From Eutreptiella sp. 'Long Island Sound 2002' (taxonomy: Eukaryota > Euglenozoa > Euglenophyceae > Eutreptiales > Eutreptiaceae): 64,000 nt of DNA. Position numbers and translations under genes: made by a program. This document shows, in pieces, positions 1 through 64,000 of the stretch (the stretch's first letter is position 1; every line of letters starts with the position of its first letter). Location: the NCBI GenBank assembly GCA_964036045.1, contig OZ038391.1, positions 43,659,621 to 43,723,620 of the forward strand. The letters run 5' to 3'. The notes below the pieces were generated by a model. It saw only the letters and a list, made by a program, of their open reading frames with translations, did no database searches and was not told the origin of the DNA.

Positions 1-766
1 AAAACATGTAAATCCGGCCTAAAACATGCTTTACATACCTTGGATGGTCATTTTGAGTGATCACGATATCATACAAACAAGTTTCGAAAACTTCGATTTT
101 TGAGCTGCCCAAGGTGAAAAACTGCATCAGCAGGTTGTGTACCAACCCATTCACCAGCCCATTATTGGTGGAAATAGGCATTTCGCGTCTTTGGCACGGG
201 CATTGGACCGGCCCTCTGCAAGGCTACAAACTGCAAAAAACGCCCTTTTGTATCCTAGTAGGCAAATATTGTCACAACATCCCCACTCACACCCCTCAGA
301 GTGGGTACCACGGGGTCACCGAGGTCGCCAAAAAAACCAACATAGCAAAAATGGCTGAAAAGTGCATAAACTGCATCAGCGCTCGTCCCACTCCACCCCA
401 TACAAACCCCATGGAGTCGGGGCCTGGAGACATTTTTTTGGCTCAAAATCGAAAAAAACCAAAAGATTCATGATTTTCGACCCAAAAGAAGGAGGGGTCA
501 ATTTTTGAACCCCCCCGCCACCCCCCTGCCTTGAAAGCTCAAAAAAGTGGGTTTCAAGTGGGGGGGTCTGGGGGGGTCCGGACCGAAAACTCATTGGGGG
601 ATGTGTTTATTGGGCAAAATAATGATTTTACAAGGGGTTAACCCAACAATTCAACCCCTTGGGGTAGGGTACACGAATAGGCCCAAAAAGGCCCAAAATG
701 GGGGGTATGTGGCGTCTTCCCCTATGTACGCCTGCCTGGCTTTGATCTAACCACCTCTGTGAGGTG
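1..766. repeat. Dispersed repeat, copy 1 (partner at 4490-5404)
   Basis: The stretch begins inside the family (it runs off the window edge) and is collinear with 4490-5404. Shared blocks are the AAACATGCTTTACATACCTT start, the segment around 140-330 (ATTATTGGTGGAAA...GTCACCGAGGTCGCC) and the end at 575-766 (CCGGACC.AAAACTCATTGG to TCTAACCACCTCTG). The middle parts differ between copies. Short open frames here are not supported as genes. Confidence 0.85.
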
Positions 767-1375
767 ATTGGGGGGTATTTTGCCTCAAAAGTGACGGATC
801 TTTGCATGCTTACTTGATGCTACTGTTTCACATAACACGTGTGGCAAGGACGTGGTGGCCTAAGGGGTTAGCATACAACAACGGAGGCCTCCACTCTACC
901 TCCTCGCTAATGCAATGGTGGTTGTGGCCGCCCACACCCCTGCGGGGGGGGGGGGGTATAGCCAATTTCCCAACACCGAAGAGGGTGCCTCACATGGTGC
1001 CCAGTCCCACAATACGGTGGTTTCGAATCGTTTCGCGTCGTTTCGAGTTTCATGGGGTGCCCAATCCCGGAACTTCGGTTGTGCCAACAACACGTCCATC
1101 GTCTGTCACGCCGTGGTTGTGTGTTATTGTGTGTCTTGCGGCAATGCGCGGAACCGGTTGATGCATGCACTTTGCACCCCCAAAAAAGCTCTCTAGGGGA
1201 TGGACCCATCTACGACTTTCACTACAATATCCATTTCTCAAGGCGCTGATTGCACTACGTTCGTCCCAAGCCCTCCGCCATAGCGTAACATCATATGCAC
1301 CTGCATGTGCACCTCAAGTAATTGTCTACTTCCGCTGCCTTTTGGTGTCGCTAATCGACTTCCGTTCTGGTGCTT
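766..1375. other. No gene recognised
   Basis: Mixed-composition DNA with a poly-G run at 945-956 and two near-repeats of a TTTCG.GTCGTTTCGAG type around 1020-1050. Nothing here could be assigned to a gene or a repeat family. Confidence 0.5.
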
Positions 1376-1970
1376 CTCGAGGGTCTCCATCAAATGGGAC
1401 AGGGTCAAAAGTGGCTGCCTCACCCCAACCTTCCCGGGGGCCCAAATGAGGGCGGAAGTGCTACGTAACCCCTGCGTTCTCGGGGGTCCCCATCAAAGGG
1501 GACAGAATCAAAAGAGGTTGCCTCACCCCTACCTTCCCGGGGGCCCAAAATAAGGGCGGAATTGCGACGTCGCCCCTGCGTTCTGGGGGATCCCCATCAA
1601 AGGGGACAAAATCAAAAGTGGCTCTTATACGGCTTCTTTCGCTAGGGGCTTCAATCGAAAAGCATGTTATGGTTACAGTTTCAAAACGAGTGTATGGACC
1701 CCCCCATGCAGCAACCCTGAAATTGCAATTTTCAAAACTTGTAAAATCGATGCTCATATACATGAAATTTGTGGAAAACAACTACAACGCACCACATGGT
1801 AAAACAAACAATTGCTAGTCACACGCCCAGTTTTTGTGTTCCAGGTCCCCATCAAAGGGGACAGATTCAAAGGTTGCTACCTCACCCTTCCCCTCTCGGG
1901 GGCCCAAGTGAGGGCAGAAGTGCTACGTACCCCCTGCATTCTCGGGGGTCCCCATCAAAGGGGACAAGAA
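1376..1970 (+). repeat. Minisatellite of about 104 bp, split by a 220-bp spacer
   Basis: Units start with GGGGGTCCCCATCAAAGGGG, continue CCTCACCC..CCTTCCCGGGGGCCCAA and end GTGCTACGTA.CCCCTGCGTT. Two full units and a partial lie at 1376-1623, and another full unit plus a partial at 1848-1970. The intervening 1624-1847 is unrelated and may be an insertion. Confidence 0.85.
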
Positions 1971-2664
1971 TGGCCTACGTTGGGCCGTCAGTGCTCTGAG
2001 GGGTGGTCCTTAAGGGCGGCCCTGAAAAGAAAAAAAATAGTTCCTTAAGGACCACACTGATCAGAAGTGGCCCAAAAGTGGCACATTGGCGACAAAAGCC
2101 CATATCCTCAACACAAGGGGCAACTTTTCTCCAACTGGAGTGGTAGTGTGAGGTGGACTAAGCAAACCCTTCACCCAAAAAAAGGGGGGGGTTTGGTTAT
2201 ATGAAAACCTTGCTTTTGCCTAAAAATTTGGCCAACGAAAAAAGGGGGGGGGTTATGTAAAACCCCCCATGCTGTCGTTCTCCGCAGATGCGCCCCCCCC
2301 CCCCCCGATCAACCCCCCTGTCAGCTGCGCCTGTGAGGACTTCCTTCACCATTTTCAGCCGGCATGGACCGGCAAGCAAAACTTGAGCCGCAAATTTCTT
2401 GTGACGTCGATTTGCAGAAGGCAATGGAATTACCATTTTGGGGGAAACCTTGACGGCCGCTTTGGCCTTGGGTCTGGCTTATGTCATTACAGACTTGTAA
2501 TTTTGGGAAACACCACATGCCGCCCCCCCACCCCCTGTTGGACCCAGTTGCATACCATAGCCCAAGGGAATAGTACTGGGAGTTTAAACCTTGTATAGCC
2601 CCAATGACTTTTTGCTTGGAGACTCCCCAGGCCTCCCCAACTGAAGACGCATTTTTAGGGGGAT

Positions 2665-2800
2665 TTTCCAGAATGGCAAAGTAAGTCTGCATGTTGGTAC
2701 TTCTGGATGCATGCACTTGTTCAAGTTTTGGAGAACAATCTGAATACATTGTTTGTCCCCAGATGGTAGGGAAACGTGTTTTGGTAGGTGAGCGTAGCCT
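2665..2800 (+). repeat. MITE-like end, GTTGGTACTTC family, copy 1
   Basis: AAAGTAAGTCTGCATGTTGG leads into TACTTCTGGATGCA and then a stretch around GAATACATTGTTTGTCCC. It matches 23062-23200 over about 110 bp and shares its terminal motif with 25671-25715 and, inverted, with 26153-26190. Confidence 0.65.
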
Positions 2801-3929
2801 GTTGTCCCTCCGCTCACGGTGGCTGCTTTTGCTCCCGTGGCGTCCACTCCACTGCCTGCAGTGGCAGCCTTCATTTTCAGTCATTTGCAGACATTGAAGA
2901 TTTGGAGGGTGCTTTCCACCATCTCTGTTCCCGGGCATTGCCCTGCATCCCCCTTCCCATGTCCCCTCTCTGTGCCTCGGCCATGGCAGAGCCTTCGCGA
3001 AACCACATGCACAAGGGCTCCTTTCTGAGGAGTTGACCCAGGCTTGGGTCACTGGCTGTTGTGCTTGCTATTCCAAAAAAGGCATGCCTTTCAAGGTGCC
3101 GGTGTAGTAGAATATTGCTGCTGTTTATCCGTGAGGCTTATACACGGTTTTGACCCCCACCCCACCCCAAGCCACGGGGTGCACCGTGGGATTGGTTTGC
3201 CCCCCCCCCCCCCCGCCCCCTACTTTGGGGTCGGGATGCACAAAAAATGGCTTTTGGAAGGATAGGGAGGCTAGGGGCCGGGATTTTGGGGCAAAAAGGA
3301 GGCCAACGATAGGGTATAACATCACTGCTGATGGTATCCCACCCAGACCACTAAAAATAGCCATTTCCCCCCCACAAATAGTCCATATTTATCTTTTCTT
3401 CCAAACTTGTCTGAATAAGGGGGGGGGGTGTGGCAGCGTAGGAAATACGTTCGAAGGGTCAAGCGGGAAAACTTCCCATAATTATGGTACTCTACAGTGA
3501 CCCTTTAGTAGGCTATCTGGAGCAGCTGATGAGCATCCAACCATTAGGAAGCCTCTGAGAACATTTGTGGTTAGGATGCATCGGAAAGGGGCTGCCCCCT
3601 TCCCCAACTAGGGGGTCGGTGGTTTGCCCCGATGGGTGCAGCCCCTTCCAACTGGCATTGCGCCTTTGAGGAATGATGCTTGGAATGTGCACGTGGGGTC
3701 ACTTTGGTGGCTTGCTGCGCCCTCACAGCCTAATGAGGGGGTTTGGAAACAGGCTTGAAGGCCCCCCGCCCGTGCGCCTATCGCTGGCGCTGACACGCAC
3801 ACGTATGCGTGCACATCGCCGTGCACGCACTCCATATCCTTCGTTGTGACCCCATGGGCTTGCATTCTCCGAAACGATGCAACGTGACTCTACTTGGCAT
3901 TGTACTGCAGTGCACTGCGCTCAGGGATA
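2800..3929. other. No gene recognised
   Basis: Contains poly-C/poly-G runs (3198-3212, 3420-3429) and no domain I recognise. The minus-strand open frame over 2321-3052 (243 codons) has no recognisable motif and partly overlaps repeat sequence. Confidence 0.5.
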
Positions 3930-4030
3930 CATTAAAAGAGGGGGCGGGGGCTAGGGGGCGGGGGGGCGGAACCAAAAAGTTTGTGTGCCAAAAAAGGCCC
4001 AACCAATCTTTCCTTGAATAGACTATTGCC
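3930..4030 (+). repeat. Partial MULE-type MITE, copy 3
   Basis: The G-rich run followed by AACCAAAAAGTTTGTGTGCC and AAGGCCCAACCAATCTTTCC matches the interior of the elements at 7344-7680 and 16794-16976 (GGGACCCAAA.GTTTGTGTACCA.AATGGCCCAACAAGATTTTC). No TIRs are visible. Confidence 0.55.
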
Positions 4031-4080
4031 TTCGGCAAATCCACCTTGCAGAGAATTCTACTCCAAGCAACGCACACATA

Positions 4081-4690
4081 AAATAGGGAAAAACCGACAT
4101 AAACACGGCCTAAAACATGCTTTACAAACCTTGGATGGTCATTTTAAGAGATCACGGTATCAGAAAAATGAGTTTCGAAAACTTCGATTTTTGAGTCGTA
4201 TAGGCTGATTTTTGAGCTGCCCAAGGTGAAAAACCGCACAAGCAGGTTTTGTACCCATCCCTTGGGAGACCCCCCCCCCCGGAGCTAATACCCAAATAGG
4301 GTGAAAAACGACGTAAATACGGCCTAAAACATGCTTTACATAGCTTGGATGGTCATTTTAGGTGGTCACAATATCATAAAAATAAGTTTCGAAAACTTTG
4401 ATTTTTGAGCTGTCCAAGGTGAAAAACTGCAAAAGCAGCTTGTGTACCAATCCCCTGGGAAATCCCCCCCCCCCCCGGACCTAATACCCAAATAGGGTGA
4501 AAACACGTGAATACGTCCTAAAACATGCTTTACATACCTTGGATGGTCATATTGTGTGGTCAAAATATCATAAAAACAAGTTTCAAAAACTTCGATCTTT
4601 GAGTTGCACAGGGTGAAAAACTGCATCAGCACGTTGTGTACCCGCCCATTCACTAGGCCATTATTGGTGGAAACAGCCATTTCGCGTCTT
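4081..4690 (+). repeat. Tandem repeat of about 200 bp, three units
   Basis: Units begin ACGGCCTAAAACATGCTTTA, followed by TTGGATGGTCATTTTA, GAAAACTTCGATTTTTGAG, GTGAAAAACTGCA and a poly-C run then CTAATACCCAAATAGG. Starts fall near 4108, 4319 and 4515. The last unit merges into the second copy of the 1-766 repeat. Confidence 0.85.
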
Positions 4691-5404
4691 TGGCACGGGT
4701 TGTGACCGGCTCTCAGCAAGGCTAGAGACTGCAAAAAACGTCCTTCCGTGTCCTACTAGGCATATACTGTCACAACATCCCCACTCACACCCCTCGAAGT
4801 GGGTACCACGGGGTCACCGAGGTCGCCAAAAACGCAAGGTAGTGTACCCACGGGAAAGCCGGGGCGGAGGCAGCGGCCACCACCGGCCGACTCTTCCTCC
4901 GACGACGACGAGCCACCGCGCCGGAGCCCCCGCCCCGCCCCCCGAGGGTTGGGACACCCTTTTCCCCCTCTTTCCGGGACTCGAGCCCCCACCACCCACG
5001 GGGATTTGGGGGGGGCGATAGGGGGGTGGGTCAGTCACAGTCCCAGCCACGGGCGAATAGCCTCCGTGGCTCAAGCCTCATGTCCCCTGGGGGCGGTGGC
5101 TGCGGGCACCCCCCCCCCTCGCTGGGGGCGGTGGCTGCGGGCACCCCCCCCCCCCTCGCTGGCTGTACAGCCGGCCACGGCATTACCGCACTCCCCCCCT
5201 CCCATCCCCTCCGGACCAAAAACTCATTGGGGGATGCGTTTATTGGACAAAACAATGATTTTATAAGGGGTTAAACCAACAATTCAACCCCTTGGGGTAG
5301 GGTACACGAATAGGCCCAAACAGGCCCAAAATGGGGGGTATGTGGCGTTTTCCCCTACATACGCCTGCCTGGCTTTGATCTAACAACCTCTGCAAGGTGA
5401 TTTC
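4490..5404 (+). repeat. Dispersed repeat, copy 2 (partner at 1-766)
   Basis: Collinear with 1-766 at both ends. Its middle (4833-5207) is GC-rich and unrelated, and it contains a duplicated unit of about 36 bp (CTGGGGGCGGTGGCTGCGGG followed by poly-C, at 5090-5160). Confidence 0.85.
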
Positions 5405-5934
5405 ATGTTTCATTTTCTTCATTAAAAACAACTGGGTACAGGACGGGGTGGAGGTCCATGGGGGGCTTCTCCTGTGCACACAACACAGACACCACTTGAG
5501 GGGGTGAAAGCCTATATGCTTTTTGTTCAGGTAAGATCATTCATTTATGAGACAACTCCCCCCAGGCCAGGCAGGAAGAGGGAGGACACAAGGTGGCGAG
5601 AGGCCGATGGACACCGCCGCCTATGGAGGCAAAGAGTTCAAAGGAAGGGCAGCTGTAAGTGGCGATAGGCCAATAGGCGCCACCAGCTGCAGATAGCAAC
5701 ACAATCAGGTCATGCCGAACGTCCGCCAAAGAGCGACAGAACTGCGAATTGTCCATTACCGCAAAGAGAGGCTGTTGGATTAAGGGCAGCACATGGCCCC
5801 CAGTTGGGGGAAGGTAATTCAAGTTTTTGACACCCCCCCCCCAGGGCAAACACACCCCTCCCCGACAATGGGGTACTTCGTTTGGGGAGCCAGGTTGGGG
5901 AGGTTAAGGGGGCAACATTGAAATGGAGTATCCT

Positions 5935-6613
5935 TACCTCACTACTCCCCCTTCCTTTTCCTTGGCAGGTTGTGCCAACGGAGCCCCCAGACTGTCCCTG
6001 TTTCACTGCTCTGTGTCGGGTCCACACAGAGGAGGGCAACCGCCTTCGCCGTGGTTCAGATGCGTACCAGTGCACACCCCATACCGGCGGTGTGGGATCC
6101 CTCACCAACGGCGGCTTTTGGGCCCCAGGATGTCCTGCGGGGTCACTTCCGCAATGGGGCCACATAACAACCTTCCGCCTGTACGTTCCCGCGCTCAGTC
6201 CTCCTTGTGGCGAACGCATCATGTGCCCCCCCACCCCCCACTTGTGTCCGCGGTATGTGTATTGTGTGTCCATTCCCTCGTGTGGCATGGGTGCCACCCG
6301 GGGTGTAGAGTGATGGGTGGGGATGTGTTGGGTGGGTGGTGGTGGTGCGGTCGTAGGGTGATGGGTGGGGATTGGTGTTGTAGTGGGAGTTGCGGGTTGG
6401 GCCACTTGCATCTGCTGGCCCACTTCCTCTGACATGCGCCGGGATACAACGGAGCACATCCGTGTATGAGAGATTGCTTGCAGGGGGCCGCTATGGGAGT
6501 TTGCAGTGCAGTGGACCATACATTCATAGAAAGCCTCCTGTCCAGCGTCTGTGTATTTGGGGGCGGGTTTTGGGGGGGTTTGGAGGGGGGAGTTGGATTC
6601 ACACAATCCAGCC
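5935..6613 (-). CDS. TOP3B: Possible C-terminal exon of TOP3B (tail, end uncertain)
   Basis: An acceptor (GGCTTTTGCAG) at 6613 continues in the right phase as RAGLCESNSPLQTPPKPAPK, followed by a Cys-containing stretch (FYECMVHC) and then a Thr/Pro/His-rich, probably disordered tail. The frame stays open to 5710. A good GTAAGG donor at about 5935 suggests a further exon that I could not find. The animal protein has a last CxxC pair and an Arg/Gly-rich tail here. The similarity is weak and position-based, so treat this as a candidate. Confidence 0.4.
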
Positions 6614-6652
6614 CTGCAAAAGCCGGGAAACTGCGCCACTGCTGCCACTCAC

Positions 6653-6729
6653 CTCAGCGTACAAGCACAGCAGGGCATACTTTTCGTGCCCGGAGGCATC
6701 TTCACACTACGTGTGCAGCGGTTGCAATC
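6653..6729 (-). CDS. TOP3B: TOP3B zinc-region exon with DCNRCTRSV
   Basis: Acceptor TTTGTCTTTCAG, then DCNRCTRSVKMPPGTKSM and PCCACTL plus two bases, to a textbook GTGAGT donor. It corresponds to the family's CNKCN.....C..C segment. If this donor were not used, the frame would stop two codons later (CTG AGG TGA), so this could also be the end of the protein. Confidence 0.85.
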
Positions 6730-8002
6730 CTGAAAGACAAAGCGGGGGAGGGGGGGGGGGAGGGGTGCCACCAACGAGGCCGCACGGCTGCAAACCTTTC
6801 CTCCCAAGGTCCGGCCCCTACGACTCCCCACGGGCATACCATTTTTTGGCATTTGATGGAAACCGGGTCCAGCACCAGGAAACCGTCGCAGGAAGGGTCT
6901 TGGCAGGCGCAGACCCGGTTGTTCATCTGACTGTGTCTACACGTGGGATGGGTGCAGGAGTTGCACCCCATGTCTGAGAACACATGTGCGGGCCCCACAG
7001 GCTGAAGAAGGGGAGACGGGGGTACACCACGAAACCGGGCAGTGCAAAAAGGCTTGTCGGTTGTGGAAAAGCGCCGGTTTGTGGGCAGAACCCATGGAAA
7101 GGGGGAGGGTACCATATACACAGCCCCAGCCTTGGGGCGAAGAAGGGTGCACAGCAGACGGTGGGTGTCGAGACGTCCCGGTCTTCAGGAGGAGTGCACC
7201 GCCTCAGCGCCCGGTCGAGCGGTATCGCCACAATCAACGTCACCACTGCATCGCTCCACGTGAGAAAATGAATCGCACACAATGCAGCACATCTGATGAA
7301 CGCTTTGCGTTGGCCCACACACACTCAGGAGGAGGGGAGCCCCAGGGAAGTATTAGAAGGGGGAGAGGGGGGGTCTGGGACCCAAAGGTTTGTGTACCAG
7401 AATGGCCCAACAAGATTTTCTCCATTGTAAGTTTCGTTTTTCCGACTGTGGTCACTTCGGTCTGGGGGGGGGGGGGGGGCAAGCGGGGGGGGGGGGGATT
7501 GGCACAAGGCCTTGGTGGTTGGCTCTGTTAGGCTGTGGCGGCGCCTATTGGCCTCTCGTCCTTGAACCTTCTGCTATGACGAGCAGGCATCCGCATTACT
7601 GCGGGCATCCGCAGTAGGGGGGGGGGGGGGGCTAACCCCCCCCGTCCTCCTGTGGTGTACGGCCATTCTAATACTTCCCTGGGAAGGCCGCCGGTGCGTG
7701 GACTGTGATTGTACACGTGGAATCTGCTGCCGCACCCGCTACTCACGTGGCGCACTGGCTGGCATGTGTTGTTGCGTGCCACGAGGGCGTGCTACCGCAC
7801 CTCCTTGAAGCGGCAGGCCCAGGACAATGAAGCAGGGCATACTGGCGGGGGCGTTCTCGAAAGGGGGCGTGTTGTAACAGCAGGGGCAGATGACGTAGGC
7901 CTTGTTCTCGCCGCCCTGTTGGTATACCACCAGCTGAAAACCATCCAAGGGACATGTGAACCCCTTGTATTCCTGAGACAAAAACAAGCGGAGGATTGGT
8001 GT

Positions 8003-8039
<37 letters not shown>

Positions 8040-11000
8040 CGGGCGTGCTCGCGTGCGCGCGTGCCCCTGTGTGTGTGTCAGCATGGCATGTGAACGAGGC
8101 TTAACACGGGCTGCACATGGAGGAATTGTGACGGCCCACTTCCGCCCCACTACCGGAGAGGGGGATTTTTGGTGCGTGCGAAATTTGCAATGGCAAATTT
8201 GGTGCGGGGAAATTGTGGTACCAATTTGCAAATACCACTTTGGGTGGTAATGGGGGTAATGGGGGAAATGGGGGAAATGGCGTAGAATTGTGAAAATAAA
8301 AGGGGGGGGTTGGGATTACTGCTGTGCGGCGGAAATGTTCGTGGTTATGCGGTTGTAGCAGCCAGGTTTTCCGCAATATTAAGCATGGAGCTTTTGCTAC
8401 ATGGCAGTGCATGGTGGCTCAAACCCCCACTGAGATGGCCCAGGACAGGAGGACAGGAGGTTGTGTTGGCATGACCGTGAAAGGAGCATGCCAAGAGTGC
8501 CAAGAGCGCTAACAAGGACAACCAGAAAGATGGCTCTGAAACACAGCGGCATAATTTGGCACAGTGTTGTTGTGCCAAATCTTGCGATTCCAAATTTCGC
8601 CCTCTCCCAAGTCTCTGCTCTTCGGTGGCCACCCTCAAGACAAACATGCCTTTATACTGCCCCCCTGAGGCAGAGAATATGTTTGATCGCACGCTGCGCA
8701 ATATAATCGCTGGGGCCTGAAGAGAACGAACACCATCATGAAGGTACCTTGCAGTGCAGTCCTCACAGCAACAACCGTGTACAACCCTCCACACTCTTCC
8801 ACACCAGTGATACCTGGCCTCACCTTCCTGCAATTTTGGCCAACCCACTACCCATCAGATCAGACAGGAGAACAATGAAATTTATTCAAGGAGCCGGAAA
8901 AAGGAGGCCGATTGAAGGCACAGACACCTCTTTGTGGCCTCAAACCCACGCACCCCCCCCCCCCCTGGTATGCTATCAATTCTGAGACGTGCACAGGTGT
9001 GCACGCTTTGGCAATCCTGCATGCGAGACAGACCTTTCAGCAGGCAGAAAGGGTGGCTTTTGGTGTCCGTTTTGGCTCAACACTGAGGCATTCCCAGGGT
9101 GTCTTAAATTGCCACTCCTTCCACCTTCCACTCATGAACGGAATTACTCCATGAAATACCTCTCAGCATTCGATTGTCACCATCGGAAGGTGTCAGTCCA
9201 TGGCGATTTGTCCATGGCTATTGGATGGCGTCTGGGGCTTAAAACTGGTGCATCAGTGGTTTGTGGTGGGAGATCAAATCTCTCGTTCCCCAAACCCAAC
9301 CGTTTTGCAATTTTCAACAAAAGAGCAGTGCTATGTGATGCTGAGTGTCCGCAACATTTTGGGGAGGCTGACTTCTGCTGGTTACCTTCTGATTTTGCAG
9401 CTCCAAATTCATCACCTCCTGCGAACCTTCAGTGAGGACAGTTTGCCGATTTATTGCTGGAAGCGGCTTAGAATGGTGCCAGTGCCTGCTGCGTCAGGTC
9501 AGGATGTGGTCCATGCTCAGGGGATGCCCTTCCACCATGTTCCACTCCCCTCTGCAACCCATGGAAGCCCGTGCCCTACAATGCGGGCGTGCACTCTCTT
9601 GTCAGGTAGAACGGTCGGTTGCAATCCCCCAGCACTGTGATACCGGGATGGGGGGCCTAGAACGCTCAGGTGCGATCCTTCCTATCCCCTGGGGACTAAG
9701 CAGGTGTAGGGCCTTGGATAGTGAACGGCCGGCACACACCAGGTACTGCCCCACCCACAGTACATGGCAATGTGCCACCCGAAGACCCAAGGGGACAGGC
9801 AGGCCAGTCCACAAGAGCGGGATGCCAGACACGGTGAGGGAGAGGGCACAGGCTTCGCCAGGGGAACATAATAGTCAGAGCCACTGCCACCGACGATGGT
9901 GTCGCTGCGGCCACCAGTGATCCCAGCAGAGATAGTGGCCTCAGGGGCGTTATGGCTGGCTTGAGAGCAAAACCTGCCTGTGGGCATAGGACCCTGACAG
10001 CCAGTGGGACCAACTGCGCAGCAAACGACGACCAGGAGGTCATTGAGGCCTCCGCCACACAGCCCCTAGTTTCCGTCCCGCCCCATGCGGCCGAGCAAGA
10101 TACCACCCGATGGGCCTGAAAGCGGCAGCGGCGTACAAGCCACTTGCCTCCTCGACCCTCACACACACACACACACACTTTCCTGCACTCTCCAGGCCAA
10201 GTGGGTTGCACTGGCACCGCCTCAAGCACAAAGTAAGCCACAGAGGTCTTACTGCCCCGGATTTGGTGGGCGCCGTACATGAGGGTAAGCGTATCGGTGA
10301 GCTTTGGTGCTAGAGATAAAATTCTCTCCATTGAAGAATGTGGATGGTAAGAGGATCGTCTTGTGGTGGGCTAGCACCCTTGCCACATCATTTGCACATG
10401 GGTTCGAAACGAGTTGATTCTTCATGAACCCCATTGCCCCCTCATTGCCTTTGGCGGAATGTTGACAGGGGAGGACAGGTGGTGATGAACGTAGGCGACG
10501 GTCATCTCATTTGGGCCTGGCATGCAAGAGGGTTGAGGGAGACATGTCAAATTGCCGAGGATGGATGAAGGTGGAGAGAAGAGAGGTCAGTCATGCAGGA
10601 CAGCACCCAACACCATCTTGAGGGGTAGAGCGGCAATAGCGGCTGCAACCCATGGGGGGGGGGGGGGGGTTCTCATCTTACCAGGAGCACAACAGGGCAA
10701 AGTCCAAATCAGGGTTGAGGAATGGCAAGGTGTGCTGAATTAAGGGGGCTAACGGGCTCCCCATACGTACCCGACCGACCGACCAACCGTACCCTTCACG
10801 ACCATTTACCGCCCTGGCCCCCTGAGTGCCTGCAAATCGCATACCGCATCGGCAGGAACTTCATGTATTTGTTGCAGTGGCCGCACCGTGTCAATGCCTT
10901 CCCTATCATCAGACGGGCAAGTATCAATGGGCATTGGCGAGGGAATGCACTCTGCACTAGTCACCAAAGGGCCACTCGCATTTGTCTACAAATGGCCGGT

Positions 11001-14000
11001 GCGCTCCGCTGGTCATCTTGTTGCGCCATTCTTCCCACAGAACACCAATTGTTTTTTGCCGCTTGTGCAAATCAGATGTGTAGCATGTTGGCCCTCATGA
11101 TTTAATGCCTCCCTCACTTTGATAGGGCTAGCCCCTGCCTCTCCACCATAGGCGACCACGCAGCAAATCTCCGATGAAGTTGAAACAACTTGCTTAATAT
11201 TTCGATTCTTGACATCTCGCTCAGTGGTTGCCGGGTGTTCTTAGCGTGGTGTTGTGCGGTGCAAACTTTGGGTACGTCCAGGGACGGCCACCTCTGGCAC
11301 AAACCAAATAGGGCTGTTACATTGCGCTGATGCTTGCCACTGCATGCCCAATTGTACGGCATGGATCTATTTCAAGATGGAGCCCCAAATGAGGATATTC
11401 CTCGTACACACGCAAGAAAAAAATCCTGGAGTTGCGGGTTGCTGCAGATTTGTTCCTACCCATAAAATTCTTGAGCCACTGGTATGCCTAGAGCTGATAG
11501 GTCGCCCTGTCATGCCAAGGAAACCAAGCAAAGTGTCAGTTGCTTCCCAGCATTGTTTCCATGTGGAGCTTGGCATAGTGCAAAAGAAGCCCTCCACGCG
11601 TGTCTCCAACCATCAGTGTCAAACCTCACACCAGCAGGTACAAACCCACAACCTTTGGGTCAGGCTTGAGGGGAACCTTTGGTGTTCCTCCCAGCACCGG
11701 TTCCGTTGTTGTGTTCTACACCGGATTTGGTCCCGGTGTAGAACACGCCATGCGGGTTTCGCATCCCTCTGCCTTTTGGGGTCACCAATGGCCACCCCCG
11801 GAGACGCAAATGTAAGTCTTTCCCCCCCATGGTCCCCCCCCCCATGCTTTCTTGGCGCGGTGTGGGGGCCCGCCGGGCCTTGAGCCGTTGCGGACAGACA
11901 GGAAAAGGGGCGGGTGGAGTGCGCATGCGCACCTCATTGGTGCTTGAATTAAATCATCGGAGACACACCAAGGGGTACACCCCCTCGGATAATGGGGAAG
12001 ATCTATGTTGAACCCACGGAGTCATTATAATTGGCATCAGTTTCCTCTGTTCCCTGTTGGGTCCAGTGGATAGAACAATGAGGGGGCGGTTTTCTTTAGG
12101 CCTGTGTTCAGGCCCCAACAAGGTGACCAAGGGGGAGAGTTTGCCCGGTGCGCACCCGGCACACTACTTTTGTATTACCTATGCGCACTGGCGAGTGGCC
12201 TCAGCAAAAGCACACCCACCTGGAGACCCCCCCGCATGGCGTTGGCAGGCCGCATACCGGTGGATGACACCTGCTCAAAGGACGCCTCCATAAGCTCGTC
12301 CATGCGCTCTGTAGAATGAAGATGGGGGACCTCAACGTGATCAGAACACACCTCCACACACCCCGTCACTCCTGCCGGCTATGAGTCTGGGCTGTTGACT
12401 CCCGGCACTGCCGTCCCGTGGACATGCATGGGGGCAGTGACTGGACCATGCGATGGAGAGCGGCAGGGGAAGGGCGGCAGGGGACTCCGGGGGTGGACCC
12501 ACCTCCTCCTTCATGACACGGCCAATCGAAAGAAGCCCTGCCAACCCCCACCCCAACCCCAATCATGCCTTTTGAATCCCTGGGGCTCACAGCTTTACAA
12601 AGGCATCAGGCTTTGTATATAAGAGGGGCGGGGGGTCTTTGGCTCTAAGGGGGGGGGGGGTTGCCCAACGTGCTACTTTTGTACGAACCATCCCAACTTT
12701 AATCCCGCATTTACCCTCCCCTAGAGGATCCCCCCAAGTTGATCAAAGTGAACCGCAAACCTTCCCTACAAAGCACGCTGCATAAGACGAAATGGAGAAT
12801 TTCAACATCAATGTGAATTACTCATGTATTGGCTAATAAACAACTTGTTCCCCACAAGTGTGGGCATCAATACCTTCATTACAATAATGCTCCTGGCACT
12901 CACAACAGTTGTGAAGGTGGAGCGCCTCTGGCAACACAACGCACACACATCTGCCTCATCCTCCCCCTCATCTTGCGTGGCGGCCAAGTTGCTTTTATCA
13001 GTCCAAACATGAGGCGGGACATGGTCCCAAGGTCCATAAGGAGGGTGGCGGACCTGCCTCTGAATGCAAAATTGTGTGAAATGCAACAAAACACGCATGG
13101 ACTGGTGCAACTCATTAGGGCCGCCACACCACATGTTCCTAACCAAACCCCAATGCCACAACTGTCCAAAGATCATTGTATGATTGTTGCCGGGCCATCA
13201 AAGTTGCATTCTTTCTTCCAATGAGTGGCACAATGACATGAATCCAGCCTTTATAAGCACCATCATGGCCCCCAACCTCAAAATCAAAGAAATCACCGCG
13301 GGTACGAGACCCATCCCATCCCAAATCAAAAAGCATGGATTAGGGCTCCGCATCAAAAGTGCCCCAAAAAGATGCCTGGCGCGGTGACGCTCCACCTAAG
13401 ACCCACATGCTCGAAAAAAATCTTGACCCAAAATTTGGCTGAGGGAGAATCAAGTTTGAATAAGCAGCCCTTTGCGGGACCCACCCAAACCCCCCCCCTG
13501 TGTATTAATTCCTTATAAACAAAGCCTTAAAGGCATGAACTCTCACCCGCAGCGCAAACCCTGCAGCACACTCTCACATCAACCTCCGCGCGCGACCCAG
13601 CCCTCATAGTTCGCCCTGCCGTGCAATCACTGAGGCACCAGCACACCGATGTGCTTCCCGAAATACTCGAACTTGGCTTTGAAGATGTCCAGCGCCTGCG
13701 GAACCTGGGGTTTAACGTGGCGGCACTCAATGGATGGGAATAGGCACGTGCAAACATCACAACCCTCACGCGGAGCCAGTGCGGCAACTGCGGAGCGCCG
13801 GCGAGAACCCAAACGGCAGATGAATGACTGAATGGCAGGACCATTCTCTGTGGTTGTGGTATAATTGTCAGACCGGGTCTGCGGGCAAAGGCAGAAACAT
13901 GGAGGGCAGGTGGGGGGGTACCATAAAAGCCGATTGTTACTCTGCCTCTCGTATCCAAACCTGCTCTCGTTGGTCGAGGTCACTTGAGGAGGGGGGGGGC

Positions 14001-17000
14001 GGGGTGGGGGGGAGGGGGGGGGAGGGCGCCATAAAAGGCGAAAGGAATATGCTGGTTGGTAAACAGTTGTCATGGCAAACGGGATTGTGGGGGTAAAATA
14101 GGCCCGTCCATGAGTGTCGAGACACCGGGGGCTGGAGGTTGTCAAAGCTTTGAAAAAAAACGCAAAGCTTGGCCAACAGCTTCGCCGCGCGGGGGGGGGG
14201 GGGGGCTCAAAGCCAAAGCCCACGCTCTGTACTTGTGTCAGGGGTGGCCCAGACAGGCCTGAGTAGGCACCGCAAGGGGCGTGTGAAAAAGGGGGCCGCC
14301 AGCCGCAGACAGCGGTCGTGGGAAGCCAGAGGGAGTGCACTTGAGGCCCGACCAAAGGCAGTGTCACCGGCGATGTCAGCGCCGCTACAGAGGGGGCGAC
14401 TTGTGCAGCGTTTTGGAGGCCGCAGAAACGGGGACCCGGCTCCCCTTCTGCATAGGCCCCTTGCTCTTGCTCGAACGCATCCCCAACCACCGGCACGTGT
14501 GACACCGGCTGTTCCCTGGGCAGATCAATGAGGCATGCCACGGGCCGCACCGGGCGGGCCCTGGTGGCGATCTCGCTCGCAAGAGCGTGCCGGTGACGAA
14601 CCATCCGCCCCCTAAAAAGGCTGCCCCACATCCACGTCCGGAAGGTCCAGCTGTCGCTGCTTCTTCGGCAGACGTTGCTCGGGTCCCCAACCGAACCGCT
14701 GTCTTGACCATCGCCATGTAAACCGCAACTGCCTCTGGTGAACCGCCATATTCCACAATGACTCAAACGCATCCCTGTCATTTGTTAAGGCATGGGGAGC
14801 AATGGGCCGCGTGAGCGACCCGAGTGACGAGCGCGTTGAGGTGCGAAGACCTGCACCAAAGGCCATCCGCCTCCGTGTCTGCCCTCCGCATGTACAAAGC
14901 GGCCCAATCCACAGCTCCGTGCAGCACCCCGGCACACCAAATCCCGATGATGACGCTCCACGGAAGGCCATGCTTTGGTCAGAAGACGGAGGTCAGGTCC
15001 GGAAGCCCCCCGTTTCCCTCCCCCCCCCCCTAAGGCGCGGGTAAGTGACGGAGGTGATAGTATGTAGAGGACCAAAGGCAGACGATCAGGGCCCTGCGCG
15101 CAGCACACACGATGAAGTCGATGGAGGCCTCTCCCGCTGCGATGTTGTTCACCTCCTTCTCAATGTGGGCCCGTACCTTCGGCAGCACCAGTTCCGAGTC
15201 GATCTGCAGATGGCAGCGGAACAGAATCCGTGACGGGCACATGCCACGGGGCTGTCCTCCGTTCACGCGGAGCTCGCATCGGCCGCTGGTGGAACGGCCC
15301 CTCACTTCGACACGCCACCCAATGCCCTCTGTACACGTGCGACGGATGGAGCGCGGTGGGGGTGGGGGGATCAGGGTCTGCCCAAGAATGGTGCCGCACG
15401 GAATCCCAGGCACACCGCCCCCATCCCCCTGATCCAGTGCGGCAACGGTGTGGGGGTTGCCGCAACAGTAGCAGCGGGAAACAGGTCCGCCGAAGACGCC
15501 AGGGGCACATGTGCCGCCACCCATGCACCAATTCGGGGGGTGGGGAGCCCGCAGGGGAAGGAGGTGACCAGCACCAGTACCAACGTTCCGGTCAGCAGCG
15601 TGTCTCGGATTCCAACAAGCAGAGACCTATGCGCATACTCGTGGCACACAGCACACCACACGTACTCTGATCAAGGCTGTGTCCATTGTATGTCCGAGGG
15701 TGACCTTAGGACCAAGAGTGGGTGCAAAGATGGGTATGGGGTGTACCATAACATATAAATCGCAGCCCGCGATGGCGGCGCCGTGCTGTGATATGCACGC
15801 GTCTGAGTGAGGGGGTGAGGGTGTGCTGGGGGGGGGATTGCATGGGAGGACGGGGGACTGAATGTGGGTGGAACTGTGGAATGAGCAAGTAAGCGAGGGA
15901 TGAGGAACCACCCGTAAGGCCCTGGTCCAAGTACACAAACCCCCTCCCCACACCCGTCCGCCTTCTTCTACCCACCAACACTGTAATCCCGTCGTCCCCC
16001 GCCTCCGCGCCCTGAGGTCTGAGCCCCCCCCCCCCCCCCGTTGCGGGGACCCGTGGCACTGGGCACTGACTTAGGCGGGGGGAGTGACCCATGTCAGGAG
16101 GGCAGCAAAGTGGGTTTCAGTGGGGACTTGCGTCCACAAATTCAACCGTAGGGGCAATTGTGCGTTTGTGGAACGCGTGCGATTCGTATTCGCGTACTAT
16201 CCGGCCGCGCGCGCAATCGGGGACTGGGGAGGTGCGGCGCCGGGGTGGGGATCTCACGGGTGAGGGTGCGCGGGAATCGTTGATCGGATGGGCCCAGAGG
16301 CAGGCATGCCTTGTGGTATCCATGGACCAAGATAATGCCGAGTTTCGTGGGCACCACACGCCTTCCAGCTGCAAAATGACGGGATGCAGGAGTAAACAAG
16401 AGGGAGGTCGGAGAACAAGGCTTCGGGTGCCAGAACCAGCGCTCCACATTCGACACGTGTCCGTTGCCATGATGTGTGGCAGGCACCACGGCACAACAGC
16501 GCTGTGGGCGCAGCAACACCTTTGATGCCAACGTAGTTCCGAACGCAGATGTTGTTGATGTGCGTAGGAATACTGGCGTCGGTGCCGATCCCGTTCTGAA
16601 CAGCGCATGCAGAGGCCAGCGCTGGGGCGCGCACGTGTGCAACAGTCATCACGCCCCTGCACTGCCCCTGCACGACACATGGTTCCCGCGTCCCTGGAAG
16701 ACATCCCCTCTCCCTATCCCCCTCTTGGACCCCCCCCACAGACATGGCATTCAAGAAGAGCATGGGTAGCCCCACCCCCAGTGGACTACACCCAGGGAAG
16801 CATTATAAGGCTCAAGAGGGGGGGGGGAGGGGGGGTCCGGGACCCAAAAGTTTGTATACCATAAATGGCCCGCTAAGATTTTCCCAATTATAGATTTCAT
16901 TGTTTCCCACTATGGTCATTTTGGTCTGGAGGCGGGGGGCGGGTCCCAGGGGGTACGGCCATTCTGATACTTCCCTGACTACACCCACTGGGGAAGGTGC

Positions 17001-20000
17001 CATCCAGAATGGGCAGACGCCACTGCCCAACGAAGTGTAGAGACGGCGACGGTGGCGACGTACAAAGTGTGTGGCGTGTGTCTTTGAGGGCGAGAACTCC
17101 GTGTGTCTTGTCCCCCGTGTGGCTGGCAGGGCCTTCCCAGTGGTCGAGGACTCCGTGTGCCTCAGGCTGCGGGCTCCCTCTGGCCACCCCCTCTTCGGGG
17201 GGGGGGGGGGGCTCCGTGTGCCATAACCCAAACATATGCTGGCTGCTCTTTGGGGTGAGGACTCCAGCGCCTGTGGCCAACGGACGCCTCTGGCAGGTCG
17301 TTGGACGCTGGAGCCCAGTACTGCCAGAGCAGACCAGAGCAGGGTCTCCCGACTCCTGCTAGTGACCTGCATCCTGCATGCCCCATGGCCCAAATAAAGG
17401 GCTGGTCCATGTCCCCAACCGGAAAGGGGCTGGTACATATCCCGAACCGGAAAGGGACCATGCAAAAAGCGTGGGTTAGGGCTCAGTATCAAAAGTGGCC
17501 CAAGAAGATGCCGGGCGCGCTGACACTCCCCCTGGGCGCAAGCGGATATTTGTACATACACACACTACTATGACGAAGATGGGGGGGGAGGGGGGGGAAC
17601 CCTCTCTACGGAGCCCCACCAGCCCCTCTGGAGGGGGCCTCCATGTCCTCCAAGGTGACCGAGACCCCACAATTCAGCAAAACAGAAAATGGTATTTTGG
17701 GAATCAGCACGACGATGGGGTGAAGGAGGGATAGAGGTGAGGGGACGAGGGCTCCTCCAAAACGTCCTCCAGAAATCAGCACCTTCAACAGCCGGAACTT
17801 CAATGACAACCCCAAATGTAAGCACACCCACAGTGGAGGTCATCCATGGCAGTGACCACGCAGTGGAGACCCACGGGGGCTGAAAGCCAACAAAACAGAG
17901 CGTCGCTATACAACCTCTGTGCAATGCCACAGTCTGTCGCCTCAATCAACCGCCGTTGGACCATCAAACACCAAGGAAGAGAGACATCTTCAAGTAAACA
18001 GACTGCGCCACCTTCGCTTCCCTTTGACAACACTAGAGCGTCCAAGCATCCCCTGAGGATCCGTTTGGGAACCTACCTTCTCCATTAGGCCAATGAGTTC
18101 GGCTTCAGAGAGATAGTCTGGGGGCTCTGTCTTGCCCTCCTTCAGGGCGAGGCTCGTCACATCCACAGTATCTCCCACTTTGAGCTCCGGCAACCTGCAG
18201 CAAACCCACGTGTGGTCATGCAAGTGCTCATGGGCACGCACGCCAGTGTACACAAAGAAGCAAAGCACAGTTGTCATAACAAGGGTCCCAGTCATCGCAA
18301 ACCCATTTTACGGACGTCACCAACAACTTGAGGGCCCATCCCGTTTAACGGATTCTCCGCAAGGTTGAGGGCCCAAGCCCAACCCAAGTGGACCACAATC
18401 CTTGTTGTCCCACACAAACACCCACAACGCACAACCACAACAAAGCAGCAACGCAAGAAACAAGAATACATGCCTGAGCAGAGGTCTAGGGGCAAGTCTA
18501 GGCTTTCTATGAATAATGACCTCCTGTTCCCTGGAAATCACAGCGTGCGCAACGCACAAAGTAGTGCGTGTATGTGCTTGTGTATGTTCGCATGTGTGTG
18601 TGTGTGTGTGTGTGCACCTGTGTGTGTATGTGTGTGTGCCTGCTTGTGTGTATGCGTTTGTGATTCTGTGAGTGCCAAACGTGCTGTTGGCCAGGATGTT
18701 GCACCAATGGGAATGGGTAGATGCGTGCACCCTAAATGTACCCTGAGCTATGCCTTAAACCCTGCAGCGGGGCTAGTAGTGGTGAAGGGCCTGTCCCTAT
18801 GCAGACCCGTGTGCCCTTGCGGCATGGATCAGTTGAGGGCAGCCATGGGCACCCCCTACCTCTCCGCCTGCTGGTGGAGTTGTAGCTCCTGGAGGGCACA
18901 TATCTTTTGTGCCTTGAGGCCCCTGCCCAGGCTTAAGGAGCACTACACATGCCCGCCTGTGGGCTTGCCACACCCACATCCATTCGTCTAGGAACCGGCG
19001 GATGAATTCAGTCCCTGTGGCGTGGGGGCCAGTGAGCTCCATGTTTGCTTGCAGAGACAGGGTGGCTATGGCTGCCGCCCACTGTTCTAGCCCCGTGGGC
19101 TCCCAGAGCTGCTCGCAAATTGGGGTTGCTACCAAGCCTAGGCATCCAACCACGCTATAATGTATTGTTTGGCTGACCGCCACTCATGAGACCATGCACC
19201 ACATGTCTAGGATTGGGTGGCCGTCTCCATGGATGTCCCGTAGAGGAGGCACACACGTGCATTTATGTATGTTGCCAACTGGTCCCTTTGGACCTACAAG
19301 ACTAGCTCCAAGACCAAGTAACCCTCCTAGTGTGGGTATACTATGACAACCGATGGGGCTGCGAGTGGGCTGGCTCAACCGGGATCAGCAGCAACACGCC
19401 GTGGCTCACTAAATAAACAATGGCCTTCCATGATGATGCCAGCAGAGTGGTCCACACACCACATTACAACGTTAAATGTGACCAAGCAATCATCGATGAA
19501 CATGGAGCAAATTGATGTATACTCCTCTTCTATGTAATCCACAGACCCTTCATCGTCAGAGAGGGGGTCTTCTTCAATAGGGCTCAACAAATTCAGATTT
19601 GGAGCGGGGGGCGCAACAAGCCTATCCTTGCAGATTACATACACACACACACACACACACATGCATGCATGCATACAAATATGGTTTGCCCCCACGCATG
19701 CATGCACACATACACACGCACCCACACTTACACATACACACACACACACACACACCCACACATTGCACACGCGCGCGCATCACATACGCACACACATACA
19801 CGTGCACACACAAACACACACATATACCAAGGAGAAAGGGGCACAATAGGGAATGCCAGGCAGCTGCCACCATGTGCTAGCGTGTCATAGACCAGTCTAG
19901 CCCTCCCCATAGACCGGTCTGGCCCTCCCTTATAGCCTGCACCTTGCAAATCGAAACCAGGTTGCCTAAACATGCTGTAGAAACATGCACGCAAGCACAT

Positions 20001-20280
20001 CGACATACACCCACACCTACACCCACACCCACACCCACACCCACAAATAGACATGCTTGCACGAGCACACACCTGTGGGTCCTTAGTGGCCACATCCAAT
20101 TAAGCATTGAGTTTTGTTGTCCATTGGGACGCTGTGGTCACTATGTTGCCACCCAATGTGGGGTTTGGTTGGGCCTTGGAGTGTGTGGGTGTCATGATGG
20201 TGTATGCCATCACTGCAATGGCCGTGTGCCATGTAGGTGCCAAGGGCGCCCACGAAAGATTCAAAGTCCGAGACTAGTTT

Positions 20281-20347
<67 letters not shown>

Positions 20348-20546
20348 GGGTTGACCTCACCTGGCTCCTACAATGCCCTTGACAAGCACAAGTGCACACG
20401 TGCATGTGTGTGTGTGGGGGGGGGGGGGATGAGTGCAGAAGCCAGTCTTACCAACATGCGATCGCAAGGATGTTGTGCACGAGGGAAAAGACAGACGGGC
20501 GTGCGTGAGTGTGCATGTGTGTGTGCACATGCCTGCATGTGTGTAG

Positions 20547-20577
<31 letters not shown>

Positions 20578-23500
20578 ATTGTAGGTAGTTGTGTGTATGT
20601 GTGTTTTGTGAGGCAGCACAGATCTATAGGATAACACACAGCCAAGGAGCTCAAGGACATCCCAAGGACCACAAGCCCGAAGCACAACGCAGTACTGAGT
20701 CATTACTTCGCGTCTGATACGAGATGAAATCTGTTCAATGGCGCACGGCCATGCTGCGTAGAGTATGTGCCGTGGAAGGGACGGGGAGACCTGGCCAATC
20801 TTGCTTCAAAGGAGGTGGGAACACACTGATGTATCAGTCGGACACTCATCATCGTGTGATATGATTCCCTCCACACCAACCACACCACATACAACATAAG
20901 TGCAAAAACAGGGGCGCCGAAAGCAGTACCTGCCACCTTGTTATACTGGATACTTGGCTGATCAAAGCACATGCATGGGGGCCATCGCCAATAGCCAGAG
21001 GCTTCGGGGCGGCCCGCGCATACCCGCCGGTGCTTCACTGTGCTCATCCACATATTTGGTGGGCGGGTGTGACGTGCTTTGGCACATCACTTCCCAGCAC
21101 AGCCATATGGCCACCTGGCCTCAGATTACCATGCGCCTGCTATTTTGCTTACTTTTAAGCGCGCACAGTGCGGCACAAAGCAGGCGCACGGCCTGCTTTG
21201 TGCTGCGTGCTGCGTGCACAAAGGGGGCACGGCACATCACAACAAAGAGCATTCACAAAGCGTGCAAAGCACACCACAGAGAGTGCATTGCAGGTTAGGC
21301 CTTGCCTCGGACAGGCGTCCACAAGGGTCACACCCCTTTTCCGGCCCATTCGCGATGGGAACTACAACCAGTACCTCCACACCATGACAAGGTATCTGGC
21401 CCCATAAGTCTAGTTGGGGGGTGGGGGTGGGGGGCTCCTCGTGAAAAAATTCCTCTGCTGAAACATGTTTGGTCGTGGGGCAACATGTTGAGGAGCTCAA
21501 CGCAGTGCCCCACCCACAACCATCCACGACGGCTTGATGGCTGAGTCTGTGCACCTGTACCCCAAGAATACTCCAGCCTGCAGTCACCACCTGCCAGATG
21601 TGCTCCTCCACTTCAAAACAAGAGAACACACCGGGCGTCACTGAACATGGCCCAGGGCGTGATCTCAATGAAGCCGGGCTGGTCCATTTGGCGGCCTACG
21701 ACTTGGAACTGCTCATCCCCGATCTTAAAAATGGCTTTGGTGCGGGTGTACTTGCAGTCCGGAGACAGAGAGGCAATGAACTGGCGTGAGATGTAGTCAT
21801 AGAGCCTGTGTATTGTCGGATGTGGAGGGCAGCAGAATGGGGGGCAGATGTAGCAAAACGGTCGGGGGACTGTCACCATGCGGAAGCGGAGGGGGCACGG
21901 GGCATAAGCAGAAACTGGATTCATCAGCGGAGAAGGGGGGCGAAGGGAGCTTCAATATATCTCCTTCCTCAGCGTCCCCCCAAAGGGAGGTTTCGCTGAC
22001 ACCATCCCTACAAACCCACTCCGGGTTTGTAGGGAGGATTCAGGGCAGTAGCAGGTAGCAGCGGTGGAGGAGGCCTAGGGCCTGCCAAAATCCGCATAAC
22101 GCTCAACTTACACACTTACCTGTCACCTCCCTGACCCGAGGTTTGTCTTTTGGGCTTCCAGGCTTTGTCACGGACCTGCGTTCATACCCACTTTGCTCTG
22201 TCTCCTGGAATCCAGGCTGGGGGCGCTCAAAGTCAGGTGGCAAGCCACCCACTAACTGTCGCTTGAAAAGAAAGGGGGTGAGGGGGGGCTCAGGGTCTGT
22301 GGTGCTTTCGACGGGGGGGGCTTGGCTTTGAGCATACCTTCACCACGTGTCCACTTCCTGAGGCTGACGTGTTCGTACAGCCCCCCTTTCCCCCTGACAT
22401 TTTGATCACATCACAAAGAGAACGGGTGATGTTGCTCTGTCATTGGCAACCATGCAGCCCCAGTGTCCCTCCTGTTTCAGTGGGCCCCAACGCAGAATCA
22501 TTCAGCCACATTTCCTTCCCCGTTTGGGTGGCTGGTGATGATTCTGCAAGGAGAGGATGCGGGGAGAAAGCGCCACTTGGGGTCACAAGGCCCAAGCAAC
22601 GAGTGGCCTGGTTAAGCTATTGAGTGACAGTCTTCCGTGGAGTAAACCCTCCTCCTCCCTTCCATGTGCAAAGGGCAATGAGAGGAAAAGCAAGTGGTGA
22701 CACTCTTCCTCAAAGCAACTCCTTGGCTCGTTGCATGTGCCCTCAAAATGAAGATATGGCCCAATTTTCAATTTTGAATTTTTCATTGAGTGTTTAGCCT
22801 GCCAAATCTCCATTGTTTCTGTCTTTTTTCCGGTTTTCCATGGGTCCAATTATTTTGCTCTGATTCTCCCACCATTTCTTGCCAAAGCACAACATATGGC
22901 ACCTTTTCCTTTGTGTGCTAGTGGAAGACCCAGGACAATTTCTCAACAAGGCCAAAGTCCCACCACTGGCAAAAGGTTGCTCGGGGTTTTTTTTTTGGCA
23001 GCCACATGGGCTTGGAACAATGGAACGTTGCGTTGCAACTATTGGTCACACAAGGGGGCTTGCCATAAAAGCTAAGTAAGTATGCTAGTTGGTACTTCCG
23101 GGTGCACGCAATGGTTTGAATTTACGGAATAAACTGTTTGTTCCAAATCTTGGGGAAAAGCATCTTTTCTACGTGAGAGTGGGACAAGTGCTGCTTCTGC
23201 CCCTTGGGGTCAAAAGGTTTGGGTGGGGGGGGGGGGGTATGGGAAATACTTGATGCATACCCTTTTTAAGGCCGTATGCCTAGCAATCCACTGCCCACAA
23301 GGGACTCACATGTAACAAATATGCTTCCCATGAAATGTATATTTGGTCAGGGGTATTGCTACATCTCTTCTCTGGTATTCGGAACCAAAAACTTTTTTAG
23401 TTGGCCCATGGAGACAACAATCGTTTCCACATGATGGTGTGCCGTGGTATTGAACTACTTTCTCCAAGCACTTCTTGGTAGGAACGCCCAAAGTGGTGTT

Positions 23501-23981
23501 TTGGGGGTACTAGTTTTTGGTCTTCGCAAAGATTGTGCACCCCCCCCCCCCTTGTATCAGATAGTGCCCCCCCCCCCCCCCCAGTGGGGGTTCTCAAGCA
23601 GAGGGCAAAAGGCAGCAGGGTGAGAAGCAGGAACACAGGTGCAGCATGGGTCACAGGGGAAACTAATCATGTACGGACATGCCAAATATGTGTCACAATT
23701 ACAGTTGATGAGGAGGCGAAGGCTCTGGCAACATTAAACGCACAATTCAGGGCAACTCAAATATAGAGGGACGTTCTGAGAGCATTGGTCAGTTGGCAAC
23801 CACTTTTGACAGACAGGCGTTGACACAACCCACTCCAAGTTGCTGATGGGAGGAACAGAGCTTCTACCGCAACCCATGACACCCCCAAACAGCTAGCAAG
23901 AGTAAATTGGAGCCACCCTTGTGTCTGTTCATGTCCAGAGCAACAACATATTGATGACGCCTAGTGGGCTCTTACTCTCTC

Positions 23982-24048
<67 letters not shown>

Positions 24049-27000
24049 ATCTCTCTCTCTCTCTCTCTACTTCTCTCTCTTTCTCTCTCTCTCCTCTCTC
24101 TGTGGATATATTGAATATGTCCTACTTGTCAAGTGTGATTGCTGTCGGTTCACCTCCAGCTGCTGTCAGTCACCCTGCAACCGCTGTTGATTTCTTCAGT
24201 TGTACTAATTGTGGTACGCAGCAGCCAGAAAGGACAAGGGTTGTGTGCCTTCAAACAGACACACCACTACCTCAAGAACACGAGGACGGCAGTGGTGCAT
24301 CAAGCAAGGGCAGGGTGCGGTCGAGGAGGGACTGTGAACGATAGCTTACCTGCGTAGCAGGGAGGGAGGTGGGTAACCATCTCATCAGATCAGATTGCAG
24401 ACAAGAGAGGGTACTACTGGCGTGACATGTCTGTGTCTGGGGAAACGGAATGGATGGTTCATGAGGCAGGCCACTAGTTGCATTGGAGGGCTCTGGTGTG
24501 GACTGGATGGGGAGGGAAAGGGGGTGGTAGCATTGGCCGCAGAGGTAAATGTCGCAGAAAAGGGAATTTTGCAGGGTCACCAGAACCGGCATTGAAACAG
24601 CTATGGACAGTTTTGCAGAAAGTCCCAAGCCTTACACAAGCCTCAGGTGCCTCTCTGTGCAAAAGTAATCATTACATTGTCCTTACAAAATTAGATTCAC
24701 CAACTGATCCTCTGAATTTAAATCATGGGCCCAGTTTGGGTGACCCAAAACCCGAAAAAGGTTCGTTTCCTGAGAGCAGTAAATGGAAACCTGAAATAGC
24801 TTTAGTTTTGCACGGTCCACATGACTGGGTGCACTGTCCATGATTCATCCAAAAGAATCTCCTTGCATTTCAGAAAAATCTCTGTGGCAAATTGTTCGCA
24901 CATCTCAGGCTCCTGTGTCCTGCAAATTGCATGGTCACGGACAATGGCCTCGTTGCATGGCATCTTGCAATGGTCCGCCCCCACACAATTTGGGACAGCA
25001 CCACTTGTCCAGCTGTACTTGTGACCGGACAGTGTTGGCCAACTCGTAAGTACCTTTCTGTTGCAGAAAATATTGTAGCTGTGCACCTGCCTACCACCGC
25101 CAGAAAGTAGGCCTCACTGCCCTGCAAATTTTGCTGGCAGCTCTGGATTTCGAGTGGTCTTTCTGAAAAACCAACTCAGACAACGAAATTTCCACACGAA
25201 GCATGCCCCACACAAAATGACTCTCACCCCTTGCGTTGGCCATCCTTTCAGTGTCCTGTGGCATAAGCGAAGGGCCCTCTGCAGACCACACAAGGGGTGC
25301 ACGGGGACCCAGCATCGGGCGGCTGTACATGGGAAGGGGACATCGCAATCCGGCATACTTCCAGGCACTACTGCCAAACAAATCGGACTCCACGGCGCTT
25401 TTCATAGGGGTGATGGGAGGATGGTCCCCGACATCCACACCCCCTCGCGGAGGTGAGATCCCCTCCTGCAGCAGATTCTTGACGTACTTACCGTAATCTG
25501 TGCGGCCAATGGACAACCATTGGACCCGTGCATGAGGAAGAGGCAAGGGCCCCAGAAAGGGGGGAGGAGACATAATTAAGGTGAGTTAAGCGAAGATGTA
25601 AGTGGAGCCTTTGATAGACGAGCCTTGTTTAACACAGCCACCTCCCAAGAGCCCCACAAAGGGGGCGTGTGCCATAAAGGCTGAGTCAGTATGCCGGTTG
25701 GTACTTCCGGGTGTACGTGCGTGTTCGCCTTTTGAGGAGGGAGTCCTCCACTCGCGGATAGGTGGTTGTGGTTGTGGGCTGAGGGGGGAGGGGGGGTGTT
25801 CCCCGACCCACGCCTCAGTGCCCCGTCGTCAGGCATTCCGCCACCGCTGCTGCCTTCTGTTAGATGCGGTCACTTGGGAAGGCCATTGCCCCCATAAAGG
25901 ACATGTCCTTCGCCACTGCGCTCATTCTCATTTGTTTTGGCCGTTCGGGGCGCTTCGTATTGCAGCATCGTGCACTAAGTTGTGTGTGTGCCTCTGGGCT
26001 GTGTGTGGTCCCAGGGGTTATGTATGTGAGGGGGCGTGTGTGGGAGGAGGGGGGCTGGGGAAGAGGAGGGGGGGGGGGCACAATTCTGGGTTGGGCTGCA
26101 TGTGAGGCTTGCGGGCCTCCGCAGGGGAGTGGACGCCAAGGGGTAACGTCAACCGGAAGTACCAACCTGCAAACCTACTCGGTCTTCGTGGTTCAGCCCC
26201 TCATTCTCCTTGTTCAGGGCACAGGCAGACGGGGAAGACAACGAAACGAGCCATGACACGCCAAATCAATGAATCGAGGGTCCCCGGCCCTCAATTGCCT
26301 AAACTTCAATATTTGGCTGCGAGAAGCGGGAGCCACTTGCTGACCCCTTGCCCCAAGCGTGCACAGCCGTAGCCCTCGTTGTCGTGCATTTTGGGATAAT
26401 ACTCGTGTGTGTGGAATGAGCGTGCATCACCGGCGGCCAGGGATTGCTTATTGACCCCCCTCCCCCCCTGCAGGTGGGCAAAGGGGGCCTGCCAGTCGGA
26501 CCGCCACCCTTTCCCCTCCCCCACATCAGAAAATGTGCCGGGGGGTGGGGGGGGGGGGGGGTTGGCATGACGCCTGGGTGAATTGCTGTCTGAAGCTGAC
26601 GGCGCCTATTCCTCTCTCCCACTTACCCTTGTTCTTTCCTTGAACCCTTTCCCTCCGTAGGCAGCGGTGCCCATCGGCCTCTCGCCCCCTAATGCCTTTG
26701 ATCTCCCTACACCCCCTTCCAGTCCCTTGGTCTGGGGAGGGCGGGGGGCCGGGGGGGGTGAACTGAACTGAAGGGGAGGCGGGATCGGGTGGGCAAAGGC
26801 GATGATTGCACGATCCGAAACGGCCATTGCTCACCGTTGGTGGAGAGCCCGATCCAGTTTCCCACTGTCCCACTTGGTCGTCCTCAATGATTCTGAGGAG
26901 GTGGGGAGGGGGGGGGGGGGGGGGCAACACAGTGCAGTGCACTTTGCACATGGATTTCTGTCATAGGCTCATGAAAAGGCTGTGACGCACAGTCACAGCC

Positions 27001-30000
27001 TCCAGACCCTTTTCTTGTTCAATACAGTCGTCCACAATTGTGAGGCACTTGAAGGGACTTTCAAACTACTTTGTTTCTGTCCGACCTCGTCTGAGAATGA
27101 GCCATCACACGGAGGGCGGGGGGGGGGGGGGGGGGAGAAGATCCGCACGCAGTGCAAGGTATAAAATGCACGTGCTAGGCGACACTGTAGGGACACGGAG
27201 CTGCGGATCTGTGACGCGAGGCTACAGCCTCTGCACCAAATCCAATCTCCCACGCAACCCTCCAGAAAGCATCTCCATCGTGGCAGGAGGCATACAGGGA
27301 TGATTGTTGAAAATGGACACTGCCGCCTTCAGATCAAACGATGGGTGGAACTTAGTACTCTCCGTTCGCGGATACGATAGATAGCCGGACGTGTACAGTG
27401 TCTCTGCAATCTGTGCAGGAACGTGACATGCACATGCAGCACGGGCCTGCCCGTGTTGATTACAGCGTAGGAGAGGCACTCGTGTTTTCCTTGAAACTTG
27501 GGAATGGATTCCGTCCACGTGTGCTGTGCGGCGACCTCCCCCGGCTGGACAACATACGGTGAGGGTCATTTGGGGGGGCAGGGGGGGGGGGCTGGCAGGC
27601 CCCTCGAGCACGGTTTGCAGTCTCCCTTCGGTCCAAGGCACAAGGTATTCGCATTTTTGCGCACTTAACCAATGTGCTCAGTACGAGCACCGACCTCAAA
27701 ATAGGTGGGAAACACAGGATGGTGATATTCACAGCAACATTGGTTAAAATAGCACTAAACTTGACCTTAAAATGCTCAAAAATGAGCAACTTAGCAACAA
27801 TATTGCCACAAGTGAGAAGCACAGCAATGCATACCACTTTGCATACTTTGCATGGATATGACACCAATGTCTTCCCACGGCGAAAACAGGCAATGCCCCG
27901 AACAATCTACCTTTGTGCAGTTTTCTTTGCCGAACAGGCAATCGGAATAAGTTTCGTGGAGGAGAGCCCTCATTCGGCACCAGAACCCTCGTATTTGCGA
28001 TGATTTTTTTCTACTTGTTTCATAGAATCATTGGATGGGGCTGCCAATGTCAGCCTCTGACTTCCCGCAGCAACCGCTGCTGCAGCTCATGCTGGCCTTT
28101 CTTGCTTCCGACGAACACATATTCAAAGCCCACACCAACTCCAGCCAAAGGGTGCAGGATGACACACGTGCATAGTTTCCGAAGGGCCAAGCCCCAATCT
28201 TTGAGAGGCCATCTTGAGCATCTCCACAGTGTTCATCCCTCCCGGCTTGGCCCTGCACACAACAACAACCAACGCGGTATTCGACGCAAATTGCAACAAG
28301 CAAAATGAATGACACCGTTCTATGGCCCATTTTAGAGGCACAGTGAAGCCCGTTGAGATGTGTGCAGTTTTGCAGGAGATAATCAAGGATTGGTGACAAA
28401 TGTGTGGCGAAGAAGAGGGAGGTATAGAGGAGTACATCATCAGCACCTCTGTGTAGAAAAACCACAGACCCTCACAAATCGCAGCACCACTGTGGTTGTG
28501 GGTTGCCCAGCCGCCAATACTTTGAATCAAATAAACTCAGATGACTTCATATGGATAACAAAATTGAGGAGGTTTCAATTGATTATCCAAATGGCTTAAC
28601 TTCTTCGTGAGCACCGGGGGGCACACAGATTCCGGCTGGGCGCCCCGTGGGTTGCCCATGCCATCGAATTCCCGCCAACCTCCTTCAGTGAACAACTCAT
28701 GCACGTGGTCAACAAATACGAGATGCATGCAGCCAGTGCATGCCTTTTGCAGTGCTATGCACGAGGTCCAAATCAATAGAGGACTGCAAGGCACAGTGGT
28801 ACAGGCCCTGTGCAATGAGGGACAAGGAATACTTGGTGTCCTTCTTCTTTGTCACGTCTATGACCTTTGCGCCTTTATCCTTTTTGCCTTCAATCGCCTG
28901 AATGATGAGGCATGTGGCCGCCTGCGCCAGTGTACGCTGAGTGTATGTACACTGAGTGAGATTGCGCACACAAATCATTATCTTGCACGTGCCGTGCATG
29001 TCCGTTCTGGAATTCTATTGCACCTCACACTGTGCACGTCGCCAGCAAACTTTGTTTGTACCTGAGGTGCAAGTGGTGAGAAGATTGGGCCTCACAGGTT
29101 CATCACTAGTGCCAATTCATGTTTATGGGGGAGGTGTTCACACATTGTTTGTGCAAAAGATGCAGTACCCCCCCCCCCCCCTCCCCTTGTGTGTCCTACT
29201 TGGCACCAACTCATGCTTTTGGGAGGTGTGTCGACACATTGTTATGTGTAAAAGACGCAGTATCCCTTCATCCCTTGTCACAACCGTGTGCCGTTCCTAG
29301 TGCCAATTCAAGAAGATGGGAGGTATGAAACACCTTGTTATGTGAAAAACATGGAGTTTCCTGCCACCCCTCTCACCCCTGTGTGTCCTACCTGGCACCA
29401 AGTCATGTTTATGGGAGGTGGGTATACAGATTGTTATGTGTAAGAAATGTAGTTGCCCCCTCCCCCCCCTCACACCTGTGTGTCCTTCTTGGTGCCAAAT
29501 CATGTACACGGGAGTAGTCCCACCCACCCTCTTACCTCTGTGTGTCCTACTTGGCAATTCATATTTGTGGGGGGGGTGTATACACATTGTTGTGTGTAAA
29601 AGATGCAACATGCCCTTCCCCACTTGTCACCCCTCTGCGTCCAAGCCCCAATTCATGTGTATGGGAGGTCTCGATACACATTCTTATGGGTAAAACATGT
29701 AGTCCCCCCCCCCCCCTCTCTGACCCTTGCATGTCCTACTTGGCGCCAATTCATATTTGTGGGAGGTGTGAATGTTCATTGTCATGTGTGCAAAGAGGGT
29801 GTAAAACATGCTTCACACGTGGCTTTTGGTCATTGTAAGTGGTCACCTAAATGAAAGAAATTGGCTGTTAATATTTTTGATTGATCATCCATTGAGGCTG
29901 AAAACTGCCTCGGCAGTTTGTGCACCATCCCTTGCACATGGACCCCCCCCCCCCCTGCTTAATGGCCAAATGGGGTGTCAATTGGGTGAAAACCGCATGA

Positions 30001-33000
30001 AAAGAGCATGTTTACTTTTAATCTCCATAGCCCTATGCACAGAGGTCAAGGGGCTGGGGTGATGGGCTGATCAAGAGTTCAGGCACCCACCTCCCCGTTG
30101 GCGCCCCCTACCTATGGAGTGCGGCGGCAGCACTGAGGGATGAGATTGTTGGGACTAAGTCTCTTCCATCCTCGCCTTCCCGCGCAACCACCACAACAGT
30201 GCCTGCCCTCCCTGGGTGGGCACATTGGGCACCTCAGTTGGCCCTTTTGAAGGGGATGGGTGCTTCAGCCCCATGGTAAATAGGGTTGCTTGCCTGCCCG
30301 CGTTGAAGAACACGCGTTGGCCGGATTGCCGTGATGCCGCGGGCATCACCATGGATCCCCTTGAGGGGGGGGGGGGGGTGGCACATGCTGGATCCATGTC
30401 TTGCCCCCATCTCCTTTGGGGTGCCCCCCCCCAACAGTGAACACCCCGCATACAAGTCGATGGAGATGCGCCAAAAAACCTCCGGCAGCGCTGGGGCTGC
30501 CCGCTCTGCTTGTGGGGACCCTAGGGCCACCATGGGGGGTGGCACAGGTGGGTGGGTGGGTGGGGGTGGGGGGTCCAGGGTTGGTCCCAACTATTGGGCG
30601 CCACCTGCACCGCTGGGGTGGCAGAGGGGGGAAGAGGGGTCTATCAACAAGCTGCTCCCCACTCACTGTGCAATGCGGGCTCTCGCAACACACTGAGCAC
30701 GATGATGCTCAACCGCCAGCACACCCCGGGGGCCTAGGCTCGTTGTGGCTGGCGGGCGTAAGGGGGGAGCGCTGGCCCCCCTGTCAGCGGGTCATGGGAA
30801 ATAATCCATCAGGAAGCGTTCTGCCTCCCTTGGACATAGGCCCACCGGCGCTTGCAGGCATTTGAGCTAGGACTCCTGGTAGTGCGGCACTAGCAGCTGC
30901 AACTGCGGCACCATCTCCACTTGTGCCGTGAAGTACCGTCAGACCAGAAGCCCCACGCAGTACCGGCTGCCAAGGGGAATGAGCACGATAAGACACCCCG
31001 CAGTAGTTGGCCCGCCGCCTCCACACCAGCCGCACAGCCAGTCCAAAACTTGTGCCCTCTCTCCCTTACGATTTTACAGTACTTTTGACGATGTTTTTAC
31101 GGAATTTTCTAGTCATTTTATGATTTTACGGCCAATTCTTTAAGAGGTACAGACCAAGGCGGGCGGGGCCTAGGGCATCTCCCCTGCGCTCCATTTGCTA
31201 CCGGTGTTGTTTCCTAATGCTGTTGTTTCATGGTTGGCTTTCGATGGTTACCGTTGTTCCTTGGCTTTGGATGGTTACTCTTGTTTCTTGATGGGCTCTG
31301 GACGGTTCTTGTTGTTCGATGTTGCGCTAAGGATAGTTAATGTTGTTTCCTGGTGGGCTCTGAATGGCTACTGTTGTTTCCTTGTGGGCTCTGGATGGTT
31401 ACTATTGTTTGCTGATGGGCCTGGGATGGTGATTTTTCATGTCAAATTTTTTCTGGAAAAGAAACATTTTTCACTGTGGACATCCTACCCATCCCTGCCC
31501 TGCAGCAGCATTTCCCACGGAGTCCGTCCATTCGTCGAAGCTCACCCAAACGTGCGGAACGTCTCGTAGTTCAGGTCTAAGGATGCGCTGCTTGATGGCT
31601 GCTGTGTGAGCCCGCTGCACCACCTCCAAGGTTGAACACTTCCTCAGACTTGAAGCGGAACGCAGGGACCCCTCGATGGTGGTGCATTTTCTCAAAAACC
31701 CTCGCAATGAGGGGTGGTCAATTTTCTCCAATGGGATTCCGGCCCCCAAGAGTGCTGCAGTAAGATCCTCGTTGGTCAAATCCTCACGAGGAACACCACA
31801 TTTCACCGCCCTTCACCGTGAATGTGCCGGTTGGAAATTCGGCAGCCCTTCGCTCTGGCGTCAACGCCATGCAATAGTGTGGGCTGCGGGGCCACTTTGG
31901 TGCACTGCATTTTGGTGTCTTCTTCGGTGTCTTTGACATACCCAAAATAGAGACAAGAAAAGGGAATTGGGCGTGGGAGAAGAAGGGATGCAATTGCAAT
32001 CACACCGTGTGTGTGTTGTGGTGTGGTGCTGGGTGGTGCTGTGCGCGTGTCCCTGATGCTTACGATATTTTACATTTTACTACATTTTTTTCGGATATAT
32101 TACGGCAATTTTACGGCATGTTACAATTTTACGGTGTTTTACGGAATTTTACAATCGTAAAATGGGCCTGCCCCTGCCTAGGGCCCTGCTCCCAGGTGAG
32201 GGCTCTGAAAAACGCATGAAAAGAGTGTACACAATACTTCACAATTGATTTTGGATCATTGGTGATCACAATATCCAAAAATTCGGTTTCATAATTTTCG
32301 AATTTCTGAGTGGTTGAGGCTGAAAGCTGCGTCGGCATTTTGTGCACTTTTTGTGTGCATTTTGTGTGCATTTTGTGCAAGCTGAGTCCCCGAGACGGAA
32401 GGAGTTATGTAGCCATTTGAGTTCCCTCCGCCTTACGCTTTGGGCTTTGGGTTTGCGAAGCAACACACAGACCTTGGGGGACGCTATGCGGAAATCACAT
32501 TGCCAGCAATGTTGTTAAATCATCCCGTGGGATGTGGAACCCTTTTTCCCCTTGATTGTCACCTTCAAAACAGGAGATAGCCAGGTTTTGGGCTGAAAAC
32601 TGGCCTGTAGACCCGAGGTCACACAATGGCTAGTCGGGGGAGGTGGGGGGCTTCAGAGGGGGTCTGAAATAAATGACCCCCCGTTTTTTTGACTCCAAGA
32701 GCACGAAATTTTTTTCGTCCCAATTCAGTGGGGCTTGCTTCGGCTGCGTGGATGGGCACTTCTGCAATTTATGGCCATGCAACTGAAGAAAGGCGCAGAA
32801 TGTGTTCTTGGCGGCCAAAGGGACCTTTTGGTATGGTATGATCCCCTATAGAGGGGTAGAATGTGGGATGTTGTGGCAGTACACCCATGATAGGAGGCAA
32901 AAAAGCATGCTCTGCAGTCTCTAGCCCTGCCAAGTGCTCGCCCTAGCCAGTTTGACCTCAGGGAGTCACTGGTTGAACATGGCTACATCACCTATGCTAT

Positions 33001-33390
33001 ATTGGGGATAGGCAACAAGTGCACCATTTGTGAAGAGAAGAGGCCTAAAAGGGATAATGCATTGAATGAATCTGAAACCAAAAATGGTGGAGTCAGTTAT
33101 TCTCCAACTGCTTTCCTGCCCGTCCCCCTCCGAATGGATCAGCCAATGGATCAGCCAACGGCGTTGGGCAGTCCCCCAGTGAAGCAGGCGCTTAACCACA
33201 CCGGTTTGCTTGCCAACTGATGCCAGTTGGCTGGTTATGCACACATGGTGATAAAAGGGCAGATGAGGAGGGTCATAGACCTTATGCAACGTCTGAGCGA
33301 TTGGCAAGTCAAAGATTCGGCCACGGTCCCAGTCCAAGGAGAACGTGTGCCCCCCTTTAAAGCACACCGGCACGATCTTCCAGAAGTTCT
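6653..33390 (-). CDS. TOP3B: DNA topoisomerase 3-beta gene, 5'-incomplete, spliced (overall gene entry)
   Basis: TOP3B is a type IA topoisomerase that passes single strands of DNA or RNA through a transient 5'-phosphotyrosine break; in animals it acts with TDRD3. Sixteen exons are listed separately. Spliced in order they give blocks colinear with animal TOP3B: LDWDRGRIFDLPIAQ, NTVEMLKMAS, the catalytic block GYLSYPRTEST (tyrosine before PRTE), GDHPPITPMKSA, SPDCKYTRT, PPDYLSEAELIGLMEK, GIGTDASIPTHINNIC, PTKLGIILVHGY, ELVLPKVRAHIEKEV, MDELMEASF, and a C-terminal series of CxxC pairs ending in GCNSCTHPTC. Nearly all exon junctions keep frame when checked by nucleotide count, which argues for a real gene rather than a decayed copy. 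Missing are the N-terminal Toprim region, which must lie beyond the repeat array or outside the window, and a certain C-terminus. Two introns start with GC. The beta rather than alpha assignment rests on the Cys-rich tail and overall block similarity. Confidence 0.93.
6840..6973 (-). CDS. TOP3B: TOP3B zinc-region exon with MGCNSCTHPTC
   Basis: Acceptor GTGTTCTCAG, two bases, then MGCNSCTHPTCRHSQ and CDGFLVLDPVS, 44 codons in all, to a GTATGC donor. It matches the family's MGCNECTHP.CQHS....G.LVLDP segment with its Cys pairs intact. Confidence 0.95.
7344..7680 (+). repeat. MULE-type MITE, copy 1
   Basis: Terminal inverted repeats AGGGAAGTATTAGAA at 7344 and TTCTAATACTTCCCT ending at 7680 bound a 337-bp element whose left interior matches 16820-16935. 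Flanking 10-mers (GGGGAGCCCC, GGGAAGGCCG) are similar but not identical, as an aged TSD would be. It lies in the intron between the exons at 7843 and 6973. Confidence 0.75.
7843..7972 (-). CDS. TOP3B: TOP3B zinc-region exon with CPLDGFQLV and CPCCYN
   Basis: Acceptor TTTTTGTCTCAG, then EYKGFTCPLDGFQLVVYQQ through AYVICPCCYNTPPFEN, 43 codons plus one base, to GTATGC. It aligns with the family's CPLD.FELV....K.Y.LCPYCYN.PPF block, including its CxxC pair. Confidence 0.95.
8005..8037. repeat. (GT)n microsatellite
   Basis: About 16 uninterrupted GT units in a TOP3B intron, close to the acceptor of the 7843-7972 exon. Confidence 0.95.
8650..8716 (-). CDS. TOP3B: TOP3B zinc-region exon with RLYCAAC, GC donor
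   Basis: Acceptor GTTCTCTTCAG, one base, then PQRLYCAACDQTYSLPQGGS and IK, 22 codons, followed by GCATGT. It matches P.RL.C..C..TY.LPQ.G.IK of the TOP3B tail and supplies one CxxC pair. As at 16310, the intron appears to start AAG/GCATG. Reading through instead gives a stop five codons later. Confidence 0.9.
9595..9634 (-). CDS. TOP3B: Possible short bridging exon of TOP3B
   Basis: After MDELMEASF the family has a first zinc pair followed by about ten residues and then P.RLYC. The reading DCNRPFYLTRE from 9634 to 9595, after a TATCACAG acceptor, has the right incoming and outgoing phase and resembles the family's C.RFMKYI..KP, but only one Cys of the expected pair is present and the donor is GTGCAC. 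A rival is 8748-8827, reading CCCEDCTAR with a GTACCT donor, which needs the alternative donor of the previous exon. I cannot decide between them from sequence alone. Confidence 0.35.
11711..11746. repeat. Perfect 14-bp inverted repeat, 8-nt loop
   Basis: GTGTTCTACACCGG at 711-724 is exactly complementary to CCGGTGTAGAACAC at 733-746. It lies in TOP3B intronic sequence. Confidence 0.9.
12258..12308 (-). CDS. TOP3B: TOP3B exon with MDELMEASF block
   Basis: Acceptor ATTCTACAG, two bases, then RMDELMEASFEQVSST plus one base to GTATGC. MDELMEVSF is a hallmark at the start of the TOP3B zinc region. A second possible donor (GTGTCA, directly after SFEQ) would end the exon in phase 0. The GTATGC donor is preferred because five other introns of this gene use the same hexamer. 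Confidence 0.85.
13334..13398. repeat. Short dispersed repeat (partner at 17470-17534)
   Basis: GGATTAGGGCTC.G.ATCAAAAGTG and CCCAA.AAGATGCC.GGCGCG blocks are shared with 17470-17534, about 80% identical over 65 bp. Confidence 0.7.
13647..13704 (-). CDS. TOP3B: TOP3B exon with ALDIFKAKFEYF block
   Basis: Acceptor AACCCCAG, then VPQALDIFKAKFEYFGKHI plus one base to a GTGTGC donor. It aligns with the .L.+FK.KF.YF..I segment of TOP3B. An alternative acceptor nine bases further in would drop VPQ without changing frame. Confidence 0.9.
14031..14066 (+). repeat. MITE-like fragment, GTTGGTACTTC family
   Basis: GCCATAAAAGGCGAAAGGAA followed by TATGCTGGTTGGTA matches the outer end seen at 23062 and 25671, then diverges. 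Confidence 0.5.
15111..15203 (-). CDS. TOP3B: TOP3B exon with IDSELVLPKVRAHIEKEV block
   Basis: Acceptor CATCTGCAG, then 31 codons from IDSELVLPKVRAHIEKEVNN to ASIDFI at a GTGTGT donor, phase 0. It aligns with the segment ID.ELVLP.+R..+EK....IA.G that precedes the C-terminal zinc region. Confidence 0.93.
16310..16368 (-). CDS. TOP3B: TOP3B exon with PTKLGIILVHGY block, GC donor
   Basis: Acceptor CATTTTGCAG, two bases completing alanine, then GRRVVPTKLGIILVHGYHK (19 codons) ending AAG before GCATGC. The following bases are GC rather than GT. The next exon starts in the matching phase and continues the conserved order (IDSELVLP), so a GC-AG intron is the simplest reading. Confidence 0.9.
16520..16595 (-). 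CDS. TOP3B: TOP3B exon with GIGTDASIP block
   Basis: Acceptor GCTGTTCAG, then NGIGTDASIPTHINNICVRN and YVGIK plus one base, to a GTGTTG donor. GIGTDASIP is the invariant type IA motif adjoining the active site. Confidence 0.95.
16794..16976 (+). mobile_element. MULE-type MITE, copy 2, with perfect 10-bp TSD
   Basis: The element starts AGGGAAGCATTAT and ends TTCTGATACTTCCCT. The 10-mer GACTACACCC is present on both sides (16784-16793 and 16977-16986). TIRs plus a 9-11 bp TSD are typical of Mutator-like elements. At 183 bp it encodes nothing and must be non-autonomous. It lies within a TOP3B intron. Confidence 0.85.
17470..17534. repeat. Short dispersed repeat (partner at 13334-13398)
   Basis: Second copy of the 65-bp block. 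It is preceded at 17400-17460 by two near-copies of a 30-bp unit (GGGCTGGT.CAT.TCCC.AACC). Confidence 0.7.
18077..18194 (-). CDS. TOP3B: TOP3B exon with PPDYLSEAELIGLMEK block
   Basis: Acceptor TTTGCTGCAG, one base, then LPELKVGDTVDVTSLALKEG and KTEPPDYLSEAELIGLMEK to a GTAGGT donor, phase 0. The block is diagnostic of eukaryotic type IA enzymes (PPDYLTEAELI.LMEKHGIGTDASIP, the last part being the next exon). Confidence 0.95.
20283..20344. repeat. (GT)n microsatellite, about 31 units
   Basis: Longest uninterrupted TG tract in the window, inside the TOP3B intron between the exons at 21632 and 18194. Confidence 0.98.
21173..21203. repeat. Perfect 13-bp inverted repeat, 5-nt loop
   Basis: GCACAAAGCAGGC at 173-185 pairs exactly with GCCTGCTTTGTGC at 191-203. 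Confidence 0.9.
21632..21805 (-). CDS. TOP3B: TOP3B exon with YDYISRQFIASLSPDCKY block
   Basis: Acceptor ATACACAG, one base completing lysine, then LYDYISRQFIASLSPDCKYT and a segment ending PGFIEITPWAMFSDA, then a GTGTGT donor after two bases of an arginine codon. It matches the TOP3B-type segment LYEYITRHFI.T.S.DCKY....PGFTE.MPW. Length 174 nt fits the phases on both sides. Confidence 0.95.
22004..22034. repeat. Perfect 13-bp inverted repeat, 5-nt loop
   Basis: TCCCTACAAACCC at 004-016 pairs exactly with GGGTTTGTAGGGA at 022-034. About 200 bp upstream (gene sense) of the exon ending at 21805. Confidence 0.9.
23062..23200 (+). repeat. MITE-like copy, GTTGGTACTTC family, copy 2
   Basis: GCCATAAAAGCTAAGTAAGT then ATGCTAGTTGGTACTTCCGG and an interior matching 2690-2800. 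Intronic. Confidence 0.65.
23976..24093. repeat. (TC)n microsatellite with interruptions
   Basis: About 118 bp of CT repeats with occasional A, G or T interruptions, inside a TOP3B intron. Confidence 0.97.
25359..25497 (-). CDS. TOP3B: TOP3B exon with GDHPPITPMKSA block
   Basis: Acceptor GCACAG, then YGKYVKNLLQEGIS and VDVGDHPPITPMKSAVES, ending AW plus two bases at a GTATGC donor. The D/GDHPPITP motif is an invariant part of the type IA central domain. The 139-nt length agrees with incoming phase 1 and outgoing phase 2. Confidence 0.95.
25671..26195. mobile_element. Putative non-autonomous TIR element, GTTGGTACTTC family
   Basis: GGTTGGTACTTCCGG at 25696-25710 is exactly inverted at 26153-26167, with weaker inverted similarity outside it (TGAGTCAGTATGCC against CGAGTAGGTTTGCA). 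The interior is unlike other copies. No convincing TSD was found, so the limits are approximate. It lies just downstream, in gene sense upstream, of the exon at 25359-25497. Confidence 0.55.
26200..27295. other. TOP3B intron with long poly-G runs
   Basis: Poly-G/C runs at 26543-26560, 26907-26923 and 27118-27134. The block 26593-26690 (GGCGCCTATTCCTCTCTCCC, CCTTGAACC, CCCATCGGCCTCTCGCC) recurs inverted at 5575-5680 and, in part, at 7530-7580. No gene recognised. Confidence 0.6.
27296..27410 (-). CDS. TOP3B: TOP3B exon carrying the catalytic tyrosine
   Basis: Acceptor CTGCACAG, then IAETLYTSGYLSYPRTEST and the FDLKAAVSIFNNHP segment, 38 codons plus one base, to a GTATGC donor. The tyrosine in SYPRTE is the residue that forms the covalent phosphotyrosine intermediate in all type IA topoisomerases, and it is intact. 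The one-base overhang makes TAT with the first two bases of the next exon. Confidence 0.95.
28168..28252 (-). CDS. TOP3B: TOP3B exon with NTVEMLKMAS block
   Basis: Acceptor TGTGCAG, one base completing a lysine codon, then 28 codons containing PGGMNTVEMLKMASQRLGLG and ending in MH at a GTGTGT donor. It aligns with the type IA helix that usually reads ALNTVEMLR..ASS.LGMGP. It ends in phase 0. Confidence 0.88.
28833..28897 (-). CDS. TOP3B: TOP3B exon with VIDVTKKKDTK block
   Basis: Acceptor TCATTCAG precedes 21 codons (AIEGKKDKGAKVIDVTKKKD and T) plus two bases, then a GTATTC donor. This corresponds to the lysine-rich stretch just before the conserved NTVE helix. Length 65 nt gives phase 2, which the next exon completes with one base. 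Confidence 0.85.
29100..29800 (+). repeat. Minisatellite, unit about 95-110 bp, six to seven copies
   Basis: Units contain TGTGTGTCCTACTTGGCACC, AATTCATGTTTATGGGAGG, TACACATTGTTATGTGTAAA and a poly-C block. Units vary by small indels. Short frames translating as CVSYLAPxHxxGR come from this array and are not evidence for a protein. Confidence 0.9.
31205..31440 (+). repeat. Minisatellite, unit about 30-35 bp
   Basis: Repeated GTTGTTTCCT.GTGGGCTCTG and GATGGTTACT blocks, about seven degenerate units, next to the hAT-like remnant. Confidence 0.85.
31471..31927 (-). pseudogene. hAT-like (DUF659-type) transposase remnant
   Basis: The frame 31471-31806 reads LTAALLGAGIPLEKIDHPSL then RGFLRK, a long spacer and VWVSFDEWTDSVGNAA. 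This pattern (aGIPl.k..+p.lR.fL, then a D-x-WTD/S motif) is typical of hAT-like transposases with a DUF659 domain, where the aspartate begins the catalytic RNase H fold. Overlapping in another frame (31784-31927), AAEFPTGTFTVKGGEMWC resembles the start of the BED-type zinc finger that precedes it, so a frameshift or deletion separates them. Nothing after the first catalytic region is present. TTTTACGG-rich DNA on both sides (31066-31135, 32070-32160) could be subterminal repeats. Family assignment is by motif only. Confidence 0.6.
33281..33390 (-). CDS. TOP3B: TOP3B exon with LDWDRGRIFD block (first exon in window)
   Basis: The minus strand reads an AG acceptor at 33391-33392, two bases completing a codon, then 36 codons including FSLDWDRGRIFDLPIAQ, and a GT donor at 279-280 (GTCTAT). 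It matches the region between the Toprim domain and the catalytic-tyrosine domain. It ends in phase 0, as the next exon requires. No upstream exon could be found between here and 64 kb, so the preceding intron would exceed 30 kb, or the 5' end is elsewhere. Confidence 0.88.
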
Positions 33391-33550
33391 CTGTGCAGTG
33401 CGATTGGAAAATGAGGGGTGGCCTACACACTACCCATTTGATTCACAATGGAGGGGAGGTGTTGTCGTTTGAAAATTGGTTTTTTTCCTGCCTCTCGGAC
33501 AGCAAGAGCAGCACAACCACAATATGTATACATAGCATATAGACATATAT

Positions 33551-34707
33551 TACTACACCCCTCTCCTTAAATCTAGCTAACAAACAAGCAACAAGCAAGC
33601 AACAACAAGCAAGCACTTCTCCTTTCCGTTTTGGCTATTGCTCCATCTCATCGCTCCTGGCTCTACTCTACTCTAGCCATCCTAGACCCGAGGTGGTGCC
33701 CTTGCCGAATCCAAGTTTTGAGCCAAAGAGTCACCGGTGGCACCCCGGGGCAGGGGCGCCAAGTCGGGAGGTGCCCTCCCAACACTGCGCTTTTTGTGCC
33801 CCGTAACCCATTCAAAATGGCCAAACGAAGGGAAACGGTTCGCACACTCCATGTGCGCCTTGACTTCCTTGTGACGAAGAGCCCTTTGCTGCCCTCTAAC
33901 TCCGCGATATGTCCGAGAAACGGCCCAAAAATGGCTAAAAAGGCCCAGATTGCGCGCCGTTGGTGTCGAACAACCCCAAAACCAAGAACGGGCCGTATCT
34001 TGGGCTACGTGGCTCAAAACCAAACTCCAAGGGCACCTAGTCCACCCGCAACCCCCCACTTTTTGTGGTTTCCAAGCCTCAGATTAGCCCAACGGGACGC
34101 CTAGACCCCCGTACCAGTGGTCACTTGGTGGAGCCAGAGGGCAGCCCGGCCTGCGCACGGCAGGGGCCAACAGTGGGTCCAACATGGTCTCCGGAGCAAA
34201 AAAAAGATTTGTTCCAAAGTTGTTCCTAGACCACTTGGGATGCTCAAACAAGTGATTTTAGCCCATTTTGAGCCCGTGGTAACGCGTTTTGGCCCATGGA
34301 AAATCCAAAACAATGCCTTGAAAATGGGCCGTTTTGGGAGCAAAAATGGGTCAAAAATGGGTCAAGAACGCGTTTTTCCAAAACTGATCCTAGACCATTT
34401 GGGGTGCACAAGTGAAATGAGCCCATTTGGAGCCCGTTTTGAGCCCTTTTTCGCCCCTCTAAGGTCCTGAAAAGCCTTGGAAATAGTCCATTTTGTGAAC
34501 CAAAACACCCCAAAAATGTATTTTTCCAAAAACGATCTTGGACCATTTGCAGCACTGAAATGGGACAACGGCACTCATTTTGAGCCATTTTTGACCCATT
34601 GTAGCCCATTTCGCCACATGTATGCACCAAGTTGTACACTTCGCACATACCTTAGAGCCGTATTGTGGAGCCACCTAGAGTTGGGGAGAGGGGTGTAGAT
34701 TAGAGGA
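33551..34707 (+). mobile_element. TA-bounded TIR repeat (CTACACCCC family), copy 1
   Basis: Type description for the family. Left end: CTACACCCCTCTCC, TTAAATCTAGCTAAC, an AAGCAAGC/AACAAGC array, CTTTCCGTTTTGGCC, then non-coding DNA rich in GGGCC and CCAAAA words. The right half is a variable number of units of about 160 bp (GGACCATTTGGGATGCTCAA, TTTTGAGCCCGTGGTGACGC, ATGCCTTGAAAATGGGCC). Right end: TACCTTAGAGCC, GAGTTGGGGAGAGGGGTGTA, G and ATTAGAGGA. The last 16 bp are the inverse of the left end. No frame is conserved between copies; translations such as GPKRVTTGSK arise from the 160-bp unit. No transposase is present. Confidence 0.85.
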
Positions 34708-34711
34708 TATA

Positions 34712-35665
34712 TTACTACACCCCTCTGCCCTTAAATCTAGCTAACAAGCAACAAGCAAGCAAGCAAGCAAGCACTTCTCCTTTCCGTTTTGGCCATTGCT
34801 CCGCCTCATCGCTCCGGGCTCTACTCTACTCAAGCCATCCTAGAGCCTAGGTGGTGGTGGCCTTGCCAAATCCAAGTTTTGAGCCAAAAACTCACCGGTG
34901 GCACCACGTGGCGGGGGCGCCAAGTCGGGAGGTGCCCTCCCAAAATTGCGCATTTTGTGCCCTCAAACAGCCTTTTTTGGCCCAAAACGGCCCCAAAACC
35001 CAATCAAAACTTTTGGTGGTTTCCAAGGCTCAAAATCGCCCAACGAGACGCCTAGACCCCCGTACCAGTGGTCACTTGGTGGAGCCGGGGGGCAGCAGAG
35101 CCCGCGCACGGTTGGGGCCAACGGTGGGTCCACCGTGGTCCCTGGGGCGAAAAAAATCATTTTTCCAAAGATGTTCCTAGACCACTTGGCATGCTCAAAC
35201 AAGTGATTTTAGGCCGTTTTGAGCCCGTGGTGACGCGTTATGGGCCATGGGAAATCCCAAAATGCCTTGAAAATGGGCCGTTTTGGGACAGAAAATGGGT
35301 CAAAAATGGGTCAAAAACGGGGTTTTCCAAAAGTGAACCTGGACCATTGGGGATGCTCAAACAACTGTTTTTAGCCCATTTTGAGCCCGTGGTAACGCGT
35401 TTTGGCCCATGGATAATCCCAAAATGCCTTGAAAGGGGGTCGTTTTGGGAACAAAATGGGTCAAAAATGGGTCAAAACGCGTTTTTCCAAAAGTGTTCAT
35501 GGACCATTAGAGGTGCACAAACAAGTGAAATCAGCCCATTTTGAGTCTGTTTTGACCGAGTTTATCCTCTTCCGCCACAGGTATTCACCAGGTTGTATCT
35601 TTCCCACGCACCTTAGGGCCGTATGCTAGAGCCACTTAGAGTTGGGGAGAGGGTTGTAGATTAGA

Positions 35666-35667
<2 letters not shown>
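34712..35667 (+). mobile_element. CTACACCCC family, copy 2
   Basis: Direct orientation, starting four bases after copy 1 (GGATATATTA CTACACCCC junction). About 956 bp with three 160-bp units. It lacks the GATATGTCCGAGAA-to-GGCCGTATCTTGGG block. It is followed by (TG)n(TA)n. Confidence 0.85.
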
Positions 35668-35846
<179 letters not shown>

Positions 35847-37055
35847 ACACCCCTCTCCCCTTAAATTTAGCTAACAACAAGCAACAAGCAACAAGCAACA
35901 AGCAACAACAAGCAACAACACGTCTCCGTGCCGTTTTGGCCATTGCACCTTCCCAACGCCTCGGGCCTGACTCTACTTTAGCCATCCTAGAGCCTAGGTG
36001 GTGGCCTTGCCAAATCCAAGTTTTGAGCCAAAAACTCACGGTGGCGGCCCAGGGCGGTGGCGCCAAGTCGGGAGGTGCCCTCCCAAATCTGCGCAGTTTT
36101 GGGCCAAAAACAGCCATTTTTCGCCCAAAACAGCCCCCAAAGCCGGGCAAAACGCCCAAGAGAAGGGAAACGGTTCCTACACTCCACGTGCGGCTTGCCT
36201 TTCTCGTGACCAAGGGACCTTTGGTGCCCTCTAACTCCACGATATGTCCGAGAAAACGGCCCCAAAAGGCGCCAAAAAGCCCCAAAATCTGCGCAATGTG
36301 CACCAACCCCCCGAAACCAAGAACGGGCCGTATCTTGGGCTACGTGGCTCAAAACCCAATTCCGAGGGCACCTAGTCCACCCGCAACCCCCCACTTTTTA
36401 TGGTTTCCAAGCCTCAGAATCGCCCAATGAGACACGTAGACCCCCGTACCTGTGGTCAGTTGGTGCAGCCGGAGGGCTGGCCAGCCCACGCACAGTGGGG
36501 GCCAACGGTGGGTCCACCAGGGTCCCCAGGGCGAAAAAAATCATTTTTTCCAAAGTTGTTCCTAGACCACTTGGGATGCTCAAACAAGTGTTTTTAGGCC
36601 GTTTTGAGCCCGTGGTGACGCGTTTTGGGCCATGGAAAAATCCCAAAATGCCTTGAAAATGGGCCGTTTTGGGACCAACAATGCGTCAAAAAGTGGGTCA
36701 AAAACGCGTTTTTCCAAAAAGTGATCCTGGACCATTTATGATGCTCAGACAAGTGTTTTTAGCCCATTTTGAGCCCGTGGCGACGGGTTTTGGCTCATGG
36801 AAAAATCCCAAAATGCCTTGAAAATGGGCCATTTTGGGACCAAAAATGGGTCAAAAAATGGGTCAAAAACGCGTTTTCCAAAAATGATCCCGGGACCATT
36901 TATATGCTCAAACAAGTGTTTTTAGCCCGTTTTGAGCCCGTTTTGACCGAGTTTAGCCCCTTCCACCACATGTATGCACCACTTTGTGCCCTTCGCACGT
37001 ACCTTAGAGCCGTGTGGTGGAGCCACCGAGAGTTGGGAGAGGGGTGTAGATTGGA

Positions 37056-37058
<3 letters not shown>
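35847..37058 (+). mobile_element. CTACACCCC family, copy 3
   Basis: Direct orientation, full-length pattern, about 1.2 kb, with (TA)n on both sides. Confidence 0.85.
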
Positions 37059-37092
<34 letters not shown>

Positions 37093-37093
<1 letters not shown>

Positions 37094-38313
37094 ACTTATC
37101 TACACCCCTCTCCCCAACTCTACGTGGCTCCACCATACGGCTCTCAGGTACGTGCGAAGCGCACAACTTGGTGCATACATGTGGCCGAAGGGGCTAAACT
37201 AGGTTAAATTGGGCTCAGAATGGGCTAAAAAACATTTGTTTGAGCATCCCAAATGGTCCAGGATCACTTTTGGAAAAAACGTGTTTTTGACCCATTTTTG
37301 ACCCACTTTTGGTCCCAAAACGGCCCAGTTTCAAGGCATTTTGGGTTTTTCCCATGGGCCAAAATGCGTCACCACGGGCTCAAAATGGGCTAAAAACAGT
37401 TGTTTGAGCATCCAAAATGGTGTAGGATCACTTTTGGAAAAACACGTTTTTGACCCATTTTTGACCCATTTTTGGTCTTGAAATGGCCCATTTTCAAGGC
37501 ATTTTGGGATTTTCATGGCCCAAAACGCGTCACCACGGGCTCAAAACGGCCTAAAATCACTTGTTTGAGCATCCCAAGTGGTCTAGTAACAACTTTGGAA
37601 AAAATCATTTTTTTCGCCCCGGGACCCTGGTGGACCCACCGTTGGCCCCCACCGTGCGCGGGCTGGGCTGCCCTCCGGCTCCACCAAGTGACCACTGGTA
37701 CGGGGGTCTAGGCGTCCCGTTGGGCAATTTTGAGGCTTGCAAAACCACAAAAAGTGGGGGGTTGCGTGTGGACTAGGTGCCCTCGGAATTCGGTTCTGAG
37801 CCACGTAGCCCAAGATACGGCCTGTGTTTTGGTTTCGGGGTGTTGGTGCACATTCTGCAAATTTGGGGGCTTTTTGGCGCCTTTTTGGGCCGGGTTCTCG
37901 GACATATTGTGGAGTTGAAGGGCACTAGAGGGCTCTTTGACACGGTGAAGTCAAGCCGCACGTGGGGTGTAGCCACTGTTTCCCTTCGTTTGGGCGTTTT
38001 AGCCCGGGTTTGGGGGCTATTTTGGGCGAAAAAATGGCTGTTTTTGGCCCAAAATTGCGCAGATTTGGGAGGGCAACCCTCCCGACTTCGCGCCCCTGCC
38101 CCGGGCCGCCACCGGTGAGTTTCTGGCTCAAAACTTGGATTTGGCAAGGCCACCACCTAGGCTCCAAGATGGCTACATGGGCAAAAGATCCAATGCGTTG
38201 GGACGGGGCAATGGCCAAAACGGCATGGGAGACGTGCTTGTTGTTGCTTGTTGCTTGTTGCTTCTTGCTTGTGGTTGTTGTTAGCTAGATTTAAGGGGAG
38301 AGGCGTGTAGTAA
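37093..38313 (-). mobile_element. CTACACCCC family, copy 4
   Basis: Inverted relative to copy 3. The two face each other tail to tail across (TA)n at 37059-37092, forming a large inverted repeat. Ends ATTTAAGGGGAGAGGCGTGT AG before (TA)n. Confidence 0.85.
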
Positions 38314-38318
38314 TATAT

Positions 38319-38392
<74 letters not shown>

Positions 38393-38419
38393 GTGTGTGT
38401 GTGTGTGTGTTCGTGTGTG
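38314..38419. repeat. (TA)n/(TG)n microsatellite
   Basis: TA tract passing into TATG and then TG units, between copies 4 and 5. Confidence 0.95.
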
Positions 38420-39957
38420 TCCTCTAATCTACACCCCTCTCCCCAACTCTACGTGGCTCCACCATACAGCTCTAAGGTACGTGCGAAGGGTTACAACTCG
38501 GTGCATACATGTGGCTGAAGGGGCTGAACTCAGTCAAAACGGGCCTAAAAATGGGCTAAAAAACACTTGTTTAAGCATCCCCAAATGGTCCAGGATCACT
38601 TTTGGAAAAATACACTTTTAACCCATTTTCCACCCATTTTTGCTCCCAAAACGGCCCATTTTCAAGGCATTTTTGGGGGTTTCCATGGGCCAAAACGTGT
38701 CACCATGGGGCTCAAATTGGGCTTAAAAACAACTTGTTTGAGCATCCCAACTTATTTAGGATCCTTTTCGAAGAATGCAATTTTTGACCCATTTTTGACC
38801 CCTTTTTGGTCCCAAAATGGCCCCTTTTCAAGGTATTTTGGGATTTTGCATGGGCCAAAACGCGTCACCACAGGCTCAAAATGGGTTGAAAACACTTGTT
38901 TGAGCATCCCAAATGGTCCAGGATCACTTTTGGAAAAGTGCGCTTTTGACCCCCTGTTTCACCCATTTTTGGTCCCAAAACGGCCCCTTTTCAAGGCATT
39001 TTGGGATTTTTGCATGGGCCAAAACGCGTCACCACAGGCTCAAAATGGGTTGAAAACACTTGTTTGAGCATCCCAATGGTCCAGGATCTCTTTTGGAAAA
39101 GTGCGCTTTTGACCCCTGTTTCACCCATTTTTGGTCCCAAAACGGCCCCTTTTCAAGGCATTTTGGGATTTTGCATGGGGCCAAAACGCGTCACCACGGG
39201 CTAAAAACACTTGTTTGAGTATCTCAAGTGGTCTAGGAACAACTTTGGAAAAAAAAATCTTTTCTTTCGCCCCCGGGGACCCTGGGAGACCCACCGTTGG
39301 CCCCCATCGTGCACAGACCGGGCTGCCCTCCGGCTCCACCAAGTGACCACTTGTACGTGGGTCTCGGCGTCTCGTTGGGCGATTCTGAGGCTTGGAAACC
39401 ATAAAAAAGCGGGGGGTTGCGGGTGGACTAGGTGCCCTCGGAATCGGATTTTGAGCCACATAGCCCAAGATACGGCCCGTGCTTGGTTTCCGGGGTGTTG
39501 GTGCACATTGCGCACATTTTTGGGCTTTTTGGCGCCATTTTGGGCCGTTTTTCTCGGACACATTGTGGAGCTCAAGGGCAATAAGGCTCTTGGTCGAGCG
39601 GCAATTGAGGCGCACGTGAGGTGTAGGAAATGTTTGCGTTGGTTTGGCCATTTTGACTGGGTTTCGGGGCCGTTCTGGGCCAAAAAATGTGTTTTTGGGG
39701 CACAAAATGCGCAGCCTTTGGGAGGGCACTTCCCGACTTGGCGCCCCCCGCCCCGGGGCGCCACCGGTGAGTTTTTGGCTCAAAAACTTGGATTTGGCAA
39801 GGCCACTAGCTAGGCTCTAGGATGGCTAGAGTAGAGGTAGAGCCCGGAGCGATGAGGCGGAGCAATGGCCAAAACGGGAAAGGAAAAGTGTTGGTTGCTT
39901 GTTTTTGCTCTGCTTGCTTGCTTGTTAGCTAGATTTAAGGGGGAGAGGGGTGCAGTA
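38420..39957 (-). mobile_element. CTACACCCC family, copy 5
   Basis: Inverted orientation, about 1.54 kb, with at least four 160-bp units, two of which (38839-39000 and 39001-39160) are almost identical and so recently duplicated. Confidence 0.85.
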
Positions 39958-39960
39958 ATA

Positions 39961-41286
39961 TTACTACACCCCTCTCCTCTTAAATCTAGCTAACAAGCAA
40001 GCAAGCACGCAGCAAGCAAGCACGGCACGCTTCCGTTTTGGCCGTTACTTCCGTTCCACCGCTTGGGCCCCGAAACCCACTCAAAACCGGCAAACAAAGG
40101 GCAATGGTTGCTTACACTCCGCGTGTGCCTTGATTGCCCCATGACAAAGAGCTCTTTTCTTGCCTTCTAACTCCACGATATGTCCGAGAACAGCCCAAAA
40201 ATGGCTAAAAATGGCCTAAATGTGCGTGTAGTGTCGAAACGGCCCAAAACCAAGAACGGGCCGTATCTTGGGGCTAAGTGGCTGAATTCCGAATTCCGAG
40301 GGCACCTAGTCCACACGCCGCCCCCCCACTTTTTGTGGTTTCCTAGCCTTAGAATCGCCCAACGAGCCACCTAGACCCCCGTGCAAGTGGTCACTTGGTG
40401 GAGCCGGAGGACAGCTCGGGCTGCGCACGGTTGGGCCAACGGTGGGTCTCCCAGGCTCCCCGGGGCGAAAAGAATCATTTTTTCCAAAGTCGTTCCTAGA
40501 CCATTTGGGAGGCTGAAACAAGTGTTTTTTCGCCCGTTTTGGCCCGTTTTGGCCCATGGAAAATCCAAAATGCCTTGGAAATGGACCGTTTTGGGACCAA
40601 AAATGGGTCGAAAATGGGTCCAAAAATGCCTTTCTCCAAAACAGATCCTAGACCATTTGGGATGCTCAAACAAGTGTTTTTAGGCCGTTTTGAGCCCGTG
40701 GTGACCGTTTGGCCCATGCAAAATCCCAAAATGCCTTGTAAAGGGGCCGTTTTGGAACCAACAATGGGTCAAAAATGGATCAAAAACGCGCTTTTCCAAA
40801 AAAAAAGTGATCCTGGACCAATTGGGATGCTCAAACAAGTGTTTTTTAGCCATTTGCCTGGTGACGTGTTTTGGCCCATGCAAAATCCCAAAATGCCTTG
40901 AAAAGGGGCCGTTTTGGGACAAAAATGGGGTGAAAAAAGGGTCATAAACGCACTTTTCTAAAAGTGAAACGTGGACCATTTGGGATGCTCACACAAGTGT
41001 TTAGCCATTTGAGCCCGTGGGACACATTTTGGCCCTTAGGAAAATCCAAAAATGCCATGAAATGGGCCGTTTTGCAACCAAACGGGTCAACACAGGTCAA
41101 AGCGCCCTTTCCCAACATAGATCCTCGACCATTTGGGATGCTCAAACAATTGTTTTTTAGCTCGTTTTGACCGAGTGTAGCCCCTTCGGCCACATGTATG
41201 CACCAAGTTCTACCCTTCGCAACATACCTTAGAGCCACATGGTGGAGCCATGTCGAGTTGGGGAGAGGGAGTGTAGATTAGAGGAC
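39961..41286 (+). mobile_element. CTACACCCC family, copy 6
   Basis: Direct orientation, head to head with copy 5 and separated by only AATATT-like sequence. It lacks the segment around the CCTAGGTGGTGGCC block near its left end. Confidence 0.85.
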
Positions 41287-41290
41287 ATTA

Positions 41291-41322
<32 letters not shown>

Positions 41323-41323
<1 letters not shown>

Positions 41324-42897
41324 CCTCCAATCTACACCCCTCTCCCATACTCTACGTGGCTCCACCATACGGTTCTAAGGTACGTGCGAAGGGTACAACT
41401 TGGTGCATACACGTGCGGAAGGGGCTAAACTCGGTCAAAACGGGCTCAAAATGGGCTCAAAACACTTGTTTGTGCACCCCCAATGGTCCATGGTCACTTT
41501 TGGAAAAAACGCGCTTTTGACCGATTTTCCATCCATTTTTGCCCCCAAAACGGCCCCTTTTCAAGGCATATCGGTTTCTCCATGACAAAACCGGTCCCAA
41601 TGGGCTCAAAAATGGGCTAAAAACACGTGTGTGAGCATCCCGAATGGTCCACGATCACTTTTGGAAAAATGCGTTTTGACCCATTTTTGACCCACTTTGG
41701 GTCCCAAAACGGCCCATTTTTCAAGGCATTTTTGGGATTTTGCATGGCCCAAAACGTGGCACCACGGGTTCAAAAAGGCCTAAAAAACACTTGTTTGAGC
41801 ATCCCAACTGGTCTAGGGACAACTTAGGAAAAAATGATCTTTTCGCCCCGGGGACCCCGGTGGACCCACCGTTGGCCCTAACCGTGCGCGGGCCGGGGCT
41901 GCCCTCCGGCTCCACCAAGTGACCACTGATACGGGGGTCTAGGCGTCTCGTTGGGCGATTCTCAAGCTTGGAAACCACAAAAAGTGGGGGGTTGCGGGTG
42001 GACTAGGTGCCCTCGGAATCGGATTTTGAGCCACGTAGGCCAAGATACGGCCCATTCTTGATTTTGGGCATAAATGGCGCCCATTTAGGCCTTTTTTGGC
42101 CATTTTTTGGGCCGTTTCTCGGACGTATTGTGGAGCTAGATGGCAACAAAAGGCTCTTTGTCAAGGGGCAATCAAGGCGCACGTGGAGTGTAGGAAGTGT
42201 TTCCCTTCGTTTGTCCATTTGAGCGATAGGGACCCTGGTGGACCCACCGTTGGCCCCCGCCATGCACGGGCTGGGCTGCCTCCGGCTGCACCAGGTGACC
42301 ACTGGTACGGGGGTCTAGGGGTCTCGTTGAGCGATTCTAAGGCTTGGAACCACAAAAAGTGGGAGGTTGCGTGTGGACTAGGTGCCCTCGAAATTCGGTT
42401 TCGGGGCATGTAGCCAAGATACGGCCTGTTCTTGGTTTTGGGCCTGTCTGACATAAACAGCGCACATTTAGGCCATTTTTTGGCCGTTTTTGGGCCGTTT
42501 CTCGGACATATCGTGGAGCTAGAGGGTAACAAAAGGTTCTTTGTCAAGGGGCAATCGAGCGCACGTGTAGTGTAGCAACCGATTTGCTTCGTTTGGCCGT
42601 TTTGAGTGGGTTTCGGGGCTGTTTTGGGCCAAAAAAGGCTGCTTTGGGGCACAAAATCCCGCAGTTTTGGGAGGCACCTCCCGACTTGGCGCCTCCGCCA
42701 CCGGGCGCCCGCGGTGATTTTTTGGCTCAAAACTTGGATTTGGCAAGGGCACCACCTAGGCTCTAGGATGGCTAGAGTAGAGTAGAGCCCGGAGCGATGA
42801 GGCCGAGCAACGGCCAAAACGGAAAGGAGAAGTGCTTGTTGCTTGCTTGCTTGCTTGTTGCTTGTTAGCTAGATTTAAGGGGAGAGGGGTGTAGTAA
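41323..42897 (-). mobile_element. CTACACCCC family, copy 7
   Basis: Inverted, flanked by (TA)n. It contains a local duplication: the CCACCGTTGGCCCCC to CGGACATAT segment occurs at 41860-42125 and again at 42235-42520. Confidence 0.85.
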
Positions 42898-44378
<1,481 letters not shown>

Positions 44379-44539
44379 AAGGCTTCCATTCCGATCATGC
44401 TCAGACTGCGAGGTTCACCATTCCTACTTCCTACAGCACTGCGATAACCATGAGTTCTGAGTTCATGTGTGGGCCTTGCAAGAGCCCCTAGCACATTGAT
44501 CCACGGCTTGCTAACCATAGGAACCATACTCCATCCCTC

Positions 44540-44995
44540 CTGCATATGGACAGTGGCTGCTCAAGTCGGGGGTGTGTGGGTCACGGAGGCGGACCCCCCA
44601 AAGAGGATGAACCACTAGCGGTGCAGAAACACGGCAACAAACAAACGGACTGTCGCCTCCAATTAGCCCCGCAAGAACATTGGCAGACGGACAGTGGCTA
44701 CTCGCGCATACGGACAGTGGCTGCTCTTGCACACAGAGAGTGGCTGCTCAAGTCAAAGGTCAGTGGGTCAGGCAGGCTGACCTCCAAAGAGGTTGAACCA
44801 CTGGCTATGCAGAAACACTGCAACCAACAAACGGCCAGTCCTGTCCAATTAGCCCCGCTCGAACATCACTCTGTGGCACCCCGTGCGGCCCCTGTGCAAA
44901 AGAGGGTGCAAACCGATCAGCATGCGGAAACACGGCAACAAACAAACCACACAATACATGCGTGCAGGTACTATGCCACCGGCCTCGTACACACG
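44540..44995. repeat. 3' region of the retrotransposon: tandem repeat of about 188 bp
   Basis: GTGGCTGCTCAAGTC occurs at 44553 and 44740, AACCACTGGC..TGCAGAAACAC at 44609 and 44796, and CAATTAGCCCCGC at 44660 and 44840. A third partial unit starts near 44907. A subrepeat ACGGACAGTGGCT is also present. Confidence 0.8.
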
Positions 44996-45138
44996 GGAGC
45001 CTAAAATAGAGGGGTGACATGGGTGTGGGCCCATGTGCACCCCTGCGGACCAGTCGCTGGACTTGTCCAGGGGAAGAGAGTAAGAGAAGACGGAAGCCAC
45101 AGGAGGTAAAGGCCGCACTTGCCTGCCGACCCGCGCCC

Positions 45139-46011
45139 TCACCGGGCCCGGCATGCTGTGGGCACAAACACTGGGAGCCGTCCTACAGAGACAGTGTAGC
45201 CCCGCAGGAACTGACGCCTCTGCGGGTGGGCCAATTGCCCACTGTTCGCCAAGGCATCTGCACGCTCATTGCCTACCACACCAATGTGGCTGTAGACATG
45301 CCGCCACAACGCGCGTGCTATACGAGCAGACGACTCGGATTGCAGCTGTTGCCACAAGTCCGCATTGGGAAAAGGCCTTCCCTGCAACCGCCAACGTTGG
45401 AGGTGCTTGGGAATGCCATCATACACATACTTACTATCAGTGACAATCCTGAGCACCTGGCCCCGTGGTGCCACTCGCAAGGAAGCAATGCAGGCTAACG
45501 GTTCGGCTTGATTGACTATCTGCATTGGGCCTTCCAGGGGCTGCGCCACATTGCGTGGGTCCATGGGCCCAAACCACACGCCATCGCCCGCAAATCCCTG
45601 GCCCGGTCCCTCGGGGGCATAGGAGCCATCCGTGTACACCTCAGGGATGTCTACTAGGTCTGGCTCCACGCACTGCACATCTGCCAGTGCACGTTTCCTG
45701 CCCACTCTGTCCACAGTCACTTTCTGGAAGTAGCGATTCGGGTGCTGCGGAACTGGGTTATCCCGCTTTTGGCCCGCCGCATCCGACTCTGGACTGACTG
45801 GGATATTACGGTTTGTAAGCCAGCCCTCCAAGGCCCCTGCAAACAGGAGAAACCGCTTGGTGATCCAAAGATAAGTCCGGCATAGCAAGCCATTTAAGTA
45901 CCTCTGAGTGGAGTACCGGAAGGTAAGCTTGCACTGAAAACTTGGCTTGCTGAAAAACGGTAGCACACCTGCAGGACCATGGTACCCTAACAGCCTTTCA
46001 GGGGAGGACAC
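45139..46011 (-). CDS. RNase H domain of the non-LTR retrotransposon
   Basis: The open frame holds a complete RNase H fold signature from about residue 125: VYTDGSYAPEG (first Asp), VNQAEPLACIASL (Glu), RIVTDSKYVYDG (second Asp), and YSHIGVVGNERADALA (His region and final Asp). All four catalytic acidic residues are present. The enzyme would remove the RNA strand of RNA-DNA hybrids during second-strand synthesis. It lies downstream of the RT on the same strand but in a different frame, with about 470 bp of frame-shifted sequence between, so it was probably once part of the same polyprotein. The frame ends PTACRAR followed by a stop. The true start is unknown. Confidence 0.85.
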   Translation of the reverse strand: MSSPERLLGYHGPAGVLPFFSKPSFQCKLTFRYSTQRYLNGLLCRTYLWITKRFLLFAGALEGWLTNRNIPVSPESDAAGQKRDNPVPQHPNRYFQKVTVDRVGRKRALADVQCVEPDLVDIPEVYTDGSYAPEGPGQGFAGDGVWFGPMDPRNVAQPLEGPMQIVNQAEPLACIASLRVAPRGQVLRIVTDSKYVYDGIPKHLQRWRLQGRPFPNADLWQQLQSESSARIARALWRHVYSHIGVVGNERADALANSGQLAHPQRRQFLRGYTVSVGRLPVFVPTACRAR

Positions 46012-46480
46012 CGGGAGCCCTGGTCAGCGAGAGCAGGGGGTAAGTGGAGCACAGCCGACAAATCGGCACCCTGCCACCCGGACCCTAGACCAAGGGGAAG
46101 GTACACTGCACAATTCTCACAGGATCGGTGCCTTGGTGCAGTGGTACACATCCTCCAAAACCGAGTCAAACGGGCATCAATATGGATAGGCGGGCCAGGT
46201 CGCTTTCATACGCGAACCCACCGAGAGTTTCGTCCACAGGCAAGTGTCTATGAAGTCCAAGTCCGCTGGGGGCGAGGGTGAGGCAGTGGAATGCACGCCA
46301 CACCCTTGCCGGTTGACGTTGGTCTGCCCAACAGCGCGCCGCCACTGCCCCCGAAATAGGCGTAAAACGCAACCCCTGATCCATTGGGAGGGGGGGGACT
46401 ACACCCTGAATCGGCTGGTGCCCCTCCCAAGCCGGGATGAGGCGGCGAACAAGCGACAGAAGCGCCTGATGCTGATGAGC

Positions 46481-47728
46481 TTAGAGTTTCCGGGCCCCCT
46501 TCCAGCACTGTGGCACCACGGCCTGCCGTGAGGCAGGGTCTACCAAGTTAGAGACCCACAGGACACCCCGACGAATCAAATACTTGCACATCATAGATTT
46601 CTCGGACATTGTAACCAGCCGGTTGTTCCACAAAGGGGCCGCAGCCACTTCCTGCCAAGGCAGGCCCAGCCCTTTATGCAAACTATTCAGAGCAGACAAG
46701 GCTTTCACAGACGAGGCCAGCCACGGCGCGTTACGGATACCACACGGGGACAACTGCAACAAAGGCAGCTGGGATGATGTATGTACAGTACCCGTGGAGG
46801 AAAGCCAAGTAGAAAAGGTGTCATGCGCCTCTAGGCCATACCGGGTAGGCTGTTGCAGGTAACGCGTAAACGTTGCCTCATGGGTTGTCCAGAGATACAC
46901 CTCCGGGAGCCGAAGCCCTATCCCCCCCTGTGCCGCACTTAGGTGCGGCACATGCCATGGCACCTTCCCATTCTGCGCACGAAAAGCCACGACCAGGGCC
47001 CTACGCAGACGCTTGAGCACCTGGTCCGGCGGAGGGTGTGCCACATTAGTCACTTGCAACACAGGATAACACCACATGTGCAGGAGCAAGACTTTCTGCT
47101 GCCGAGACAGAGGCATGCGTGAATTTTGCACACAGCGTGACTCGAAGAGAGCCACTGGCTGATCATAGGCAGCTAGCACAGAAACATGCCCGAACTGCGT
47201 GCTCAGATAACGTACATGGGACACCACCTTGATACCAGCCACCCACGGGGCCGTAAAGCCCTGCAAGAGGAGGTGTGTTTTCTCGACGTTCAAGCGAAGC
47301 CCCGTACACTCACCAAAGGCCTTAAACTCGGCAAGAAGGGACTGCAGATCGTCGCCGATCGTTGCCTCGCGTCTAGTGAGACGGACGAACGCATCATCAG
47401 GGTAGACCCAAATGTGTGCCCCATAGGGGCGCAACACAAAGCAGATTACAAAAGTAAGCAGGGAAAACAAAATCGGGGAGAGGGGGTCACCTTGGCGAAT
47501 CCCTAATGCCGGGGTCAGGGATTCCTCACGCACCACCCCACCCATAACAAGACATAGCACTGGGCCCTTGAGAATCCGCATCGGCACCGCTAGCCAGGGC
47601 GCCGGAATGCAGATGTACTTGAATAATGCAGCCATCATCGGATGGCGGACCGAATCATGCGCTTTACTGTAATCTACAATGAGCCATGCTGAAACCTCAT
47701 CTCCTGGGCCACTGTGCCACATCTGTTG
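46481..47728 (-). CDS. Reverse transcriptase of the non-LTR retrotransposon (N-terminus displaced)
   Basis: From the CAA codon at 47726-47728 the frame reads the RT core: motif A AWLIVDYSKAHDSV, motif B GIRQGDPLSPILF, motif C YPDDAF, then NVEKTHLLL and a thumb-like region. Non-LTR RTs normally have YADD or FADD at motif C; proline here is unusual and may reflect decay. The same open frame continues upstream to 47962 through transposon DNA, so its first 78 codons are not retrotransposon. The part of the RT before motif A lies at 50863-51430. The frame ends at 46481 before the RNase H. Confidence 0.9.
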   Translation of the reverse strand, partial: QQMWHSGPGDEVSAWLIVDYSKAHDSVRHPMMAALFKYICIPAPWLAVPMRILKGPVLCLVMGGVVREESLTPALGIRQGDPLSPILFSLLTFVICFVLRPYGAHIWVYPDDAFVRLTRREATIGDDLQSLLAEFKAFGECTGLRLNVEKTHLLLQGFTAPWVAGIKVVSHVRYLSTQFGHVSVLAAYDQPVALFESRCVQNSRMPLSRQQKVLLLHMWCYPVLQVTNVAHPPPDQVLKRLRRALVVAFRAQNGKVPWHVPHLSAAQGGIGLRLPEVYLWTTHEATFTRYLQQPTRYGLEAHDTFSTWLSSTGTVHTSSQLPLLQLSPCGIRNAPWLASSVKALSALNSLHKGLGLPWQEVAAAPLWNNRLVTMSEKSMMCKYLIRRGVLWVSNLVDPASRQAVVPQCWKGARKL

Positions 47729-47963
47729 GGGTGGGCGAAAATTGGCTTGCGCCCACGGGGGGTCACGGATGTCCATTTCCCAAACCCCCCCCCCCCCTTC
47801 TGGCCCGCCGTGACGGGGCAGTGACAACCGGTATACACAGCCCCCCAGTCCCCCCCCCCTACCCCCAACGGTGGTGGTATTTATGTCCGGTCCATTCCGG
47901 TTGCATCCCATAGCACGGGGGGGGGGGGGATGCAACGCCCCACCATGGCCTCCCGTTGGCAAA

Positions 47964-49411
47964 TTAGTCTGATGCAGATGTCAAGGAAGACACATCAGAG
48001 GACTCCGATGAATCAGAATCAGAACATGTGCTGTCACTGTCCGAGCTTGACGTGCTATCTGAAATGGAAGCAGAGGTAACATGGGAGCTGGAAGCAGAAT
48101 CTTGGGTGGAAGGCACGTAATCACCATCTGCAACTCTGGAATCACCACTTGATCCCTGTGCGACACAATCAGGACAGAACCACGAATGATTTGGCACCTG
48201 TGTAACAGGTGGCAGGAGGCATTGTTGGTGATACCCAATCGTGGAGCTATGGTCCCCGTCACAAAGCAAGATGTCATTACCATCACTCACCTCACCACTC
48301 AAGCATATGACGCAAACAATGTCCGAATCATCACCCTCCGGATCAATTTGTAACACCTCTTCCACATGGGCAATTTCAGCTTCCTCCATGGGCAAGCTGT
48401 GTTGCTCGCGGATGAGGTGGATATAGTTGTACACTCTCTGGATTAGCTCTGGCTTGGGACCACTACTACACAAACCTTGTTGCATCAAAACCTTTTTCAA
48501 GTTTGACACAGTACACTGCCCGTTAATGCCCATGGAGCCACGCAATTGACGGAGGAGGCGCTCCACATCAGCCAAAACACCCGGTGTGACCTGCCCACAT
48601 CGCCGCTTCAAACGAGCCTCATCCTTCAAAAACTCCAAACTACGGCGATTGCCGAACCACTGCTCCACTTGGGAGACCTTCGACACATTTCCTAGTGCAA
48701 CTCTGGCCACCTCCTTCATTTGTTCCTCGGTAGGGTGGGAGGTTTGGCGGTACAGTTGCTTACAGTGGACAGATGGAGGATCAACCTTGAGAACCGTCAC
48801 ACCTCTTTTTTCCGCTTCCTCTGCAACACAATCTGCCGTCATGAAACTCCCATCATCAGCATAGATGGGGTCATTCAAGAAGGGAGGAATTGTGTGCACA
48901 CTGATGGACAGAACTGAGCAAGTCTGGAATGATGGAGGGCTTGGGTAATCTGCAGGGGTGCACAGGCGCTTCAGTTTGGTCACACAGGCTGTGCGACGCA
49001 ACTGAAAATCAAAGAAACCTGCAATGTGATGCAAATCCTGGTACCGCAGAGCATTTGCAATGGACAGACGTGTATTCAGGGGCACATCCTCGCTCTTTCC
49101 ATCAAGGACAGTGCGACAGTGCATCCTAAATTCCTGGGAGTATGTCTCTGACCCCGCAACCTCGGGATGGGACCTCAAACTGATGATGGGCATGTCACTG
49201 TAGGTGGCACCAGCAATGGCATTTGACAGGACCTCCTGAAAACGGCGGCGCCGCACGACGAGCATCTCTGCAGCAGGAAGGGATATGTCACTGGGTAGGC
49301 ACACAGCATCCCTCAATTTTGCCTTCTGCACAGCCCGAGTTTCTGCACCGTTTACCCGCTCAGCTTCATTAAATGAGGATAGGCCCGCTGCCCTGCACTT
49401 GTTGTGAGACA
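47964..49411 (-). CDS. Homeodomain-like / SAP / PHD-finger protein of the TIR transposon
   Basis: An open frame of about 480 codons with no internal ATG-based start evident; a TGA lies directly before it, and it overlaps the upstream frame by 44 bp. Segments in order: residues 30-200 unknown; about 218-262 homeodomain-like (HPTEEQMKEVARVA, then VEQWFGNRRS, the recognition-helix signature WFxNRR); about 299-331 SAP-like (TVSNLKKVLMQQGL, SGPKPELIQRV), a DNA-binding fold; about 367-416 PHD-like (CVIC, ILLCDGDH, YHQQCLLPP, WFCPDC), normally a histone-tail reader, with one zinc ligand apparently substituted; 425-482 Ser/Asp-rich acidic tail. No DDE catalytic motif was recognised. The combination suggests a DNA- and chromatin-binding protein, either a transposon accessory protein or a captured host regulator. 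Codon use and frame integrity suggest it is not long decayed. Confidence 0.75.
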
Positions 49412-49647
49412 ATCACAGCTTGTCTCACTTCACTTAAAAAGGCAGGGTTCGTACATCTCTTGTCAGCCAGCCTTTTCATGACACGTTGCTTCAGTTGCCA
49501 CCTACTCTGAACAATTTGAGTCCTATCCTTGCGCGGAGCAGTGAAAAACATTTCAAAAACAAAGAAATGTTCTGAATTCCAAAACTCTTCATACTCATTA
49601 CGAGGAACAGGGTAGGGCTTGAAAGGCAGGGGAATTATGTCTGACAT
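49369..49647 (-). CDS. Upstream frame of the same transposon gene
   Basis: The ATG at 49647 follows CTTTTTTCAGGCACCAG, which looks like a splice acceptor or a pyrimidine-rich leader. The frame of 92 codons (MSDIIPLPFKPYPVPRNEYE, EFWNSEHFFVFEMF, SRWQLKQRVMKRLADKRC) shares the region 49369-49411 with the next frame and would join it by a -1 shift or a small intron. No domain recognised. It is likely the N-terminal part of the homeodomain-SAP-PHD protein. Confidence 0.6.
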   Translation of the reverse strand: MSDIIPLPFKPYPVPRNEYEEFWNSEHFFVFEMFFTAPRKDRTQIVQSRWQLKQRVMKRLADKRCTNPAFLSEVRQAVIVSQQVQGSGPILI

Positions 49648-49657
49648 CTGGTGCCTG

Positions 49658-50600
49658 AAAAAAGATACTTTTTTTTCCCCCTTTCCTTGTGGGTGGGAGT
49701 AAGGAAAGGAGAGGTCGCGTTAACCTTTTTGGCCCCTATGGGATGGGGGGGTCTGAGTGTGTATTTCGCTTAGCCCACTTTATAAGGGGGTTGGGCATCG
49801 CGACTCCTGAGGAGGAGCCCTGGGCGCCCCCAGTCCTCAGTTTTTTCTTTTCCCCCCTCCCCTCCTTGGATCATCCAGAGAAGGGTGTAACACCTGCCTG
49901 ACATAAACTTCTGGCACAAAAAGCCCCACCCCTCCGGAGTTGTACCAATAAACTCCATCATTGGACGCGGCCGGCACCTAAGGGGCACCGGTCGAAACAA
50001 AAAAACAGTCAGTGGGGACCATTCATGGGTCCTGTCACAGTCCATCACAGAAACAGCACAGAAAAATTTAACTTGTCTGCAACATCCCTAACCTGTTGAA
50101 GTCATAAAAGGTGTGGAACCCGAAGGCAGGGGGCAAGAGAGCGGGGGTGGCCCAGGCGGGGAGGGTAGGAGAGGAACTTACAGGTTTTTATTTTTTAAAC
50201 CCCACCCTGCTCTCTTGGACCCCTTGGGTGCCTGGGCGTCCTCTCCTCCCCCCCCTGTAGGGCAAGAAGGTGAAACCTGCCTGCCCAGGCACCCAGCCAT
50301 CAGACAGCACCTGTTTAACTCAGAAAGGATGGTTCGCCAAAAAAGAAAAAATAAAATTTGCAAAGTGGTGCTGTCAGTGGCCCCCTGTGTTTAACTGACT
50401 TTTGTTTGTTTCCTTGTCAGGGGCTGGTTGCTTCGGGGAAGGGGTCGAGAGCAGGGGGGGGGGGTTTAAGGGGTATGTGTGCCTGTGACTGACACAAAGG
50501 GTCCCCCCTGATGGGGGGACCTGTAGAAAACTGTCTTGGGGGGGGCATGCACATGCAAACATGCAAACATGAAGACATAAAAAAGACGAAAAAAGCGAAG
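49658..50600. other. 5' non-coding part of the TIR transposon
   Basis: Two GC-rich blocks with internal complementarity (around 50120-50165 against 50205-50265, and CCTGGGCG/GCCCAGGC words). The sentence-like repeat GA(C/T)CATNCATNGGTCCTGTCAC occurs at 50017-50040 and 50754-50777. No gene recognised; a promoter or intron of the transposon gene is possible. Confidence 0.5.
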
Positions 50601-50603
50601 GGA

Positions 50604-50610
50604 AAAAAAG
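50604..50610 (-). terminator. Oligo-T run after the tRNA-like unit
   Basis: Seven T on the minus strand, four bases past the 3' end of the tRNA-like unit. Consistent with RNA polymerase III termination. Confidence 0.45.
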
Positions 50611-50614
50611 AGTA

Positions 50615-50686
50615 CATGAAGCGGGGATTGAACCCAGGACTCTTGAATCAGAGCCTAGGCCTACTACCAACTAAGCTACCTCAGGA
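50615..50686 (-). tRNA. tRNA-like pseudogene or tRNA-derived unit (Pol III type)
   Basis: On the minus strand a 72-nt unit has an A box (TAGCTTAGTTGG, 50668-50679), a B box (GGGTTCAATCCCC, 50624-50636), a 4-bp D stem, a 3-bp-plus-wobble T stem with a TTCAATC loop, and a T7 run at 50604-50610 just downstream, as a Pol III terminator would be. The acceptor stem does not pair, the anticodon arm (GGCTC..GAGTC) leaves an 8-nt loop and there is no room for a variable loop, so the anticodon cannot be assigned. It sits inside the TIR transposon, about 180 bp from its end, upstream of its gene on the same strand. Confidence 0.5.
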
Positions 50687-50862
50687 TCTGACAAAAATTA
50701 AAAATCAGAGAGTGTATATCATACTAAAAAAAAAAAAAAAGGCTGACAATGAGGACCATACATAGGTCCTGTCACGGATGTCCATTTGCCAAACCCCCCC
50801 CCCCCCCTCCTTCAGGCGACAGCCGTGACCCCCCCCGGGCGCAAGCCAATTTTCGCCATCCC

Positions 50863-51430
50863 TTGGACAGAAGCCAGATAGTCGAACATGGTGTGACCGC
50901 GACGGTAGGCCTTTTGTTGGGAAGGGACCAGCTGAAACAAGGCATCCTGCGTAGCAGGGTCCCTGTTACCCACTTTTGCCTGGCCTGTTTAAGCGCAATG
51001 GGTCGCTAGCGGTCCACCGCGGCTCAGCCCGGGTCTTTGGGCAACGTGCGCACAAGCGCCGTCACCCACTCATTTGGGAGGCCCAAAGCCTCAATTGCCT
51101 AATAAGCACAATACATATTACTAACGGAAAAAATTTGGAAAGCCTTGTAGACCCCTGCCTGGATGCCATCATCCCCAGCAGAGGATGAGGAGTCCATCTG
51201 CTGGAAGGCCGCATAAACCAAGTCGTCAGAGCAGGCCTTCCAAAGCAGTGGTACCGCCGTGCGCCACTGCACTGGCAGGCGCCGAGCCTCCAGCCAGCTA
51301 AAGCACTCCTCCTCTAAGCGGGTCCCCGGGCACATGATTGTGCTCCAATAGGACACCAACTCACGAGCAATTGCCTGAAGATCACACAACAAGTGACTCG
51401 ACCGAGCTTTCAACACACATGCATACACAC
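50863..51430 (-). CDS. Retrotransposon RT region upstream of motif A
   Basis: The frame 51099-51428 contains LPVQWRTAVPLLWKACSDD and SSSSAGDDGIQAGVYKAF, the S..GpDGI....YK.f block that opens non-LTR reverse transcriptases. Further down, in another frame, VPSQQKAYRRGHTMFDYLAS followed by VQ corresponds to the ...Q.gF..GR...D.i block and ends exactly at the transposon's TSD. At least one frameshift or stop lies between, so this copy could not make an intact RT even without the transposon. Confidence 0.75.
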
Positions 51431-53240
51431 GGGACTACTGTACCTGGTGCATCAGGCGGTGCAGCGCCTTGGCACGCCACCGCCGCGCCTCCTGTAAATG
51501 ATACTTATCGTGCAAAGCCTCACGCACCATAGTGTAGGTGCGCTCGAGCTGCTCTACACCCCTATGTACAGAGAGACACTTCACCAACACAACATAAGCC
51601 TCATGCATGGTTTGAGGCCGCTGCCCTCCCCTTGTAGGGCCGCAAACCCTGCAAGGGGGACGTACTCTGGGGACGAGCGGCGCAAGATGTTATGCGCAAA
51701 GCAGATACTCCGGCGTAGCCACAGGAGCCTGTGCATTATAATGGCGCGCCGCCTCATGCAGCACTGGCTTGCTACGCTAGAACACCTCCAAGCCACAGAC
51801 CCTCTCATCTATGAGGGCCTTTAGCTCCGCTAAAACCCCATAGGCTGCGTATAGAACTACTTTGCAGCTCAGCCCGCCGTTCCTCTGGCACATCCGGCAG
51901 CAACGCCCACTAAGTGTCACAGCGCCCAGACGGTCCCTGGAGCAGCTGCACCCGGTCGTAGGGGAGGTCGGTCGCTTTGAGCAGCTCATCAATCTGGCGC
52001 TTTGGCAACGATACTGCCCACAGCTCTGCTGGAGGGCGTACTGGCACAAACAAACTTGCAGGCTCTGTACCAGAAGCCAGTAGTGGTCTAGACTTCAAGA
52101 GAGCCTTCGGAGGAGAGTGCTAGGTATAGTGGGCTGCAGTGGTGCGCACGTACCAGGCATAGAAATACCTGCCGCCCACCTCTGAGAGCGGACAGCTCAG
52201 CCTCGCTATTTCGATCCAGGGCTAGGGGGCCTTCTCCCGCAGATAAGCGGCACCATGATAAAGAGGACGATGCATGGAACACAACACCACCAGATGAACC
52301 TCTACTACAGACAATTGCTTCTGCACAAACCGCATGCACTCTACTACTTGTAGCGGGGAGTCTTCCGTCGAAAGGAACACAATAAGAGCTGTATGATGCC
52401 ACAGGGCTTGAGGAAGGGGAGGAACCCCTTCATTTTGTAGAGAGGACCAGTTCAGAGTCATAGCAGCAACATCACTGGAGGACAGCCAGTGGCGATCCGG
52501 AAATGCATAGTTCACAAACTCCGCTGAAATGCGGCAAGAGATGGCGAGCTGGGTTCCCTCATAGGATACGAGCACCGATTCCCCGGGAACTGCATGATGG
52601 GCCAAAAATTTATTCCGTATGGCCTAGATTGCTATTGCTGGGGCACTAGGGCCTGCGCCCGCACTAGCTAGAGCAGCAGGCCCAGTGCCTGCACTCAGAC
52701 AACAAACTGGTACCTGGGGACGGTGGTACTGACGAGGGAGGAGGCGGGACCTGTGGGGGCTGCAGTTGCCCGTGACCACCACCCGGCGGCACAGATGAGG
52801 TTGGCGCAGGTCCCCCAGAGACAGGGGAGGAGCTTGCTATTTGCTGATAGGCCGCCAATTGCTGTTGCGCCAGAAGCTGCTGTCGCTCGCGCAATTGGGC
52901 ACGGCGGTCACGCTCCCCGTACCACTCAGCCCATTCCTCAGGAGTGTACTCTCCAAGTCCATCTGTGGCGTGCATGTCATCGGATTCCTCGGAGACGCCA
53001 TAGAAGGCAGATGGGGCGACAAGCTGGAGTCCCTCAGAGACCAGATTCTCTGCTGAGGGAGCATGTGGTTGGGGCGATACGCGTGGCGGAGGAGCACGAT
53101 GGGGCCCCGCAGCAGCCTGTGCAGGTGTGTTGGCTGTCGAAGCGATTTCGTGATATCAGCGTCCGCGCGGGGACTTGATCAGTGTGGGCCTAGGCACGAG
53201 GCCTGGCAAAGCGTCAAAGAACAGAAATACATGGCGCCCA
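51430..53240 (-). pseudogene. 5' region of the retrotransposon (coding-like, decayed)
   Basis: Open frames 52222-52605 (FVNYAFPDRHWLSSSDVAAM, HHTALIVFLSTEDSPLQVVE) and 52664-52975 (YTPEEWAEWYGERDRRAQLR, a Gln-rich stretch and a Pro-rich end) are on the same strand as the RT. They probably belong to the N-terminal part of the element's protein or a first ORF. I could not recognise an endonuclease or nucleocapsid motif, and frames change repeatedly. Confidence 0.5.
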
Positions 53241-53243
53241 TAT

Positions 53244-54160
53244 ATTACTACACCCCTCTCCCGTTAAGTCTAGCTAACAACAAGCAAGCAACAAGCAACA
53301 CTTCTCCTTTCTGTTTCGGCGATTACTTTGTTCCACCGCTTCGGGCTTTACTCTACTCTAGCCACCTCATACCCTAGGTGGTGGCCTTGCCAAATCCAAG
53401 TTTTGAGCCAAAGACTCACCACTGCCACCCCGGGGCGGGGGCGCCAAATCGGGAGGTGCCCTCCCAAAACTGCGCATTTTGTGCCCCAAAACAGCCTTTT
53501 TTTCGCCCAAAACGGCACCGAAACCCACTCGAAACGGCCAAACAAAGGGAGACAGTTGCTACACTCCACGTGCGCCTCCATTGCCACGTGACAAAGAGCG
53601 GTTTCTTGGCCTCTAACTCCGCGACATGTCAGAGAAACGGCCCAAAAATGGCTAAAAATGGCCTAAATGTGCGCCATTTGTGTCAAACGGGCGCAAAACC
53701 AAGAACGGGCCGTATCTTGGGCTACGTTGCTCAAAGCCGAATTCCGAGGGCACCTAGTCCACCCGCAAACCCCCACTTTTTGTGGTTTCCAAGCCTCAGA
53801 ACCAACCAACGAGACGCCGAGACCCACGTACAAGTGGTCACTTGCTGGAGCCAGAGGGTAGCGCGGCCCGCGCACGGTGGGGGCCAATGGCAGGTCCACT
53901 AGGGGCCCCGGGGGCGAAAAAAATCATTTTTTCCAAAGTTGTTCCCAGACCACTTGGCATGCTCAAACATGTGTTTTTAGCCCATTTGGAGCCCGTGGTG
54001 ACACGTTTTGGGCGATGGAAAATCCCCAAATGCCTTGAAAATGGGCTGTTTTGGGACAAAACTGGGTCAAAAATGGCTCAAAAACACATTTTTTCCAAAA
54101 GTGATCCTGGACGAATTGGGATGCTCAAACAAGTGATTTCAGCCAATTTTGAGCCCGTGC
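53244..54160 (+). mobile_element. CTACACCCC family, copy 9 (3'-truncated)
   Basis: Normal left end after ATATATTA. It breaks off within the third 160-bp unit, where TTTTGAGCCCGTG is fused to the AAGCAAGC array of the next copy. Confidence 0.85.
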
Positions 54161-55128
54161 AAGCAAGCAAGCAAGCACTTCTCCTTTCCGTTTTGGCCAT
54201 TGCTCCGCCTCATCGCTCCTGGCTCTACTCTACTCTAGCCATCCTGAAGCCTAGGTGGTGCCCTTGCCAAATCCAAATTTTGAGCCAAAAACTCACCAGT
54301 GGCGCCCTGGGGCGGGGGCGCCAAGTCGGGAAGTGCCCTCCCAAAGCTGCGCATTTTGTGCCCCAAAACCACGTTTTTTCGCCCAAAACAGTCCCGAATC
54401 TCACTTAAAACGGATAAAAAAAAAGAGAAATAGTTGCTACATACCACGTACGCCTTGATTACCCCATGACAAAGAGCCCTTTGTTGCCCTCTAGCTCCAC
54501 AATATGTCAGAGAACCGGCCAAAAAAACGGCTAAAAGTGGCCTGCATGTGCACTGTTTGTGTCAAATAGCCCCAAAACCAAGAACGGGCCATATCTTGGG
54601 CTACGTGGCTCAAAACCGAATTCCGAGAGCACCTAGCCCACCCGCAAACCCCCACTTTTTGTGGTTTCCAACCCTCGGAATCGCCCAATGAAACGCCGAT
54701 ACCCTTGTACTAGACCTCACTTGGTGGAGCCCGAGGGCAGCTCGGCCCGCGAACGGTGGGGGCTAACGGTGGGTCCACCAGGGTACCCCGGGCGAAAAAA
54801 ATGATTTTTTCCAAAGTTGTTCCAAGACCACTTGCGATGCTAAAACAAGTGTTTTTAGCCCGTTTTGAGCTTGTGGTGACGTGTTTTGACCCATGGAAAA
54901 TCCCCAAATGCCTTGAACATGGGCCGTTTTGAGAACAAAAATGGGTCGAAAATGGGTCAAAAACGCACTTTTCAAAAGTGATCGTGGACCATTAGGGATG
55001 CTCAAACAAGTGTTTTTGGCCCATTTTGAGCCCGTGGTGACCCATTTTGGCCCATGAAAGCTCCCAAAATGCATTGAAAATGGGCTTTTTTGGGACCATT
55101 TTTGGAATTTTTTGGAATTTTTTTTGGT
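54161..55128 (+). mobile_element. CTACACCCC family, copy 10 (both ends missing)
   Basis: Starts inside the AAGCAAGC array and ends within a 160-bp unit, joined through a T-rich stretch (TTTTTGGAATTTTTTGG, repeated) to the CTCCTTGCCGTTTTGGCC start of copy 11. The structure points to recombination between copies. Confidence 0.8.
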
Positions 55129-57277
55129 CTCCTTGCCGTTTTGGCCATTGCTCCGTCCCAACGCTTCGGATCTTTTCGCCATGTAGCCATCTTGGAGCCT
55201 AGGTGGTGGCCTTGCCAAATCCAAGTTTTGAGCCAGAAACTCACCGGTGGCGGCCCGGGGCGGGGGCCCCAAACTGGGAGGTGCCCTCCCAAATCTGCGC
55301 AGTTTTGGGCCAAAAACAGCCATTTTTCGCCCAAAGCAGCCGTAGTAAGGGTTCAAAACAGCCAAACGAAGGCAAACGGCTACTATACTCCACGTGCGGC
55401 TTGCCTTTCTCGTGACCAAGGGACCTTTGGTGCCCTCTAACTCCACGATATGTCCGAGAAACGGCCCAAAAAGGCGCCAAAAAGCCCCAAAAATTGCGCA
55501 ATGTGCACCAGCACCCCGAAACCAAGACCGGGCCGTATCTTGGACTACGTGGCTCCAAACCGAATTCCGAGGGCACCTAGTCCACCCGCAACCCCCCACT
55601 TTTTATGGTTTCCAATCCTCAGAATCGCCCAATGAGACACGTAGACCCCCGTACCAGTGGTCAGTTGGTGCGGCCGGAGGGCCGGCCAGCCCAAACACAG
55701 TGAGGGCCAACGGTGGGTCCACCAGGGTCCCCGGGGCGAAAAAAATGATTTTTTCCAAAGTTGTTCCTAGACCACTTGGGATGCTCAAACAAGCGTTTTT
55801 AGGCCGTTTTGAGCCCGTGGTGGCGCGTTTTGGGCCATGGAAAATCCCAAAATGCCTTGAAAATGGGCCGTTTGGGGACCAACAATGGGTCAAAAATGGG
55901 TCAAAAACGCGTTTTTGCAAAAATGATCCGGGACGATTTATGATGCTCAAACAAGTGGTTTTGGCCCATTTTGAGCCCGTGGCGACGGGTTTTGGCCCAT
56001 GGAAAATCCCAAATGCAAGTTTTGAGCCCAAAACTCACCGGTGGCGCCCCGGGGCGGGGGCGCCAAGTCGGGAGGTGCCCTCCGGAGACTGCGCAGTTTT
56101 GAGCCCAAAACTCACCGGTGGCGCCCCGGGGCGGGGGCGCCAAGTCGGGAGGTGCCCTCCCAAATCTGCGCAGTCTTGGGCCAAAAACAGCCCTTTTTCG
56201 CCCAAAATACCCCAAAAACCCGGGCAAAACGCCCAAATGAAGGGAAAGGTGGCTACACCCCACGTGCGGCTTGACTTCACCGTGTCAAAGAGCCTTCTAG
56301 TGCCCTTCAACTCCACGATATGTCCGAGAACCGGCCCAAAAAGGCGCTAAAAAGCCCCAAAATCTGCGCAATGTGTGCCAACCCCCCGAAACCAAGCACG
56401 GGCCGTATCTTGGGCTACGTGGCTCAAAACCGAATTCCGAAGGCACCTAGTCCACCCGCAACCCCCCACTTTTTGTGGTTTCCAAGCCGCAGAATCGTCC
56501 AACGAGACGCCTAGACCCCCGTACCAGTGGTCACTTGGTGGAGCCGGAGGGCAGCCCGGCCCGCACACGGTGGGGGCCAACGGTGGGCCCACCAGGGTCC
56601 CCGGGGCGAAAAAAATCATTTTTTCCAAAGTTGTTCCTAGACCACTTGGGATGCTCAAACAAGCGTTTTTAGCCCATTTTGAGCCCGTGGTGACGCGTTT
56701 TGGGCCATGGAAATTCCCAAAATGCCTTGAAAATGGGCCATTTCAAAACCAAAAATGGGTCAACAATGGGTCAAAAACGCGTTTTTCCAAAAGTGATCCT
56801 TGACCATCGGGGATGATCAAACAAGAGTTTTTAGCCCATTTTGAGCCCGTGGTGACGTGTTTTGGCCCATGGAAAATCCCAAAATGCCTTGAAAATGGGT
56901 CGTTTTGGGACCAAAAATGAGTCAAAAATGGGTAAAAACGCATTTTTCCAAAAGTGATCCTGGACAATTTGGGATGCTCAGACAAGTGTTTTTAGCCCAT
57001 TTTGAGCCCATTTGGACGGGTTTTGGCCCATGGAAATCCCAATATTCCTTGAAAAGGGGCCGTTTTGGGAGCAAAAATGGGTGAAATTGGTCAAAAACGC
57101 GTTTTTCCAAAAGTGATCTTCGACCATCGGGGGTGCACAAACAAGTGTTTTGAGCCCATTTTGAGCCCGTTTTGATCGGGTTTAGTCCCTTCCGCTACGT
57201 GTATGCAAGAAGGTGTACCCTTGGCACGTACCTTAGAGTGGAGCCACGTAGAGTATGGGAGAGGGGTGTAGATTAGA

Positions 57278-57280
<3 letters not shown>
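55129..57280 (+). mobile_element. CTACACCCC family, copy 11 (chimeric)
   Basis: Two partial copies joined at about 56015, where a right-half unit (GGAAAATCCCAAATG) is fused to the left-half AAGTTTTGAGCC block. Directly after, a segment of about 78 bp (AAACTCACCGGTGGCGCCCC to GGGAGGTGCCCTCC) is duplicated in tandem (56028-56083, 56107-56160). Right end GGGAGAGGGGTGTAGATTAG at 57259. Confidence 0.8.
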
Positions 57281-58150
<870 letters not shown>

Positions 58151-58342
58151 GGTAAAAAACGCGTTTTTCCAAAAGTGATCTTGGACCATTGGGGGTGCAC
58201 AAACAATTGAATTGAGCCCAATTTGAGCCCGTTTTGATCGAGTTTAGCCCCTTCCGCTACGTGTATGCACCAAATTGTACCCTTCGCACGTACCTTAGAG
58301 TGGAGCCACGTAGAGTATGGGAGAGGGGTGTAGATTAGAGGA
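58151..58342 (+). mobile_element. CTACACCCC family, right-end fragment
   Basis: Last 160-bp unit plus right terminus in direct orientation, nearly identical to 57095-57280, then (TA)n. Confidence 0.8.
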
Positions 58343-58395
58343 TAGATATATAGATATATAGATATATATATACATATATATGTATATATATAGAC

Positions 58396-58528
58396 GGCCA
58401 ATACGCGCATTTCCCCCCCCCCCACCCTGGACCCTAGTGTGCGACTTGGGGCAGGACTAGGGACCCCCCCCCCCCTATTTTGAGGTCGGGAAACACAAAA
58501 AAATAGGTTTCGGGCTCGGTTGGGACAG
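58396..58528 (+). repeat. Left TIR of the Merlin element
   Basis: Starts GGCCAATACGCGC, passes poly-C, ACCCTGGACC, GTGTGCGACTTGGGGCAGGA, TTTTGAGGTCGGGAAACAC, and ends GGCTCGGTTGGGACAG. It mirrors the right TIR almost base for base. Confidence 0.92.
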
Positions 58529-58583
58529 TGGGAGGGCTGCAAAAGGGTTTTTTTGGCCAAAATTTGCTGTTTTTCACCCCATT

Positions 58584-58877
58584 TTGCTGCTTTCTTTTGT
58601 ACAGATGTCTATCTGGCCACACCACTCTGCTGACTTTTGTGAATGTCCCCTGTATTCCTCTTCTTTTTTTGAAGGCACCCACTGTCATAGGGACAGCGCT
58701 TTGGTGCTGTCAAACGGAGTTGAGCTGATCGGGCGGTGCCGGAAGTGCGAGCTCGGGGTGCCCTTCACGTGTGGGCACAACAGCTGCCTGCCCCGGCAGA
58801 TTGAATATCCTGGGGTGTGCCTGCCTGCCTTCCGGTACCGCTGGCTGATCGCTAGCATCACCATTTACGACGAGTGA
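58584..58877 (+). pseudogene. Merlin transposase, N-terminal part
   Basis: The frame ends ELIGRCRKCELGVPFTCG, PRQIEYPGVCLPAFRYRW and a stop. An RCRKC zinc-knuckle followed by a .P...+W stretch resembles the N-terminal zinc-binding part of IS1595/Merlin transposases. The first catalytic aspartate region that should follow is absent. Confidence 0.55.
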
Positions 58878-58929
58878 TGCCCAAACGAAACGTCCCGGAT
58901 TCCCCGTTTGCCGTCTCTCCGCTTTATGA

Positions 58930-59277
58930 GATCAAGAGACGGCCGAAAAGGGGTCAATCGTGTGTAGTGACCGACTCCGTGCCTATCGTGACAATCTGGG
59001 GAAAATGGGGTATGAATGGGCCGGGGTCGATCACAAGAGTGGAGAATTTATCCGTCACGACCCCATTTACACCTCCACGAACAAAAAAAAACTGCTGCCG
59101 GTGTCCTCGAACATGATCGATGGCTTGTGGGGCCCTCTCAAAGAGTTTTTTCACCAACATCGAGGGGTGCCACATCAACGATACCCATTATTGGCAGCGG
59201 AGTTCGAGTGGCGGCACAATGCGCAGGGTTCAGACGTGTTCCTGGACCTGATTCGCATCTTCAAAATCGTATATTGA
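58930..59277 (+). pseudogene. Merlin transposase, C-terminal catalytic part
   Basis: The frame reads [62 protein letters not shown]. This is the IS1595/Merlin DDE order: the second Asp (I..D...AY..L...GY), vDH..gEF, then N.IDG.W..lK with the Asp or nearby acidic residue, and the closing EF..R.N. A TGA is met in frame just upstream (in CTTTATGAGATC), so this part is not joined to the N-terminal block. It would be inactive as it stands. Confidence 0.75.
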
Positions 59278-59298
59278 CTCGCCGCCACAGGTCCCCCG

Positions 59299-59436
59299 CT
59301 GTCCCAACCGAGCCCGAAACCTATTTTTTTGTGTTTCCCGACCTCAAAAGAGGGGGGGGGGTCCCTAGTCCTGCCCCAAGTCGCACACTAAGGTCCAGGG
59401 TGGGGGGGGGGGGGGGGGGAAATGCGCGTATTGGCC
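59299..59436 (-). repeat. Right TIR of the Merlin element
   Basis: Inverse of 58396-58528 with a longer poly-G/C run and a few substitutions, ending GCGCGTATTGGCC before the TSD. Confidence 0.92.
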
Positions 59437-59441
59437 ATATA

Positions 59442-59776
<335 letters not shown>

Positions 59777-59778
<2 letters not shown>

Positions 59779-60978
59779 TCCAATCTACACCCCTCTCCCC
59801 AACTCTAGGTGGCTCCACCATACGGCTCTAAGGTAGATGCGAAGGGCACAAAGTGGTGCATACATGTGGTGGAAGGGGCTAAACTCGGTCAAAACGGGCT
59901 CAACATGGGCTAAAAACACTTGTTTGAGCATCCCAATTGGTCCGGATCACTTTTGGAAAAACGCGTTTTTCACCCATTTTTGACCGATTTTTCGTCCCAA
60001 AACGACCCATTTTCAAGGCAGTTTGGGATTTGCAATGGGCCAAAACGTGTCACCACGGGCTCAAAATGGGCTAAAAACACTTGTCTGAGCATCCCGAATG
60101 GTCCAGGATCACTTTTGGAAAAATGCGTTTTTGACCCATTTTCGACCCATTTTTGGTCTTGAAACGGCCCATTTTCAAGGCATTTTGGGATTTTCATGGC
60201 CCAAAACGCGCCCCCACGGGCTCAAAACGGCCTAAAAACGCGTGTTTGAGCATCCCAGGTGGTCTAGGAACAACTTTGGAAAAAATCTTTTTTTTCGCCC
60301 CGGGGACCCTGGTGGACCCACCGTTGGCCCCCACCGTGCGCGGGCCGGGCTGGCCTCCGGCTGTACCAAGTGACCACTGGTACAGGTGTCTAGGCGTCTC
60401 GTTGGGCGATTCCGAGGGCTGGAATCCACAAAAAGTGGGGGGTTGCGGGTGGACTAGGTACTCTCGGAATCGGATTTTGAGCCACGTAGCCCAAGATACG
60501 GTCCGTGCTTGGTTTCGGGGGTTGGTGCACATTGCGCCGTTTTTGGGGCTTTTTGGCTTCTTTTTGGGCCGTTTCTCGGACATATCGTGGAGTTGAAGGG
60601 CACTAGAGGGCTCTTGGTCACGGTGAAGTGAAGCCGCACGTGGCGTGTGGCCACCGTTTACCTTCGTTTGGGCGTTTCGCCCGGGTTCGGGGGCTATTTT
60701 GGGCGAAAATGGCTGTTTTTGGCCCAAAACAGCACAGATTTGGGAGGGCACCTCCCAACTTGGCGCCACCGCCCCGGGCCGCCACCGGTGAGTTTTTGGC
60801 TCCAAAACTTGGATTTGGCAAGGCCACCACCTAGGCTCCAAGATGGCTACATGGGCAAATGATCCGAAGCGTTGGGACGGAGCAATGGCCAAGACGGCAA
60901 GGAGACGTGTTGTTGTTGTTGCTTGTTGTTGCTTGTTGTTGCTTGTTGTTAGCTAAATTTAAGGGGAGAGGGGTGTAG

Positions 60979-60981
<3 letters not shown>
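59777..60981 (-). mobile_element. CTACACCCC family, copy 13
   Basis: Inverted, full-length pattern, about 1.2 kb, TA tracts on both sides. Confidence 0.85.
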
Positions 60982-61016
<35 letters not shown>

Positions 61017-61018
<2 letters not shown>

Positions 61019-62233
61019 TCCAATCTACACCCCTCTCCCAACTCTAGGTGGCTCCACCACACGGCTCTAAGGTACGTGTGAAGGGCACAAAGTGGTGCAT
61101 ACATGTGGTGGAAGGGGCTAAACTGCGTCAAAACGGGCTCAAAACGGGCTAAAAACACTTGTTTGAGCATCTCAAATGGTCCGGGATCAATTTTCGAAAA
61201 ACACGTTTTTGACCCATTTTTGACCCCTTTTTGGTCCCAAAATGGCCCATTTTCAAGGCATTTTGGGATTTTCCATGAGCCAAAACACGTCACCACGGGC
61301 TTAAAATGGGCTAAAACCACTTGTTTGAGCATCATAAATGGTGCAGGATCATTTTTGGAAAAATGCGTTTTTGACCCATTTTTGACCCATTGTTGGTCCC
61401 CAAACGGCCCATTTTCAAGGCATTTTGAGATTTTGCATGGCCCAAAACGCGCCACCACGGGCTCAAAATGGCCCAAAAACACTTGTTTGAGCATCCCAAG
61501 TGGTCTAGGAACAACTTTGGAAAAAATGAATTTTTTCGCCCCGGGGACCCTGGTGGACCCACCGTTGGCCCCCATTGTGCGTGGGCTGGCCGGCCCTCCG
61601 GCTGCATCAAGTGACCGCTGGTACGGGGGTCTACGTGTCTCGTTGGGCGATTCTGAGGCTTGAGAACCATAAAAAGTGGGGGGCTGCGGGTTGACTAGGT
61701 GCCCTCGGAATTCGTTTTTTGAGCCACGTAGCCCAAGATACGGCCCGTTCTTGGTTTCGGGGGGTTGGTGCACATAGCGCAGTTTTTGGGGCTTTTTGGC
61801 GCCTTTTTGGGCCATTTCTCGGACATATCGTGGAGTTAGAGGGCGCCGAAGATCCCTTGGTCACGAGAAAGTCAAGCCGCATGTGCAGTGTAGCGGCCGT
61901 TTGCCTTCGTTTGGCTCTTTTGAACCCTTACTAGGGCTGCTTTGGGCGAAAAAATGGCTGTTTTTGGCCCAAAGTTGCACAGATTTGGGAGGGCACCTCC
62001 CCACTTGGCGCACCCGCCCCGGGCCGCCACCGGTGAATTTTTGGCTCAAAACTTGGATTTGCCAAGGCCACCACCTAGGCTTTAGGATGGCTAGAGTAGA
62101 GTAGAGCCCGGAGCGATGAGGTGGAGCAATGGCCAAAACGGTGAGGAGAAGTGCTTGTTGCTTGTTGTTGCTTGCTTGTTGTTGCTTGCTTGTTGCTTGT
62201 TAGCTAGATTTAAGGGGAGAGGGGTGTAGTAAT
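61017..62233 (-). mobile_element. CTACACCCC family, copy 14
   Basis: Inverted, full-length pattern, about 1.22 kb. It follows a (TA)n of about 36 bp and is followed after five bases (TATCC) by copy 15. Confidence 0.85.
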
Positions 62234-62237
62234 ATAT

Positions 62238-63061
62238 CCTCTAATCTACACCCCTCTCCTAAAAGACACGCGGGTTCATCATGTGGGAGGCGAGTACAAC
62301 GTGGAGGGGGAGGTCAATGGGAATTTATATCCGCTAAGAAAGAGCCCGTTTGTACGTATGTCCATCAAACCGCAATGTACCGTAAACGTGTGGCAGTGTT
62401 GGAGGAGCGAGGATTTTCCATGGGCAACGCGGCACCACGGGCTCAAAATGGGTCAAAACCACTTGTTTGAGCATCCCGAATGGTCATGGATCACTTTTGG
62501 AAAAACGCGTTTTTCACCCATTTTTGACCCATTTTTGGTTCCAAAACGGCCCGTTTTCAAGGCATTTTGGGATTTTCCGTGGCCCATAACGCGCCACCAC
62601 GGGCTCAAAACGGCCTAAAAACACTTGTTTGAGCATCCCAGGTCGTCTAGGAACATCTTTGGAAAAAATCTTTTTTTTGCCCCGGGGACCCTAGTGGACC
62701 GACCGTCGGCCCCCACCGTGCGCGGGCCGGGCTGCCCTCCGGCTCCACCAAGTGACCACTGGTACGGGGGTCTAGGTGGTTCGTTGGGCGATCCTGAGGC
62801 TTGGAAACCACAAAAAGTGGGGGGTTGCGGGTGGACTAGGTGCCTTCGGAATCGGATTCGAGCCACGTAGCCCAAGATACACCCCGTGCTTGGTTTCGGG
62901 GTGTTGGTGCGCATTGCGCAGGTTTTTTGGGGCTTTTTGGCGCCTTTTTGGGCCGTTTCTCGGACATATCGTGGAGTTGAAGGGCACTAGAGAGCTCTTT
63001 GACACGGTGAAGTCAAGCCGCACGTGGGGTGTAGCCACCGTTTACCTTCGTTTGGGCGTTT
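62238..63061 (-). mobile_element. CTACACCCC family, copy 15, with foreign insert and truncation
   Basis: Starts normally (CTCTAATCTACACCCCTCTC), then 62261-62411 is unrelated to the family, after which family sequence resumes at GATTTTCCATGGG. It ends abruptly at TTTGGGCGTTTC, where TATATATTA and copy 16 begin. Confidence 0.8.
62261..62411 (+). other. Foreign 150-bp segment inside copy 15
   Basis: Balanced composition without the GGGCC/CCAAAA words of the family. One frame reads VGGEYNVEGEVNGNLYPLRK and PFVRMSIKPQCTVNVWQCW, coding-like but unrecognised. It may be a captured gene fragment. Confidence 0.5.
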
Positions 63062-63062
63062 C

Positions 63063-64000
63063 TATATATTACTACACCCCTCTCCCCTTAAATCTAGCTA
63101 ACAAGCAACAACAAGCAAGCAACAAGCAAGCAACAAGCAAGCAACAACAAGCAACAAGCACTTCTCCTCACCGTTTTGGCCATTGCTCCGCCTCATCGCT
63201 CCGGGCTCTACTCTACTCTAGCCATCCTAGAGCCTAGGTGGTGGCCTTGCCAAATCCAAGTTTCGGGCCAGAAACTCACCGGTGGCGGCCCGGGGCGGGG
63301 GCGCCAACTCGGGAGGTGCCCTCCCAAATCGGCGCAGTTTTGGGCCAAAAACAGCCATTTTTCGCCCAAAACAGCCCCAAAACCCGGGCGAAACGCCCAA
63401 ACGAAGGGATACGGTGAGTACACTGCACGTGCGGCTTCACTTAACCGTGTCAAAGAGCTCTCTAGTGCCCTTCAATTCCACGATATGTCCGAGAAACCGC
63501 CCAAAAAGGCGCCAAAAAGCCCAAAAAACATGCGCAATGCGCACCACCACCCCGCAACCAAGCACAGGGCGTATCTCGGGTTAGGTGGCTCAAATCCAAA
63601 TTCGGAGGGCACCTAGTCCACCCGCAAGCCCCCACTTTTTGTGGTTTCCAAGCCTCAGAATCGCCCAACGAGCCACTCAAACTCCCGTACCAGTGGTCAC
63701 TTGGTGCAGCCGGAGGGCAGCCCGGCCCGCGCACGGTGGGGGCTAACGGTGGGTCCACCAGGGTCCACGGGGCGAAAAAAATCATTTTTTCCAAAGTTGT
63801 TCCTAGACCACTTGTGATGTTCAGAGAAGTGTTTTTAGGCCGTTTTGAGCCCGTGGTGGTGCATTATGGGCCACGGAAAATCCCAAAATGCCTTGAAAAT
63901 GGGCCGTTTTGGGACCAAAAATGGGTCAAAAATGGGTGAAAAACGCGTTTTCCCAAAAGTGATCCTGGACCATTCAGGATGCTCAAACAAGTGGTTTGGA
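63063..64000 (+). mobile_element. CTACACCCC family, copy 16 (runs off the window)
   Basis: Direct orientation, head to head with truncated copy 15. It reaches the second 160-bp unit at the window end. Confidence 0.85.

Follow-up and report, generated by a model that had tools for sequence, protein, structure and literature searches.

The stretch analysed here (64,000 nt, referred to throughout as the window) contains at 47729-50862 a mobile element carrying homeodomain-like, SAP-like and PHD segments, and so raises the question of whether these segments are captured host cargo or belong to the machinery of the element itself. To our knowledge the choice of insertion sites in chromatin by DNA transposons is largely an open question, and we know of few transposases that carry histone readers. 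The comparisons described below indicate that the element is very probably a non-autonomous copy, with an internal deletion, of a cut-and-paste terminal inverted repeat (TIR) DNA transposon, the parent of which encodes a DDE transposase with a putative chromatin-reading module.

Element ends, target site and genomic copies

The sequence-only reading of this locus had placed the boundaries by about 36 of 40 matching inverted positions and a 3-bp duplication. Both hold: the ends extend to 45 nt, paired at 40 of 45 positions (89% complementary), and are flanked on either side by TTG as the target site duplication (TSD).

47726..47728, unstranded: left TSD copy, TTG (3-bp TSD in 36/38 paired copies)
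47729..47773, plus strand: left TIR, GGGTGGGCGAAAATTGGC type (pairing of ends, copies in the genome)
50818..50862, minus strand: right TIR, GGGATGGCGAAAATTGGC type (pairing of ends, copies in the genome)
50863..50865, unstranded: right TSD copy, TTG (flank comparison)

Within the window the 19-nt end core has two exact inverted occurrences, where 0.01 would be expected by chance. The insertion target is a non-LTR-type reverse transcriptase with RNase H (RVT_1, RNase_H; 45139-51434, minus strand). Joining the flanks with a single TTG extends the RVT_1 match from 71-192 to 30-192 of the profile and raises its score from 47.2 to 51.4 bits, in agreement with the earlier view that this gene is continuous across the element. 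The length of the joined frame is not evidence by itself and, because long frames are also left at other join offsets, reading across the flanks provides modest support for insertion.

A search of the genome that contains the window (2.28 Gb, 2,205 contigs) with a 20-nt end core, allowing up to 3 mismatches, returned 861 forward and 840 reverse matches (1,701 in total), as against 11 forward and 6 reverse matches for the reversed-sequence control; with some 1,700 end matches, insertions of the family probably number in the hundreds. A dinoflagellate host was considered at first and set aside, a spliced-leader pattern having no match in the 2.28 Gb with 1 mismatch or fewer. The second copy with these ends that the sequence-only reading had proposed to look for was found many times over, since 38 of the 42 loci checked (the window, L008-L028 and L030-L049; L001-L007 duplicate copies already counted) had paired ends, the four without a pair (L036, L038, L042 and L044) being left out of the counts that follow. 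These loci, drawn from the first ~100 matches listed, form a non-random sample biased to perfect ends, in which L009-L028 were picked for a visible pair and L030-L049 represent 20 of the listed exact matches that were unpaired.

The three bases outside both ends are identical in 36 of the 38 paired copies (the exceptions being L009 and L037); identity over four bases was seen in none and over two in one, and the duplication is therefore of 3 bp. The duplicated triplets vary, TAA or TTA occurring in 0 of the 36 matching TSDs, and the termini read GGGTGG at one side and GGGATG at the other in 36/38 pairs, with a single changed base in the end hexamers of each of L008 and L009. Terminal inverted repeats together with a constant 3-bp TSD in many copies are as found in cut-and-paste TIR DDE transposons. 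All paired copies but L009 itself (5,335 bp) are shorter than that copy (37/38), and their internal deletion junctions vary widely from copy to copy. Two deletion forms recur, one of 786-859 bp (10/16 pairs, with identical or almost identical junctions) and one of 932-934 bp (3/16 pairs); recurrent deletion forms are the route by which MITE families arise.

The internal deletion

Positions 2-1669 and 1670-3134 of the window element align to L009 with 94.6 and 94.8% identity respectively, and between these two blocks L009 contains 2,255 bp that have no counterpart in the window copy. The lost sequence comprises the front of the transposase, including the catalytic residues D1 and D2, whilst the catalytic E is retained.

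47964..49397, minus strand: C-terminal part of the DDE transposase, from the third catalytic residue to the Ser/Asp tail (L010 frame; open to 49412)
49397..49398, unstranded: internal deletion junction (2,255 bp of L009 missing; no microhomology)
49398..49647, minus strand: beginning of an upstream exon or gene (MSDIIPLPFKPYP...) that the deletion has joined on out of frame (its L009 counterpart, 4641-4231 on the minus strand, continues past the junction)

In L010 (3,428 bp) the transposase is a single open frame of 771 codons, of which the window protein P0001 (47964-49412, minus strand, 482 codons) is the C-terminal part, with 98.5% identity over P0001 residues 6-482. The segments that had been described as accompanied by no recognisable transposase consequently belong to the DDE transposase of the element itself, as its C-terminal part, and the product previously joined across 49647-47964 is not one ancestral protein, as comparison with L009 places a deletion where the frame changes (49397|49398). 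An intron at 49369-49412 was considered and ruled out on the basis of the same comparison, the junction showing no microhomology.

Because D1 and D2 of the catalytic triad are gone, the window copy would be non-autonomous and could move only with transposase supplied in trans. No copy among those examined is intact in every respect: the reading frame of L009 is broken within the PHD region, and L010 is without the upstream region and without a Met before residue 163.

Core and C-terminal module of the transposase

The RNase H-like core of the family contains the motifs WDDH, S-D-x-G-x-DH and NEAE, and the D, D, E triad is conserved among relatives, the window copy having the E only. The features downstream of the lost residues are as follows.

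49359..49370, minus strand: NEAE motif, which holds the remaining catalytic E (each E in 22/23 rows of alignment A5)
48639..48758, minus strand: homeodomain-like segment, P0001 219-258 (Pfam E 0.0082, below cut-off)
48420..48512, minus strand: SAP-like segment, P0001 301-331 (Pfam E 2.5e-4, below cut-off)
48165..48314, minus strand: PHD finger, P0001 367-416 (Pfam E 2e-6, above cut-off)
47967..48104, minus strand: Ser/Asp-rich tail (sequence composition and alignment)

These matches uphold the earlier description of the locus as a mobile TIR element that carries a PHD segment as well as homeodomain-like and SAP-like ones. The PHD finger (PF00628) scores 28.2 bits against a cut-off of 24, whereas the other two segments are labelled 'SAP-like' (PF02037, 21.0 bits, cut-off 23.9) and 'homeodomain-like' (PF00046, 16.4 bits, cut-off 22.9) because their scores lie below the cut-offs. 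A structural model of the relative P0017 is predicted to contain an RNase H/integrase-like core, a homeodomain, a PHD finger and a chromodomain, and in it the region matching the homeodomain-like segment of P0001 is modelled as a homeodomain fold. An AlphaFold prediction for A3/P0010 gave a pLDDT of 42 and was kept out of the evidence. In the PHD finger, CDGxH replaces the usual CxxC pair in 10/10 proteins inspected; L052 deviates. An acidic stretch ahead of the first Cys hints that the finger may recognise unmodified H3K4.

Conservation of the tail

Core, homeodomain-like, SAP-like and PHD parts follow one another in this order also in L050, L051 and L052 from the same genome, the homeodomain part in L050 and L051 being identified from alignment only, and, as far as the sequences reach, in P0014, P0016, P0017, P0018, P0020 and P0024, where the SAP-like and partly the homeodomain-like segments are likewise identified from alignment only. 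Core and tail lie in one frame in L010, L050, L051, L052, P0014, P0016, P0017 and P0020. The union of core and tail is old, because P0014 and the L010 protein, which both have them, are only 33% identical. In the metagenomic relatives P0016, P0017, P0018 and P0024 a chromodomain lies C-terminal to the PHD finger. Alignment A5 has 30 members, namely the window protein plus 29 out of 30 relatives (all but P0002), and many of them are fragments; at E up to 10, Pfam matched PHD in 8 members, the chromodomain in 4, the homeodomain in 3 and SAP in 2.

Between L010 and L051 amino-acid identity is 74% in the core, 74% in the homeodomain-like, 77% in the SAP-like and 66% in the PHD part, and 53% in the Ser/Asp tail; dN is 0.18-0.26 in the folded parts, with synonymous sites close to saturation. 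Between more divergent members the core retains higher identity than the module (for L010 and L052, e.g., 44% as against 27, 34 and 26% for the parts of the module), with dN still below dS. These substitution patterns indicate that the tail module is under purifying selection and is retained together with the core. The conserved transposase tail looks built for reading host chromatin.

A model for the parent element

In the model that we favour, the parent would be an element of ~5.3 kb that begins GGG, ends CCC, duplicates 3 bp of its target and has genes for a protein of unknown function and for a DDE transposase. The latter would consist of an N-terminal region, the RNase H-like core and then the homeodomain-like, SAP-like, PHD and Ser/Asp parts. 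The DDE core would cut and join the GGG ends; the N-terminal part, perhaps with the homeodomain and SAP segments, may bind DNA or recognise the ends; and the PHD tail, with the chromodomain in some relatives, may steer insertion to, or tether the complex at, particular chromatin. Such a parent fits the other suggestion of the sequence-only reading, i.e. a transposase with its own putative chromatin-targeting module.

A PHD finger fused to a transposase, with a chromodomain in relatives, offers a direct test of chromatin targeting by comparison of insertions with histone marks, and the ~1,700 end matches make targeting testable with nothing beyond sequence and chromatin data. The locus also illustrates that a deletion derivative can pass for a transposon with captured cargo.

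Second gene, transcripts and neighbouring sequence

A second gene of the element is seen at L009:3442-4713 (minus strand) and L051:129-1572, and the window peptide 49647-49398 is its start. A stretch MGDCGLYALLACC...ESL and a later HY are conserved between L009 and L051 and appear cysteine-protease-like by eye. An OTU-like protease (MGDCGLYALLACC...HY) was considered as a possible identity; Pfam gave no match for the L009 reading at E up to 10, and no relevant match at E up to 1 in two L051 pieces. A longer member, L053:2166-4457 (minus strand), extends in one frame for several hundred residues N-terminal to the core, including an RWxLxxxVM stretch that resembles the upstream peptide of the window by eye; that peptide may represent an N-terminal exon of the transposase itself.

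P0002, in which 17 sequences are clustered, joins window-like 49961-49827 to sequence from 49178 (minus strand), and reflects either splicing or a different deletion copy; because an MMETSP transcript is among its sources, some copies are transcribed. In the 5' region of the element, 50618-50692 (minus strand) is tRNA-like, with A- and B-box-like segments by eye; ARAGORN found no tRNA in the 64-kb window, and the segment is possibly an old SINE. The window from 33500 to 64000 is dense with interspersed repeats, several with GGCGAAAAATGGC, and with hundreds of inverted pairs, which, judged by their flanks, are a family unrelated to the element.

Alternative explanations

The alternative that survives best, and which is compatible with our favoured model, is that the family belongs to the Zator superfamily, which comprises the relatives of bacterial ISAzo13 (transposase 36, PF07592) in eukaryotes, and carries a chromatin-reading tail. 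Zator and ISAzo13 are reported to be related (PMC5718144, PMC7386202) and to share a 3-bp TSD (PMC10045372). In common with ISAzo13-type proteins the family has the 3-bp TSD, the DDE order and similar-looking D-x-G and N-x-x-E motifs, and its D2-E gap is 43 in 16/17 sequences (44 in one) compared with 42 in 5/5 proteins of a comparison set made up of five plasmid proteins, four so annotated; the homeodomain-SAP-PHD tail is a difference. However, PF07592 had no match, up to E 10, in any of the 30 members, and in the genome it gave two below-cut-off stretches (E 1.9 and 6.7), both located elsewhere, i.e. none of these transposases was found, by a search that in control genomes gave only 1/14, below the cut-off. 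Comparison with the five ISAzo13-type proteins by hhalign scored 13.0 against a median of 15.3 for 60 column shuffles, a comparison of low power in which an IstA control, at 13.6, was itself undetected; the Azoarcus plasmid, with no ISAzo13 annotated in its first 50 kb, was used only as the source of this control. Similarity to ISAzo13 was not found, and we regard membership as possible but doubtful.

It is distinctly unlikely that the tail-only proteins of deleted copies act as a repressor or a domesticated host factor with no role in transposition: P0002 does unite upstream element sequence with the tail, without D1 and D2, but its frame breaks within the SAP segment, and deletion junctions differ widely among copies, as decay predicts. 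We consider it highly improbable that a non-autonomous element captured a host homeodomain-SAP-PHD chromatin regulator, as the sequence-only reading had offered, since, although the window copy by itself has neither D1 and D2 nor a Pfam transposase match, DDE core and tail share a single frame, in that order, in divergent subfamilies; the non-autonomous half of that suggestion stands, and the captured regulator gives way to a transposase tail.

Comparison with known transposon families

With a deleted copy of a DDE transposon as the preferred explanation, the family is apparently an undescribed lineage of TIR transposons with a putative chromatin-reading transposase tail. We tentatively propose, at not quite an even chance, that it constitutes a new eukaryotic DDE superfamily in which one transposase polypeptide would combine homeodomain, SAP and PHD, with a chromodomain added in one branch, and in which target choice would reside in the enzyme as a multi-part chromatin reader; if so, exchange of a chromodomain for a Ser/Asp tail between branches would alter the chromatin of insertion.

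No DDE domain was matched by Pfam or NCBIfam in the window protein or its relatives (30 members, Pfam E up to 10), the sole transposase-related match being HTH_Tnp_4 in P0012 (E 0.23). Searches of plasmids by tblastn with P0015 gave two chance matches only (E 6), those of viral_contigs no relative of P0015, P0017 or P0020, and those of BFVD nothing with an E of 0.001 or below; in the PDB a profile of A1 gave nothing convincing and one of A5 matched PHD chains. No transposase with this domain set was found among the listed titles and abstract openings of open-licence PMC papers.

PIF/Harbinger elements have a 3-bp TSD, TWA, G-rich ends and their own Pfam DDE domain. The present family resembles them in TSD length, G-rich ends and the weak HTH_Tnp_4 match, but none of its 36 TSDs is TWA and that domain is unmatched. 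CACTA/EnSpm termini are CACT(A/G), unlike the GGGTGG and GGGATG ends found here. Plant PHD-homeodomain proteins, and SIZ/PIAS SUMO ligases with SAP and PHD, are host genes that have single domains in common with the tail, but in a different order (zf-MIZ matched 1/30 members only, E 1.3). In RAG1-RAG2/ProtoRAG the PHD finger of RAG2 likewise acts with a DDE enzyme of transposon origin; there, however, the two are on separate proteins, and the core and TSD length differ. Ty3/Gypsy chromoviruses, with a chromodomain at the C-terminus of an RNase H-fold integrase, similarly place a reader at the end of the enzyme, but they are retrotransposons with the chromodomain only, which the subfamily in the window lacks.
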